64,000 bases of DNA, taken from contig NC_092564.1 of the NCBI RefSeq assembly GCF_037975245.1, positions 11,990,484 to 12,054,483 on the forward strand. Reading direction: 5' to 3'. The translations under genes were made by a program, and so were the position numbers. The notes beneath the pieces were generated by a model, which did no database searches, was not told where the DNA came from, and was given only the letters and a program-made list of their open reading frames with translations. Positions 1 to 64,000 of the stretch are shown here, one piece after another (within the stretch, counting starts at the first letter, position 1; every line of letters begins with the position of its first letter). This DNA comes from Apostichopus japonicus (Eukaryota > Echinodermata > Holothuroidea > Aspidochirotida > Stichopodidae).

Positions 1-464
1 TCTATATTGGTTGTCCATAGATGATTTTTTTTTGCAACATTATGGGTATGTTTTGAAGTGAGTTTATTCACGAGAAATATGAATTTTCAAATTTTGAACA
101 AATAATGGGCTTAAAACCTTCAAAAGTGGACTGTCGGGTATTGTGGGCCGCGACGTAGAATCACCTACAAAAGCAATGATCCACAGGACATGCGATGAGG
201 TCGAACATGATGTGTGACTGGTGACAATTTTCAAAAAGGTTATGGATGGGGAAAAAAAGCTAATGGGAAATACTTGGTTCTCAGGCAAAAAGTGTACATC
301 TGGGTGGTCATTTTCAAGCCCGAAAAGTGCCATTTCCGGTGATCTGGGGGGGGGGGGGTATCAAAACCAGAAATTTTCTTGTACGCTGCGCGCCAACTGA
401 TGGTGGCGCTCCGCTAAGATAGTAATACGCGCCCCCGGTTTAGAAAATCCTGGATACGCCCCTG
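1..464 (+). mobile_element. hAT-like element, family A, right end (cut by window edge)
   Basis: The segment matches 29326-29749 over nearly its whole length in the same orientation, with shared blocks such as TCTATATTGGTTG, GTTTTGAAGTGA and CAATGATCCACAGGA. It ends at GGATACGCCCCTG, the mirror of the CAGGGGCGTA-type hAT terminus. The left end lies outside the window, so neither the left terminus nor the target duplication can be read. A run of ten G at about 349-358 sits in the subterminal part. No transposase frame is present; the 89-aa open frame on the minus strand is a chance frame inside the repeat. It is probably a non-autonomous copy. Confidence 0.7.
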
Positions 465-2057
465 ACTACTGATGGAAGCAAGTATAGGGCGTCTTGCGAA
501 GCGCTGCAAGGGACTACCTATAGAGAGCCTCGCCGCTAGGTTTGGATTTGTTGTTGTTGAAATATTACAAGGCTTGTGGGCTTCGTTAGTATCATACTTT
601 CGGCCCTTGAAGAACGTTGGTACAATATGATAGAGGATAGCGGGAATGCAGGATTACTTCTGTAATAAAATTCCTGCTGATATGTTAAAGACCACTTAAC
701 GGCAATTGCGACATCCTATCATCCCAGCTAGCCTGACGTTGAGAAATAACCGTTTAACATCAGAGGCCAAATTTACCAAAGAGGCTGGACTACCAACAGT
801 AAAGCACCGACAGGGTATTTAACAGACTATAGGAATCAAAATAAGGGCCAACAGGAAACAACATAAATTTATGGCGTCTAAAAAAAATATGTTTGCAATT
901 TCTCATTGATGTGACACGTTTTCAATTTGCAATGACAAACGTACCACAGGCTTTGCGCATTACGCCAACGCGCCTTTTCCGGAGGGCAGCTGAAGACGAA
1001 TCGAAATGATGGCGCTATTTACATATTGATTTAAGAGTCGTGTCTTTATACTGCTCTGACTGTTATCAAAAAGTTTATAACTGACATGCACATTATTGAC
1101 TGCACTATTGTTCTGTTGTTTTTACGTGAAAAGAACATTTTGGTAGAGATATATAAAACAATGAATTAACATAAACGCAACAAGTATCTTGATATAACTG
1201 TGTTTAATTGTTAACAACAAATCAAATTGATAAAATCTTGCTTACAATTATCCATGATATAAGTTCTACTATAAGATTTGGTTTTTTCAACGTCGTAATT
1301 GAAGCGCCTGTTGAAGTAAAGAAACAAAGTAGTCAGCCAGATTCTCATGATATGCTCATTGCTCAACATTACACATAATATGATAGTAAAAGTAGGCCTA
1401 GGCTATTAAAGTAGGCCTATATAGTGATAAGTTATAGGCTCTTCAAATAATTCAGCTGCAACACATACCAAACCTTAAAAAAACTAAATTAATGATGGTT
1501 AACACATCATTAATTGGTACAGAAAAAGATACCGACTAAACACGTTATTGCTCGACTAGCTTGTTTGATAGCACCTTTATATAAACAATGATACACTCTA
1601 CACAGAGTGTATCATTCAACAATGAATGTTCCTTCAGAAACTTAGTTACCCACACCCCCCCCCTCCCCAAAACTTCTCTCTGCCATGCCTGCTACCACCC
1701 CTCCCCTCCATGAGCCACGTATTAATCTTGACAGTTATACAAAAACGAAACTTGTTCGAAATGGTATGAAAATTATTATTAAATCTTAATTGGTATACTT
1801 TGGCACTTGTTCAAGCATTCATTAGTACTGAAGCCCCAACCAGCCTGCCCTCTGCACTTAAGACACTGTTGCAAAATCGGTAATGATTTTAAGAGCGGAG
1901 GAAATCTAAACAGATCATTGTGATCAGGAAGATAAAGCCTGGGCACTGAAACCAACCGAAGGTGTTCAAGTTGATCGATAACTGATACACGTACGTCGTC
2001 TCCATATATTGAGACTGTTATCATTCATCATGCATGACGGTGATACTGTATTAAATG
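465..2057. other. Intergenic or intronic sequence, no gene recognised
   Basis: AT-rich unique-looking sequence. GTAGGCCTA motifs occur around 1393-1424 and a C-rich stretch at 1651-1700. A minus-strand frame of 81 codons at 1779-2024 contains a leucine-rich run, but no splice sites or conserved domain could be established, so it is not called a gene. Confidence 0.5.
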
Positions 2058-2065
2058 TCTAGTGC

Positions 2066-2433
2066 CAGTGGCGTAGGAAGGTACTTTTGAGTGGGGGGGC
2101 TGAAGACTGATGGCCGGCCTGGGGGAGGGGTCTAAGGGGAGGGGGTGTCCCCCTCCCCTTTGGAATTTTTTTGCATTTCCAAGTAGCCTCAGATGCAATT
2201 TGGTGCAATATAGCACACTTCAACACCCACTCCATTTTGTAAACTTAATTTTGTATTTTCACCAGGCCTTAGATGCAATTTGGTGCTCCAAATGAGATTT
2301 TTTTTCTCATTTGGAAATGAAAAAGGGGTTTTCTGACTTGCGAAGCGGGGGGGGGCGGAATGATACTTCCGCCCCTCCACATTTTTCACTGGGGGGCTGG
2401 CGCCCCCAGCCCCCCCCGGTTCCTACGCCCTTG
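2066..2433 (+). mobile_element. hAT-like MITE, family C copy 1, with perfect 8-bp target duplication
   Basis: A 368-bp element that begins CAGTGGCGTAGGAAGG and ends GGTTCCTACGCCCTTG, which are imperfect terminal inverted repeats. It is flanked on both sides by TCTAGTGC (2058-2065 and 2434-2441), an exact 8-bp target duplication. An almost identical copy lies in opposite orientation at 22260-22629. Internal sequence has G/C-rich subterminal blocks and repeated GATGCAATTTGGTGC motifs, and no transposase. An 8-bp duplication with CAG ends is the hAT signature, so it presumably moves in trans using a hAT transposase encoded elsewhere. The short open frames over it on both strands are not genes. 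Confidence 0.88.
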
Positions 2434-2441
2434 TCTAGTGC

Positions 2442-5400
2442 AATATGCACGATTCCCTTTAAACAGAATTATATAGCGACATCTATCTCAACCAAAAGGC
2501 AGGCGAAGAAGTGATCCATAGTTGCCCCCCCCCCCTCCCCCTCAATTAAGTGAGATTGGGAATGTACGAAACACCTACCGGAATACAGTAGCCGACCAGT
2601 TGACGTGAACATATATACATATTAGTGACAATAAACGTAGAAAAAATAATTAACGCAATCCCCCCCACCCCTTCATCATCACCCCACCCATCCCATCATG
2701 TCGAGAGAGTCATATCCGTGTCTTTCAAGGCTTATAGACATTGCTGGTAACAAGTCGGGCTTCAGAACCGATCCTATAGTTCCACTGTCTTCGGTTTGTG
2801 TGTGTTCCCTTTGTATGTGCTTTGGTACGACAAGGAAGTTCCTGGTAGCTCCATGATACGATGACCATGAAAGCACAAACTAAACAGAAATTCTAAAAAA
2901 TAGTCAATGTTCTTGAGGTATTTCACACGATCACTGGAATCCAACTCACCAAACACGTCATAATTGCCATGGTTAAATTACACCTTTTTTTCTATCGAAA
3001 TAGAGTGTTGAGTCATTGCTGAACCGAGCAGCAATAATAGTCAAATCATTGTTGCATGGATTGAATCTCTTGAGAAATCCGTTATTCCACGTTCACTTTA
3101 CCAGTATATGCATGCAATACACGTATTCAACTGACGTTTATTACATATACATACGCCTGCATTCATGCAATTATATATAACATCCAGCAGTAGCCTGTTT
3201 GCCAACCACCTTTGACGTCAAGACGTGACTTATATTAGCATTTTCTTTCATTAGTCGACATCACTCTCGGACACCACGGACGATTTAATCCATGATACTA
3301 CGTCATTGTACAAATATCCATACACAGTCGCTTATATAGTCTTTCGTTCACACAAGTAATATTTCAACTGTCAAATTGTATTCTCTAAAGGTGAATATCT
3401 TATGCAAAAATATAAAGATGAGACGCAAATTGTGATCAAAACAATATAATTACAATTTTGAAAAGATTCACCAGTTGGCGAATCCAGAAGCGTTTGTATT
3501 TACATTAAAAAATAGAAATTAATAACATTGAGTACATTAAATGTACTGAAGAGCGCAAAAATACATGGCTGTATTTTAAGATTTCTGGGTAAAAACGTTT
3601 CTTAGGTATGTCAAATTGCAGATATACTTGTAGTTTTAATACGCGTCACTAAGTTGTTTGCTGTCATATATTGCTATAAGCTTACTCTTTGCAGCCAAAC
3701 AACTGAGGCAAAAAGAGATATTTAAGTTATAAAAATGAATGCCTTGTTAAGGCCCAACAGCTCTAAGAAATGTCTATTTTGTTGGAATTAGCCAATATAC
3801 CGGTACCAAAATTGATCGTAATTAAAATAACAAGTATGACGTCACCATATTCCGTCGTAAGTATGGAACCAATGCAGCTAGTACAGAAGCTGCCGGGGTT
3901 GGCTCGTAAACGTCGTTTGTATATACCGATGGTGCAGGGGTCAAAGGTTATCAGTATACCTTTACTGCCATTAACATTTAATGTTCATGGACGTCTTCAA
4001 GTTTTAAAGCAGTATTTCGCTATACATACAACCCTATAAAAAGATTTACTTCAAAATCGAGATTGAAGAAAATTATAAGAAAAGAGAGAGGCTTTTGAAG
4101 AATGTCTACCATGATGACATCACAGACCAGTGCAGCTATATATATACTGTAGTCCATACTTTCTAGAGTAACGGAATTTTTCCCTTTTCAAAATAGGTTA
4201 CATTTATGTTTCTTTCAAATGTTACAACGGTCTACCGCCGGAATATTTACGGCAGAACATAATAATAGTGTAGATTATACCTCCAGGCAGCTCAAAATTA
4301 TACATAGAGGTATATATCGTGACAAGAACTAGACTAACCCCAAACCGATCCTTTGACGTGCAAAATGAACAAGCTATTATTCTCTCTCCTCTTACAAAAG
4401 ATTGTACTGCGGATAAGCAATGTGCACGTAGTCATTCATGTAGGCTTGTTGCCATAGTAACAATATTTATTCAACGGATTCATTCGGGGCTAAACCATTT
4501 CTTAGTGAATAGCATTAAGCGCTTAAAGGCAAGTACAATCATACCACACCTACTTATCGGTTCCTGCATTACAGTCAATGGTAACTTCGCAAGTTTATAT
4601 CTTACGTACAAACAGACGGACATAAAAGTTGATCGGTTACCAACCTTTAACCTCAACATGTTTATGGTACCTATTCCATTGTTACCAAGGGACTCGTGAT
4701 AAAATGACGTAACATCGTTTCCTGATACAGCGTGACATGTATACCAGACTGTCGGTAATCTCGACAGTTCCAAGTGACATACCCTATTGACGGGTGGATT
4801 CAAAAGGAACTTACTTCTAATACGAAGACCCGCCCCACCGCTCCCACCCCCCCCCCTTCTTTGACATGTATGCCAGTCCTGTCGCCTCGAATGAATTATT
4901 CAGGAATGGCAAGATTTTAAGTCAACGAGTTGGAATTTTCCGCGTGGTAGAAAGGCGTAGTAAACAACACAGCTGATACTCTACGTTACTCCATGTACAT
5001 AATACTGACGTCACTGTTGAAACTCCCTTCACCACTGAATGGATACATCGTGCTTCCCAGTACTCTATCGGGTTCACTGTTAAAACATGCATGCATCTCT
5101 ACGTCACTCCATATATACGTAATAATGACTGCAACTGAGAATACGCTTCGGTTAACCTTGGACGCTACCTCGACACTATATCCGGAGAGGGTGGAGTACC
5201 AACTGACATATGCCGCTTGGGTAAATGGGGCGACAGGAACATTTTAGTCCAGGCGCCTATATATAACGATGTAAGGGCACCGTTTGTACACCGCTGTACA
5301 TGGCCCTGTGCAGTGTACTTTAGAGCTTAATATGATCTGAATTCCATTGAAGATTTACTAAAATTGTGTTTCCACTTTGCAATAAAAAGAATTTAAAAAA

Positions 5401-8400
5401 CGTTTTGCAATCTTTCCATGACCTTTACAGATGAAAATTGCATCTTGCATTATTTTAAAGGCACAATCGTTTCAATGACAGCAACAAGACTTCCGTCATG
5501 GAAAAAAAGCTAATTTGATTGAATCAACTATGTCACATAATGCACATGTCATGTATGTAAAGGAACGAAAACAAGTTACTAAATTATATTTTCGATATAT
5601 ACATAACTTATTAAAAAAAAGTTTAAAGAATACGTGAACTATAATGTTGTTTACAAAGAAAACGAATATGCTACCTGGATATTATATTTCCCATATCATT
5701 GATGAGGCAAGAAAATTGACAATTTTAACTTGATTTAATATATGTTTCACATAATCTACTTGTTTATTATTCCTGTAAAGGTATATTCCGGTGGCATTAG
5801 TTAATTAATGAAATAAATTTAACATAATTTGATGCACAGAGCCTGCATCTTCACGTCATGCAAAACAACCCCATCCTTAGAGCATTTGGTATGGCGGAGA
5901 TATGAATTTTTCAAAATTTTTGATTTGTTGGCCGGTGAAACTGATATCACACAGGTTATGACTAATATATTGATATGGGGTTTGTAATTATGCCACCAAC
6001 CTGTATGCATGCCACCGGAATATTCCTATAATAGTGAAACTTAGGTAATTTCCCCAAAAAAGTTAACATATTGCCGTTTCTGCGATTGCGTGAACAGAAA
6101 GATACATTGTATAGAACAAGCTTATTATATCTTAAATGTTCAGTTCAGTTCGGATGATTTCCATGCACTTGTGTGTAAGATTACATGAATGATAAAAAGT
6201 ATACATACATACATACAAAAATAAAAGTGGAAGGGAGCTGAAGAAGCCAGCTGCCCTTCACAGAATTTGGTAGTAAAAGAATAAGCAACGGCAACACAAA
6301 AAGTTAACACATGATTGCACGAGAATTATTTTAACCAAAAAAAGGGGGGGGGAGAAGGGGAAGTGAATTTCTCGTTTATACTATAGATTGAAATTAAATC
6401 TCTCACATGGACTGTTTTTGGAATTACTAAAATTATCTGACTACACTGAAATGCCAGTTGTTTGGCAATTCTCTTTACTATTTTACAAATCTGATCCCAA
6501 CTAACATACTCTTTCGGTATACGGTAGAGATATTGACATAGTCAATGTCAATATTGAACGCTGTATGCAATGCAATTTATATATGGGTGGTTAAACAAGC
6601 CTGATTGATAAACCGTGTCGAGTCTACATGATATAATAGTATAAGGAAGTATATAAAGCCTACATTAAAAACTACATTCATATCTTTCTGCATGCACAGA
6701 GGTTAATGCGAACGACATAAAACCAACCATCGCCTTTAGCTTTACATAGCATTGACTGAGACACGCTGCTATGAACAATTTTGGCGCCGTTTTGTCTGTG
6801 AGCTATCATTTTGTAGATCGGTGAATATCATAGTGCCACTATAGGATATCTTCAACTAGAGAGGGGGGAGATGGGGCAGAGGGGGAGGGCGGGGGGGTAG
6901 GGGAGTTGTTCATGACTATTATATCTTTCACGTATATTACTCATAAAGGTTGTGGTTGCAGCTCATTTATGTATACATTCCATTAGTCTGAATGTCTTGG
7001 TTTTTTTTTGCAGATCTTGATACTGTTCGAAATTAACATTATGCACTTTATTAATTTCATCCATGTCAGCAACTTTGTGTTACCACCATTTATGAAGTTA
7101 ATTACGGTAATGATTATGATTTTATTAAATTATAATGGGTATTGATTCATATATGTAGCACCTATATATGCCACCTCATCCATCCCTAACCCCATCCCCA
7201 CCCCACCTCAAAAACACATATATACACACTTGAAAACTTTGGCCCGTTTGCCGAAGCTGTTGCCAAAGGCCTATATAGTCAAAGGTTTAGGCTCACGTAA
7301 CCGTACAGGGATCAAAGAAGACCCAATCCCTTCATTTGCATTCTTCATTGTCTTGGTAACTAAATATCGTCTCAAATGACTTTCGGTGTTTCGGTTGTCT
7401 TGCTGGCATCCTTAACACTGCTCTGTCGGCAGCTCAGGACGTTCCCGTCAGAATCTATGCAGAAGATTTTACGTCGTTCTTTTCGTCTGCAAAAGTTAGA
7501 AATTATAGGATAAAAATGCAAAATTAGTGTATTGTCAATACATGACTTCGATCAAACCGCAAAATATAACCTATATTTAACATCCACCTATAATATGCTG
7601 GCGATTAAGGAAGCACACCATACTACTGTATTCATTCTAAAGTATCGTCACCAACTCTGTCGTCTATAACAGAGAACACACCCGAGTAATCCCCCCCCCC
7701 TCCCACCCTGTATGAAGGGCTATTGTTCGGATTCCACGGAACGCTACAAGTATTCTGCGCAGCGTGCGATATTCTGGCAGGATACACAATTCAAAACGTC
7801 TGAGAAAAAGTCTTTAGAAAAAGTTGAAACAGTTGGCTTACGATTGACTTGAATAACCTGTCACCTCGTAAACTATATACACTGTGGATGTTTGCATATG
7901 ATGATTATGTGGCCCATGATACCCGCATTTTCTGAATCGAAAATCATCATGCCAAGTTAAGTGCATGCAAATGCATATGGAAATAATGCACGATTTATGA
8001 ATATGCAGCGATATGAGTGAGTTATGAAACGTTTAAATGGAAATTGTTAGTAGGCCTATATAGGTGATAAACTTGCCCATGTTTCAAAGAACCAAGTAAT
8101 ATCATATGTTTTTACGACTAAGATACGAGCTTTTGAATAGCGTTTGGTGTTTACATGAGTTCGTTGAATAATGCAGTTCACCGTGTCGTGCGCCGGAATT
8201 TAAGAAGCTTTGTGAAAAGAAATAGCAGTTAGTACACAGCATACTGTTAGTGGAATGATGAGAAAGTTCAAGATTGTTGAATTTGATTTAGTATATATTT
8301 AACTAACACCTATGACAGGAGTTTTCAATAGACAATGTACAAACGGCCATATTCGGTCCGCGAAAGAGTTCAATTCGGCCATCGAAACAACTCAACTCGG

Positions 8401-8814
8401 ATATCCAGCTACCCGGGTACCCTTATTAGACCTAATAGGTTTGAAACACCCTACCGGCCTTCCTTGAACATTGCGCAAATCTAGGTATTATGGAATTTTG
8501 AGTCTTATCTGGTCTTTGCTCCAACCAATATGTTTCTCTGGCCCTTGTAGAATATAAATTGAGAACCATTGGCCTCACGATGACTTGTTTCTTCGTAGTT
8601 ATGTGAAATCAATTATATATCATGGTATTTGACATGTTGTTTATCATGAAACGGTTTTCATCCCATGTATGCTTATATTAGCGTAATTTGAAATGCATGG
8701 AAGCCTCCCAGCATGCACCAGTGTGCCAGCCCTCATCCATCTCAAACATACAATGCTGTTGTCTTTTTACAGTCTACGTCCATTCCATTCGATTAAGGAA
8801 AGACATCACAAGGA
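2442..8814. other. Long non-coding stretch, no gene recognised
   Basis: About 6.4 kb of AT-rich sequence with C or G homopolymer runs (2525-2545, 4840-4858, 6340-6360, 6865-6900, 7690-7702) and a short ATAC repeat near 6199. The longest frame (4319-4699 plus, 126 codons) has overlapping antisense frames, no recognisable domain and no hexamer bias visible by eye. It could be intron or intergenic space. Confidence 0.5.
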
Positions 8815-8816
8815 CA

Positions 8817-8824
8817 ATATATAT

Positions 8825-8859
<35 letters not shown>

Positions 8860-8876
8860 AATATATATATATATAT
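8817..8876. repeat. (AT)n microsatellite
   Basis: About 60 bp of AT dinucleotide repeat interrupted twice by AAAT, followed by a CCCCACTCCCACC-rich tract. It creates a false frame rich in Ile and Tyr. Confidence 0.95.
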
Positions 8877-8880
8877 CACC

Positions 8881-9660
8881 CCCACTCCCACCCCACCCCC
8901 ACATCACACTTTCTTGGGCAACTCCGGTGGTTTAAGGAAAATAATGAAGCAGGATATGGTTAACACCACGACATCTTTGAAACACAGCTCAATTTATTTC
9001 TTTATATGCGCATGCCCATTGAGGGTATAACCAGCGGGAATGATAAACTTATACACTATCGAGTTTACTGTTAACCATTTACCTACACACACAAAAACAG
9101 CGAGTAAGACTTGCGTAGAAACTGCTCAGCAGTTAGAGAGAGAGAGAGAAAGATTAATGAAAGATGGAATACTGACTGTCAAAAATGGGCAAAAGATGGA
9201 TTTGAAAAAAAAAACTCATGAGAGAATTGAAGGTGTTATCATTTCAGGTGCTGTCTAGAAGGTGAGCAATTGGCTTTTTTGTTCTATATATAACCTATTG
9301 TAATAATGTCCATTATTAGGATAGAAATGTTATCATGAGGCATGAGAAATGTCCTCTTGGGTGATATTATTTATGATATTATCCGTCGTCTCCTATCGGA
9401 TGATTTACCAACAAACAAAAAAACATAAAAATTGATCCTTTAATTGTAGACGTAGAAGGCTAGTTTGGTCACTTTTAGGTGGTACAGATAGAGATGACTG
9501 CAGCCTAGTTCGGAAGTGGGCGAGATCAGTGGCAACAGATTAAGAACACAGCAGCTGCTATAGATGCATCATAGAGCGAGAATGTAGTAGTGGTGTGGCC
9601 ACAGGTACAGTAAGTAAATAAATATCGATATGAATGTGATAAACTATGCGTAAACGTTCC
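8881..9660. other. No gene recognised; short (GA)n tract
   Basis: Unique-looking sequence with a short GA-rich tract at 9134-9152. The 72-codon frame at 9040-9258 crosses this tract and is not supported as a gene. Confidence 0.5.
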
Positions 9661-9674
9661 TTTGACACGATGGT

Positions 9675-9866
9675 ACTCTTTAAGAAAAGTCCCCCAGGAA
9701 GAAACCTGGGCACGAAAAACCAAACAACCGACTGATCCGCTCTCAACCCCAGTCCCCTTGCATCGAGACTGTGACTGTGTGCTCATCGTCAGGTGTGTAT
9801 CACGATTCCCCTTGAAGGGCAACAGATACTATACATGATCATAGCCAAAAGGCCGAGAAGCGATTT
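9675..9866 (-). mobile_element. SINE-like retroposon with U2 snRNA-type head, copy 1
   Basis: Read on the minus strand, the element starts ATCGCTTCTCGGCCTTTTGG, the 5' end of spliceosomal U2 snRNA, and stays U2-like for about 40 nt (through TAGTATCTGTT). It then departs into about 150 nt of non-U2 sequence. Near its 3' end is a hairpin, CCCAGG-TTTCTT-CCTGGG. The direct repeat TTTGACACGATGGT (9661-9674 and 9867-9880) flanks it, a 14-bp target duplication typical of LINE-mediated retroposition. A related copy is at about 11424-11608 on the same strand. SINEs with snRNA-derived heads are known from vertebrates, but I cannot tell whether this family is already catalogued. It is not a functional U2 gene, because the branch-recognition and Sm regions are absent. 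Confidence 0.75.
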
Positions 9867-9880
9867 TTTGACACGATGGT

Positions 9881-11423
9881 TAAGTTCATGAGCTGTTGCT
9901 GAATACACAATGTTATGGCTGTGTTATTTATATGTTTTTATCCACAAGACTCTGAGACACAAGTACGAGGACTTGAGCAAGTATAAAAGTAACATAGTGA
10001 CGAGGAAGTTTACTTGTACAAGTTTTGTTTTCTTAATCATTGATTAGCAGGCTATTTGATCAAATAAATGATGAATGATTTGGAAAAGATGTAAGATCGT
10101 CTGGTATTAACAACAGTATAAGAAATGCCTAGCTGTAGAGAGATGCTAAGAGATGCTTATGCTTCTTAGAGAGATGCTAAGAGATGCTGTTTTAGAGAGA
10201 TGTTTAAAAGATGCTGGAATGTGAGGAGATGAATCTTCCATTTAACATTATGTTCGCGCTGATGGACACGTATGTCATCAAACGCTCGATAGCTATAGAC
10301 AAACTGGCAAGGCTACCAGGCAGGCATGCCAGACTAGATCTTTTCAAAACTTCTCCACACCAAGAATCTCTCTTATTCGATTCAATGACGATCTTGGAAT
10401 TTCTGACACCTTTAAAGGTCATCACTTTATTGTCCGCAAATAATACATATAATAGAAAGTAAGCAAATGGTCATACATGATGAAGTTTCAACAAGCATTT
10501 GACTGCTACTCTAAACGTAGTTATCAACTCTGATACATTGAATTATCTACTTTAACACTAAGGAGTGTATGTGGAACGAAAAGTAGAAGCAGAAAAACAG
10601 ACAGGAAACTACTTTTGGCATTTTCTAAAACAATTTCTAGCGTGCTAAAATTTGGAGCCATGGCATGAGTGTATACTGACGACTTTAGATTTACTTGTCT
10701 AGACTTGTCTATTGATGACACTCAGATAGCGTTAATGTAGTCTGTGAATGGTTAAGCTATGTGACGTTTGATACATTCATTGTAATTCGGGTAAGGGGGT
10801 GGAGGTGGTTGGGTATAGGACGCCATTTTAGACGCTCTTCTAATCTGTATAAAGGCCTATAACCAGGATAAAAAGTAAAATGTAAACAAATAATATAATT
10901 TGAAGACTATAATTACCTAATTAATTATAAATAGTTTGAATAAAATCGTTTAGATATCATCCAATTGTTGTCATATTGTTTGATTCACTAATTCCTAATT
11001 TGAGAATGTCTACATTAGTGACGTCAGACAAATCACATTCAATAGTTGAACCGTCTTCCGTCAGAATTGTGTTTGGCTTTCAAACTATACGCATTGTATG
11101 TAAAAAATACACACAATAAATGTGTCTGCAGTCTGCAGTGTATTGATTTGATAGACCGTATAGTAGAGCAGATAACTTCGAGCAAGAAATAGAGAGAGAG
11201 AGAAAGAGAGAGGCAGAACGGGGACATGTGATGGCAGGATAGATTTTAGTGTTCGCTATAAATACTTACTTTTATCGGTGGAGCGATACCTCCTACAGGG
11301 ATAATGATAAAAAGATTGATTCGTTAACATCATAGTAAATTTCACGGTGGCCATTAAAGGCTACCATAGGGAAATCCCATCGCGCTCACAAATGCGTCAT
11401 GAGAGTACTGATCGCTACTTTTT
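9881..11423. other. No gene recognised; small AGAGATGCT tandem repeat inside
   Basis: At 10133-10215 the motif AGAGAGATGCTAAGAGATGCT is repeated imperfectly. A GA-rich tract lies at 11187-11213. Open frames at 10204-10462 overlap on both strands and have no family match that I recognise. Confidence 0.5.
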
Positions 11424-11608
11424 GGAGAAAAGTCACAAAAGACAGAACTTGGAGACGAAAAACCGAACCATTGATCCGCTCTCACCTTATTTCCCTTGAA
11501 TCGAGACTGTGGGTATGTGATCATCGTCAGCTGGTGTGTATCATGGTTCCTCTACAAGGGGAACATAAATACTAAAACATGATCTTAGTCAAAAGGCCGA
11601 GATCGCTA
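11424..11608 (-). mobile_element. SINE-like retroposon with U2 snRNA-type head, copy 2 (diverged)
   Basis: On the minus strand it begins near AGCGATCTCGGCCTTTTGAC and continues TAAGATCATG, matching U2 positions of roughly 3-30 and copy 1. The downstream body shares ACACACC..CTGACGATGA, CAGTCTCGAT, GAGAGCGGATCA and GGTTTTTCGT with copy 1. Copy 1 and this copy differ by scattered substitutions and small indels. No unambiguous target duplication is visible, although GATCGCTA occurs at both edges. Confidence 0.65.
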
Positions 11609-13286
11609 ATGTGACGCAATGTAAAAGAAGTATATTACATTGTGACAAGACCGTTCAATTTGATCTGAAGTAAGGCATACAGTTATACCACACCTAACGA
11701 AACATGACGTGGAGCCGGTAGGGCCTACATACTGTTACTATCGGGCCAGGGGGTAACTTTCACCATTTTAATGGGTGAGGGGGGGGGGGCGATTTTGAGA
11801 CCGAGTAGTAATTTTAAACCGAGCAACATTTCAAAAGTGAAACCATAAAAAAGACAATTTGTTTTTATGACTTCAATTGCACACTGTTATAGGCTAAGTG
11901 TTAAGGGCGTGTGGCATAGTACCCGGAAGCTCATGTTTTTCTTTCTTTCTTTCAGAAAAGAAAACAGTACAAAGAACTAACATACATTACGAAAGAGGGT
12001 CAATGTACTCTAAAATTCTAGCGGTGTTGGATTGGGGGTAGCTTCTTGTGGCATCAATTGTCAAAACGCTTGTTTTTATCACTCAGATATTGACCAAATA
12101 ATATGTGCTTTGCATAAACCGTTATCAATCCATGCTATATTGGCCTACATAACCGATAACACATACTATAGGCATATATACCGATCCTCATCCTATAGGT
12201 TTATCCTTGTTAGATCCTAAAATATCCTACAAAACAATTTCAAACAAGGCAAAATAGACCAACAAAACAGATCCCAAATATTTCAAATGTTGCCTTATGT
12301 AGGCAATGCATGTTCGCATACGTAATCTCACGACAAAACGTAGCCTACACTTGTTACATGGAGTTTCGCTACATGGAGTTTACAAAGATGGATTATAAAT
12401 GATTTTACGACGAGCGAGCAAGGATTGGCCCCGGGAACAATTACTGCACCAAGTCCCGTGATCGAATTCTTCGTAAATACGTTTTTATCCCATATTACCC
12501 CGGCCCCTAATTAACATCGGGTTTTCGCGTCGTAGCTACCATGGCGATAACCTTACCCCCCCCCCCCCCCGTCAACTATGTTTTACACACTGTACGATTG
12601 CTTTCAGTGACGTGAAGAAATATGTATGAATCACATTTCCTAAACAGTAACCTTGCTGATACATTGTTACTAACATCTGGATTACTGTGAATCAAATCGC
12701 TGAGAGAAGTAATTTATCATTTCCGGGAACTCCCTCATGTCTCTATCAAGATGTTAAGATTGCCGCACGCGATATTTTTTTCTCGTAGTACAGCGAGGGG
12801 AAAGTCATGAGTTATTCATGATTTTACAGAAAATATGGCTTGCCGCACAGGCGGGACACTCAAACAGCAATATGATGTAGGTTACTGTATACGTATACTA
12901 TATATATACTTGCTCTGCACTTTTGCAGAAGAAAGTGAACTGTTACATGCCATTGGTTATCGTTCAACTCAAACATTAAAGATTTCACTTTGCTATGGAA
13001 ATATATAGGAGGGCGAGTAACCATACTTGAACCTACATTATGTTCAATGCATGTTGTATACTTGCGATGACTGTGCTCAAATAAGGACTATAGTACAGGC
13101 AGACAAGAACTGAAAACCTTTTGTACACGCTGTATAGACAAACCTTATATCAACAAAACAGGCTAACCCAAGCATTTGCTTCAAGACTGTGAACCTTTAA
13201 CTTTAATATTCAAAATGGCCAAGTTAACTTAAAAGACTAGCCCTACTTGTATTTTTGTGTGTACATGAAATAAAATGTATGTATGT
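11609..13286. other. No gene recognised
   Basis: AT-rich sequence with a G-run near 11780 and a C-run of about 16 at 12555-12570. No coding segment, RNA gene or clear transposon end was seen. Confidence 0.5.
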
Positions 13287-13302
13287 TTATATATATACAT
13301 AC

Positions 13303-13347
<45 letters not shown>

Positions 13348-13389
13348 TATGTATACATATATATATTCAATATATATATATATATATAC
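13287..13389. repeat. (AT)n / ATAC microsatellite
   Basis: Dinucleotide AT with ATAC interruptions, about 100 bp. The 66-codon Tyr/Ile-rich frame over it is an artefact. Confidence 0.93.
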
Positions 13390-15255
13390 ACCGTATGTGT
13401 ATATGCCGTGCCAATATCGGGTTTAATGTTATATATGTTGCCGGAAAAGCATTTTACTCCGGCAAAAATCGATAGATGAGGTCATGGCTCAAAATAATTG
13501 TTTATATCTGCGCACAGTGACAATGTACAAGTCGGAACTATGTCTGCTTTGAGGCATCGGCGATAGTATAGTGCGTTACATACGAAACTTGGTTTAGTCT
13601 TTGTCTTCATTCCATGTCGAGGTACAGAAATAAGTCTTTCCCAGAATATGCTTTGAGAGTAACACAAGGGAGGTGTTACAGGACGAACCCGTTACTTCTT
13701 CTTACCTTTGGTATTGACTTTGGGTTACATGGTTGGCCAGTTACACAGTTTAAAAGTCATTCATGGGGTGCATATATATTCTGGTGAGTGACGGTTTAAT
13801 GGAAGTAAAGCATATATATTTACTGTACAACTATGTATGCGTAAAAGTAAACACGTAATACTTCGTTGGCTAGTTGTGTGTATATCTTTGCCTTCAGTGA
13901 ATAACCAGGTGCAATATACCTATATGGGAGCGAAATATGAATATACAGAAACTATAACCTATATAGTAGGCCTACATATTGGCCTATACATATATACTGG
14001 TGAGAGCATACGACGCGATCACGTGAAAACTTCAATCAGGCTTCAACTTCGGGTGTAAATATTTACTGGATAAGGTCAGGACGATTTCAGATTATCGACA
14101 CTTCTTAGCTTATGTCATTAAAACAGATGTGACGTTATAATTAGCAACGGGAATGATTACTTTAGGGACTTCCCATACTCCACAACACACCAAACTGCGA
14201 GAACGAATATAGTTACATGATACCATATAGCTCTGATAATTATGTAAGACTGTACAACTACTGTAATAATGTCTGAAGGATGTCGGATAACCAAACCAAC
14301 CGCTGTATAGCTGACCAATGTGCACAACGGACTGAGTTATAGGCGTGTACTGACAGCGACACAAGATAATATATTGCACATGTTGTCGGTCAACGCAACG
14401 TATTTCATCGCTTAGCCTTGTATCACCCGCCAACGGCAAATGTGACGCGTTAGATTATTAAACTGAGTTTCCTGGAACATAACATAACGCTTCCCTATCC
14501 GCGCATGATGTCTGACATACGACGACACAAGGGCTTGCCTGATATTTTGCTAGCTTTATTGTCGTGAAAGTTTGCATATCCAAAAAAAGTCAATTCACTG
14601 TTTGGAACGATTTATGTCTACGTCAAAGATAGGCCTTAAATTTAACCCGGTATGCACATGCATATAAACGTACATGCGTGTGTGTAATAATGATGATGTG
14701 ATGAGTTTTGTTTTGTTGCACAGCGTTAAAGACAGATATTTAACAGACATTATCCTCCATATATACACGATGAGTAATTATGGCATCTACTCGCGGTTTC
14801 CAATCATTCTGATAAAGTAATACGATTGTCCTACATACGTCATGACTTTTACATGCATATGCTATATGGATCAATTTGCTGAAATCAAATTGAGCCTGAT
14901 ATTATTCTTGATACCATATAGCGGTCTAGCGATGTGACACTACACTCTTGATTTGTGAATAGCTCATATATAGCCTACAATCAATGCACAAAATGTTTGG
15001 TGAGGATCATGACCATACAATAGCACGCCTTATTTATTATTCAGGTCAAACTGTGGCTGCATGTAGTACACCGCACACATTGCTGCCTATGCTATATGAT
15101 ATATTATATATGTAAAGAAACACTGCATGAGACCCAAAGAGGTCTGTGTGTGTTCGTTTTAATTTGCCTGCAAGGGGCTAACCAACACTCCTTGTTCCCT
15201 TTCATATTTATATATATTTATATAATCAGGTCTGTTTTTCACCAACCAGCTTCTA

Positions 15256-15256
<1 letters not shown>
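13390..15256. other. No gene recognised
   Basis: Unique-looking AT-rich sequence. A 109-codon minus-strand frame (14110-14439) has no recognisable domain and no splice context, and is left uncalled. Confidence 0.45.
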
Positions 15257-15299
<43 letters not shown>

Positions 15300-15358
15300 G
15301 ATAATTATTATTATTATTATCATTATTACTAGCATTATTATTATTATTATTATTATTG
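15257..15358. repeat. (ATT)n microsatellite
   Basis: Trinucleotide ATT/TTA array of about 100 bp, interrupted at 15300-15333. In one frame it reads as poly-Tyr. Arrays of this kind are often left at LINE 3' ends, but no LINE sequence is seen upstream here. Confidence 0.95.
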
Positions 15359-16011
15359 CAACGTTCCTAGATCAGTACTGTTATACCGACTTGGAATAGC
15401 GTGTCCACTCATTTATTATTATTATTGCTATGTAGCAACATAGACAAGGATAGTTGGTTGTTTTACGACTATAGTTGCATATTATTTGTATATATATTTC
15501 TGAAGGTTCGCTTTATTATCAATACAATTTTATAGTTATACGTATTGCCATGTCGACTATATAAGTATGTTAGGATACATGTTAATCTTTCACTCTGTAT
15601 ATGAGGTGATCAGATTGAATATGATATATGTTCATACTTATTTAATGTGGATGAAAGGAAATGGACGAACGCAAGTTGTAAGTACACAAAAACCATGCAT
15701 GTATTATGTATATACAGGAACGCGCAGTGATTATAATGTGAATTTATAACCTTACCGTGTGTAAATGGGACTGGTATTAACTGCTCCTTACTCGCTGATA
15801 AATCTTTTTTCTATAATTCATGGACAAAAATCGCAATGTATGTTCACATCAAACGACAAATTGGTAAGAAAAAAGACTAAAAACGAAATAAGACTAAATG
15901 AAATAATGAACTTTTGATTGGGATTTGTGATTGATATCATTGCCAATCGTAAAATATGATATTGTGTTACTATAAATATAAATTGAGTTGAAGAAGGTAA
16001 ACTAGCCATCA
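15359..16011. other. No gene recognised
   Basis: AT-rich, with a short ATT tract at 15413-15426. No feature supported. Confidence 0.45.
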
Positions 16012-16019
16012 GATATACC

Positions 16020-16488
16020 TAGTGGCGGAGCGTCCATACAATCAGGGGCGAATGCCCCCCCCCCCCCTCTGACGGACTCAAATGGACTGCTGGCGCCCTT
16101 TTCAGCTCTTTATAAAGAGCTGAAAAGGTCAAAAGGTTGTATACAACCTTTTGACTTATTCGCGATTTTTGAATTTTTTATTGCGCTCTCATCTACATAT
16201 TGACATTTGTCACACTTTGTTGGTATAATTTTGCGCTCTCATCTACATATTGACATTTGTCACATTTTGTTGGTATAATTTGGCGATGACACCTATTTAT
16301 TCTTCGTTTATCTGCAAATTATCCAGGCCCAGAAAGTGTCATTTCCGGCGATCAAGGGAGTATCTTTACTCAAAAAAATACTGTACGCTACGCGCCAACC
16401 TGTGCTGGCGCTCCGCTTAGATAGTGTCAAAAGCGCCCCTACAGGCCATTCTCGCCCCTCCTGACCAATACCCCTAGCTCCGCCACTG
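16020..16488 (+). mobile_element. hAT-like element, family D copy 1, with perfect 8-bp target duplication
   Basis: A 469-bp element with ends TAGTGGCGGAGC and GCTCCGCCACTG, which pair as terminal inverted repeats except for the first base (T for C). It is flanked by exact 8-bp repeats GATATACC at 16012-16019 and 16489-16496. Inside are two adjacent perfect 28-bp palindromes (16099-16126 and 16128-16155). They are followed by a ~50-bp direct tandem duplication (about 16181-16281) starting TTGCGCTCTCATCTAC. The right half carries the module TTTCCGGCGATC...GCGCTCCGCTTAGATAGT shared with families A and B. A diverged copy lies inverted at 59117-59428. It encodes no protein. Confidence 0.88.
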
Positions 16489-16496
16489 GATATACC

Positions 16497-17073
16497 AACC
16501 TGGAGCTGCTATCTCAGGAAGATTCTGAGCTCATTATTAAGTACTTGGTCGTAGGAATGGTGCTAAACCAAATTAGGAAATGCCTATCAACATTTTATCA
16601 AAAACATTGCGGCCATTTTAAATATAGCATATCTAAAACCTCCATAGCCGTTGCTTATTTTTCTTCATCCATGACGATTGGCCAAAATTCCAATGAAAAC
16701 GATGGAATTTTCCACTAATTACAATGTGAATACAGAATTTATTGCAGTGAAGTATCGTGATATTCTAACCAATGTCTCAGGGATATTCACTAATGAATAC
16801 AAAAAGGTTTCTCAGAGCCAATTTCAATACGCAAAAGTAGGCAAAAAACCCCTCTCTTTAGTGTAATGGGTCCATGCAGTTCAGCTTCTTCATTTTGGTT
16901 GTTTTTGTTTAAATTTGAGAAGACCATTTTAGATCCAAAAATTCACCTCAATTGGCCCAAGTTTCTTCTTATGGCACCGCCATTACCCGTTCGACCGTAT
17001 ATAGCAGTATTACGAACGTCTCCTCAATAATGTGGGTATGGCTTCTTTATTTTAACAGCAAAAAGTACCAAGG

Positions 17074-17078
<5 letters not shown>
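16497..17078. other. No gene recognised
   Basis: A 62-codon frame (16678-16866) is the only continuous one and has no recognisable homology. No RNA or mobile-element signature was seen. Confidence 0.45.
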
Positions 17079-17125
<47 letters not shown>

Positions 17126-17335
17126 CATATACATAAATACGTATACATATACATAAACACATATACATAAATACATATACATAAATACATATACATAAAT
17201 ACATATACATATATACATATACATAAATACATATACATAAATACATATACATAAATACATATACATAAATACATATACATAAATACATATACATAAAAAC
17301 ATATACATAAATACATATACATAAATACATATACA
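17079..17335. repeat. (AT)n followed by 14-bp minisatellite
   Basis: About 42 bp of AT repeat runs into about 15 copies of a 14-bp unit, AAATACATATACAT, with few variants. The minus-strand frames here, up to 146 codons, are repeats of Tyr-Met-Cys-Ile and are not genes. Confidence 0.95.
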
Positions 17336-17775
17336 GTGCATGATGACGGTACATGGATCTATTCCTTACCTGTAGCCAATTGCGATTATTAGGCCGCCGA
17401 CGGCAATTAATAGTATGAAGCCAACACATATCCACCAACAAAGCTCTGTAGTGTAAACAAACAAACAAAATCAAATGAAAGACACACATCATAACACTGA
17501 GGGGAAGCGATGAGAGCCAGGTCAGGCCTCGAGTAATTACGGGTATACCACTACGTCATCCCAACCCCATGTTTTGTATTGGTATTTTATTTAGTAACCT
17601 ATTTTACGAAAAATGCACTATTCTTTATCTCATATTTTCCTTTATATTTTCACGGGCCCGAGGTTGTAGCCTTCTAGATCTTAGGCCCCTCTGACCGCGT
17701 TAGGCTGGTCCACATGTTTTTTATTGGAGTTATTTTAAAATATTTTCAAACACCTCAAGATCTTCTCGCCATCTC
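17336..17775. other. No gene recognised
   Basis: Unique-looking sequence between two tandem arrays. No coding or RNA feature supported. Confidence 0.45.
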
Positions 17776-18636
<861 letters not shown>

Positions 18637-19458
18637 ATATTATGATTAGCCATTTCCCATCCCTCCCGCTCAACTTTAACATTTGAAATGTTTCGAAAAT
18701 GAGTTGCAGGAGTTTGCTTAAATTTTATTATTTAATAAGCTTTCTGTCGGAAAAAAACATTTACGTTTTTCTTTTTTCTCATATAATTATTTGTTATTTA
18801 GTTGGTATTTTGCGAATGACATAGACCCCCCCCCTTCCCCTGCCCGCCCAACCTTCCAACTCGCCGATCGCTGCCATTTTGCTACAATCAACCGATAAAC
18901 CGACTGACAAACTTACTACATCCAGCATCAAAGGGAGGTAAATCTGGAATTTCTGGTAGTGGATCATCGCAGTAACCAACGAGATTGCACTTATCCCTAT
19001 CATTGATGCATTCGTAGCTCGTAGCTCGTACTGTATCATGTTTCTCCATTGTCACCAAATATGTCGGCTTTTCTGATTACGAAAGAATTGTAACTCATTG
19101 CCGGTGTCGCAAAACCTGTAAAAATTGCAGAAAATAAAATGGTGATGGCACGACGAAAAAATGCTTAAAACTTTGCAGAATCCAGCAAGTAAATTGTCGG
19201 ATAGGAGCCTAATAATCTGAAAACACGAATTGAAACTGTCGTTACTGCAATGTCATTTCTGCTTCTACTGATTTGTTCAAATGGTTCGATTTAAAGGAAG
19301 ACTTAAAGCAGTATTTTATTCTTAATTAAAGGGGTAACAGTCATTATTGCGTTGAAAATCTGTTTATTTAACAACACTTACTGGCTTTCCACATCGAAAT
19401 TTAACCCTTTAAAATGAACACAAAAAATTAACAAAGAAGTCAGGAACAAATTAAGGCC
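18637..19458. other. No gene recognised
   Basis: Includes a C-run at 18826-18840. TTAAAGCAGTATTTTAT at 19309-19325 resembles the TTAA-MITE terminus found near 61344, but no partner end was found. Confidence 0.45.
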
Positions 19459-19466
19459 ATCACAGC

Positions 19467-21019
19467 CAGTGTTCGACTTATGGCCAAAAAATTGCATAGC
19501 AACAAATTTCGACAATTGCTATACAATATTTTTGTTGCATAGCAGTTCCCCAATATTGAATAGCAGTTTGAAATTACCACAAAACGGACCAAATGTTGGC
19601 GATCAATGTATTAACTAGAAAATGTTTATTTATTATTATTATTTATACTAGTGTTGCTACGATAATCGTTTTCAATATCGGTATCGGCCGATATTTGCAA
19701 TATCGGCAGCATATCGGTATCGGTAAAATTTTGCCTAATTGCCGATAACAGCACACCGATATTGAACTTTTCTTTTTAACAGCAGAGCTACCTGTACTTA
19801 TTTATACTTGCAATGATTTGTTAATCTGCCCAAGACGATCCATTTCTTTAGCGTCAGTTAAACTCAGATTCATTTTCGATTAATATCCATGGAAACCTGA
19901 CTCTCCGTAACATCTAAAAACACGTCTACGGCGCGCGAATATAACCAATGACCTTCGTGAACCTTGGCCTACACACAGCATTAGTGCAGCATATATACAC
20001 TGTACTAACCATTCATTTCCTCAAAGGCCTCCGTGAAAACCTTGAACATGATGCATACAGTAACTGCACAGTTCACCAGTGTTGGAAAACCTTGTTAAAT
20101 TTCCCGCGAACACACTGCCGATTTCCCGCCGGTGTTCGCCTGCCTAGCACGTGTAACGTGCGAGCATAAAGGCGTGGTGTCCAGGGGCCCGTCTTAGGGC
20201 TATGGTGGGGTCATGGGTAGAACCCCTCGTGGGGATCCTGGGGGCGAAAGCCCCCGAAAATTGTTGTAATTTTTTGCGATGTCTGGCGATGAAAAAATTC
20301 GCAGTTGAGGATGCAAAATACTGACAACTTTTTTTATTTAAATTGTCACGAAACTGATGAAAATTTTAGAATGACAAGTTAAAGTAGCTACATTATGTTA
20401 TAAAATGAAAAGAGATTTAATCGGTCTTTCAATCTTTAAAAAGTGCAACTTACAAAACTTCCGATATTATGAAACAAACAACGTTCAGCAAAGCCCCGTT
20501 TCTAGACTGCCTAACAATGAATAGCGTGCACTATGCGTACATTTTTACAACTGCAGTGTTTAACCCTATACCCAACTACTGTACCACGGTACATGTGCTG
20601 CGAATTTGCCCAGGTACCTTCCCAACAACTGTGAGCTCATCCCCTGTGTAACACCTGTTTGTTAACATTTTTTTGGCACGTTGCCAGGGAACATTTTAGT
20701 TACGTGAGATCCGTAACCGCCGAGGTGGTTAGGCTATTTGCTTTACACTTAACTATGGTAGGATATTATTTTTTCTGGTTTTTTTTTCGCTATACGGTCA
20801 AGTGAATAAGTTGTACATTGAGTATAAACTCAATAAATTATAACTTCTACATTGTGATCGACAGTTCGTAAGTTAAGGTTTGAGTGTTTGCTCCCAAATC
20901 TGACTAGGAATTTGTATCGCACAAATCGGCACAATGTGCGATGCTGATTTGGAAACGTCTCGCAAGTTTGTCGTTTTGGATCGCATTTTGCGATGCGATA
21001 CCGGAAAAATCGAACACTG
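19467..21019. mobile_element. hAT-like element, family E, 1.55 kb, with perfect 8-bp target duplication
   Basis: Ends are CAGTGTTCGA and TCGAACACTG, perfect 10-bp terminal inverted repeats. The flanks are ATCACAGC on both sides (19459-19466 and 21020-21027), an exact 8-bp duplication. The interior holds no transposase frame. It contains a block of TATCGG/CCGATA motifs at 19672-19760, preceded by TAGTGTTGCTACGATA, which looks like the end of a second, nested hAT-type element. It also contains a G-rich block at 20190-20256. It is probably a composite non-autonomous copy. Confidence 0.85.
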
Positions 21020-21027
21020 ATCACAGC

Positions 21028-22251
21028 TAACCATAACCAAGCACATTTAATGTGCTGTCAATCCCGAATCACGTCTGATGCGGACGTGACAGAGAATACC
21101 AAGTCATGGACACTGTTTTGTAGCCTAGCCTAGTTAACGAAATTTTCGGAACGTACTATGCATGGATTATACCAAGGCCTATTACCTACGGGAAATCTGT
21201 ATGGCGTTAACAATGCTACTTTCAATACTCACTTTGCCATTGGGGAGTGTACTAGGACACACGTAGTCCATGCAAGTTCATTGTGGAAAATATCAATACA
21301 CAGTATATTAGTCAGGGAGCTGCTACTCGACAGTAAGAGTAGTAGCTTCCTGGTACAATATATCGTATGCATAGCTTGTACGCATGGTTCATATAGTATG
21401 GCAGCTATTTATGTACGTATTATGAGCGAAACAGAGGGTTTATTATTGTCTGACGTCACGTGATAGAGATAATTTGATTGGTTGAGTTTAAAATATGAAT
21501 GAGAATGATGTGGTTTGCATGCATAAATGTTTGGAAGAGCCGAAATTGTCATTTTTGTATGAAAAGACTAATTACTCGCTAGTTAGGGTTCGCCGAATTA
21601 TATCACAGTAATCCGTTTCATCAATCGCAAGTTGCTGATATGTAAGTGACAATAGACTGCTAACAAATCCAGATGAATGCAATATTGCCCGTTAAAGAAA
21701 GGGGTAAACAAGTGATTGCTACAGTAATTTCACTTTTCAAGGAATTCAGCTGGAGAAAAAAAAATATGCTAAAACATCTCTCGTATGCTACTAAAAGGCA
21801 ACACTAATGATGGAGACCTTGTAACATTGTTCTAGACATTCTAAAAACTTAACCAAAATATGCCATTTTTTTTCATACAAACAACACGGCACCGTGGGAA
21901 TATATTTAACATTAATTTGTTCTGGACAAATTTGTAATACGTAACGACATGTCATTTGAGGCCATTAAAGTCTTGAATTCACATCGACTTTTTGTGTTGT
22001 TTCTGAGAAACAGAGCTAATGAATTGTGTGTTGGAATAAGTAAACCAGTCGCTTTAGTTGGAGAGCCTCTGATGTTTAAATGCCTATCTCAAAACTTAAT
22101 ATTGTTATGGCCAATACATTGTACCTGGACTGATAGCAATGTTGATTAGTAGTCTACAACATATTAAAGATAAAAACTTTACCAAAACAGACCATGTATC
22201 CGCTTTCGGTAAAACATATTCATGTTTACCGCAAATTCAGCAATATTCATG
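21028..22251. other. No gene recognised; one hairpin
   Basis: Apart from the hairpin at 21313-21353, the sequence looks unique and non-coding. Frames at 21158-21463 and 21949-22149 have no recognisable domain. Confidence 0.45.
21313..21353. repeat. Short inverted repeat (CAGGGAG-type hairpin)
   Basis: CAGGGAGCTGCTACTC and GAGTAGTAGCTTCCTG pair with two mismatches around an 8-nt loop. The outer CAGGGAG/CTTCCTG resembles the hairpins at 24639-24702 and 61625-61653. Confidence 0.7.
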
Positions 22252-22259
22252 GATGAATC

Positions 22260-22629
22260 CAAGGGCGTAGGAACCGGGGGGCTGGGGGCGCCAGCCCCCC
22301 CCCCAGTGAAAAATGTGGAGGGGCGGAAGTATCATTCCGCCCCCCCGCTCCGCAAGTCAGAAAACCCCTTTTTCATTTCCAAATGAGAAAAAAATCTCAT
22401 TTGGAGCACCAAATTGCATCTAAGGCCAGGTGAAAATACAAAATTAAGTTTACAAAATGGAGTGGGTGTTGAAGTGTGCTATATTGCACCAAATTGCATC
22501 TGAGGCCACCTGGAAATGCAAAAAAATTCCAAAGGGGAGGGGGACACCCCCTCCCCTTATACCCCTCCCCCAGGACGGCCATCAGTCTTCAGCCCCCCCC
22601 CCACTCAAAAGCACCTTCCTACGCCACTG
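22260..22629 (-). mobile_element. hAT-like MITE, family C copy 2, with perfect 8-bp target duplication
   Basis: A reverse-oriented near-identical copy of the element at 2066-2433. It begins CAAGGGCGTAGGAACC and ends CTTCCTACGCCACTG. The flanks are GATGAATC at 22252-22259 and 22630-22637, an exact 8-bp duplication. High similarity between the copies and intact duplications suggest fairly recent movement. It has no protein coding capacity. Confidence 0.88.
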
Positions 22630-22637
22630 GATGAATC

Positions 22638-24196
22638 ATCACAAAACACAAAACATGCGCATATTATTGTGTAATCATCACAAACACGAATTGTTCACTA
22701 ACTACCAAGAAAGTGGCGATGATGTGTACTGAATTGAATACTTGATTGTGCAGTATTTACCTTGACAACACGCAATTTAATTTAACACACCATTATAGTC
22801 ATATCAAAATTATATATTAGATTCAATTAGATAACATCATATTAACATAGCTAAGTATATCTCCTTTCATGTACATGCACGCATACACATAGACCAACGT
22901 AAAAACACAAACGGTATGAAGGTAGCTAACTTACGTCAGAATAACGTCACAACGTGGATTGTGCTGTTGAGAGACCACGAGAGACACGAGGTATAGCCCC
23001 AACCCCTAACCTCCCAAACCCCATCACTTAACCTCGCCGCATCTCACATTCCCGCCATTTTGAAGGTACTACATTTACGTGCAGGGTATATATGGAACAT
23101 TATAGGTATTGTTCTTATAGTCTGCCATTTTGCAAAGAGGGTGATTTCGTTGCATTACTATATACTCAGTAAACTCCCGTGCACTTCCGGTGCATGCACT
23201 GTCAATAATTCAGACTTTTACAATCCTTTCCGCCAGTGTTCCCAGTGCTCATCAATATCTCATCCTCCATTCAAAGGTACAATTTGTTCCTAGCTATATA
23301 TGTCAACGTTATAGTGAGCATGTAGGCTACTTGTCGTGCTCATATTCCATGATTCTCTGTATACCGTACTTGGTTTCGCCCGCAGTAGTTTTGTATTCCA
23401 TTTTTATTTCTCCCTTCTTTTTAGGGCATTCTGGAAATCTGATACAGAGAGCAGTGCAAGAATAAGCACTCGGAAGTGGGTGGGGGTTGGGGAGGGGAGG
23501 GGACACCAACAATATCAGGAGGGGCACAATAAATTTAAGGAGGGTCGCCAGATTTGTGTCTTGTGACATATGAACTTCTTTTGTCTGCACCGGAGGGGAG
23601 GGGGGGCTGCCCCTTTGTCCTAGTCCAGGCCCCGATATTCATGCTATTTATACGTACAAAATGCAAGTGACTTTCAATGAAAGCATGCAAGTGTTACCGT
23701 GCCTATATCGGCGTTGGTGCAGTGACTTATGCGTTGTGTTTGTATGCTTTACACCCTTCACATCTACTACACATGTGGAATTCTTTCCTACATCGCTTTA
23801 CCAAGCAGGTTTATATCAGTATTATATAACCACTAGAGTCTCTATACCGAGGTGACTGCATTTCCCAAGGAATATAAGGAGTATAAGAGTTGATTTAGCA
23901 GAGTATGCAGGTATGTTTGCCTATAACTTCAAACACTTGAATTATTTCGCAAGTGGCTATAAAGTATGAAATTCCCTAAGCTTGATTTATTCAATGGTTT
24001 TATCATTTTATAATCATTGATACTAAAAGAAGCCTATATTATTCTGCATATTATTATAGGTACAAATCTCAGCAGCTGACATGACACATATAGTCGATGG
24101 TGATATTATCCTTGTGCGTGTACGTTAACCGAAATTGCGGTGTGTTGCAATATGCAGCGATTCTAATTGCTTTTCGGTGATACAGGTGATACAGCG
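22638..24196. other. No gene recognised
   Basis: Several short overlapping frames lie on both strands at 23060-23590. None shows a domain or a consistent coding pattern. G-rich tracts occur near 23480-23505 and 23593-23608. Confidence 0.45.
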
Positions 24197-24345
<149 letters not shown>

Positions 24346-24638
24346 GTGTGTAGGCCTGATGTGTATTAAGCCGACCGTGAGTAATAATCCAGCACCAAAG
24401 GCAATATGCAAGTGGTTGCCATGACGACTATTGCATTGCAACGTTAATGCTTATACTTAATTACTTTATTCCAAGTCTGAGTCATTGTGTTACAAGTTCG
24501 ATTTCATTTTATTTTTATGCGGGTTGTTTCTTCTTAAATCCAAACGCTAAGAATGATATTCAATTACTGGCGATTTGTTTTTGGCACATATCTAGGTATA
24601 AAAAAAACACACACACACATCCGGACTTGGCACCGATC

Positions 24639-24702
24639 AGGGAGTTCCATAACAACTCCCTGGTTTTACCAGGGAGTTGTTATGGAACATAACAACTCCC
24701 TG
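24639..24702. repeat. Perfect 21-bp-arm hairpin with repeated arm
   Basis: The arms 24644-24664 and 24668-24688 are exact reverse complements around a TTT loop, centred on CCTGGTTTTACCAGG. Part of the left arm (ATAACAACTCCCTG) is repeated again at 24689-24702, so two alternative stems are possible. It lies immediately before the target duplication of the hAT-like element starting at 24711. Confidence 0.9.
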
Positions 24703-24710
24703 CACTGATA

Positions 24711-26232
24711 CAGGGACGTAGCCAGGGGGGAGCAGGGGGAGCGACCGCTCCCCCCTTTCAGTGTCGAAAATTTTTTTAAAAACTGTTGTTTTTTTAGCAT
24801 GGTATTTTGTCAGTGCTCTTTTGAACTTGAAAACTCGTCAGCTCCGTTAACTCAATTATAATCGTAGTAACATTCACGCCTACTGATTCAACTACTTACT
24901 TAGTTTGGCAGATGCAATTAGCTAAATTTAGGCTATAGCCTATTACAAGCCTACAGTTGGCCACTGCGTAATAAAATACATATTTCCTACCTAACCGCAC
25001 TCTATGGAATGTCACGAACCGTATGCACAACAACGTCGACAACGTTCGTTCTCATCCTTTCTATGATTCGTCCTAAGTTGTTGCACGAACAGCATGTTAT
25101 GAAGCTAAGCTAGCAATCGTACGTGATACGCACTTCCTATAAATAATTATTACACTGCTAATACACTGCGATAACAATATTTGTTTTTAGGCCACTGCAT
25201 ATCTGGCTATATTCCAAAATATGAAAGTTTATATTGTCCATCAGTTAAGTTGGTCAAATGTATTAAAGTCCAGACATTGGACAATAAACAAGAATCATCC
25301 TACTTGAAAAATTGTAAAAGAGCACTATGTTTGTCTTTCTGATATATTATGTAAAAGAACATGTAAAAGAATTCAAACAGGAAACAAAATCTGCTGATTA
25401 TGATATCATATGATCAGGGGCGTAGCCAGTATGTAGCACCGTGGGCCCGGGCCTACACTTTTTTTGGCCAAGTTATCTTTTTTGTAAAACACCCATATTT
25501 CAAATCCATAAGCTTGCTGGACGAGTTTAAGAGTCTAGACAGGAATAACTATTGAAATGAACGTAGCAAGAATATGGCTTAATTAGGTGACCTAGTCTTC
25601 TAATTTAGGCTGTCATTTCTATCGCATGCCGTTTCATTCAACACTCTACCCGCCGAAAAAGACTATAGGATCATCTTGTCAGTGTTGTAACATCTAGTTA
25701 AGAACCTGTTTACGCAGATAATATTTCAGTTGAGAAAACAGTTGAGAAATTTGAATCAGATGGCAATCGTCGGATAGCTCTCGCCTTCTCTTATTAGGCT
25801 AACTTAAACATTTACAGTTGTATCAAAGACAATTACTGGCTATAGTTGTATCTAAGACATTTCTGGCCTATCTATATATGTAACTACAAGTATCAGCAGT
25901 TGGAAAGTAAGACTACTCTGTACATGTACCTTGCTAATTTTAAATACATTATGTATTATTGAATTATGTACTATCTTAACTCGTTTGTTTTTTTGGTTGA
26001 AAAGTGATATTGAATGAGGTGTCTCAAGTTAGCAAGAGGCCATGGAACCAGCATGAACACTCGGGAAGGGCCGTTTCCGGCCATCTGGGGGGTTTGTAAA
26101 ACCAAAAAGTTTCTTGTACGCTCCGCGCCAGCAATGGTGGCCCTCCGCTCAGATAGTCGTGCCTAAATTTTGGAAAATCGATATCAATCGCAAAAAGTGC
26201 TCCCCCCTTTCAAATTCCTGGCTACGTCGCTG
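24711..26232 (+). mobile_element. hAT-like element, family B copy 1, 1.5 kb, perfect 8-bp target duplication
   Basis: Starts CAGGGACGTAGCCAGG and ends CCTGGCTACGTCGCTG; the flanks are CACTGATA at 24703-24710 and 26233-26240. An inverted copy occupies 60659-62094, and the two align from the left end to about 25410 and again over the last ~50 bp. The block from 25415 to about 26180 is present only in this copy. It begins CAGGGGCGTAGCCAG, a third hAT-type terminus, and contains the CCGGCCATCTGGGG...CTCCGCTCAGATAGT module shared with families A and D. No transposase frame was found. Confidence 0.87.
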
Positions 26233-26240
26233 CACTGATA

Positions 26241-26814
26241 GCGTAGCGAATGGAAGGGCGTTTTTACATTTAAGTTATAATTTCAAAAGTGATAGGTATA
26301 CCCGCTACATGTCGGCCTACATGCAAACGTAAACATACTCTGCCCCCCCCCCCCTCCTCACACAAACACACACCCCTGCAACTTTCCAGGACCGAATATA
26401 TCTACCATATTTTTTGACTGAGAAATACCATTAGATACAGGAAATTTCAAAACAAATAACTTACTATAGAATCCCCCCCCCCCCCCCATTCCGTCCCATC
26501 CACCTGCAAGCAACTTCCCTATCCGCACGACAACACACACCCACCCACATACACACAATATAGTTTATGTAGGTATATGTCATCCAAGTTAACAACACTG
26601 TCATGTTTGTGTTTCCAAACAAATCTGGTCCGTTACCAGCCTTGCCCCCCCCCCCCCCACAGCTCCCCCTCCCTCCCATCCTCCTCCGAAATCCAGTGAC
26701 CTCAGCCGTGACGTTGAGCCCGAATATATTTCGTATGTTGGTTTCTGTATGACTGATCGTTACAGTACAGCATTAAGTCATATTTCCGATATTTGTACGA
26801 GCACAATGATAGAT
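26241..26814. other. No gene recognised; several poly-C tracts
   Basis: C-runs of 12-16 bases at 26343-26354, 26474-26488 and 26644-26659, the first two followed by CA-rich stretches. Gly-rich minus-strand frames over them are artefacts. Confidence 0.5.
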
Positions 26815-27043
26815 AAATATCGTATGGCAGCCATAATGCATGAACGATACTAAGACAGCAGATACGTACCTGTATATACACTTAATCTACTGCTCGTAAG
26901 TTATGCTCCCTCTCGCATGATCCTATCCAATAATACGGCCATAGACAACCATTTACATCGGCAGGAAAGTAAATAATTCAAGCAGAATGGAAGAATAAAG
27001 CTCCTTGTTTCATTCCCTGCAATGTGTTCGCAAATAATCCAAT
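26815..27043 (+). repeat. Dispersed duplicate, copy 1 (partner at 32821-33052)
   Basis: About 230 bp match 32821-33052 in direct orientation at roughly 90% identity by eye. Shared blocks include ATCGTATGGCAGCCATAATG and CGGCAGGAAAGTAAATAATT. No terminal inverted repeats or coding sequence were seen at the edges. It could be a segmental duplicate or an internal part of a larger repeat. Confidence 0.8.
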
Positions 27044-28065
27044 ACACTTCATGCATGCGCCTATGTAGCTAGTAACGTGTAGGTATTTGTAAATAACGTA
27101 TACACTATACATACTTTGAACTTTACCCGTGGAATATGTACGGATACCTTTAAAGTACTGCATCATGTATTTGCAAACCAGCCTGATTCAATTAACCGTA
27201 TGCTGCTTTACTTCCTGCAAATTTAATTGAACGGAAAATCCCCACAGGGTTCTCCTAAAAAGTCGCAAATTAGATTTTCATGTGGTAATTTTAAAGAATC
27301 TTAAAATTTGTGGTTTTTTTAAGAGAAGAAAAAAGGAGGAGAGGGGGGGCTTGTTTCAGCTCCACGGTATCTTGTAACGTAATATGAAGAGGTTAATTTG
27401 AACTGGTCAATTTGTACTCCCGAGTAAACTTCTGTTGAGGGGCTTCCTGCAGCGATCTGTAACCTTCAATCGTGTACAGATATCACAAAGTGTTCTGATA
27501 CATATTATAAGGAAAATATCATATTAGAAATATTAACTGATACTTGCCAAAATTCATAACATTTTATTTTTATATAAAATACATTTTCATCACGGTCATC
27601 GTATTGATCATGCAAACAAAATCACGAGTGTCAACAACTTCAAAATACTACAGGGTGTCAAGTGACAAACCAGTACCCTAACGGGAAAAGTCCCCATCAG
27701 AGTACAATACTGTGATCTACCATTAGTTCCTCTGGATAAAACTACCTCCCCTGCCCCCCACCCACCCCTCTCTCCTCACCGGTACTGAATGAGAAATACT
27801 TTCATATATAAATAATAAGAAATAATTGAAATAATAACATCAAATAAATCGTTATGTTAAGCTACAAGCACCGAGCGATTCACATTCCCAGAGCAAATAA
27901 ATGCCAAATTATTATTACAACCAACTTCGGGAATGTTAGTTCAAGGCAAATACTAGTCTTGGCCAAGTCGTTTGTTGTAATACTCTTTTTTTCTCGCGTG
28001 CAACTGTACATGACTCAGAGTCCGTTTCTGCCTACCGCGAATGTGCTTGCCCACTGCATTTTACA
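27044..28065. other. No gene recognised
   Basis: AT-rich sequence. The 98-codon frame at 27854-28150 runs into the terminal repeat of the next element and is not a gene. Confidence 0.45.
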
Positions 28066-28094
28066 TACCCGTATGGCAAGCCGTTTTACTTTTT

Positions 28095-28397
28095 ATTCGA
28101 TATTTGATGATATCATCAAATATTTGGTGATATCAGCAAATAATTGTTGATATCATCAAATCATTTGATGATATCAACAATTCCAACATATCACTTATTC
28201 ATTTGCTGATATCAACAAATCAATTGGTGATATCAGTAATTGATTTAATGATATCAGCAAATGAACCGTACATATCACTAATGCATGCTTTTGTTGATAT
28301 CACCAATTCATTTGTTGATATCACCAATTCATTTGATGATATCACCAATTCATTTGCTGATATCAGTAATTCAACCGTGACGATGATATCAGTAATT
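28095..28397. repeat. FB1 left arm palindrome array (GATATC core)
   Basis: Twelve GATATC cores flanked by TGN/NCA half-arms and AAT..ATT spacers, with a few decayed cores (CATATC). All four bases occur at the variable arm position. The two halves of a unit are often unmatched, as if half-sites had been shuffled. Confidence 0.93.
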
Positions 28398-28474
28398 CAA
28401 CCGTGACAGCCCGTCTGTCAGTGTACTAAGCAGTACATGCAAATGACAGTGACGAGACAACAGGGTACGGGTAG

Positions 28475-28748
28475 CGTTACTTTCACCTTGGCGATTGCGG
28501 TAAACTTGATGAAGCACAGATCGTTATTGACAGAAGTTCTCGGATTTTGGGGGAAGTAGAGAGGCTCTTAACTGGCAATGAGAATGCTTCTGAAGCGAAA
28601 GAACGTCTTCTCCAAAGCAAAGAGAAATTTAGAACGGATTAACGCGAGCATCGATGAGCACAGGTTCAATTCAATAGCAGCTGTGCACGATCAGCTCCTT
28701 TCCATCGCAGACGCACAGGCACAGCCAGACGGAACGTTGCAGCCATGA
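28475..28748 (+). pseudogene. Broken coding fragment captured inside FB1
   Basis: From 28475 the frame reads RYFHLGDCGKLDEAQ... and continues as an amphipathic, charged helix-like sequence to a stop at 28640. Shifting frame at about 28635 restores an open frame, RINASIDEHRFNS..., to a stop at 28746-28748. The first part has TPR-like spacing (hydrophobic-LG, then G-K-LDEA), but one unit is too little to name a family. There is no start codon, and one frameshift breaks it. It looks like an exon fragment of a host gene picked up by the element. A chance origin is possible but less likely, given the helical composition across both frames. Confidence 0.45.
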
Positions 28749-29125
28749 GCGGCGATCATGGGGGGGGGGACATATTTTAGGTGGGGGATATAGTATCTAA
28801 TATCCCCCTCCCCAATATTTGGTGGCATAGTGTTTTTGTGTGGCTATAAATAGAAAATAATGCATGAGATTATTTATCCAAATCCTATTTGGCGGTGGCT
28901 AAAACTTCATCCAACACATGCGCTATGAGGTAAATGACTCTTCGTCGTCGTTTCTGTGACCTGTGACCGTATAGCATGTTGTCACTCATGATTATTATCA
29001 TAATGTCTGTACATCTCTTGTGTATGAGTGTAAGTACGTACAATCATATATATGATCCACATCGATATGGGTTCACTGGGTCACTGGGTTTCCATTTGGC
29101 CTGTTTCCTACAAGATTTCTAACCG

Positions 29126-29749
29126 CAGGCACGTAGCCAAGTAGGGGGGGGGGGGGTGGGGCGAAGATATTTTTGTCTTTTTTAACGATATCGAAGTTTT
29201 ATATTTATAATATTTGTACACAATAAATTAACTGTGTCTGAATTTTCGAAAATTCCCTGACCAACATTCTTCATCATACTTCCCTCTACTGACCGGTCTG
29301 TTAGGGGTTGAAGGTTTTTTTTCTATATTGGTTGACCATAGATGAAATTTTGTGCAACATTTATGGATATGTTTTGAAGTGAATTTATAATTCAAATTCT
29401 GAACAAATAATGGGCTTCAAACCTTGAAAAGTGGGGCTGACGGGTATTGTATAGGCCGTTACGTAGTATTACCTTCCAAAGCAATGATCCACAGGAGAAG
29501 CGATGAGGTCGAACATGATGTGTGCATGACTGGTGACAATCTTGAAAAAGGTTATGGATAGAAGAAAAAAACTATTGGGAAAACTTGATTCTCAGGCCAA
29601 AGTATACAACTTGTTGATCATTTTCAAGCCCGAGAAGTGCCATTTCCTGTGATCTGGGGGGCTATCAAAACCAGAAATTTTCTGTGGCGCTCCGCTTAGA
29701 TAGTAATTCGATCGCGCCCCCGGGTTAGAAAATCCTGGATACACGCCTG
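29126..29749 (+). mobile_element. hAT-like element, family A copy 2, nested in FB1
   Basis: Left end CAGGCACGTAGCCAAG and right end CTGGATACACGCCTG form imperfect terminal inverted repeats. The right two thirds match 1-464. A run of about 13 G follows the left end. No matching 8-bp flanks were seen (left TCTAACCG, right TATTTATA), so the right flank may have been altered by the adjacent AT expansion. No protein is encoded. Confidence 0.7.
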
Positions 29750-29757
29750 TATTTATA

Positions 29758-29760
29758 TAT

Positions 29761-29842
<82 letters not shown>
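29758..29842. repeat. (AT)n microsatellite with ACAC edges
   Basis: About 70 bp of pure AT bounded by ACACAC on both sides, directly after the nested family A element. Confidence 0.95.
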
Positions 29843-29843
<1 letters not shown>

Positions 29844-30367
29844 AAATAACGAAGTGCGCGAACAATTTTAATTTGGGGTGGGGGAATTGTTACGCGTCTG
29901 CACCCAAGTTAAAGTCCCCCCACCCCAATATTTGAAACAAATCTCCCGCCACTGGTTGCAGCCACCATCGGGGAGCCAGTCTAATGGACACAGTTCCCAG
30001 CCTGTTTCTGTCGCCGACCAGGGTATACTTTTTACATTTTGGTATTTCATATTGAACTACTTAACCACCCCGATATTATTTTTCATAGGTTTATAGGCCT
30101 GGCCTACTCGTTGCTTGCCCAACGTTTGTCGTCCCTGTCACGAGTGCATGAGTAGCCACGGTACCTCTCCCAGTGGCAGTAGTAGTACTGTGTAACTTAG
30201 TCCCCTTTCCCCTCCCGTTGATCGCTATAACCAAGGCTGAAATTAACCGCGCACCAGGCGCCTTTCTGTGCCCGCTACCAGTCAAACAGCGCCCTTAAGA
30301 CCCAAAAAGAATGCCTGTTGATGGCGCTCGTTTCTAATTCCTTTTTGTAGACGTTGGTTCGATACGC

Positions 30368-30884
30368 TTGAATTACTGATATCAGCAAATGAATTGGTGA
30401 TATCAGCAAATGAATTGTTGATATCAGCAATTCCAACATATCGCCAATTCAATTGCTGATATCAGCAAATCTTTTAATGATATCACCAAATCATTTCATG
30501 ATATCAGCAATTCGGTTCCTCATATCACTAATTAATTAGTGATATGTCGGAATTGTTGATATCAGCAAATGATTTGCTGATATCATCAATTCAATTGCTG
30601 ATATCACCAATTCATTTGCTGACATCAGCAAATATTTGTTGATATCAGCTATTATTTATTGATATCAGCAATTATTTGGTGATATCACCAAATGAATTGG
30701 TGATATCAGCAAATGAATTGCTGATATCAGCAAATGAATTGCTGATATCAACAATTATTTGCTGATATCAGCAAATAATTGTTGATATCAGCAATTATTT
30801 GATGATATCATCAAATGATTTGATGATATCAACAATTATTTGCTGATATCACCAAATATTTGATGATATCATCAAATATCGAAT
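30368..30884. repeat. FB1 right arm palindrome array (GATATC core)
   Basis: Twenty-one GATATC cores with the same unit design as the left arm. Units such as TTGCTGATATCAGCAA are complete 16-bp palindromes. The array is about 200 bp longer than the left arm, so the arms have expanded unequally while the outer 105 bp stayed identical. Confidence 0.93.
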
Positions 30885-31057
30885 AAAAAGTAAAACGGCT
30901 TGCCATATACCCGAGGATCTGTTCGATGCGAACCTAGTATCAATCGAAAGCACATTACCGCGGGCGTTCTCTTGGCAATACAGCAAATAGATACGGGAAA
31001 ATAGCTTCGTGAAAATGAGAGATACACTACTAGGCTGTTTCCTACTAGGGTCTTAAC

Positions 31058-31465
31058 CATAGGCGTATGAGGCGGGGGCGTGGGGCTACAGCCTCCCCCC
31101 CCCCCCGCCCAAAAATGTTTGTGAAAATTGGGGCAATATGCTGAGAATTTTTGGGGCACCTACTGAAAGAAAAATAATTTGCAATATGTGTTTCAATGGT
31201 TAAACTGATATTATTATTATTATCATTATTATTGTAACGACTTCCCCAATAATTATAACCAATATGGAAGGGTAATGACACGATAATGATTGTATGTTAT
31301 TGGCATGTGATATAATAACCGATAAATGCCTATATGATATGCACATTAAGATGTTGAAAGCGCGGGGAAAGCGAGGGGAGCGCGAAAAATTGTGGTTATA
31401 TTTTTCGGGCAAGTCGTTACAGCCCCCCTCCCCCCCCCCAATCAAATTAGGCTCCTACGCCTATG
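31058..31465. mobile_element. hAT-like MITE, family F, with perfect 8-bp target duplication
   Basis: A 408-bp element with ends CATAGGCGTATGAGG and GCTCCTACGCCTATG. Exact 8-bp repeats GTCTTAAC flank it at 31050-31057 and 31466-31473. Both subterminal regions carry C-runs (31087-31108 and 31424-31439). The interior includes an ATT tract and no transposase. Its terminus differs from families A-E, but it has the same 8-bp signature. It lies between FB1 and FB2. Confidence 0.87.
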
Positions 31466-31473
31466 GTCTTAAC

Positions 31474-32820
31474 ACGACTAGGCAAACGCGCATGTTAGGG
31501 CGCAAACGAAGACGAGACTCTGCCATGTATGTTAAACAATTATAGAAGAAACGGAATCTGTTTGTTTATGATATTTATTTATTTTGGTTCTATGCAAGTC
31601 TCATCATAGTTATAGTTTTTTGTGATGCGGTATCCCGTAATTATGTGTTATCTGGTTTTATTGGCGTTCCATAGCAAATAAGTTCATTTCAAAGATGAAT
31701 TTATTTTAGAAAGAAAAAACTTAATTCTTTGCAGACGACAACATCATTTTGAAAAACGTTTATAGGAAAACAGTAGCAATGACTTTAGTTTTAGACAACA
31801 ACAGAGTCGATCCTTTTTGGCGTTTCCATAGAAATACTGGCTGCTTGTTCTATACATTTCTAATTATAGATATTAATATGTTACAATTAAATTTTCAATG
31901 ATAAGTCGAGTCGATAATATCGGAATAAATCATGTTTGAAAGGATCTTGCTTTGCAAAACCAAACGATTTGATGATTTCAGAAAATTGTGTGATCAATGA
32001 TAATGATATAAATAACATAAGAAGAAATTTCGAGAGGAGTTTTAGTAAGCTTCTATCTCAAAAATGCTTGTCTAAGACGTTTTAGAACCAAAGTGTCGAT
32101 GTAGGGTGGTCGGGTGAGGGTGGGTGGGAGTAAGTGGTGAGGTTATACTACGTACATGACCGTTTAAGGGTAGCTGTTTAAGATTATATCCGTTTCGTAT
32201 AGAAACGATAACTCGGTTTCAAACTGATGTTAGTCAAATATGTAGTCAGCGTAGTACAGGCTGTATACCAGCAATGAACGCCCATCGACGTTTGAGGGTA
32301 CAGATATTCTGTCAAATATGGGTAGTATAGTAAAGCGGCCTATATAGCAAACAACACTCTGCCTCCGGGGTTAGCACAGTAAAATAATGTATGCCTCTAT
32401 ATACATATATTATCCATAACAGTATACGTGCGGTATACCCTATAGAGTTCTGTACCGTCTGAAGGAGCACTATATAATACTTGATAATGAAAGTGTGAGA
32501 ACGTCCTGTGACTCATGGTTCTCAGATTGTTCAGGGAGTATGTACAGTTATACTCAGGAAGCTCATGGGCATTCCCCTGTCAGTCTGCACTATAACCATA
32601 TACACCCTGTTGGGACAATTCGGTAACGGTAGTTAACACGACAAACGGTATGCAAAAGCCATGCAGAATAGTTAGTAGCTGGTCTAGCGTATATAGTAAT
32701 GACGTTACTCGTATTAATGTTGCATTGTATGATCTTGGCTAGCCATGATATTTATCACTGTGTAGGAAATACCATTAACGTTTAACTTTACTCCAGTTCA
32801 TTTGTCCGGTCCAATATTTA
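31474..32820. other. No gene recognised
   Basis: AT-rich sequence. The segment about 32590-32680 is imperfectly inverted-repeated at about 35385-35480, on the other side of FB2. Confidence 0.45.
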
Positions 32821-33052
32821 AATAAATATCGTATGGCAGCCATAATGCATGAACGATACTTAGACAGCAGATATACGTATACCTTCATATATACACTTAA
32901 CCTACTGCTCATAAGTTATACTCACTCTCACATGATCCTACCCAAGAATACGGCCAAAGACAACCATTTAAATCGGCAGGAAAGTAAATAATTCAAGCAG
33001 AATGGAAGAATACAGCTCCGTGTTGCATTCTCTGCTAATGTGTTCGCAAATA
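32821..33052 (+). repeat. Dispersed duplicate, copy 2 (partner at 26815-27043)
   Basis: Direct-orientation partner of 26815-27043, with scattered substitutions and a short insertion near 32870. No termini were recognised. Confidence 0.8.
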
Positions 33053-33351
33053 ATAGAAAGGATTCAAAATTTATGCAACTGTACTGCTAATCGTTATTGA
33101 TACGACTCATACGACAGCATATGTTTAGAAAACAAGTATATCCTACCCTTGTTGAACTGAAATCTTCTCGAAGTCAGGTAAGCCCCTTCTTTGCTGATGT
33201 TTTATAAATCTTTTTAAAGTTTCGCACGTTAGCTTTCGTCGTCGTATGAGTTTCTGCAGGATCCGCGGCGTTAATTGAATGACCTGGTACGGGTATTATT
33301 GTACAGTTGTGCGGCCATATGGCAAGCCGTTTTAACATTTACCTCTCTATT

Positions 33352-33805
33352 CTACTTAAGTAGAATTAATTCCACTTAAGTAGAATACAATTAAGCTTAA
33401 GTAAAATGAATTGCACTTAAGTAGAATTGCATTTTACTTAAGTTTAATTGTATTCCACTTAAGTAAAATTACCACTTTCTTTTAAGCTTAAGTTAAATTC
33501 AATTTCACTTAAGCTTAAATGTATTCTACTTAAGTAAAATACAATTCTACTTAAGTAAAATTTAATTTAGCTTAAGTAAAAGTGTCATTCTTTTTCACTT
33601 AAGCTAAATTGCATTTTACTTAAGTAAAATTGTATTTTACTTAAGTAGAATACAATTAAGCTTAAGTGAAATTGAATTTAACTTAAGCTAAATTGTATTC
33701 TACTTAAGTAGAATTGTATTTTACTTAAGTATAATACAATTGCATTTTACTTAAGTAAAATTCAATTCTACTTAAGTAAAATACAATTTAGCTTAAGTGG
33801 AATTG
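33352..33805. repeat. FB2 left arm palindrome array (CTTAAG core)
   Basis: Twenty-one CTTAAG cores with arms such as TTCTA/TAGAA, TTTTA/TAAAA, TTTAG/CTAAA and TTCCA/TGGAA, joined by short A/T spacers. Many units are complete 16- to 18-bp palindromes. Confidence 0.93.
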
Positions 33806-33810
33806 AAGGA

Positions 33811-33833
33811 TATGGCAAGCCGTTATAACATTT
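33811..33833 (+). repeat. Internal copy of the FB terminus
   Basis: TATGGCAAGCCGTTATAACA at 33811 repeats the FB2 left terminus with one change in its first 18 bp, at the inner edge of the left array and in the same orientation. It is either the end of an older element into which the array was placed or a by-product of array duplication. Confidence 0.85.
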
Positions 33834-34041
33834 TCCTCGTGCGGAGAAGTGGTTGGTCTGGGGGCAATGTTTACATGCATGGTATGGAACGCGAAAAGGG
33901 CAAACTTATTTCGTTGCTGAGTTTAACATAAGTTAGACAACGACGTAAGTTTAGACAACGGAATTTTAGACATCAACGTGAGTTTGAGCAACAGCATGGT
34001 AAAACAGCAGCAACAATTTTAGTTTAGGCACGTTCCATAGC

Positions 34042-34320
34042 ATGGTACCATGCCTTGTGATACTTCTACTACTAGTACCACTGATTAATGGTATGTCGTG
34101 TTGTAGTCGTTACCTTGCCCTCAAAAGTGCTTTTCCAACTGCATCAGCAACAGTTTGCAACGATTTATTGGCTGGCTGCATTTACCAATGTCTAACGTTC
34201 AGACTCAGTGATAAACATAGCTTTGCTTCATTTGCTAAGTATGGTGTTATGTTCGTATATACACAACGAAAGCTGGATAAGTATCGCAGAATGGGGGAAT
34301 GGCCGCAAATGGTTACGTAA
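34042..34320 (+). CDS. Possible small open frame inside FB2 (92 aa), uncertain
   Basis: The frame begins MVPCLVILLLLVPLING, which resembles a secretion signal, followed by a Cys-containing stretch (MSCCSR, later CNDLLAGCIYQC) and a basic tail. It lies between the two palindrome arrays with no competing longer frame. I know no family it belongs to, and no splice sites or polyadenylation signal tie it to a transcript. The hydrophobic start comes from a T/A-rich run and may be chance. It is reported only because it is the sole frame with protein-like features in the element. Confidence 0.15.
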   Translation: MVPCLVILLLLVPLINGMSCCSRYLALKSAFPTASATVCNDLLAGCIYQCLTFRLSDKHSFASFAKYGVMFVYTQRKLDKYRRMGEWPQMVT

Positions 34321-34375
34321 CTAGTACGTCTTGAACGTAACTCTATAGGTCTCGCATCACAATTAATTGTTCTAT

Positions 34376-34803
34376 TGACTTACACACTAAACTCATCACT
34401 TTCAAGACCTGCCAAAACATAGATAGAAGTTTTCATCTGGTATATCCTACCCACCACATGATAGCTGTGTTTTTGGCCTATCATGGCACTTGCAAACTTT
34501 CATATCATGACCGTTTAGATTATGAGCTAGAAGAGGAGCAAGTTTATCACACTGAACCCTTCCATATGCTCGTTCGGAGTAATATCAACATTTAACCAAA
34601 GATTTTTTAAAATGGTTTATATCACCTTCGATCCTCCCTATTTTCACACCATCTGTACTTAAAATTATGCTCTTTCACATAAAGGCAGAAAAAACTATGA
34701 CAGTAAATGATAACATGCTTAAGGAAGCTTTACGTTAGGTACTTTTACCTCTTTTCTGACAATGGTAAACCTATTGAGCGGATGAACACGTGGTGAGGCA
34801 CCT
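34376..34803 (+). repeat. Dispersed repeat related to 52434-52915 (diverged copy)
   Basis: Shares GACTTACACACTAAA, ATAGAAGTTTTCA, GATAGCTG, TCATGGCAC, CATGACCGT and GAGCGGATG in the same order as 52470-52880. The termini are worn, the right one reading GGTGAGGCACCTAAA. Confidence 0.7.
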
Positions 34804-34867
34804 AAAATAGTATACAGAGTCGGACTTCGCGGCAAGTACAGTAACGCAATGAGTAGCATATACTGAT

Positions 34868-35310
34868 TGACCAATCACATTTTACTTAAGCTAAATTGCA
34901 TTTTACTTAAGTGAAATAGATTGACCAATCACATTTCACTTAAGCGTAATTCTATTTCACTTAAGTAAAATGCAATTTAGCTTAAGTGAAATTGAAAAGC
35001 CATTTTGCATAAGTAGAATAGCATTTTACTTAAGTAGAATTGAATTTTACTTAAGCAGAATTGCATTCTACTTAAGTAGAATTGAATTTTACTTAAGCAG
35101 AATTGTATTTTACTTAAGTAGAATTGTATTTTACTTAAGTAAAATACGATGTAGACAAAAACCGTTTGAACTTAAGCTAATATGAATTCCACTTAAGTGG
35201 AATACAATAAAGCTTAAGTAAAATGCAATTCTACTTAAGTGCAATTCATTTCACTTAAGCTTAATTGTATTCTACTTAAGTGGAATTAATTCTACTTAAG
35301 TAGAATAGAG
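34868..35310. repeat. FB2 right arm palindrome array (CTTAAG core)
   Basis: Eighteen CTTAAG cores plus one decayed core (CATAAG). The inner edge has a direct repeat GATTGACCAATCACATTT (about 34865-34882 and 34918-34936). Confidence 0.93.
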
Positions 35311-35343
35311 AGGTAAATGTTAAAACGGCTTGCCATACGGCCA

Positions 35344-37749
35344 CCATGCACCTTCTGTGCCTGAGCGTCACATATCTTGTCACTGCTCGTTCTGCTCGAA
35401 CGAATGCTTTGATGCACGACTTTGGCGTACCGTTGTGTTAACTACCGTTACCAAATTGTTCCACCTGTGTGCCATATTGCATGCTGTATAGGGAACCGAA
35501 GTATACATACGGCCTCGGAAATTCCTGGCATTATAGTTTGTTAACCATTACAAACCTCAGTCACCTATATCATTGTTCCGGATTACATGGTTCTTACCGT
35601 TCTTTATTAACGTTGTATCGACAATAAACACTCAAAGATAACTTCAATGACACGATATTGATCGTTTCTGTACATAGGTCAAAGTATAACTAGCACACAT
35701 TTGTTAACTTAATCTATTTATACAGCGGTACATAATAACAGGGAAACCATATACGAGATATAGGACGAGAATAAAGATGACATGATTTAACTTACATGTC
35801 ATCATCATGTATAGAAATTCGTTCATATACCGTGCAGTAATGTTTATACAATTTGAACCTTTATTATAGTTTAAGTAATGACTGTTTCGTCATTTTATGT
35901 TTAAACCATTTAACAATCTTATTTCTTTCACTTACCATTTACCATATCATTTGTTTAATCTTAACAAGGATTTGATGTAAGCCTATTTATAAATATTTTA
36001 TATTTAAACTGGTTTAAAATAAATCGAATCCGTAAAATTGACTCAATGTATGGCAGTTTTTTAGACTATGCTCATCTGCATGAAGTTTGACTCATATATG
36101 AATATTATATATATGCATATGCATATTATTTCAGTCCAGTTGAAGAGGAGGGTTCAAGTTAGACAAGTACATGTCTATGAGGTTAACCAAATGTTCTGAG
36201 GGTTAGCAGCAGGAAATGCTTGCTGAAGTTTGAACATGACTGCAGCCATTACTTGACTTTTTGTTTAGCATATAGGCTATTTCACCTTTAAGGGTATACT
36301 AAATAATATATATATGCCTCATCCCCTCCCCCACCCCGGGTCTATACAATTGTCATTCTGTGTTTCTGAAAACCGTTTATATTAACTCAAGCCTCTATTC
36401 CGTGCAGACTTAGTCACATTACAAGTACTTCACTCTTGTTTGTCGTTTAGAAGGAAGCACTAAAAGCCAGTGAAACGAAAGGGAAATTAGTCATCATTAT
36501 ATGGGATTATATTACGCAAAGACGTTATTTTAATGTCGTTGAATTCCACGGTCGTTGGCGTGCGATGTCGTTGGCGTTTCTATTTTACAGGATAACTTAA
36601 GGTGGAGCAAAAGTTGAGTACTATAGTATTCTCTATAGTAATACTAGTAATAATCAACTTGTATGATATATGTTACATCTTTGGAAATGTAAGTTCTTTA
36701 AGGCTAAAAAGGCGTCGGTTCCTCCGTGTGGGCTTCATTATTGATGTTAGTCTATTAGTTTTACAATTTCTAAAAATCAGCCACGTGATAGAAACAACAA
36801 CGCCCTTTGTGTGACATTGTTAATCTTTTATAAGAAATGTCCCAATCCGGTGTCAATATGATGCTCTGGTTTGATTCTAGTATCGGCATGCATCCTTTGA
36901 AAGTGGACTCGATTAAGTTACCAAAACTGGTTTTTATTCCTCGAGATTATAAATATATGTTGCATCCGCGATACAAGGCAATATGTTTCGTCGATTTACG
37001 TGCTAAAGATTATTTCCATGGATTGGGTTAACTTCTCAAATGGTGACTATATAGTTATTGACCCTTACCAAACTAAGTAAATACAACAACAGAAATATGA
37101 CTGGGAAATTATATTTTCATTTCGAAAGATATAAACCTATCCATACACATCGCCGTAAAACGAACTGCAGCCATGAAGCTCAACAACACATGTCACACAC
37201 ACACGCACCCACACAGCGCACCGCTATTCAATAACCACATGGAGGAAATATCGTGTGTGTCTGAATATATTCTCTATACCTACACTAAGTACTATATCTA
37301 TTACAATATGCATTTCCTGAAATAAAAGAGCGAATAAAAGAATAAAGGAATAAAAGAGCGAAGGATTATATTGTAAAGTAAATTTAGATCTTAGTATACT
37401 AAGAAAACGAGATACAATTATTACCTATACCACACAGACAAGAGGTAATCTGTTTATAATTGCCTGGGAAAACCATTGAGGTGTTCATGATTTTAACACA
37501 CACAAATTATTTCGGTAATCGTGCAAACTTTAACATAACGAAAGTAAACTTCGTTATACATAACAAAGTATCAAATACTTTGATAAACTAACTTTGTACA
37601 AATTTAAAAGATTGCAATACAAAATGTGGTGAAAATCATGAAAACCCCTGGACAAAAAAACCCAATCTTTACCCCATTTAGATTTATGTGCGGACAACAT
37701 GGCCACTAGGCTATGGACACTGATTAAATATCCAGAGGTTCGAAACCGG
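35344..37749. other. No gene recognised
   Basis: AT-rich, unique-looking. Two plus-strand frames at 36602-36814 and 36837-37031 are adjacent and in different frames. Neither has a recognised domain, although both have a mixed amino-acid composition. Left uncalled. Confidence 0.45.
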
Positions 37750-38262
37750 TACAGAGATCGGAATTCAACCGTAGGCATTTGTCACCAGAAATAAACGACA
37801 AAGGCAATTTTTTCTCCGTTTCATTTATTCACGATTATTAAACATGTATGTGGTACATCGATTATATTTAGAGTTCTGATAACAACATAGATATGTCATC
37901 TGGATGATACAATGGAATTATTAACATAATGTGAAAATTGATTCTGAATTGAGTATTTCTTCTTCTCCACTTATACCGAAATATATGTAAACATATCCAG
38001 AAAAACATAGATGATAAGCAGAGGTTAAGTCAAGAGTCGCAAAGTTCATTGATTGAATGAGAAAAACAAGTCTTTAATGCCATGTATTTTCTACGAGCAG
38101 AGCTAGTAGAGTTTCGCTTCGAGGCAATGTGCTTCTCAACGTTAAGAATGAATTTCATTTTATAGAAGAAATTGTAGCAGTTTTGTTTACAATTGATGAT
38201 AAAGATCGGAATTCAACTGTAGGCATTTATCACCAGAAATAAACGACAAAGGCAAATAAATA
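37750..38262 (+). repeat. Paired short repeats (GATCGGAATTCAAC... blocks)
   Basis: The block GATCGGAATTCAAC(C/T)GTAGGCATTT followed by TCACCAGAAATAAACGACAAAGGC occurs at about 37756 and 38205. Between the copies nothing else is recognised. The block is a partial form of the composite repeat that follows. Confidence 0.8.
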
Positions 38263-40843
38263 AATATATATATATATAAAATTGTAGAGATATTTCATCA
38301 ATAATCCTATATACAATTGTATATACTAGCCACACACACAAATAAGGTTTATAAAGAAAATAAAGTAATAATGTAAATAGAGAAAATAAAGTAATAATGT
38401 AAATAGAGTAAAATAGGTAATAATGTAAATATAGTAAATAAAGTAATGATGTAAATAGAGTAAATAGAATATGGTATAAGTAAATAAAGTAAATAAAATT
38501 AAAAGTAAATAAAATATACATATATCAAAAGTAATAATGTAAATAAAGTAACAATGCAAATAAAGTAAATGAAGGCACATTTGTCACCTGTATCGACCAA
38601 TGCGAATTCTGTTTTGGTGACAAATATTGCCTTACTCTACAAGGATCTCTATAAAGATCTCTATTAAGTAAATAATGTAAATAGAGTGAATAAAGTAATA
38701 ACGTTAAGAGAGTAAATAAAGTAATAATGTAAACAAAGTAAATAAAGTTATGATGTAAATAAAGTAATGATGTAAATAGAGTGAATAGAGTATGGTATAA
38801 GTAAATAAAGTAAATAAAATATAAAGTAAATAAAATATAAAAATATAAAAAGTAATAATGTAAATAAGGTAACAATGTAAATAAAGGAAATGTAGGCATT
38901 TGTCACCAGTATCCAACGATGCAAATTCTGTTTTGGTGACAAATATTTGCTTACTCTATAAAGATCTCTATAACGTAAATAAAGTAAATGTAGTAAATAA
39001 AGTAAAGTAAATAAAGAAAGTAAATAAAGCTAATAAGGTAAATAAAGTAACTAAAGTAAATAAAGAAGATAAAGAAAGTAAAGTAAATAAGGTAAATAAA
39101 GTAAATAAAGTAACTGAAGTCAATAAAGTCAATGAAGTAAAATGAAGTAAAAATATGTAAAATGAAGTAAAATAATAAAAAAATAAAGAAAGTAAAGAAA
39201 ATAAAGAAAAAATGAAAATAAAGAAAATAAAGTATGTAATGTACATAACTTTTTATGATGTTAATATAGTAAATATAGTAAATAAAGTAATAAAAGTAAA
39301 GTAAATTAAGTAAATAAAGTATATTAAGTATATATAGTACATATAGTATATATAGTAAATATAGTATATATAGTATATAAATAGTAAGTATATATAGTAA
39401 TAAAGTATATATAATAAAGTAAATAAAGTCAAGAAAGTAAAATGAAGTCAATGAAGTAAAATGAAGTAAAATGAAAGAAAATAAAGAAAATAAAGTAAAT
39501 AAAGTAAATAAAGTAAATAAAGTAAATAAAGTAAATAAAGTAAATAAAGAAAATAAAGAAAATAAAGTAAATAAAGTAAGTAAAGTAAGTAAAGTATGTA
39601 AAATGAAAAGTGAATAGAGTAAATAAAGTAATTGTAGGCACATTTGTCACCAGTATCGAATAATGCGATTTCTGTTGGTGATAAATATTGCCTTACTCTA
39701 TCGAGATCTGTATTGAGAAGCCGGATCTCGAAAGAGAAACTTCGAAAAGACTCTGTTATATGAAATTGAACGACAAAGGCTAATAAATATACATATACTT
39801 AAAATTTTAGAGATAGTTCATTAATAATTCTATAAACAATTGTATATACAAGCAACACACACGCACGCACACACATACATATACATAGATAGAATTCTAT
39901 GTAATTGTACATACAAACCACACAAATACACGCACACGCATACATATATATATATAAATAAGTAATTAAAGGAAATAGAGTAAATAGAGTAAATAAAGTA
40001 AATAGAGTAAATAAAGTAAATAAAGTAAAATGAAGTAAAATGAAGTTAAATAAAAGAAAATAAAGAAAAGAAAGTAAATAAAGTAAATAAATTTAATAAA
40101 ATAGATAAAGTAAGTAAAGTAAATAAAGTGAATAGAGTAAATAAAGTAATTGTAGGCACATTTGTCACCAGTATCGAACAATGCGAATTCTGTTTTTGTG
40201 ACAAATATTGCATTACTCTATCGAGATGGATCTCGAAAGAGAAACTTCAATAAGACTCTGTTATATGAAATTGAACGACAAAGGCTAATAAATATATACT
40301 TAAAATTTTATATACAAGCAACACACACACACGCACGCCAACACACACACACATATATAAATAGAATTCTGTATAATTGTACATACAAACCACACACACA
40401 CACGCACACGCACACATTTATATATATATAATAAATAAATAAAGTAAATAGAGTAAATAGAGTAAATAAAGTCAATAAAGTCAATAAAGCAAAATGAAAT
40501 AAAATAAAATAAAGAAAATAAAGAAATTAAAGGAAATAAAGAAAATAAAGTAACTAAAGTAAATAAAATAAATGAAGTAAATAAAATATATAAAGCAAAT
40601 AAAGTAAAAAAGAGTCAACAAAGTCAATAAAGTAAAATGAAGTAAAATAAAGAAAATAAAGTAAAAAAAGTAAATAAAGTATGTAAAATGAAAAGTGAAT
40701 AAAGTAATTGTAGGCACATTTGTCACCAGTATCGAACAATGCAAATTCTGTTTTGGTGACAAATATTGCATTACTATCGAGATGGATCTCGAAAGAGAAA
40801 CTTCGAAAAGACTCTGTTATATGAAATTGAACGACAAAGGCTA

Positions 40844-40894
<51 letters not shown>

Positions 40895-41367
40895 GGTTTG
40901 TACATACAAACCACACACACACACACAAATACATATATATATATGTATATATATATATAGATATATATATACATATATATTCATATATATACATATATAT
41001 ATATATATATAGAGTAAATAGAGTCAATAAAGTCAATAAAGTAAAATGAAATAAAATAAATAAAATAAAGGAAATAAAGAAAATAAAGAAAATAAAGAAA
41101 ATAAAGTAAATAAAATAAATAATGTAAATAAAGTAAATAACGTAAATAAAGTAAATAAAGTAAATAAAGTAAGTAAAGTAAATAAAGTGAATAAAGTGAA
41201 TAGAGTAAATAAAGTAATTGTAGGCACATTTGTCACCAGTATCGAACAATGCGAATTCTGTTTGTGGCAAATATTGCCTCTATCGACTCTATCGAGATCT
41301 GTATTGAGAAGCCGGATCTCGAAAGAGAAACTTCGAAAAGTTATAAAATTGAGCGACAAGAGATATC
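38263..41367. repeat. Composite tandem repeat: hairpin-core blocks separated by AAATAAAGT expansions
   Basis: Six blocks, near 38574, 38886, 39635, 40151, 40709 and 41218, each carry ATTTGTCACCA ... TGGTGACAAAT, arms that can pair around a ~27-nt spacer. They continue, in the longer copies, with GAGAAACTTCGAAAAG and GAAATTGAACGACAAAGGC. Between them are variable arrays of AAATAAAGT-type units, AT runs and CA-rich tracts. Periods are irregular (about 320, 740, 517, 559 and 510 bp). All long minus-strand frames here (up to 238 codons, rich in Phe/Tyr/Leu/Ile) are low-complexity artefacts. Confidence 0.92.
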
Positions 41368-41446
41368 GATATTCCAGCTCTGCTTTCTCATTGATGTAGT
41401 AGTTACTCCTTGTAGTATAGTCTACACATCCTCACCCTACACAATT

Positions 41447-41716
41447 CACAGTGTTAGATTAACAATGGAAGGTCGATCAAACGTCTTCTAGGTGGTTTCA
41501 GGTATTTTCTTCCTGTTCATTATCATTGAGAAATTACGAATTCACAGTGGTGGATTAACGATGGAAGGTCGATCAAACATCTTCTAGGTGGTTGCAGGTA
41601 ATTTCTTCCAGTTCATCTTCATTGAGATATTACGAATTCACAGTGGTGGATTAACGATAGAAGTTCGATCAAATATCTTGGAGGTGGTTGCAGGTATTTT
41701 CTTCCAGTTCATCTTC
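41447..41716 (+). repeat. ~97-bp tandem repeat, three copies
   Basis: Units start near 41447, 41541 and 41638 with CACAG(T)GGTGGATTAACGAT-like sequence and share GGTCGATCAAACATCTT and TTCTTCCAGTTCATCTTC. The third unit is shortened. It sits at the border between the composite repeat and the 224-bp satellite. Confidence 0.88.
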
Positions 41717-42294
41717 AGGCTGCCGAGAAACGAGAGAAATATTACTAAAAAATATTGAAGCAATCTTTGGATATGGGTTTCTCTCGTACATCTATGTTGA
41801 AGTATTTTTTAAAGTATTTTAGGACTATTAATCAATGCGTCATCTAGGAACAAATTTATCTGGTACTGACCTGGATGATCCACCAACTGTACGTTCCTAG
41901 AAATGGCTCCTGGAATCAATTTAGTTCTTGTACACCCGCTGATTTAATAACTTTATACTAAGGCGACTGGTTGATAGGACGGTAGATGGCAGAGTTCCTG
42001 GTGGCTGCTATCGGTCACTTCATCTGGCGGAGACTACAAGAGTTCAGTTCATCTGGCGGGGACTACAAGCTTTTCAGTTCATCTGGCGTTGGCTGGTGAT
42101 TGGTGGCTGGTGCAGGTAATTCGTGGTTGGTGGATGGAGAAATCAACTTCGAACTTGGAACTAGATGAGAACAATCAATCATTTCTATTTAAAATAATGC
42201 ATATATATGTTATGTAAACACGCATAAAAATTCGCACAATAATCTATAGTAAAATCAATTGCAATACAAACACACATAAGAAATAATTATTTTG
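41717..42294. other. GT-rich transition into satellite, no gene
   Basis: Contains short degenerate repeats, TTCATCTGGCG(G/T), near 42020-42090 and GGTGGCTGGTG-like motifs. It looks like decayed satellite edge. Confidence 0.5.
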
Positions 42295-45200
42295 CTCATG
42301 GCAATAGGCTAGTGGCTGGTGACTAGTGGTCGTTGGATGGTGCCATATTTTATTTTCCTTAAAGCACTCAACAAAATATATAGTAAATTATATGGCAATA
42401 CAAAAACACATACTTTGTTACTCTTTTGCTCGTGCAAAAAGGCTGGTGACTTGTAGCTGGTGGTCGGTTGCAGCTGGAGCTTGATGATGGTGGTATTTGG
42501 TAGTTGGTGGCTGGAGCAGTCTGGAGAAAGGTGGCTGGTGGTGCTGGTGGTCAAGGAAGATAGAGCTTGTCGATAGTGGAAGGTGGTAGGTGGTTGGGTA
42601 CGTCTGAAATATCTATAAAATAAAAACTAGAAACAAACAATCAGACATTTCTTTAAAAAATGATGCAATATTTGTTTAAACTCTTCAAATCAGCATAAAA
42701 ATATATAGTTAAATCATTGCAATACAAACACAAGTACGGTATTACTCTTTTGCTCGTGGCAAAAGGCTGGAGGAAGGCAGCTGGTGGAAGGTAATATGTG
42801 GTTGGCGGTATAGGTGACTGGGTACGTCTGAAATATCTATAAAATATAAACTAGAAACAAACAATCAGGCATTTCTTTAAGAAATGATGCAATATTTTTT
42901 TTTAAACTCTTCAACGTAGCATTAAAATACATAGTAAAATCATTGCATTACAAACACACATTCGTTATTACTCTTTTGCTCGTGGCAAAAGGCAGGGGGA
43001 ATGTAGCTGGTGGAAGGTGGATGGCGGTATTGGTGGTTGGGTACGTCTGAAACATCTATAAAATATAAACTAGAAACAAATAATCAGGCATTTCTTTAAA
43101 AAAAAATGATGCTATATTTTGTTATAAACTATTCAAATCAGCATAAAAATATATAGTTTAATCATCGCAATACAAACAAACATACGTTATTACTCTTTTG
43201 CTCGTGGCAAAAGGCTGGAGGAAGGCAGCTGGTGACTGGTGGAAGATGGATGGCGGTATTGGTGGTTGGGTTCGTCTGAAACATCTATAAAATATAAACT
43301 AGAAACAAACCATCAGACATTTCTTTACAAAATGATGCAATATTTGTTTAAACTCTTCAAATCAGCATAAAAATATATAGTTAAATCATTGCAATACAAA
43401 CACAAGTACAGTATTACTCTTTTGCTCATGGCAAAAGGCTGGAGGAAGGCAGCTGGTAGAAGGTAGTATGTGGTTGGCGGTATTGGTGACTGGGTACGTC
43501 TGAAATATCTATAAAATATAAACTAGAAACAAACAATCAGGCATTTCTTTAAAAAATGATGCAATATTTTTTTTTAAACTCTTCAAATTAGCATAAAAAT
43601 ACATAGTAAAATCATTGCATTACAAACACACATTCGTTATTACTCTTTTGCTCGTGGCAAAAGGCAGGGGGAATGTAGCTGGTGGAAGGTGGATGGCGGT
43701 ATTGGTGGTTGGGTACGTCTGAAACATCTATAAAATATAAACTAGAAACAAATAATCAGGCATTTCTTTAAAAAAAAATGATGCTATATTTTGTTATAAA
43801 CTATTCAAATCAGCATAAAAATATATAGTTTAATCATCGCAATACAAACGAACATACGTTATTACTCCTTTGCTCGTGGCAAAAGGCTGTGGGAAGGTAG
43901 CTGGTGACTGGTGGAAGATGGATGGCGGTATTGGTGGTTGGGTACGTCTGAAACATCTATAAAATATAAACTAGAAACAAACAATCAGACATTTCTTTAC
44001 AAAATGATGCAATATTTGTTTAAACTCTTCAAATCAGCATAAAAATATATAGTTTAATCATTGCAATACAAACACAAGTACGGTATTACTCTTTTGCTCG
44101 TGGCAAAAGGCTGGAGGAAGGCAGCTGGTGGAAGGAAGTATGTGGTTGGCGGTATAGGTGACTGGGTACGTCTGAAATATCTATAAAATATAAACTAGAA
44201 ACAAACAATCAGACAATTCTTTACAAAATGATGCAATATTTGTTTAAACTATTCAAATCAGCATAAAAATATATAGTTTAATCATCGCAATACAAACGAA
44301 CATACGTTATTACTCTTTTGCTCGTGGCAAAAGGCTGGTGGAAGGTAGCTGGTGACTGGTGGAAGATGGATGGAGGTATTGGTGGTTGGGTTCGTCTGAA
44401 ACATCTGTAAAATATAAACTAGAAACAAATAATCAGGCATTTCTTTTAAAAAAAATGATGCAATATTTTGTTATAAACTATTCAAATCAGCATAAAAATA
44501 TATAGTTAAATCATTGCAATACAAACACAAGTACGGTATTACTCTTTTGCTCGTGGCAAAAGGCTGGAGGAAGGCAGCTGGTGGAAGGTAGTATGTTGTT
44601 GGCGGTATAGGTGACTGGGTACGTCTGAAATATCTATAAAATATAAACTAGAAACAAACAATCAGGCATTTCTTTACAAAATGATGCAATATTTTTTTTA
44701 AACTCTTCAAATCAGCATAAAAATACATAGTAAATTCGTTGCAATACAAACACACATTCGTTATTACTCTTTTGCTCGTGGCAAAAGGCTGGGGGAATGT
44801 AACTGGTGGAAGGTAGTATGTGGTTGGCGGTATAGGTGACTGGGTACGTCTGAAATATCTATAAAATATAAACTAGAAACAAACAATCAGGCATTTCTTT
44901 AAAAAATGATGCAATATTTTTTTTTAAACTCTTCAAATTAGCATAAAAATACATAGTAAAATCATTGCATTACAAACACACATTCGTTATTACTCTTTTG
45001 CTCGTGGCAAAAGGCAGGGGGAATGTAGCTGGTGGAAGGTGGATGGCGGTATTGGTGGTTGGGTACGTCTGAAACATCTATAAAATATAAACTAGAAACA
45101 AATAATCAGGCATTTCTTTAAAAAAAAATGATGCTATATTTTGTTATAAACTATTCAAATCAGCATAAAAATATATAGTTTAATCATCGCAATACAAACG

Positions 45201-48200
45201 AACATACGTTATTACTCTTTTGCTCGTGGCAAAAGGCAGGGGGAAGGTATCTGGTGACTGGTGGAAGATGGATGGCGGTATTGGTGGTTGGGTACGTCTG
45301 AAACATCTATAAAATATAAACTAGAAACAAACAATCAGACATTTCTTTACAAACTGATGCAATATTTGTTTAAACTCTTCAAATCAGCATAAAAATATAT
45401 AGTTTAATCATTGCAATACAAACACAAGTACGGTATTACTCTTTTGCTCGTGGCAAAAGGCTGGAGGAAGGCAGCTGGTGGAAGGAAGTATGTGGTTGGC
45501 GGTATAGGTGACTGGGTACGTCTGAAATATCTATAAAATATAAACTAGAAACAAACAATCAGACAATTCTTAACAAAATGATGCAATATTTGTTTAAACT
45601 ATTCAAATCAGCATAAAAATATATAGTTTAATCATCGCAATACAAACGAACATACGTTAATACTCTTTTGCTCGTGGCAAAAGGCTGTGGGAAGGTAGCT
45701 GGTGACTGGTGGAAGATGGATGGCTGTATTGGTGGTTGGGTTCGTCTGAAACATCTATAAAATATAAACTAGAAACAAACAATCAGACATTTCTTTACAA
45801 AATGATGCAATATTTGTTTAAACTCTTCAAATCAGCATAAAAATATATAGTTAAATCATTGCAATACAAACACAAGTACGGTATTACTCTTTTGCTCGTG
45901 GCAAAAGGCTGGAGGAAGGCAGCTGGTGGAAGGTAGTATGTTGTTGGCGGTATAGGTGACTGGGTACGTCTGAAATATCTATACAATATAAACTAGAAAC
46001 AAACAATCAGGCATTTCTTTACAAAATGATGCAATATTTTTTTTAAACTCTTCAAATCAGCATAAAAATACATAGTAAATTCATTGCATTACAAACACAC
46101 ATTCGTTATTACTCTTTTGCTCGTGGCAAAAGGCTGGGGGAATGTAGCTGGTGACTGGTGGAAGGTGGATGGCGGTATTGGTGGTTGGGTTCGTCTGAAA
46201 CATCTGTAAAATATAAACTAGAAACAAATAATCAGGCATTTCTTTTAAAAAAAATGATGCAATATTTTGTTATAAACTATTCAAATCAGCATAAAAATAT
46301 ATAGTTAAATCATTGCAATACAAACACAAGTACGGTATTACTCTTTTGCTCGTGGCAAAAGGCTGGAGGAAGGCAGCTGGTGGAAGGTAGTATGTGGTTG
46401 GCGGTATAGGTGACTGGGTACGTCTGAAACATCTATAAAATATAAACTAGAAACAAACAATCAGGCATTTCTTTAAAAAATGATGCAATATTTTTTTTTG
46501 AACTCTTCAAATTAGCATAAAAATACATAGTAAAATCATTGCATTACAAACACACATTCGTTATTACTCTTTTGCTCGTGGCAAAAGGCAGGGGGAATGT
46601 AGCTGGTGGAAGGTGGATGGCGGTATTGGTGGTTGGGTACGTCTGAAACATCTATAAAATATAAACTAGAAACAAATAATCAGGCATTTCTTTAAAAAAG
46701 ATGATGCTATATTTTGTTATAAACTATTCAAATCAGCATAAAAATATATAGTTTAATCATCGCAATACAAACGAACATACGTTAATACTCTTTTGCTCGT
46801 GGCAAAAGGCTGTGGGAAGGTAGCTGGTGACTGGTGGAAGATGGATGGCGGTATTGGTGGTTGGTTACGTCTGAAACATCTATAAAATATAAACTAGAAA
46901 CAAACAATCAGACATTTCTTTACAAAATGATGCAATATTTGTTTAAACTCTTCAAATCAGCATAAAAATATATAGTTAAATCATTGCAATACAAACACAA
47001 GTACGGTATTACTCTTTTGCTCGTGGCAAAAGGCTGGAGGAAGGCAGCTGGTGGAAGGTAGTATGTGGTTGGCGGTATAGGTGACTGGGTACGTCTGAAA
47101 TATCTATAAAATATAAACTAGAAACAAACAATCAGGCATTTCTTTACAAAATGATGCAATATTTTTTCTCCAAATCAGCATAAAAATACATAGTAAATTC
47201 GTTGCATTACAAACACACATTCGTTATTACTCTTTTGCTCGTGGCAAAAGGCTGGGGGAATGTAGCTGGTGATTGGTGGAAGGTGGATGGCGGTATTGGT
47301 GGTTGGGTACGTCTGAAACATCTGTAAAATAAAAACTAGAAACAAATAATCAGGCATTTCTTTAAAAAAAATGATGCAATATTTTGTTATAAACTATTCA
47401 AATCAGCATAAAAATATATAGTTTAATCATCGCAATACAAACAAACATACGTTATTACTCTTTTGCTCGTGGCAAAAGGCTGTGGGAAGGTAGCTGGTGA
47501 CTGGTGGAAGGTGGATGGCGGTATTGGTGGTTGGGTACGTCTGAAACATCTATAAAATATAAACTAGAAACAAATAATCAGGCACTTCTTTAAAAAAATG
47601 ATGCAATATTTTGTTATAAACTATTCAAATCAGCATAAAATCATATAGTTTAATCATCGCAATACAAACAAACATACGTTATTACTCTTTTGCTCGTGGC
47701 AAAAGGCTGTGGGAATGTAGCTGGTGACTGGTGGATGGCGGTATTGGTGGTTGGGTACGTCTGAAACATCTATAAAATATAAACTAGAAACAAACAATCA
47801 GACATTTCTTTACAAAATGATGCAATATTTGTTTAAACTCTTCAAATCAGCATAAAAATATATAGTTAAATCATTGCAATACAAACACAAGTACGGTATT
47901 ACTCTTTTGCTCGTGGCAAAAGGCTGTGGGAAGGTAGCTGGTGACTGGTGGAAGGTGGATGGCGGTATTGGTGGTTGGGTACGTCTGAAACATCTATAAA
48001 ATATAAACTAGAAACAAATAATCAGGCACTTCTTTAAAAAAATGATGCAATATTTTGTTATAAACTATTCAAATCAGCATAAAATCATATAGTTTAATCA
48101 TCGCAATACAAACAAACATACGTTATTACTCTTTTGCTCGTGGCAAAAGGCTGTGGGAATGTAGCTGGTGACTGGTGGATGGCGGTATTGGTGGTTGGGT

Positions 48201-49262
48201 ACGTCTGAAACATCTATAAAATATAAACTAGAAACAAACAATCAGACATTTCTTTACAAAATGATGCAATATTTGTTTAAACTCTTCAAATCAGCATAAA
48301 AATATATAGTTAAATCATTGCAATACAAACACAAGTACGGTATTACTCTTTTGCTCGTGGCAAAAGGCTGGAGGAAGGCAGCTGGTGGAAGGTAGTATGT
48401 GGTTGGCGGTATAGGTGACTGGGTACGTCTGAAATATCTATAAAATATAAACTAGAAACAAACAATCAGGCATTTCTTTACAAAATGATGCAATATTTTT
48501 TCTCCAAATCAGCATAAAAATACATAGTAAATTCGTTGCATTACAAACACACATTCGTTATTACTCTTTTGCTCGTGGCAAAAGGCTGGGGGAATGTAGC
48601 TGGTGATTGGTGGAAGGTGGATGGCGGTATTGGTGGTTGGGTACGTCTGAAACATCTGTAAAATAAAAACTAGAAACAAATAATCAGGCATTTCTTTAAA
48701 AAAAAATGATGCTATATTTTGTTATAAACTATTCAAATCAGCATAAAAATATATAGTTTAATCATCGCAATACAAACAAACATACGTTATTACTCTTTTG
48801 CTCGTGGCAAAAGGCTGTGGGAAGGTAGCTGGTGACTGGTGGAAGATGGATGGCGGTATTGGTGGTTGGGTACGTCTGAAACATCTATAAAATATAAACT
48901 AGAAACAAACAATCAGACATTTCTTTACAAAATGATGCAATATTTGTTTAAACTCTTCAAATCAGCATAAAAATATATAGTTAAATCATTGCAATACAAA
49001 CACAAGTACGTTATCACTCTTTTGCTCGTGGCAAAAGGCTGGGGGAAGGTAGCTGGTGGAAAGTGGTATATGGTAATTGGTGGATGGATACGTCTGGAAC
49101 ATCTATAAAATATAAACTAGAGAGGAACAATCAGGCATTTCTTTAAAAAAAATGATGCAATATTTTTTTTTATACTCTTCAAATCAGCATAAAAATACAT
49201 AGTTATACCATTGCAAAACAAACACACGTACGTTATTACTCTTTTGCTCGTGGCAAAAGGCT
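42295..49262. repeat. ~224-bp satellite, about 30 monomers, with higher-order repeats
   Basis: The anchor TGCTCGTGGCAAAAGGC recurs at 30 positions from 42753 to 49247, average spacing 224 bp (range about 214-234), with two decayed anchors before. Each monomer has a GGTGG-rich third (AGCTGGTGGAAGGT...) and an AT-rich two thirds (ATATAAACTAGAAACAAA, AATCAGGCATTTCTTT, AAATCAGCATAAAAAT). Monomer subtypes recur in multiples: a monomer with a shared deletion at 47163 recurs at 48497, 1334 bp (six monomers) away. The pair 47480-47900 is repeated at 47930-48350. Minus-strand frames inside are repeated copies of the satellite, not genes. Confidence 0.97.
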
Positions 49263-49895
49263 GGGGGATGATGGGAAACCTGTAGCACCTACAATATAGT
49301 GACAGAAATGAGCAATCAAGCTTTTCAAAATGATACCACTACTACACTGTTCTTTGTTGTTCTTCTGTTTATTTCATAACCTGGTTCCTAATGTTCTCCC
49401 GTCGATCTGTCGTCTTGGCCCTCGTCCGCATAACCGCATTGTCATCGTTCTAGAAGCAAAACAGTAGAATTGTACGTTAAGTTTCTCCTTAATTTTGTTT
49501 CGAGTATACCCTAAATTTAAATTGCAATAGTCGTAATAATGCTGGTTGCTAAAGTTAGGGAAATCCTTGTAGGTTTCCTGATGTCAGCAGACGTATCCAA
49601 GAAAGAAAGTCCCATAAAATAAGAAACGTTATAGAACGTACCGCCAAAAAACTTTTCTTACAAAATTACTAACAATTGTCACTTATTGCAACATTTGGAA
49701 ACATAAAGACAACTTATGTTTACATCAGAAACTCATCATTTCCACAATTTGCAGCAAAAATTGATGATGTAAATTCAACATAGGCCTATTCAACAACATG
49801 TTTGATTACGCTTCCATCAGAATGCTATCAGTTCAACATTTTTCAGTAATTATCCAGTAAAGGATCTTAACATTTTGACGGCACCTTTATGTGTT
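49263..49895. other. No gene recognised
   Basis: Unique-looking sequence after the satellite. No coding, RNA or TE-end signature apart from the following element. Confidence 0.45.
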
Positions 49896-50808
49896 CAGGG
49901 ATGTGCCCACACTGGGCGGCCCCGCCCAGCACTAAAAATTACCGCACAGCACTGCCTTAAAAATCGTGAATCGCGCCCAGCATTATTTTCATCTAAAAAC
50001 CCGACATTATTAACAGTATATTCAACATAAATTGAAAAAAAAAATTAAGAATGTAAATTGTTAGCAAAACTAGTACTTGTGTGTGCTTAAAAAGCTACAC
50101 AAGTACCAGTATTTGGCATCTGAGCCCCGCCCAGCACTGTCTTAAAAATCGTGAATCCCGCCCAGCACTATTTTCATATAAAATTCCGACATTATTAACA
50201 ATATATTCAATATAAATTGAAAAAAAATATATTCAATATAAATTGAAAAAAAAAATTAAAATTGTAAATTGTTAGCCAAACTAGTACTTGTGTGTGCTGA
50301 AAAAGCTAAACAAGTGCCAGTATTTGGCATCTGAGCACCTTCAAAAATCGAAAAAAAACACCCCTCCCCTAAGAACCCTCATCAATGACGGCGATCAGTA
50401 TACCCGGCACAGCAATATATTCAACATAAATAAAATAAAAAATAATAAAAAATGTAAATTGTTAGCAAAACTAGTACTTGTGTGTGCTTAAAAAGCTACA
50501 CAAGTGCCAGTATTTGGCATCTGAGCCCCGCCCAGCACTGTCTTAAAAATCGTGAATCCCGCCCAGCACTATTTTCATCTTCAATCACGACATTAACAGT
50601 ATATTCAACATAAATTGAAAAAAAATAAATAAAAATGTAAATTGTTAGCAAAACTAGTACTTGTGTGTGCTGAAAAGCTAAACAAGTGCCAGTATTTGGC
50701 ATCTGAGCACCTTCAAAAATCGAAAAAAAAACACCCCTCCCCTAAGACCCCTCCCCCATGGCGGCGATCAGTATACCCGGCACTCAGGAAATCCTGGGCA
50801 CATCCCTC
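49896..50808. mobile_element. TIR element (CAGGGATGTGCCCA ends) with internal tandem duplication
   Basis: Left end CAGGGATGTGCCCA and right end TGGGCACATCCCTC pair over 13 bp, with the last base changed. The flanks TATGTGTT(C) and TTGTGTTC share TGTGTTC but are offset, so the target duplication is not clean. The interior holds four copies of a ~180- to 210-bp unit starting TTGTTAGCAAAACTAGTACT (about 50058, 50269, 50459, 50642), each followed by CCGCCCAGCACT or ACACCCCTCCCCTAAG variants. It is hAT-like by terminus. No transposase; the short frames are repeats of the unit. Confidence 0.7.
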
Positions 50809-52433
50809 TTGTGTTCATAGGTTACTCGACAGTTACTTAAAATTTGGTTAAATGTCATAACATATATATAGACGTATAGCCTACTTAACCGCATGAACAA
50901 GTTTGGTAAAAGATAACATGTTTCTCGTCTTTAATATGAATGGTATCTAAGAACATCAATTAATAGTAGAGCATTCTAGCTAGAGTTTGTACTACTCTTT
51001 TAAAAGAAGACAATAATCCTAAAATCACTCTTGGTTCATGTGATATATGCAAAGCATTAATTCTCCTAACATCTAAGAAAATATCTTATTTCATTTGGGA
51101 GATTATGATACAAATTTAATGCTTCTTTACACACAAGGCTGGATAACTAATCAAGTTTACATATACGACATCATAGAGCCACTTGTGATTCATTGTTCCT
51201 CTATTGTCCTTTAATTATTACATTTGTTATGTTTGTATGAATGATGGTTTTTGTATAAATTTGGCTTTGAACAAATGTTGTATCTCAAATATGGAACCTC
51301 TTTAACACGGTCAACAGTTTACCTTGGGATTATTTCGAAAGAAAACCAAAGAGAAAGTATGATTGAAGAGAGTCCAAGACACAGATGGACTAAACACCAT
51401 GGATGTTTATGCTCTACTAATATATTTCTCCCCTTGCATCTCTACAAACAGTAGACCAGGAATATGTATATATATGTAGTAAACGAGCTCGGGTAAAACA
51501 AGCTAACTTATGTGACTATACCATAGCCTATTCATACGTAGCATTACCGTTACGTAAAGGCCAAACACGTTGCACTTAGAATATCTGACAGTATTGCCTA
51601 CTGTTTACAAGCATTTGGTGTTATAATTATTTTACAGTTACGCACATCATGAGCAAACTCTTTAAAATGTTTTGCATTCCTCAGCCGAAACAAAAGTAAC
51701 TTAAATAAGATACTCTATTAAGATTACTCTATACTCACTTTCACTGCAAAGCAACCCGCATTAGTCTGTATATACAAGGCACTGCTTCTCTTCCGATCCT
51801 AAAGTCTGAAATGAAGTTCCCGCCAAGCGCGTCTGTCGTGTGCCCTGCCTCATGAATATGGATGTTTTCTAGTCTTGTCTTTCATCGAAGTTGGTCAACC
51901 ATACATACTAAGCTGTTGGAAGCTCGACATACCAGGTGTCCCTTGTATATACGTTCTGCGCATCTATTCTTGTGGTTGAATGACTTCGTCAATGGGTATA
52001 TTTCGGGATGCGCTCCACGGCAGTGCTAGATCAAACAGCTGGATCATTTCTATTAGCTTCAGATAGTAACCCTGCAGACCAATTTTATATAATTTAAATA
52101 ATAATAATTGAATCATTTAAACACCTTTGGTCAACGCTTCTACGTTTTAGGTTGAATTTTATTTTAAAAAGTCACAATTTCAATGAAAGGCGATGAATGA
52201 ATAAGCGATATTTATTGATAAGAAACCGAAATTTGACATAAAATTCAAAAAGCCTAAAGTTCAACACTTTAGTATTAGAAAAATTGGCAAAAAAATGTAA
52301 ATATCAACAAATAGCTGAAATGAAATTGAATTGAATATTTCAAGATGAACGGTCGACGTTTCGAGATAAAAAAGTCTCCTAATTTCGAGGAAGCCGAAAC
52401 TTAAGAAACAAAATGTCCGCTGAATTTGAAGTT
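50809..52433. other. No gene recognised
   Basis: AT-rich, unique-looking. Frames of 63-67 codons at 51251 and 52261 have no recognisable features. Confidence 0.45.
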
Positions 52434-52915
52434 TTAAAGGTAGCATACGCACATTAAAAGCCCCATTGACTTACACACTAAATCACAAAAGTAATGTGGT
52501 CTCTAAGTCTAAATAGAAGTTTTCACTAGCTAAACGCTACCCATCACCGGATAGCTGACAAATTGGCCTTTCATGGCACCATCAATTTTCCGTACCATGA
52601 CCGTGAAGATATTTTTTGCTATCCGAGCCGGAAGTTTTCGTCACTTGTAAACAAACCTCTTCACTCAGTGGTAAACACATTTCCTACGCTGCTCCTGGGA
52701 GGCCTAAAGGGGTCTAAAATTGCTTCAATTGACCCAATTTTCTCACCACATGTACTTCTATTCATGATCTTTAACATGCAAGCCACAAAAAAACTAGATA
52801 ATTATTGATAATAGGTCACAAAAGATGTTCTCCCGCTGCTTTTTGGCACTTTTCCTGATACAGGAGAACAATCGAGCGGATGGATATAGACTCTAATAGG
52901 AGTATGCCACCTTAA
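52434..52915. mobile_element. Probable MITE with TTTAAAGGTAGCATAC-type TIRs
   Basis: Left end TTTAAAGGTAGCATAC and right end GTATGCCACCTTAAA are inverted repeats with one or two differences. A diverged copy is at 34376-34803. The TTAA within the ends leaves the exact duplication (TA or TTAA) ambiguous. It encodes nothing recognisable; the 81-codon frame at 52563 is within the repeat. Confidence 0.65.
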
Positions 52916-53487
52916 ATCCCCTTTCATGTTTATCTCCTAACCGTGCAAATAGAATACGTCATTGAAACCGGCACTCCTAATTGGTCAAAAGTAGTACCAG
53001 TAATTATTATAGGAAAGTATGGTAAATAGCCGCGATGAGACGAGACGAGAAATAAGATTGCTAAATGTCGATTACTCGTTCGAAATGGAACAAGAAAAGT
53101 TGTGGTGTTTAGTTGAAAAGAAATGTAGTTGAACCGGTAGGCATTACTTTGGAGTTAATATTGAGTATGTTTAGAACTTCTCATAAAAAGATATCGTACG
53201 GAGAGGCGGTTGTACGTGACTTCGGTCAGACTAAAGTATTACTACCTTGGTATTACTATCAAGATACTACACCTTGTTATATGTGACTAGGCCCGTAGTA
53301 CTACGCCTAGTTATTGACTATAATATATAGGCTTGGGCATAGTTTAAGTAACGTTACATTTTGAAGAAGTTAGGACTAGGCCTAACGTTAGGCCTATACT
53401 TATTGCGAACTTATGAACTAGTACCAGTAGTACGTACTTGCGGTAGGGGTGTTTGCCTACAAAACTAGTGAACTAGACCGGTGTGAA
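52916..53487. other. No gene recognised
   Basis: GTACTA/TAGGCCTA-rich sequence with no supported feature. Confidence 0.45.
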
Positions 53488-53643
53488 GTTAGATACTTAT
53501 TCCGCATTCCTCGTTCGACATTCGCTAATGAGTAACTGCTACCTATTCAGTTACTTATTCGACAATGGTATCGACGTAACACCTATGGCAAAACGAAGCT
53601 TTGTTACAAGATGTTCAACATTTGGTCGTGGAATGAGGTTTAT

Positions 53644-54145
53644 CTATGGGTCATATGAACTCATAATGACAATGTACAAGGGTACCATATTGCATCTTGC
53701 CCGGTTCAAAGAGTTCTTGACCAATTAAAATGACCTCTACTTCATCAGTTCTTAAATTTATGTAACAGGACCTAGAAAATCACTTTATGCCCTAATCAAG
53801 ACTAACACGCCTTGGACCACCAAACCAATGGGTCATATGAATTCTTAAGATATTGTAGAAGGGTACCATAATGTGTCTTGGCCGGTCCAAAGGTTGCTTG
53901 ACCAATTAAAAGGACCAACAATTTTTTAAATGAATGAAACGGGATCTGAAAGAAAACCTCTAGGCCCCAACTACAACAAGCACGCCTTGGACCACCTAAC
54001 CAATGGGTCATATGAACTCTAAGGACAATGTAGAACAGTACCATAATGCGTCTTGCCCGGCCAAAAGAGTGCTTGGCCAATTAAACTTATTACCACTAAA
54101 TCATCACCTAATCAAAACCAGCACGCCTTTGACCACCCAACCAAT
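53644..54145 (-). repeat. FB3 left arm: three ~180-bp monomers
   Basis: ATGGGTCATATGAA recurs at 53646, 53828 and 54003 (spacing 182 and 175 bp), each followed by GGTACCATA..G..TCTTG-like and GACCAATTAAA motifs. Confidence 0.85.
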
Positions 54146-54164
54146 AAAACAAAAGCAACACCTT

Positions 54165-54530
54165 TGGCGAGCAAGTTTAATGCTATTTGTGCTCATCATC
54201 TTGAACGGCCTGTGTACCTGTCACAACTTCTCTTGCCATATACTCGCACACTTCGTTCCTCCAACAAACTGTTTTTAATTGTTCCAAAACCACGATTGAA
54301 GAACTATGGTTACAGAAGCTTCCAATACTCTGGGTCTTATCTCTGGAACAAGTTACCAGATCACATTCGAACATGCTATAAACTTTCTACTTTCAAAAGT
54401 CTACTTAAGACCCATTTCTTCACTTGTTCCTTTGTAAATTAATTTACTTCTTTGTAAAGCGCTTTGAGCAGTAACTTTTGTTTACTGATTTGGCGCTATA
54501 TAAGTCTCATTTATTATTATTATTATTTGG
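54165..54530 (+). mobile_element. L2/CR1-like LINE, 3'-terminal fragment
   Basis: Codons from about 54167 to the stop at 54442 read HHLERPVYLSQLLLPY, RTLRSSNKLFLIVPKPRLKN, YGYRSFQYSGSYLWNKLP, then FKSLLKTHFF. This is the typical C-terminal tail of L2/CR1-group reverse transcriptase proteins (YLS-LL-PY, LRSS, P-RLK-YG-R-F, LWN-LP, FKS-LKTHLF). The 3' sequence GTAAAGCGCTTTGAGC and GGCGCTATATAAGT followed by (ATT)n at 54512-54530 is the usual tail of such elements. The polymerase domain is absent: a 5'-truncated, dead insertion inside FB3. Confidence 0.85.
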
Positions 54531-55689
54531 TGCTTTACAATCATCTGCATACAAAATTTCCTTTCCATTCCAGATAAACACATGTGCTCTCTTTGGGGGG
54601 GGGGGGGGGGTGCAACTCCATTTCTCAGAATGAAGTGATTTCTGTAGACTTACAATGCAATGAAAACCTTTTTTTTTTTTCATTATTTTCATTACTTTTA
54701 TTCGTTTCATAAACGTCACATATTTACAGATTTAAAGAACAGAAGTTTTCTTACCTCTCTTCTTGAAAGTGGTTGTGAACGCTATTACCCCCTTCGTAGA
54801 TTATGAAAGATTGCACTGCTAAATTCTAGAGCTGACAAAGACAATCTTGGGTCAAGCGGTTTATTTAGTAAAATAGTCTTCAAGTGAAATAGTTCTACCC
54901 AGACATATATTTTATTCCAATTAAACATCGACCAGAGTTAGGGTGAGGTTTTATTAAATTTCCTTTTATTCAGTTTTTCCTAAATTTTTAATTATAACAT
55001 CAATAATCTAGCAATTTTACTCATGTTTACTCAATTTCAATCCATTAACAAAAGTGCCAGATTTTAGGTCAATTTCGCATTTGTTAATTTAAGTCAAAAT
55101 TTCACTTTCTAATCACTTACAAAATTTTGTATTTAATGTATTAATTCTTCGGTAAATATAAATTAGGCTATATGCTGAGTCAATTATGGAAGTATAGAAG
55201 TCAGAAGAAATATTACATGCTTAATATCCACCCCCCCCCCCCCTCCCTCCCCATTTATTCTCTGATTGGGTTGAAATGCACTTGCAGCAGAGAAATTTTC
55301 ATGCCAAAATTACTTTTGCCAATTACTTTTACAATTACTTTTCATGCCAAAATTACTACAAATCATTTCGGGGGAAAAAGAGTAATATCGTTGATGTTTT
55401 TGGCAGCTCAAGTATACAATTTACACACTAAAAGTATTGTTGTGAGTTAAAAGTATTGTTGTGAGTGCGTTATACCAACAGTGACGTCACATGGTCACCT
55501 GATGTCTAGGAATGTTTCAGGAATGTCTGAAATAGGTTTCCTAAAAAGCTGAATTAATTTTCTTCCCATTTTTCACGTAGTTAACATCCGAAATTGGTAA
55601 AGTTAATTACAGCAATGTAATTGGAGTGAGTTAGGGATTACATACATGCAAAATGGTGGGATTTTTAATGTTCATTGAAAAGTCTCCAT
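54531..55689. other. No gene recognised; long G-run
   Basis: A G-run of about 16 at 54595-54611, a T-run at 54669-54680 and a C-run at 55211-55223. The rest is AT-rich and non-coding. Confidence 0.5.
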
Positions 55690-56137
55690 AGTTGGTCTTT
55701 AATCGCATACAGTTCCCCCAACCCACTAGTTTGAATCCAACCAATCAGAGATGCAGGTTTAGTTATGAGCCGTTACTAAAAATAGATTCAAAGGTCGAGT
55801 TGGTAACTTGGTTCAACCAGCCAGCTGGACTCTAACAATACAACTGAACAACTGCCATAGACAATCTACACAAATCAAGCATTGTGTTGTATTACGTATT
55901 GACCAATTACATTCGTACCTTTAAAATATTCATATTATGGGCTAGTTTTATTTGGATCTCAATGGAAAATATCTTCGAGAAAAACCAAGTTGAAAGTTGT
56001 AAATTTTTCGACTTTTATGCCACCATTTGAAGAAAGATTTGAATAGATAAGCTAGTTATGTGTGTCGTTATGGCACCGTGGAATCAGTGAGGTTGAGAAA
56101 AACCATAGAAAAGTACGCAAAATACTGCTTTAAAAAG
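55690..56137 (-). mobile_element. TTAA-type MITE, diverged partial copy
   Basis: Matches the complement of 61344-61765 in order, including CAATCAGAGATGCAGGTTTA, ATGCCACCATTTGAAG and GGCACCGTGGAATCAGTGAG. It ends ACGCAAAATACTGCTTTAA, the same terminus as the 61344-61968 element with one change. The opposite end could not be located, so this copy may be truncated or rearranged. Confidence 0.72.
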
Positions 56138-56899
56138 GAGTCCCTGATCTTACCCGTATCTAATCACCCCTTACTATACAGAAACAGAACCCATGGTATG
56201 AAGCCTCAACTAACTGAAAAAGGAAGAAATGTATACCAATGCACAGCCTGAAGTTCTCGGATGACCTCCTCATTCATTACCTAGCGCAAATCATTCTATC
56301 AATATTGTTATTTTCATTGCTCATTAAAACAATTGAATACATACCGCACCTATCTATTTGGCTACCGTAAATTAGACCTATCCAAACTGTTGCTGGGGCC
56401 ATTTATCACTATTAGTTTGCTTTTTTTGTGGATTGCCAGCAACAAAACTAAAAAAAGTGTGTACCCTTAGTTTACTACTATTTATCTATCAAAAAGTTAC
56501 GTACAGTAATGGATAAGAGCAATTTATCACAAAGTAGCGATGCAATTATTTCAAGTGCAGCAGATCCCTTGGTTTGTAGAAAAATTGTGTACAACTATCA
56601 TGTATAGCAAAGTCGTGAACTAGTTGCTCGCACATAACACACGCTATGATTACACAGTAGGCCTATAGGGTACGCAGAACTGAGATACGGATTGGAATTT
56701 TGGACACCTGGGAACTTTGCGGTAACAGTGCCCAGATCCTGTTTATAGCTAAGGATGAGAATGCAACAATAAAGGAATGATTCTGTTGTCGCTAGGACAG
56801 AGGGCGGCATTGCTTTTATTTTTAAATCGGGGAATACGGGGGCAATACGGGAGACAAGATTAGCAGAGAGAATACCATTAAATGGGTCACACATTCTTT
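56138..56899. other. No gene recognised
   Basis: Central part of FB3. A 98-codon minus-strand frame (56598-56894) overlaps the array edge and has no recognisable domain. Confidence 0.45.
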
Positions 56900-58940
56900 G
56901 GACCAGGCAAGATGCATGAACTTACTCTTCTACAATGTCCATAGAGTTAATGTTACCCATCGGTTTGGTAATCCAAGGCGTGCTGCATGGATTGGGGCCC
57001 AAACCTTTTTGTGGTCCCGTTACACTCATTAAAGAAGTCATGATTTAGTGGTCATTTAAATTGGTCAAGCACTCTTTGGACCGGGCAAGACGCATTATGG
57101 TACTCTACTAAATTGTCTTAAGAGTTTATATGACCCATTGGTCAATTGGTCCAAGGCGTTGTGATCTTAATTTGGGCCAAAATGCTTTTTATTCGTGATC
57201 CTGTAACAGTAATTTAAGAAGTGATGATGTAGTAGTCATTTAAATTGGTCAAGCATTCTTCAGACCGGGCAAGAAGCATTATAGTACTCTTCTACATCGT
57301 CATATGACCCATTGATTAGTTGGTTCAAGGCGTTCTGGTTTTGATTAGGGCCCAAAGGCTTTTTATTCGCTGTCCTATTACATTCATTTAAGAAGTGATA
57401 ATGTTGTGGTCATTTAAATTGGTCAAGCATTCTTTGGACGGGGCAAGACACATTATAGTACTCTTCTACAATGTCCTTAGAGTTCATGTTACCCATTGGT
57501 TAGGTGATCCAAGGCGTGCTGCAGGGATTAATGCCCAAAGCTTTTTCGTGGTCCCGTTACACTCATTAAAGAAGTCATGATTTAGTGGTCAATTAAATTG
57601 GTGAAGCACTCTTTGGACTGGCCAAGATGCATTACAGTATTGGACACTTCTCCATTGTCTCAAAAGTTCATGTGGCCCATTGGTTAGGTGGTCCAAGGCG
57701 TTCTGGTCTTGATTAGGGCCTAAACTTTTTTGTAGTCCCGTTACATTAATTTAAGAAGTGATGATGTAGTGGTCATTTAATTGGTCAAGCATTCTTTGGA
57801 CAGAGCAAGACGCATTGTGGTACTCTTTTAGTCCTTAGAGTTCATGTTAACTATCGGTTTGGTGATCCAAGGCTTGCTGCATGGACTAGGGCCTAAACTT
57901 TTTCTTAGTCCTGTTACACTCATTAAAGAAGTAATGACTTAGTGGTCATTTAAATTGGTCTGAAAGCACTCTTCGGACCGGGCAAGGCGCATTATGGTAC
58001 ACTTCTACAATGTCTTAAGAGTTCATATGACCCATTGGTTAGGTGGTCCAAGGCGTTCTGGTCTTAATTAGGGCTTAAACTTATTCGTAGTCCCATTACA
58101 TTAATTTAAGAAGTGATGATGTAGTAGTCATTTCAAATGGCCAAGCATATTTTGGACCGGGCAAAACACATGAAGGTACTCTTCTACCATGTCCTTAGAG
58201 TTCATGTTTACCATCGGTTTGGTGATCCAAGGCGTGCTGCATGGATTAGGGCCCAAAGCTTTTTCATGGTCCTGTTACTCTCATTAAAGAAGTAATGATC
58301 GAAGTGGTCAATTAAATTGGTCAAGCACTCTTTTGACGGGGCAAGACGCATTGTGGTACTCTTCTACATTGTCTTAAGAGTTCATATGGCCCATTGGTTA
58401 GGTGGTCCAAGGCCATCTGGTTTTGATTAGGGCCCAAATGCTTTTTATTCGTGATCCTGTTACATTAACTTAAGAAGTAATAATGTAGTGGTCAAACTGG
58501 TCAAACATTATTTGGACCGGACAAGACTCATTATAGTACACTTCTACAATGTCCTTACAGTTCATGTTAACCATCGGTTTGGTGATCCAAGGCGTACTGC
58601 ATGGATTAAGGCCTAAAGTTTTTCGTGGCCCCGTTACATCCATCTAATAAGTGATGATGTATTGGTCAGTTGAATTGGTCAAGCACTCTTTGGACCGGGA
58701 AAGACACATTATGGTGCTCTTCTACATTGTCTTAAGAGTTCATATGACCCTTTGGTTAGGTGATCCAATGCGTTCTGGTTTTGATTAAGGCCCAAAGTTT
58801 TTCATGTCCCTGTTACATCCATCTAATTAGTGATGGTGTATTGGTCATGTGAATTGGTCAAGCACTGTTTGGACCGGGGAAGACGCATGATGGTTATTTT
58901 CTTCATCATCTTCAGAGTTCATATGACCCATTGATAAAAC
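56900..58940 (+). repeat. FB3 right arm: about eleven ~180-bp monomers
   Basis: Monomers run TTGGTCAAGCA(C/T)TCTTTGGACC, GGGCAAGACGCATTATGGTA, TTAGAGTTCAT(A/G)T, CCCATTGGTTAGGTG, TCCAAGGCGT, GGGCCCAAA and TCCTGTTACA. Two alternating forms differ at the VNTR-like positions, GTTACCATCGG versus ATGACCCATTGG, suggesting a two-monomer (~360 bp) higher-order unit. Confidence 0.88.
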
Positions 58941-59116
58941 CTCATTATGTTTGGAAAAATACACAAAAATGTACTTTTTCGACGAAAAAACCTCTCGTAC
59001 CGAAGCAAAAGGCTTTCCATAGTTGTATATATCGAATCCATTATGGAATAAGTAACATGTGTACTACAGTTAGTTATTCGCAAATGTCGAACGGGAAACG
59101 TAGAATAACTTCTAAC

Positions 59117-59428
59117 CAGTTGCGGAGCTAGGGTTATTGGTCAGGGGGGCGAGAATGTTCTGTAGGGGCGCTTTCGACACTATCTAAGCGGAGCGCCACT
59201 AAGGTTGGCGCGGAGCATACAGAAATTTTTTGAGTAAAGATACTCCCTAGATCGCCGGAAATGACCCTTTCCGGGCCTTGCTAATTTGCAGATAAACGAA
59301 GAATAAATGGTGTCATCGCCAACAATATGTGACAAATGTCAATAGGTAGAAAGGGCGCCAGCAGTCCATTTGAGTCCGTCAGGGGGGCATCCGCCCCCCC
59401 CCCGGACTGTATGGATGCTCCGCCACTG
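59117..59428 (-). mobile_element. hAT-like element, family D copy 2 (inverted, shorter)
   Basis: Ends CAGTTGCGGAGC and GCTCCGCCACTG. The interior is the complement of the family D copy at 16020-16488 (GAGGGGCG.., CTATCTAAGCGGAGCGCC, GATCGCCGGAAATGACCC), but it lacks the two palindromes and the tandem duplication. The flanks CTTCTAAC and TCTAATTG share TCTAA only, so the duplication is decayed. It sits exactly at the right edge of FB3. Confidence 0.78.
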
Positions 59429-59439
59429 TCTAATTGTAC

Positions 59440-59690
59440 CCGATATTGACTAAATTTGTTCTGCCGTTTGGACATATGGCAACGAACAAATTGGTTGACC
59501 GGGTTCAGATCCTTCAAAATCGTGCAGCTAGATTAGTCCTGGGGTGTGGGCTTCAGGATGTGCATGTTACAGATTTTTTTGCTGAATTGAAGTTGCTGAA
59601 TGTCCATCAACATTCATGGAAAGCAGTGCTTGTGCACTGCAGCAGGACTACCCTCATTAAAGATGACAATAATTTTAAAAATATTTAAAA
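59440..59690 (+). mobile_element. LINE fragment, C-terminal reverse transcriptase region
   Basis: The frame contains LVDRVQILQNRAARLVLGCG, then HVTDFFAELKLLNVHQHSWK. This is the post-polymerase region of CR1/L2/Jockey-type LINE proteins (L--LQNRAARLI, then L--LKWL-V--R). The region is just N-terminal to that preserved at 54165. It starts right after the family D element and ends in decayed AT-rich sequence, with no 3' tail. An inactive relic. Confidence 0.78.
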
Positions 59691-59796
59691 AATACTTAAT
59701 ATGCATCGCTAAAAACTAAACAATGGCTTAAACAAGTTTGTTACAAATACTAGGCCGATATTAATAATTTCTTACATATATGTTATCACCAAAAAG

Positions 59797-59932
59797 AAAT
59801 GTAAAATCCCCAAAGATGGGGTACTTGTGGATAAAGAGGATGAAGCAGAGATCAATGAAGATGATCTTGTACCTCTCATTGAAATGGAGCCAAACACAGC
59901 CATCATAGTGTTAAAGAGAGATGGGATGTGGG
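59797..59932 (+). CDS. Probable exon of a CIDE-N-like domain protein
   Basis: An open segment reads KCKIPKDGVLVDKED, then INEDDLVPLIEM and EPNTAIIVLKRDGMW. It matches the second half of the CIDE-N (CAD) domain pattern: DG-x-VDxED, an acidic loop, L-x-L, NT-x-hh-h-L, then W near the end. CIDE-N domains mediate head-to-tail assembly in DFF40/DFF45 and CIDE proteins. The segment ends at a good donor, TGGG|GTAAGT, in phase 1. The 5' boundary is uncertain: an AG at 59795-59796 is used here, but the frame is open further upstream. The first half of the domain was not found, because repeats occupy the upstream sequence. Whether this is a live gene or a relic cannot be told. Confidence 0.5.
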
Positions 59933-60658
59933 GTAAGTGACAATTAAGCTCCAGCCTATCCAAAATACTCTGTTGACATGAATATAATCAGCAGTGTTTT
60001 GAAATGTGTGCATACAAGTTTGGGGTATCTTTTTGACGAGTTTTCCTCAAACACACTAAGTCTACCTTTTTTCATGGGAAGGATTTCCTCGGTCCCTTCA
60101 AATATAACATTTTGAGGACAATTTGAGGTGTCCGGGCCACATTTGGCGGGTCAAACTGCAGATTCCCCCTCGGTTGACAGGAGAGTAATTTTACTTTTGA
60201 AAGACGTTTCAAGTATGCTGTTAACTTGGATGATTCTTAAACAATCTTTAACTATCAAACATGTGGCCTGCACAATAATGGATTGAAGGGAATCACTTCT
60301 TGAAAATTATAAGTGGATTTTGCATGGTCTTTGGGTATCCCCGGCGAGAATTTCAACACACCAGGACATGGAAGTAAAATACTCATATTACAAAAAATAA
60401 TAACGAAAGTTCTGTAGGCCTATAATTTATGTTATGTTTACAGCTATGATAATGAACCTCTTATATTCATTTCAGATTTCAAGAATACTGAATGTATTTT
60501 GTTTTCCACACCTAAATTTAAAGCTCAGTCATCTTAGCAGTTCTTCAGGAAAAGTGCAGGTGGTCGCTGTTTTAGCCAAATGCAGTGCCAACATATCTGA
60601 GTGCAAAATGCAGGAGTTCGTTGGTAAACATAGTGGTTGCTAACATGATGGTAGTAGA
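59933..60658. other. Probable intron; alternative weak exon at 60476-60537
   Basis: An acceptor-like TTCATTTCAG at 60466-60475 precedes a segment that, joined in phase 1 to the exon ending 59932, reads DFKNTECILFSTPKFKAQSS and stops at 60535-60537. This would give a short terminal exon. It has no domain support and competes with the 62860 micro-exon. Confidence 0.2.
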
Positions 60659-61343
60659 CAGCGACGTAGCCAGGAATTTGAACGGGGGAACATTTTGCGA
60701 TTGATATGGAGGAGGGGGTGTCCCCCTCCCCTCTGAGATATTTTTGAACAATTGAAGGTCCTAGATGCGATCTGGTGCAATGTTTTGCCAGTTTCATCAT
60801 TATCATATGATATCATATTATCAGCAGATTTTGCTTCCTTGTTTGAATTCTTTTACATGTTCTTTTACATATTATATCAGAAAGACAAACAGTGTGCTTC
60901 TTTACAATTTTTCCAGTAGGATGACTCTTGTCTGGACTTTAATACATTTGACGAACTTAACTGATGGACAATATAAACTTTCATATTTTGTAAGACCGCC
61001 AGATGTTCAGTTGCCTAGAAACAAATATCGTTATCGCAGTGTATTTTACAGTGTAATAAATATTTATAGGAAGCGCTTATCACATACGATTGCTAGCTTA
61101 GCTTCATAACATGCTGTTCGTGCAACAACTTAGGATGAGAATGAACGTTGTCCATGGCGTTGTGCATACGGTTTGTGACACTCCATCGAGTGCGGTTAGG
61201 TAGGTGATATGTATTTTATTATGCAGTGGCCAACTGTAGGCTTGTTATAGGCTATAGGCTAAATTTAGCTAACTGCATCTGCCAAACTAAGTAAGTAGCT
61301 GAATCAGTAGGCCTGAATGTTACTACATTTATAATCGAGTTAA

Positions 61344-61968
61344 AGCAGCATTTTGCGTCCTTTTCTATGATTTTTCTCAACCTCACTGACTCCACTATGC
61401 CATAACGACATACATAACTAGCTTATCTATTTAAATCTTACTTCACATGGTGGCATAAAAGTCGAAAAATTTGCAACTTTCAACTTTGTTTTTCTCCAAG
61501 ATATTTACCGTTAGAACCCAATAAACCTCGCCCATAATATGAATATTTAAACACTACGAACTTCATTGACCAATACGTAATATAACACCAAGCTTGATTT
61601 GTGTACAGTCTATATGGCAGTTGTACCAGGGAGTTCCATTACATCTCCCTGGTTAATTGTACCAACGCAAAGTCTTGAATCTATTTTTAGCAACAGCTCA
61701 TAACTAAACCTGCATCTCTGATTGGTTGAATTCAAACTAGTGGGTTTGGCGGAACTGTATGCGATTAATTTTAACTGTGGAATATTTGTCGAGGACACTC
61801 TTCTCAGTATCTGCAAATATCCTTAATTACTCGCCAATTAACGTTGTTGGCAGGAAAAAAACTTGGCAATATCTTAGTTTGCTGTTTTGTGATTGATATA
61901 TGTAAAAAAATCGATGGACATGTCAAAAAAGTAGAAAACGGCAACCAAACGCAAAATGCTGCTTTAAC
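61344..61968. mobile_element. TTAA-type MITE nested in family B copy 2
   Basis: Ends (TTAA)AGCAGCATTTTGCGT and ACGCAAAATGCTGCT(TTAA) are perfect 15-bp inverted repeats, not counting the TTAA. The empty site is preserved in family B copy 1: the complement near 24850 reads GAGTTAACGGAGCT, whereas here GAGTTAA...TTAACAGAGCT surrounds the insert. One TTAA became two, so TTAA is the target duplication. TTAA targets are used by piggyBac and by some Kolobok and Sola elements; the termini do not decide which. A related copy is at 55690-56137. Confidence 0.85.
61625..61653. repeat. Short CAGGGAG hairpin inside the TTAA MITE
   Basis: ACCAGGGAG and CTCCCTGGT pair around an 11-nt loop. The related MITE copy at 55690-56137 lacks this hairpin at the corresponding place (about 55825), which suggests a separate small insertion. 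Confidence 0.7.
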
Positions 61969-62102
61969 AGAGCTTACGAGTATTCAAGATCAAAAAAGCA
62001 CTGACAAAATACCATGCTAAAAAAACAACAGTTTTCAAAGAATTTTCGACACTGAATAGGGGGGGAGCAGTCGACCCCCATGGCTACGTCCCTGGTAGTA
62101 TT

Positions 62103-62859
62103 TGCATGGGTAAGTATTTGGGTACTTTTTTTATCATATCGTGATTTCATATGAATATGATGTTTACAATAACATGTTTGTAAACATGGATTATTGAGAC
62201 TTGTTACCGGTATATATGCCCAATTGATACAAAATTTACATGGTCAACCCATATTAAGGATATTCTGCTCAGGTTGAGTATCCACAGCATGTTTTAATTT
62301 TCCTGCTTAAAGGCATGATTGCATATTGTAATCAACTTGAAAGCATTTCAATGTACAAATACAGAAGTTTGAGATATTCCGACGTACCAAAGGTACGTAT
62401 GCAGCTACTGAAGTGAGCTGTATAATGTCAGATCGTAGTTAGCAGCTGCCGAATTAACATGTAAAATGCATGTTTGGTTGTGAAAAGTACTTTCATTAAG
62501 GTAAAAGTTGAGCTGTTGACCTCGCTGCAAGAGTAATCTGACTAAGAGGTCTGTCTGTGTGTTCAAGGGGTGACCAACGGCTCTACTGGCAAATGCGGTG
62601 TATCACTACTGCAAAAGAGTTAGATCACCAAGGTTGATATCAGTTAGTGTGTGATTATATTAAAGCGATACTAATCCCACTTAAAGTAGCTGTGCAACTT
62701 TATATAATCACACATTTATTAAAACAAAATATTAATACACTTGATATATAGTTTTTATCCTTAAATCTCCTTTTACATTCAGTGGGACTCCACCTACAGA
62801 TCACTAAAAGAAAATATATGCCATTGGTATTAATGTCAACGCATTTGAAATCCTTGCAG
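62103..62859. other. Probable intron, nothing else recognised
   Basis: Unique-looking AT-rich sequence with no tandem arrays, in contrast to the rest of the window. Confidence 0.4.
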
Positions 62860-62882
62860 ACCCACACACACCAACTGGTCTT
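62860..62882 (+). CDS. Candidate 23-bp micro-exon
   Basis: The segment lies between GAAATCCTTGCAG and GTAAGTAA, both good splice signals. Joined to the exon ending 59932 in phase 1, it reads DPHTPTGL with no stop and leaves phase 0, giving KRDGMW-DPHTPTGL. Chance occurrence of two such signals 23 bp apart is possible, and no downstream exon was identified, so support is limited. Confidence 0.3.
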
Positions 62883-63104
62883 GTAAGTAATAAAGCTTCA
62901 GTACAATTACACTGGTCTACATTTGATTGCAGACAATTAACTTCCAGACAAACTTAATTAGTAATTCTTTACCACAGGTCATATGTATATTAATGTGTAC
63001 TGCAGGCAGTGAATGTTTAACAGTGCTGTATGCTTTATGTGATTAGCAAGGTTCTTGCACTCCTATGGACCTGTTTACAAGCCTTGATTTCTTTTGACCT
63101 CAGA

Positions 63105-63117
63105 TGACCTTTGACCT
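63105..63117 (-). promoter_or_regulatory. DR1-type motif (TGACCTTTGACCT)
   Basis: An exact direct repeat of the nuclear-receptor half-site AGGTCA with 1-bp spacing, on the minus strand. DR1 sites bind HNF4/RXR-type receptors. Because it is part of an inverted repeat, it may just be a repeat-element end. Confidence 0.35.
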
Positions 63118-63612
63118 TCACAGGAAAATAGTATGTTGTACCTAAACCTTTCCTGTATTGAGTTTAATGTGGGGTCAATACTTGTGACCTTTAATTATGT
63201 AAAATAACACACATGACATTCATCCAAGTTTTCAGACCAGTTGAACCAGTTACATATCTTCATATGAAATGTAAAACAGGATCCTGGTACTTAAAGTGGA
63301 TTTTTATTAATAGATACATTTTAGTAATTGTTTCAGGAAGCTGTTTTTTATGAAAGAAGCAATACAGGGTTCATAGAAGCCAGGGGCCCTCCGCAACCGT
63401 GCCCCAGAGGCTGGGTTTTGTTTTGCTGACTGTTTTCAGAGCAACATATTTAGCTGTAATCCAGTACATACACTACAAATGAATATAATTTATAGTCTAC
63501 TATCTTAGAGAAGAGCCTACGTACCTTGTAAACACTAAGGAAAACTTGAAGAGATCTTATGTTCGGTATAGGTGTACCACAATAAGCAGACAGATCTTAT
63601 TGTTTTTAGTAG

Positions 63613-63625
63613 AGGTCAAAGGTCA
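63613..63625 (+). promoter_or_regulatory. DR1-type motif (AGGTCAAAGGTCA)
   Basis: Exact DR1 on the plus strand, followed by another AGGTCA at 63630. It is the inverted partner of 63105-63117, about 500 bp apart. Confidence 0.35.
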
Positions 63626-64000
63626 TTTGAGGTCAACGGGGATTAAATTGTGAAAATCTTGTGAATATGGTATCTGAAGGGAATTTGCTATAAGAGATTT
63701 CATATTCAGTATGAGCCATATTCATTACAAGAAGTGTAATTTGAGCTCAGCAGAATGATTGCGAATACTTTTTGTCAATTTCATGACCACAATTTCGCTG
63801 TCACAGTATTGATCATGTCTGCTGTACACAGTATGCCAGATTCTTGAAAAAAATCCTTTAACCTCTATGTATTTATATTTGCATTTTGGTTGACTTGAAA
63901 ATGGTGGTCATTACTTTCTGTGTTATTCCTATAATGGGCTAACAGCATTGTAAGTTGGGTAATATTCACAATTGATATGCCAAAGAAAATTCAACTTAGT

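Follow-up and report, generated by a model that had tools for sequence, protein, structure and literature searches.

The transposons of the IS3EU superfamily have been described as having tips of the form TA..TA, usually 6-bp target duplications and no HHCC motif, and 6-bp duplications are given for Polintons in the same paper (PMC10045372). In a second account, the fungal IS3EU members have tips TAYGG..CCRTA (PMC12730594); for TET+ fungal IS3EU, TIRs of more than 30 bp are stated. Galileo, a member of the P superfamily with 7-bp duplications, and Foldback (FB) of Drosophila are described as having long internally repetitive inverted arms, many copies without transposase and chimeric or rebuilt arms (PMC3573991). 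The sea-cucumber elements reported here are similar to Galileo and Foldback in arm architecture only: they have an integrase-type transposase and 6-bp duplications, unlike the P-type enzyme and the 7-bp duplications of Galileo.

We studied two elements, FB1 and FB2, in the window (the whole stretch of 64,000 nucleotides which was analysed). A first-pass annotation of this DNA had described one 17-bp terminus common to both elements, inverted repetitive arms and exact 6-bp duplications, TACCCG and CGGCCA, and all of these are found at the positions given below. The tip, TATGGCAAGCCGTTTTA, is identical at all four ends (exact match in the window). There are 34 GATATC cores in FB1 and 40 CTTAAG cores in FB2, mostly spaced by 20-21 bp. 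A fifth tip inside FB2, with one mismatch, and an insertion of 163 bp had escaped the annotation. The features are the following (position in the window, strand, description):

28066..28071, no strand, FB1 left target duplication, 6 bp, TACCCG (exact)
28072..30907, no strand, FB1, 2836 bp, non-autonomous, GATATC arms (from tips and family identity)
28072..28088, plus strand, FB1 left tip, 17 bp, TATGGCAAGCCGTTTTA (exact)
28100..28407, plus strand, FB1 left arm, GATATC palindromes every ~20-21 bp
28505..28639, plus strand, FB1 45-codon open stretch, possible first-exon remnant (from family conservation and position)
30369..30878, minus strand, FB1 right arm, GATATC palindromes
30891..30907, minus strand, FB1 right tip, 17 bp (exact)
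30908..30913, no strand, FB1 right target duplication, 6 bp, TACCCG (exact)
33312..33317, no strand, FB2 left target duplication, 6 bp, CGGCCA (exact)
33318..35337, no strand, FB2, 2020 bp, non-autonomous, CTTAAG arms (from tips and family identity)
33318..33334, plus strand, FB2 left tip, 17 bp (exact)
33349..33807, plus strand, FB2 left arm, CTTAAG palindromes
33811..33827, plus strand, FB2 inner (fossil) tip, one mismatch, just inside the left arm
33878..34040, no strand, FB2 private insertion, 163 bp (from comparison with L041)
34878..35306, minus strand, FB2 right arm, CTTAAG palindromes
35321..35337, minus strand, FB2 right tip, 17 bp (exact)
35338..35343, no strand, FB2 right target duplication, 6 bp, CGGCCA (exact)

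The annotation had proposed to look in the genome for further copies of the tip, for 6-bp duplications in their flanks and for a long member with a transposase or integrase, and each of the three was found. The tip occurs in 571 exact copies (276 forward and 295 reverse) in 671.6 Mb, while the reversed pattern, used as a control on the same 671.6 Mb, occurs 0 times in either orientation. This shows that the count is beyond chance. In viral contigs, 3 exact 17-mer matches were seen; the ~140 bp around each show no palindrome arms, and they were taken as chance. We then built a set of 33 paired elements, made of FB1, FB2 and the 31 pairs less than 15 kb apart that could be formed from the first 100 tip places out of 571. 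An exact 6-bp flanking duplication is present in 27 of the 33 pairs; one pair matches at exactly 5 bp and none at 4, 7 or 8 bp. When the left flank of each element was compared with the right flank of the next one, 2 of 33 matched, both of them from L054-L056. As these three copies have identical flanks, the 27 duplications represent 25 distinct sites. The six pairs devoid of an exact duplication are L040, L044, L046, L047, L051 and L064, among which L046 and L047 are inner ends. The 25 distinct sites have a preference for N-G-N-N-C-N: 21 of them have G at position 2, and 20 have C at position 5; the profile was also computed in symmetrised form. Outside the 33 pairs, three loci were chosen for their GATATC arms: L070 and L071 are flanked by the duplications CGCAAC and CGCACG, and for L072 a search of 10 kb, allowing up to 4 mismatches, gave no partner tip.

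FB1 is a member of a 3.1-kb family, which derives from 9-kb elements by internal deletion, and its internal part is 94-98.6% identical to L038, L043 and L059. FB2 is a member of a ~1.9-kb family and shares 92-97% identity in its internal part with 13 other loci; its 163-bp insertion is absent from its nearest relatives. The inner tip occupies the corresponding junction in 13 relatives of FB2, of which 4 keep TCGGTCG ahead of it. A 22.7-kb element resembles FB2 at both ends: its right end shares 88.8% identity with the outer part of the left arm (~424 bp, counted from the start of FB2), and its left ~0.9 kb shares 86-88% identity with the right arm and the inner flank of that arm. The suggestion of the annotation that arms are swapped or rebuilt is partly supported, by the two arm classes on one tip and by the fossil inner tip behind the left arm of the FB2 family. 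Its other suggestion, that the terminus alone defines mobility, is not supported, as the arms of both classes stand in a constant register to the tip. The right ends of L039 and L061 lack an arm and were candidate evidence that the tip is sufficient; both run into the same AGCAGCATTTTGCGT directly after TTAA, and look like later insertions of another, TTAA-targeting transposable element. L046 and L047 were rejected as one-armed elements, as their upstream sequence contains a further array on the outside together with an outer tip, which is damaged.

The 22.7-kb element (G000:C1:12260970-12283636) has the same tips, CTTAAG arms and the duplication CGGCCG on both sides. Among six of its open frames of at least 100 aa, Pfam reported an rva_4 integrase core (E 3.1e-75), an HTH_7 domain (E 3e-5) and a HECT domain (E 1.4e-11); two further ORFs of at least 100 aa lie outside this set. 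One of these two, at 5016-5321 of L068, is the translation of a tandem repeat. Five stop-free pieces of the transposase gene match P0215 (A. japonicus, 520 aa) with 95.7-97.5% identity, and GT/AG splice signals are present at exons 3-5. The catalytic residues of P0215 are D254, D311 and E346, that is D-56-D-34-E, and this DD34E set is conserved across an alignment of 30 proteins. The fold predicted for its A. japonicus sibling P0107 (pLDDT 79, pTM 0.63) resembles those of TnsB, retroviral integrases, IstA and MuA; Foldseek gave 39 matches at E<=0.001, for the core only, with query TM 0.15-0.29. A sequence-profile search of the PDB gave 0 matches. Copies with CTTAAG arms (e.g. L052, L057, L060) retain part of an exon, 36 residues with 94-100% identity to P0107. 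Tn7 (TnsB) and IS21 (IstA) have several phased transposase sites inside each end. The model points to a common core fold with these two systems, and the palindrome arrays may be analogous to their phased sites; Tn7 and IS21 differ in being bacterial, with few sites per end and no palindrome arrays, and the likeness is one of mechanism only, not of membership.

The annotation had regarded FB1 and FB2 as its best candidate for an undescribed system. The tips are TATGG..CCATA in FB1, FB2, the 31 other pairs and the 22.7-kb element; since the pairs were selected by tip, this is a definition here, independent only as an agreement with the published rule. The duplications are of 6 bp in the 27 pairs, in the 22.7-kb element and in L070 and L071. 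The enzyme is an IS3/IS481-like DDE transposase with an HTH and with no zinc domain reported by Pfam. The perfect inverted match, 105 bp in FB1 and 85 bp in FB2 (17-186 bp across the 33 paired elements), exceeds 30 bp in both. Because the tips, the length of the duplications and the kind of transposase agree with what has been published on IS3EU, we consider FB1 and FB2 to be foldback-armed non-autonomous elements of IS3EU type and not a new system. They depart from IS3EU as described by their arms made of palindrome arrays with a 20-21-bp step, by their foldback shape, by the existence of two arm types and by the HECT companion gene. In a partial, open-licence literature, we found no paper on IS3EU together with HECT and only an unrelated one on IS3EU together with foldback; the letters of the tip retrieved only unrelated papers.

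The best explanation overall, which we hold with good confidence, is that FB1 and FB2 are internally deleted, non-autonomous members of one IS3EU-type DNA transposon group. We base it on the shared tips, the 6-bp duplications, the target preference, the anatomy of deletion derivatives and the transposase gene in a long element that carries the same tips and arms, all of which are directly observed. The HTH and DD34E integrase-type transposase of long elements, such as the 22.7-kb copy, would act in trans, recognise the 17-bp tip TATGGCAAGCCGTTTTA and cut there, and the ends would be joined to the target with a 6-bp stagger, preferentially at N-G-N-N-C-N. This transposase, or a sibling, would mobilise both arm classes.

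We give slightly less than even weight to the possibility that FB1 and FB2 were moved by two different transposases, the common tip reflecting ancestry and not cross-mobilisation. The GATATC elements have no remnant of the transposase of the CTTAAG lineage. The 45-codon stretch of FB1 is intact in L034, L035, L037, L043 and L059 and broken in L038 (GATATC family); it stands where the 5' exons are in the 22.7-kb element and differs from both P0215 and P0107. Compared with the listed transposases, it gave a best E of 0.18, which is not significant, and it is possibly a first-exon remnant. Against two transposases, the tip is identical, the stagger is the same and no second transposase was seen. 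That no GATATC-armed element with a transposase was found counts against our best explanation: none of the 120 listed transposase homologues matches FB1, the 9-kb elements or L070-L072, and Pfam finds no transposase in the 7 + 9 open frames of the 9-kb GATATC elements (L034, L035, L037; one window frame included). The only strong Pfam match in the frames of these three elements is the reverse transcriptase of a retroelement inside L034. Two transposases are compatible with a single IS3EU-type group if the second one is a sibling.

The arms had been thought unrelated in sequence. This stands for the cores, GATATC and CTTAAG, but the two classes have in common their register, their spacing and the positions of the outer TT...AA. 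Measured from the tip, the palindromes are centred at 40, 60, 80/81 and 101 bp in GATATC and CTTAAG arms alike (duplicate ends included). With duplicates excluded, the first core is centred at 40 bp in 18 of the 19 GATATC ends and in 41 of the 48 CTTAAG ends, 7 of the 74 distinct ends being unclassed by arm type. As ends within a family share descent, this amounts to a single comparison between two lineages, for which the chance of a phase match alone is about 1 in 20. The identical spacing suggests phased binding sites whose sequence would have been exchanged. For the IS3EU-type group, the arms would then be hypertrophied arrays of putative dimeric protein-binding sites on one helix face, bound by the HTH domain of the transposase or by a partner protein, and the GATATC and CTTAAG classes would be two lineages in which the palindrome, and perhaps the binding domain, changed while the tip, the register and the 6-bp stagger were kept. 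Going further, we tentatively propose that the arms could be phased docking arrays for the HTH of the transposase itself, the two classes (half-sites TTGNTGATATC for the GATATC type, ATTNNACTTAAG for the CTTAAG type) recording a change of binding specificity in one lineage with a fixed catalytic tip, register and stagger, that is, a tip plus an address code. New arms might be gained when a copy lands beside the arm of another, the outermost tips then moving the pair and leaving a fossil inner tip and a half-duplication.

It seems rather unlikely to us that the arms are functionless, satellite-like arrays growing and homogenising by slippage and gene conversion in transposon ends. Arm length and unit number do differ between copies and between ends, and similar arm dynamics are described for Galileo (PMC3573991). 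Yet two different arrays hold the same first-core position and the same 20-21-bp step, and conservation of the core and of the half-site positions goes together with drift at position ±5, the most variable one. Position ±5 also bears on an idea which we find quite improbable, that the arms are a hairpin or cruciform device whose palindromes are maintained by fold-back or replication slippage and not by protein binding. Every arm unit is near-palindromic and the arms are inverted repeats; moreover, a weak pairing at ±5 exceeds that of shuffled units in 5 of the 6 CTTAAG members tested (p 0.003-0.044), with p 0.052 and 0.041 for the GATATC-armed L070 and L071. In FB1, L034 and L059, however, this pairing is no better than chance (9 of 32 against 8.5 expected, 11 of 46 against 13.0 and 12 of 48 against 13.8), and perfect hairpins are therefore not kept; the fixed register to the tip is a prediction of phased binding. 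Lastly, a Polinton/Maverick derivation, to which the 6-bp duplications and a member of more than 20 kb with an integrase-like gene might point, can be practically discarded, as the tips are TATGG and not the AG..CT of Polintons, and as the convincing Pfam matches in the six tested frames of the 22.7-kb element are rva_4/rve, HTH_7 and HECT only, with no DNA polymerase B, capsid, ATPase or protease.

The enzyme of a foldback element is usually not known. In the IS3EU-type group of A. japonicus, the same tips, arms and 6-bp duplications connect the two palindrome-armed copies with a long element in which the transposase gene is nearly complete, so that the origin and the use of foldback arms become directly testable. 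The unusual feature is that both arm types place their palindromes at identical distances from the tip. Should the arms be phased binding arrays, the two classes would be a natural experiment on the change of a recognition code with an unchanged catalytic site, and such elements might yield a transposase whose address sequence is separable.

The two foldback elements of the window are delimited as follows:

28072-30907: FB1, both ends being TATGGCAAGCCGTTTTA, with the exact 6-bp flanking duplication TACCCG
33318-35337: FB2, both ends being TATGGCAAGCCGTTTTA, with the exact 6-bp flanking duplication CGGCCA

We counted 34 GATATC palindromes in FB1 and 40 CTTAAG palindromes in FB2, in both cases mostly with a step of 20-21 bp, which bears out the first-pass annotation in its description of a common tip, two exact duplications (TACCCG and CGGCCA) and two palindrome arrays. 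The window holds other repeats: a satellite-like unit of 224 bp, in about 30 tandem copies (42589-49268, 86% matches), a tandem unit of 179 bp, in about 11.5 copies (56878-58933, 75% matches), and about 88 copies of the 9-bp repeat ATCATCATG (17801-18594), where the long open frames on both strands are repeat translations.

We searched the tip across the 671.6-Mb genome (35 contigs), in which the window occupies C4:11990484-12054483, taking as a control the pattern read backwards: 276 + 295 exact matches were found, against 0 + 0 for the control. The first 100 places listed include 31 pairs of tips that face each other within 15 kb; together with FB1 and FB2 they make 33 elements, 9 GATATC-type and 24 CTTAAG-type. 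Further pairs with 6-bp duplications, for which the first-pass annotation had proposed to look, are present: the duplication is exact in 27 of the 33 (8/9 GATATC-type, 19/24 CTTAAG-type), the exceptions being L040, L044, L046, L047, L051 and L064. The flanks never match over 7 or 8 bp in this sample, and over exactly 5 bp only in L044. When each distinct duplication is counted once (25 in all), position 2 is G in 21 and position 5 is C in 20, and the target, both strands combined, reads N-G-N-N-C-N. Two clusters, L065 (C1:11140800-11147900) and L066 (C2:18659400-18665400), consist of several members of the group end to end, some of them 10-19 bp apart.

A long member encoding a transposase or an integrase, the other thing to be sought, was found on contig C1:

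C1 12260970-12283636: 22.7-kb element between two tips, with CTTAAG arms and CGGCCG on either side
L068:3027-4112 (+), inside this element: gene with a HECT ubiquitin-ligase domain, on the strand opposite the transposase

Pfam, applied to this element in three pieces, recognises in its coding sequence the integrase core rva_4 (E 3.1e-75), the domain HTH_7 (E 3e-5) and the HECT domain (E 1.4e-11). The full-length protein closest to its transposase is P0215 (520 aa, annotated from A. japonicus), whose residues 1-23, 22-121, 120-200, 200-262 and 257-520 are matched in order by five genomic pieces at 95.7-97.5%; at exons 3 to 5 the splice signals agree with this structure. Residues D254, D311 and E346 of P0215, the last two separated by 34 residues, fall in columns conserved across 30 aligned relatives. 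Several shorter CTTAAG elements keep a 36-residue remnant, 94-100% identical, of another A. japonicus transposase (P0107), whose predicted fold (pLDDT 79, pTM 0.63) resembles, in its core only, TnsB, retroviral integrases, IstA and MuA. These protein identities suggest as host A. japonicus itself or a sea cucumber very close to it. At 19467-19571(-) of the window, 35 residues are 97% identical to the reading frame that precedes an exon in L069; this match is a dispersed repeat, common to the window and the non-coding part of the 22.7-kb element.

In its interior FB2 shares 92-97% identity with 13 other loci, mostly of about 1.9 kb. Its right arm and the adjoining part correspond to the leftmost 0.9 kb of the 22.7-kb element (88.5%, 85.8%) and its left arm to the right end (88.8%); hence FB2, as judged from these alignments, is a deletion derivative or a close cousin of that lineage. 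Aligned in the same way, FB1 did not match the 22.7-kb element. The interior of FB1 is close to three 3.14-kb elements (L059, 98.6%; L043, 96.2%; L038, 94.1% identity), and FB1 aligns with the 9.1-kb element L035 at either end (94.9%, 97.8%), about 6 kb being absent in between. The 9-kb GATATC elements yielded no recognisable transposase. In one of 9.45 kb, an open frame of 961 aa carries an endonuclease and a reverse transcriptase domain (L034:4167-7049(+)).

FB2 and its 13 relatives have a second, mutated tip immediately inside the left arm. It is preceded by TCGGTCG in L053-L056 and also in L046/L047, these 7 bp being lost in FB2 and 9 relatives; the CGGTCG within them agrees with the N-G-N-N-C-N target. 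The inner tip and TCGGTCG would be what remains of an insertion next to an arm already in place, the outermost tips having then moved the composite. Copies 10-19 bp apart do exist, as three -/+ neighbours among the sampled tip places listed.

Measured from the tip, palindromes of the GATATC and the CTTAAG class alike are centred at 40, 60, 80/81 and 101 bp. Of 74 distinct ends, 67 could be assigned to a class, and the first core lies at 40 bp in 18/19 GATATC and 41/48 CTTAAG ends; as the ends within a family are related, this common register is in effect one comparison of two lineages. Units of both classes also have TT at -8/-7 and AA at +7/+8 in common. A symmetric protein site every two helical turns appears to account for the arms better, though not decisively, than a hairpin under selection: position +-5, which varies freely, shows no covariation in the main GATATC elements (9/32 vs 8.5; 11/46 vs 13.0; 12/48 vs 13.8), while CTTAAG units pair weakly there in 5/6 members and the GATATC-armed L070 and L071 are borderline. 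These two (L070, C2:10822329, 1156 bp; L071, 1443 bp) are composed almost wholly of palindromes and have exact 6-bp duplications (CGCAAC and CGCACG); in L070, TTCGAA, ATGACGTCAT and ATGTACAT cores are interspersed among the GATATC units. At the right ends of L039 and L061, another transposable element, with the end AGCAGCATTTTGCGT, is seemingly inserted at the TTAA of the tip (TTTTAA) or of a CTTAAG core, so that CTTAAG arms may serve as landing pads for TTAA-targeting transposons.

Most likely, to judge from the sequences, the transposase, known here as a gene, would engage the tip through its catalytic part, while the palindromes would be bound through its HTH or by a partner protein. It would then bring the two ends into synapse and insert them at N-G-N-N-C-N, the cuts being staggered by 6 bp, and could mobilise in trans the short elements that lack its gene, perhaps those of both arm classes.

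Published descriptions give the IS3EU superfamily TA..TA tips and, as a rule, 6-bp duplications, and its transposases lack an HHCC domain (PMC10045372); the fungal members have tips TAYGG..CCRTA (PMC12730594). Set beside these descriptions, our group agrees with IS3EU in every feature tested, and the undescribed system proposed by the first-pass annotation does not stand. Within the part of the literature covered, our search turned up no IS3EU report of either palindrome-array arms or a HECT gene. The arm architecture resembles that of Galileo/Foldback (PMC3573991), but the transposase and the duplication length differ, and the group is therefore not a member of it. FB1, FB2 and their relatives are a real, well-formed transposon group, a variant within a known kind of transposon, and what deserves to be followed further is the register that the two unlike arrays have in common.
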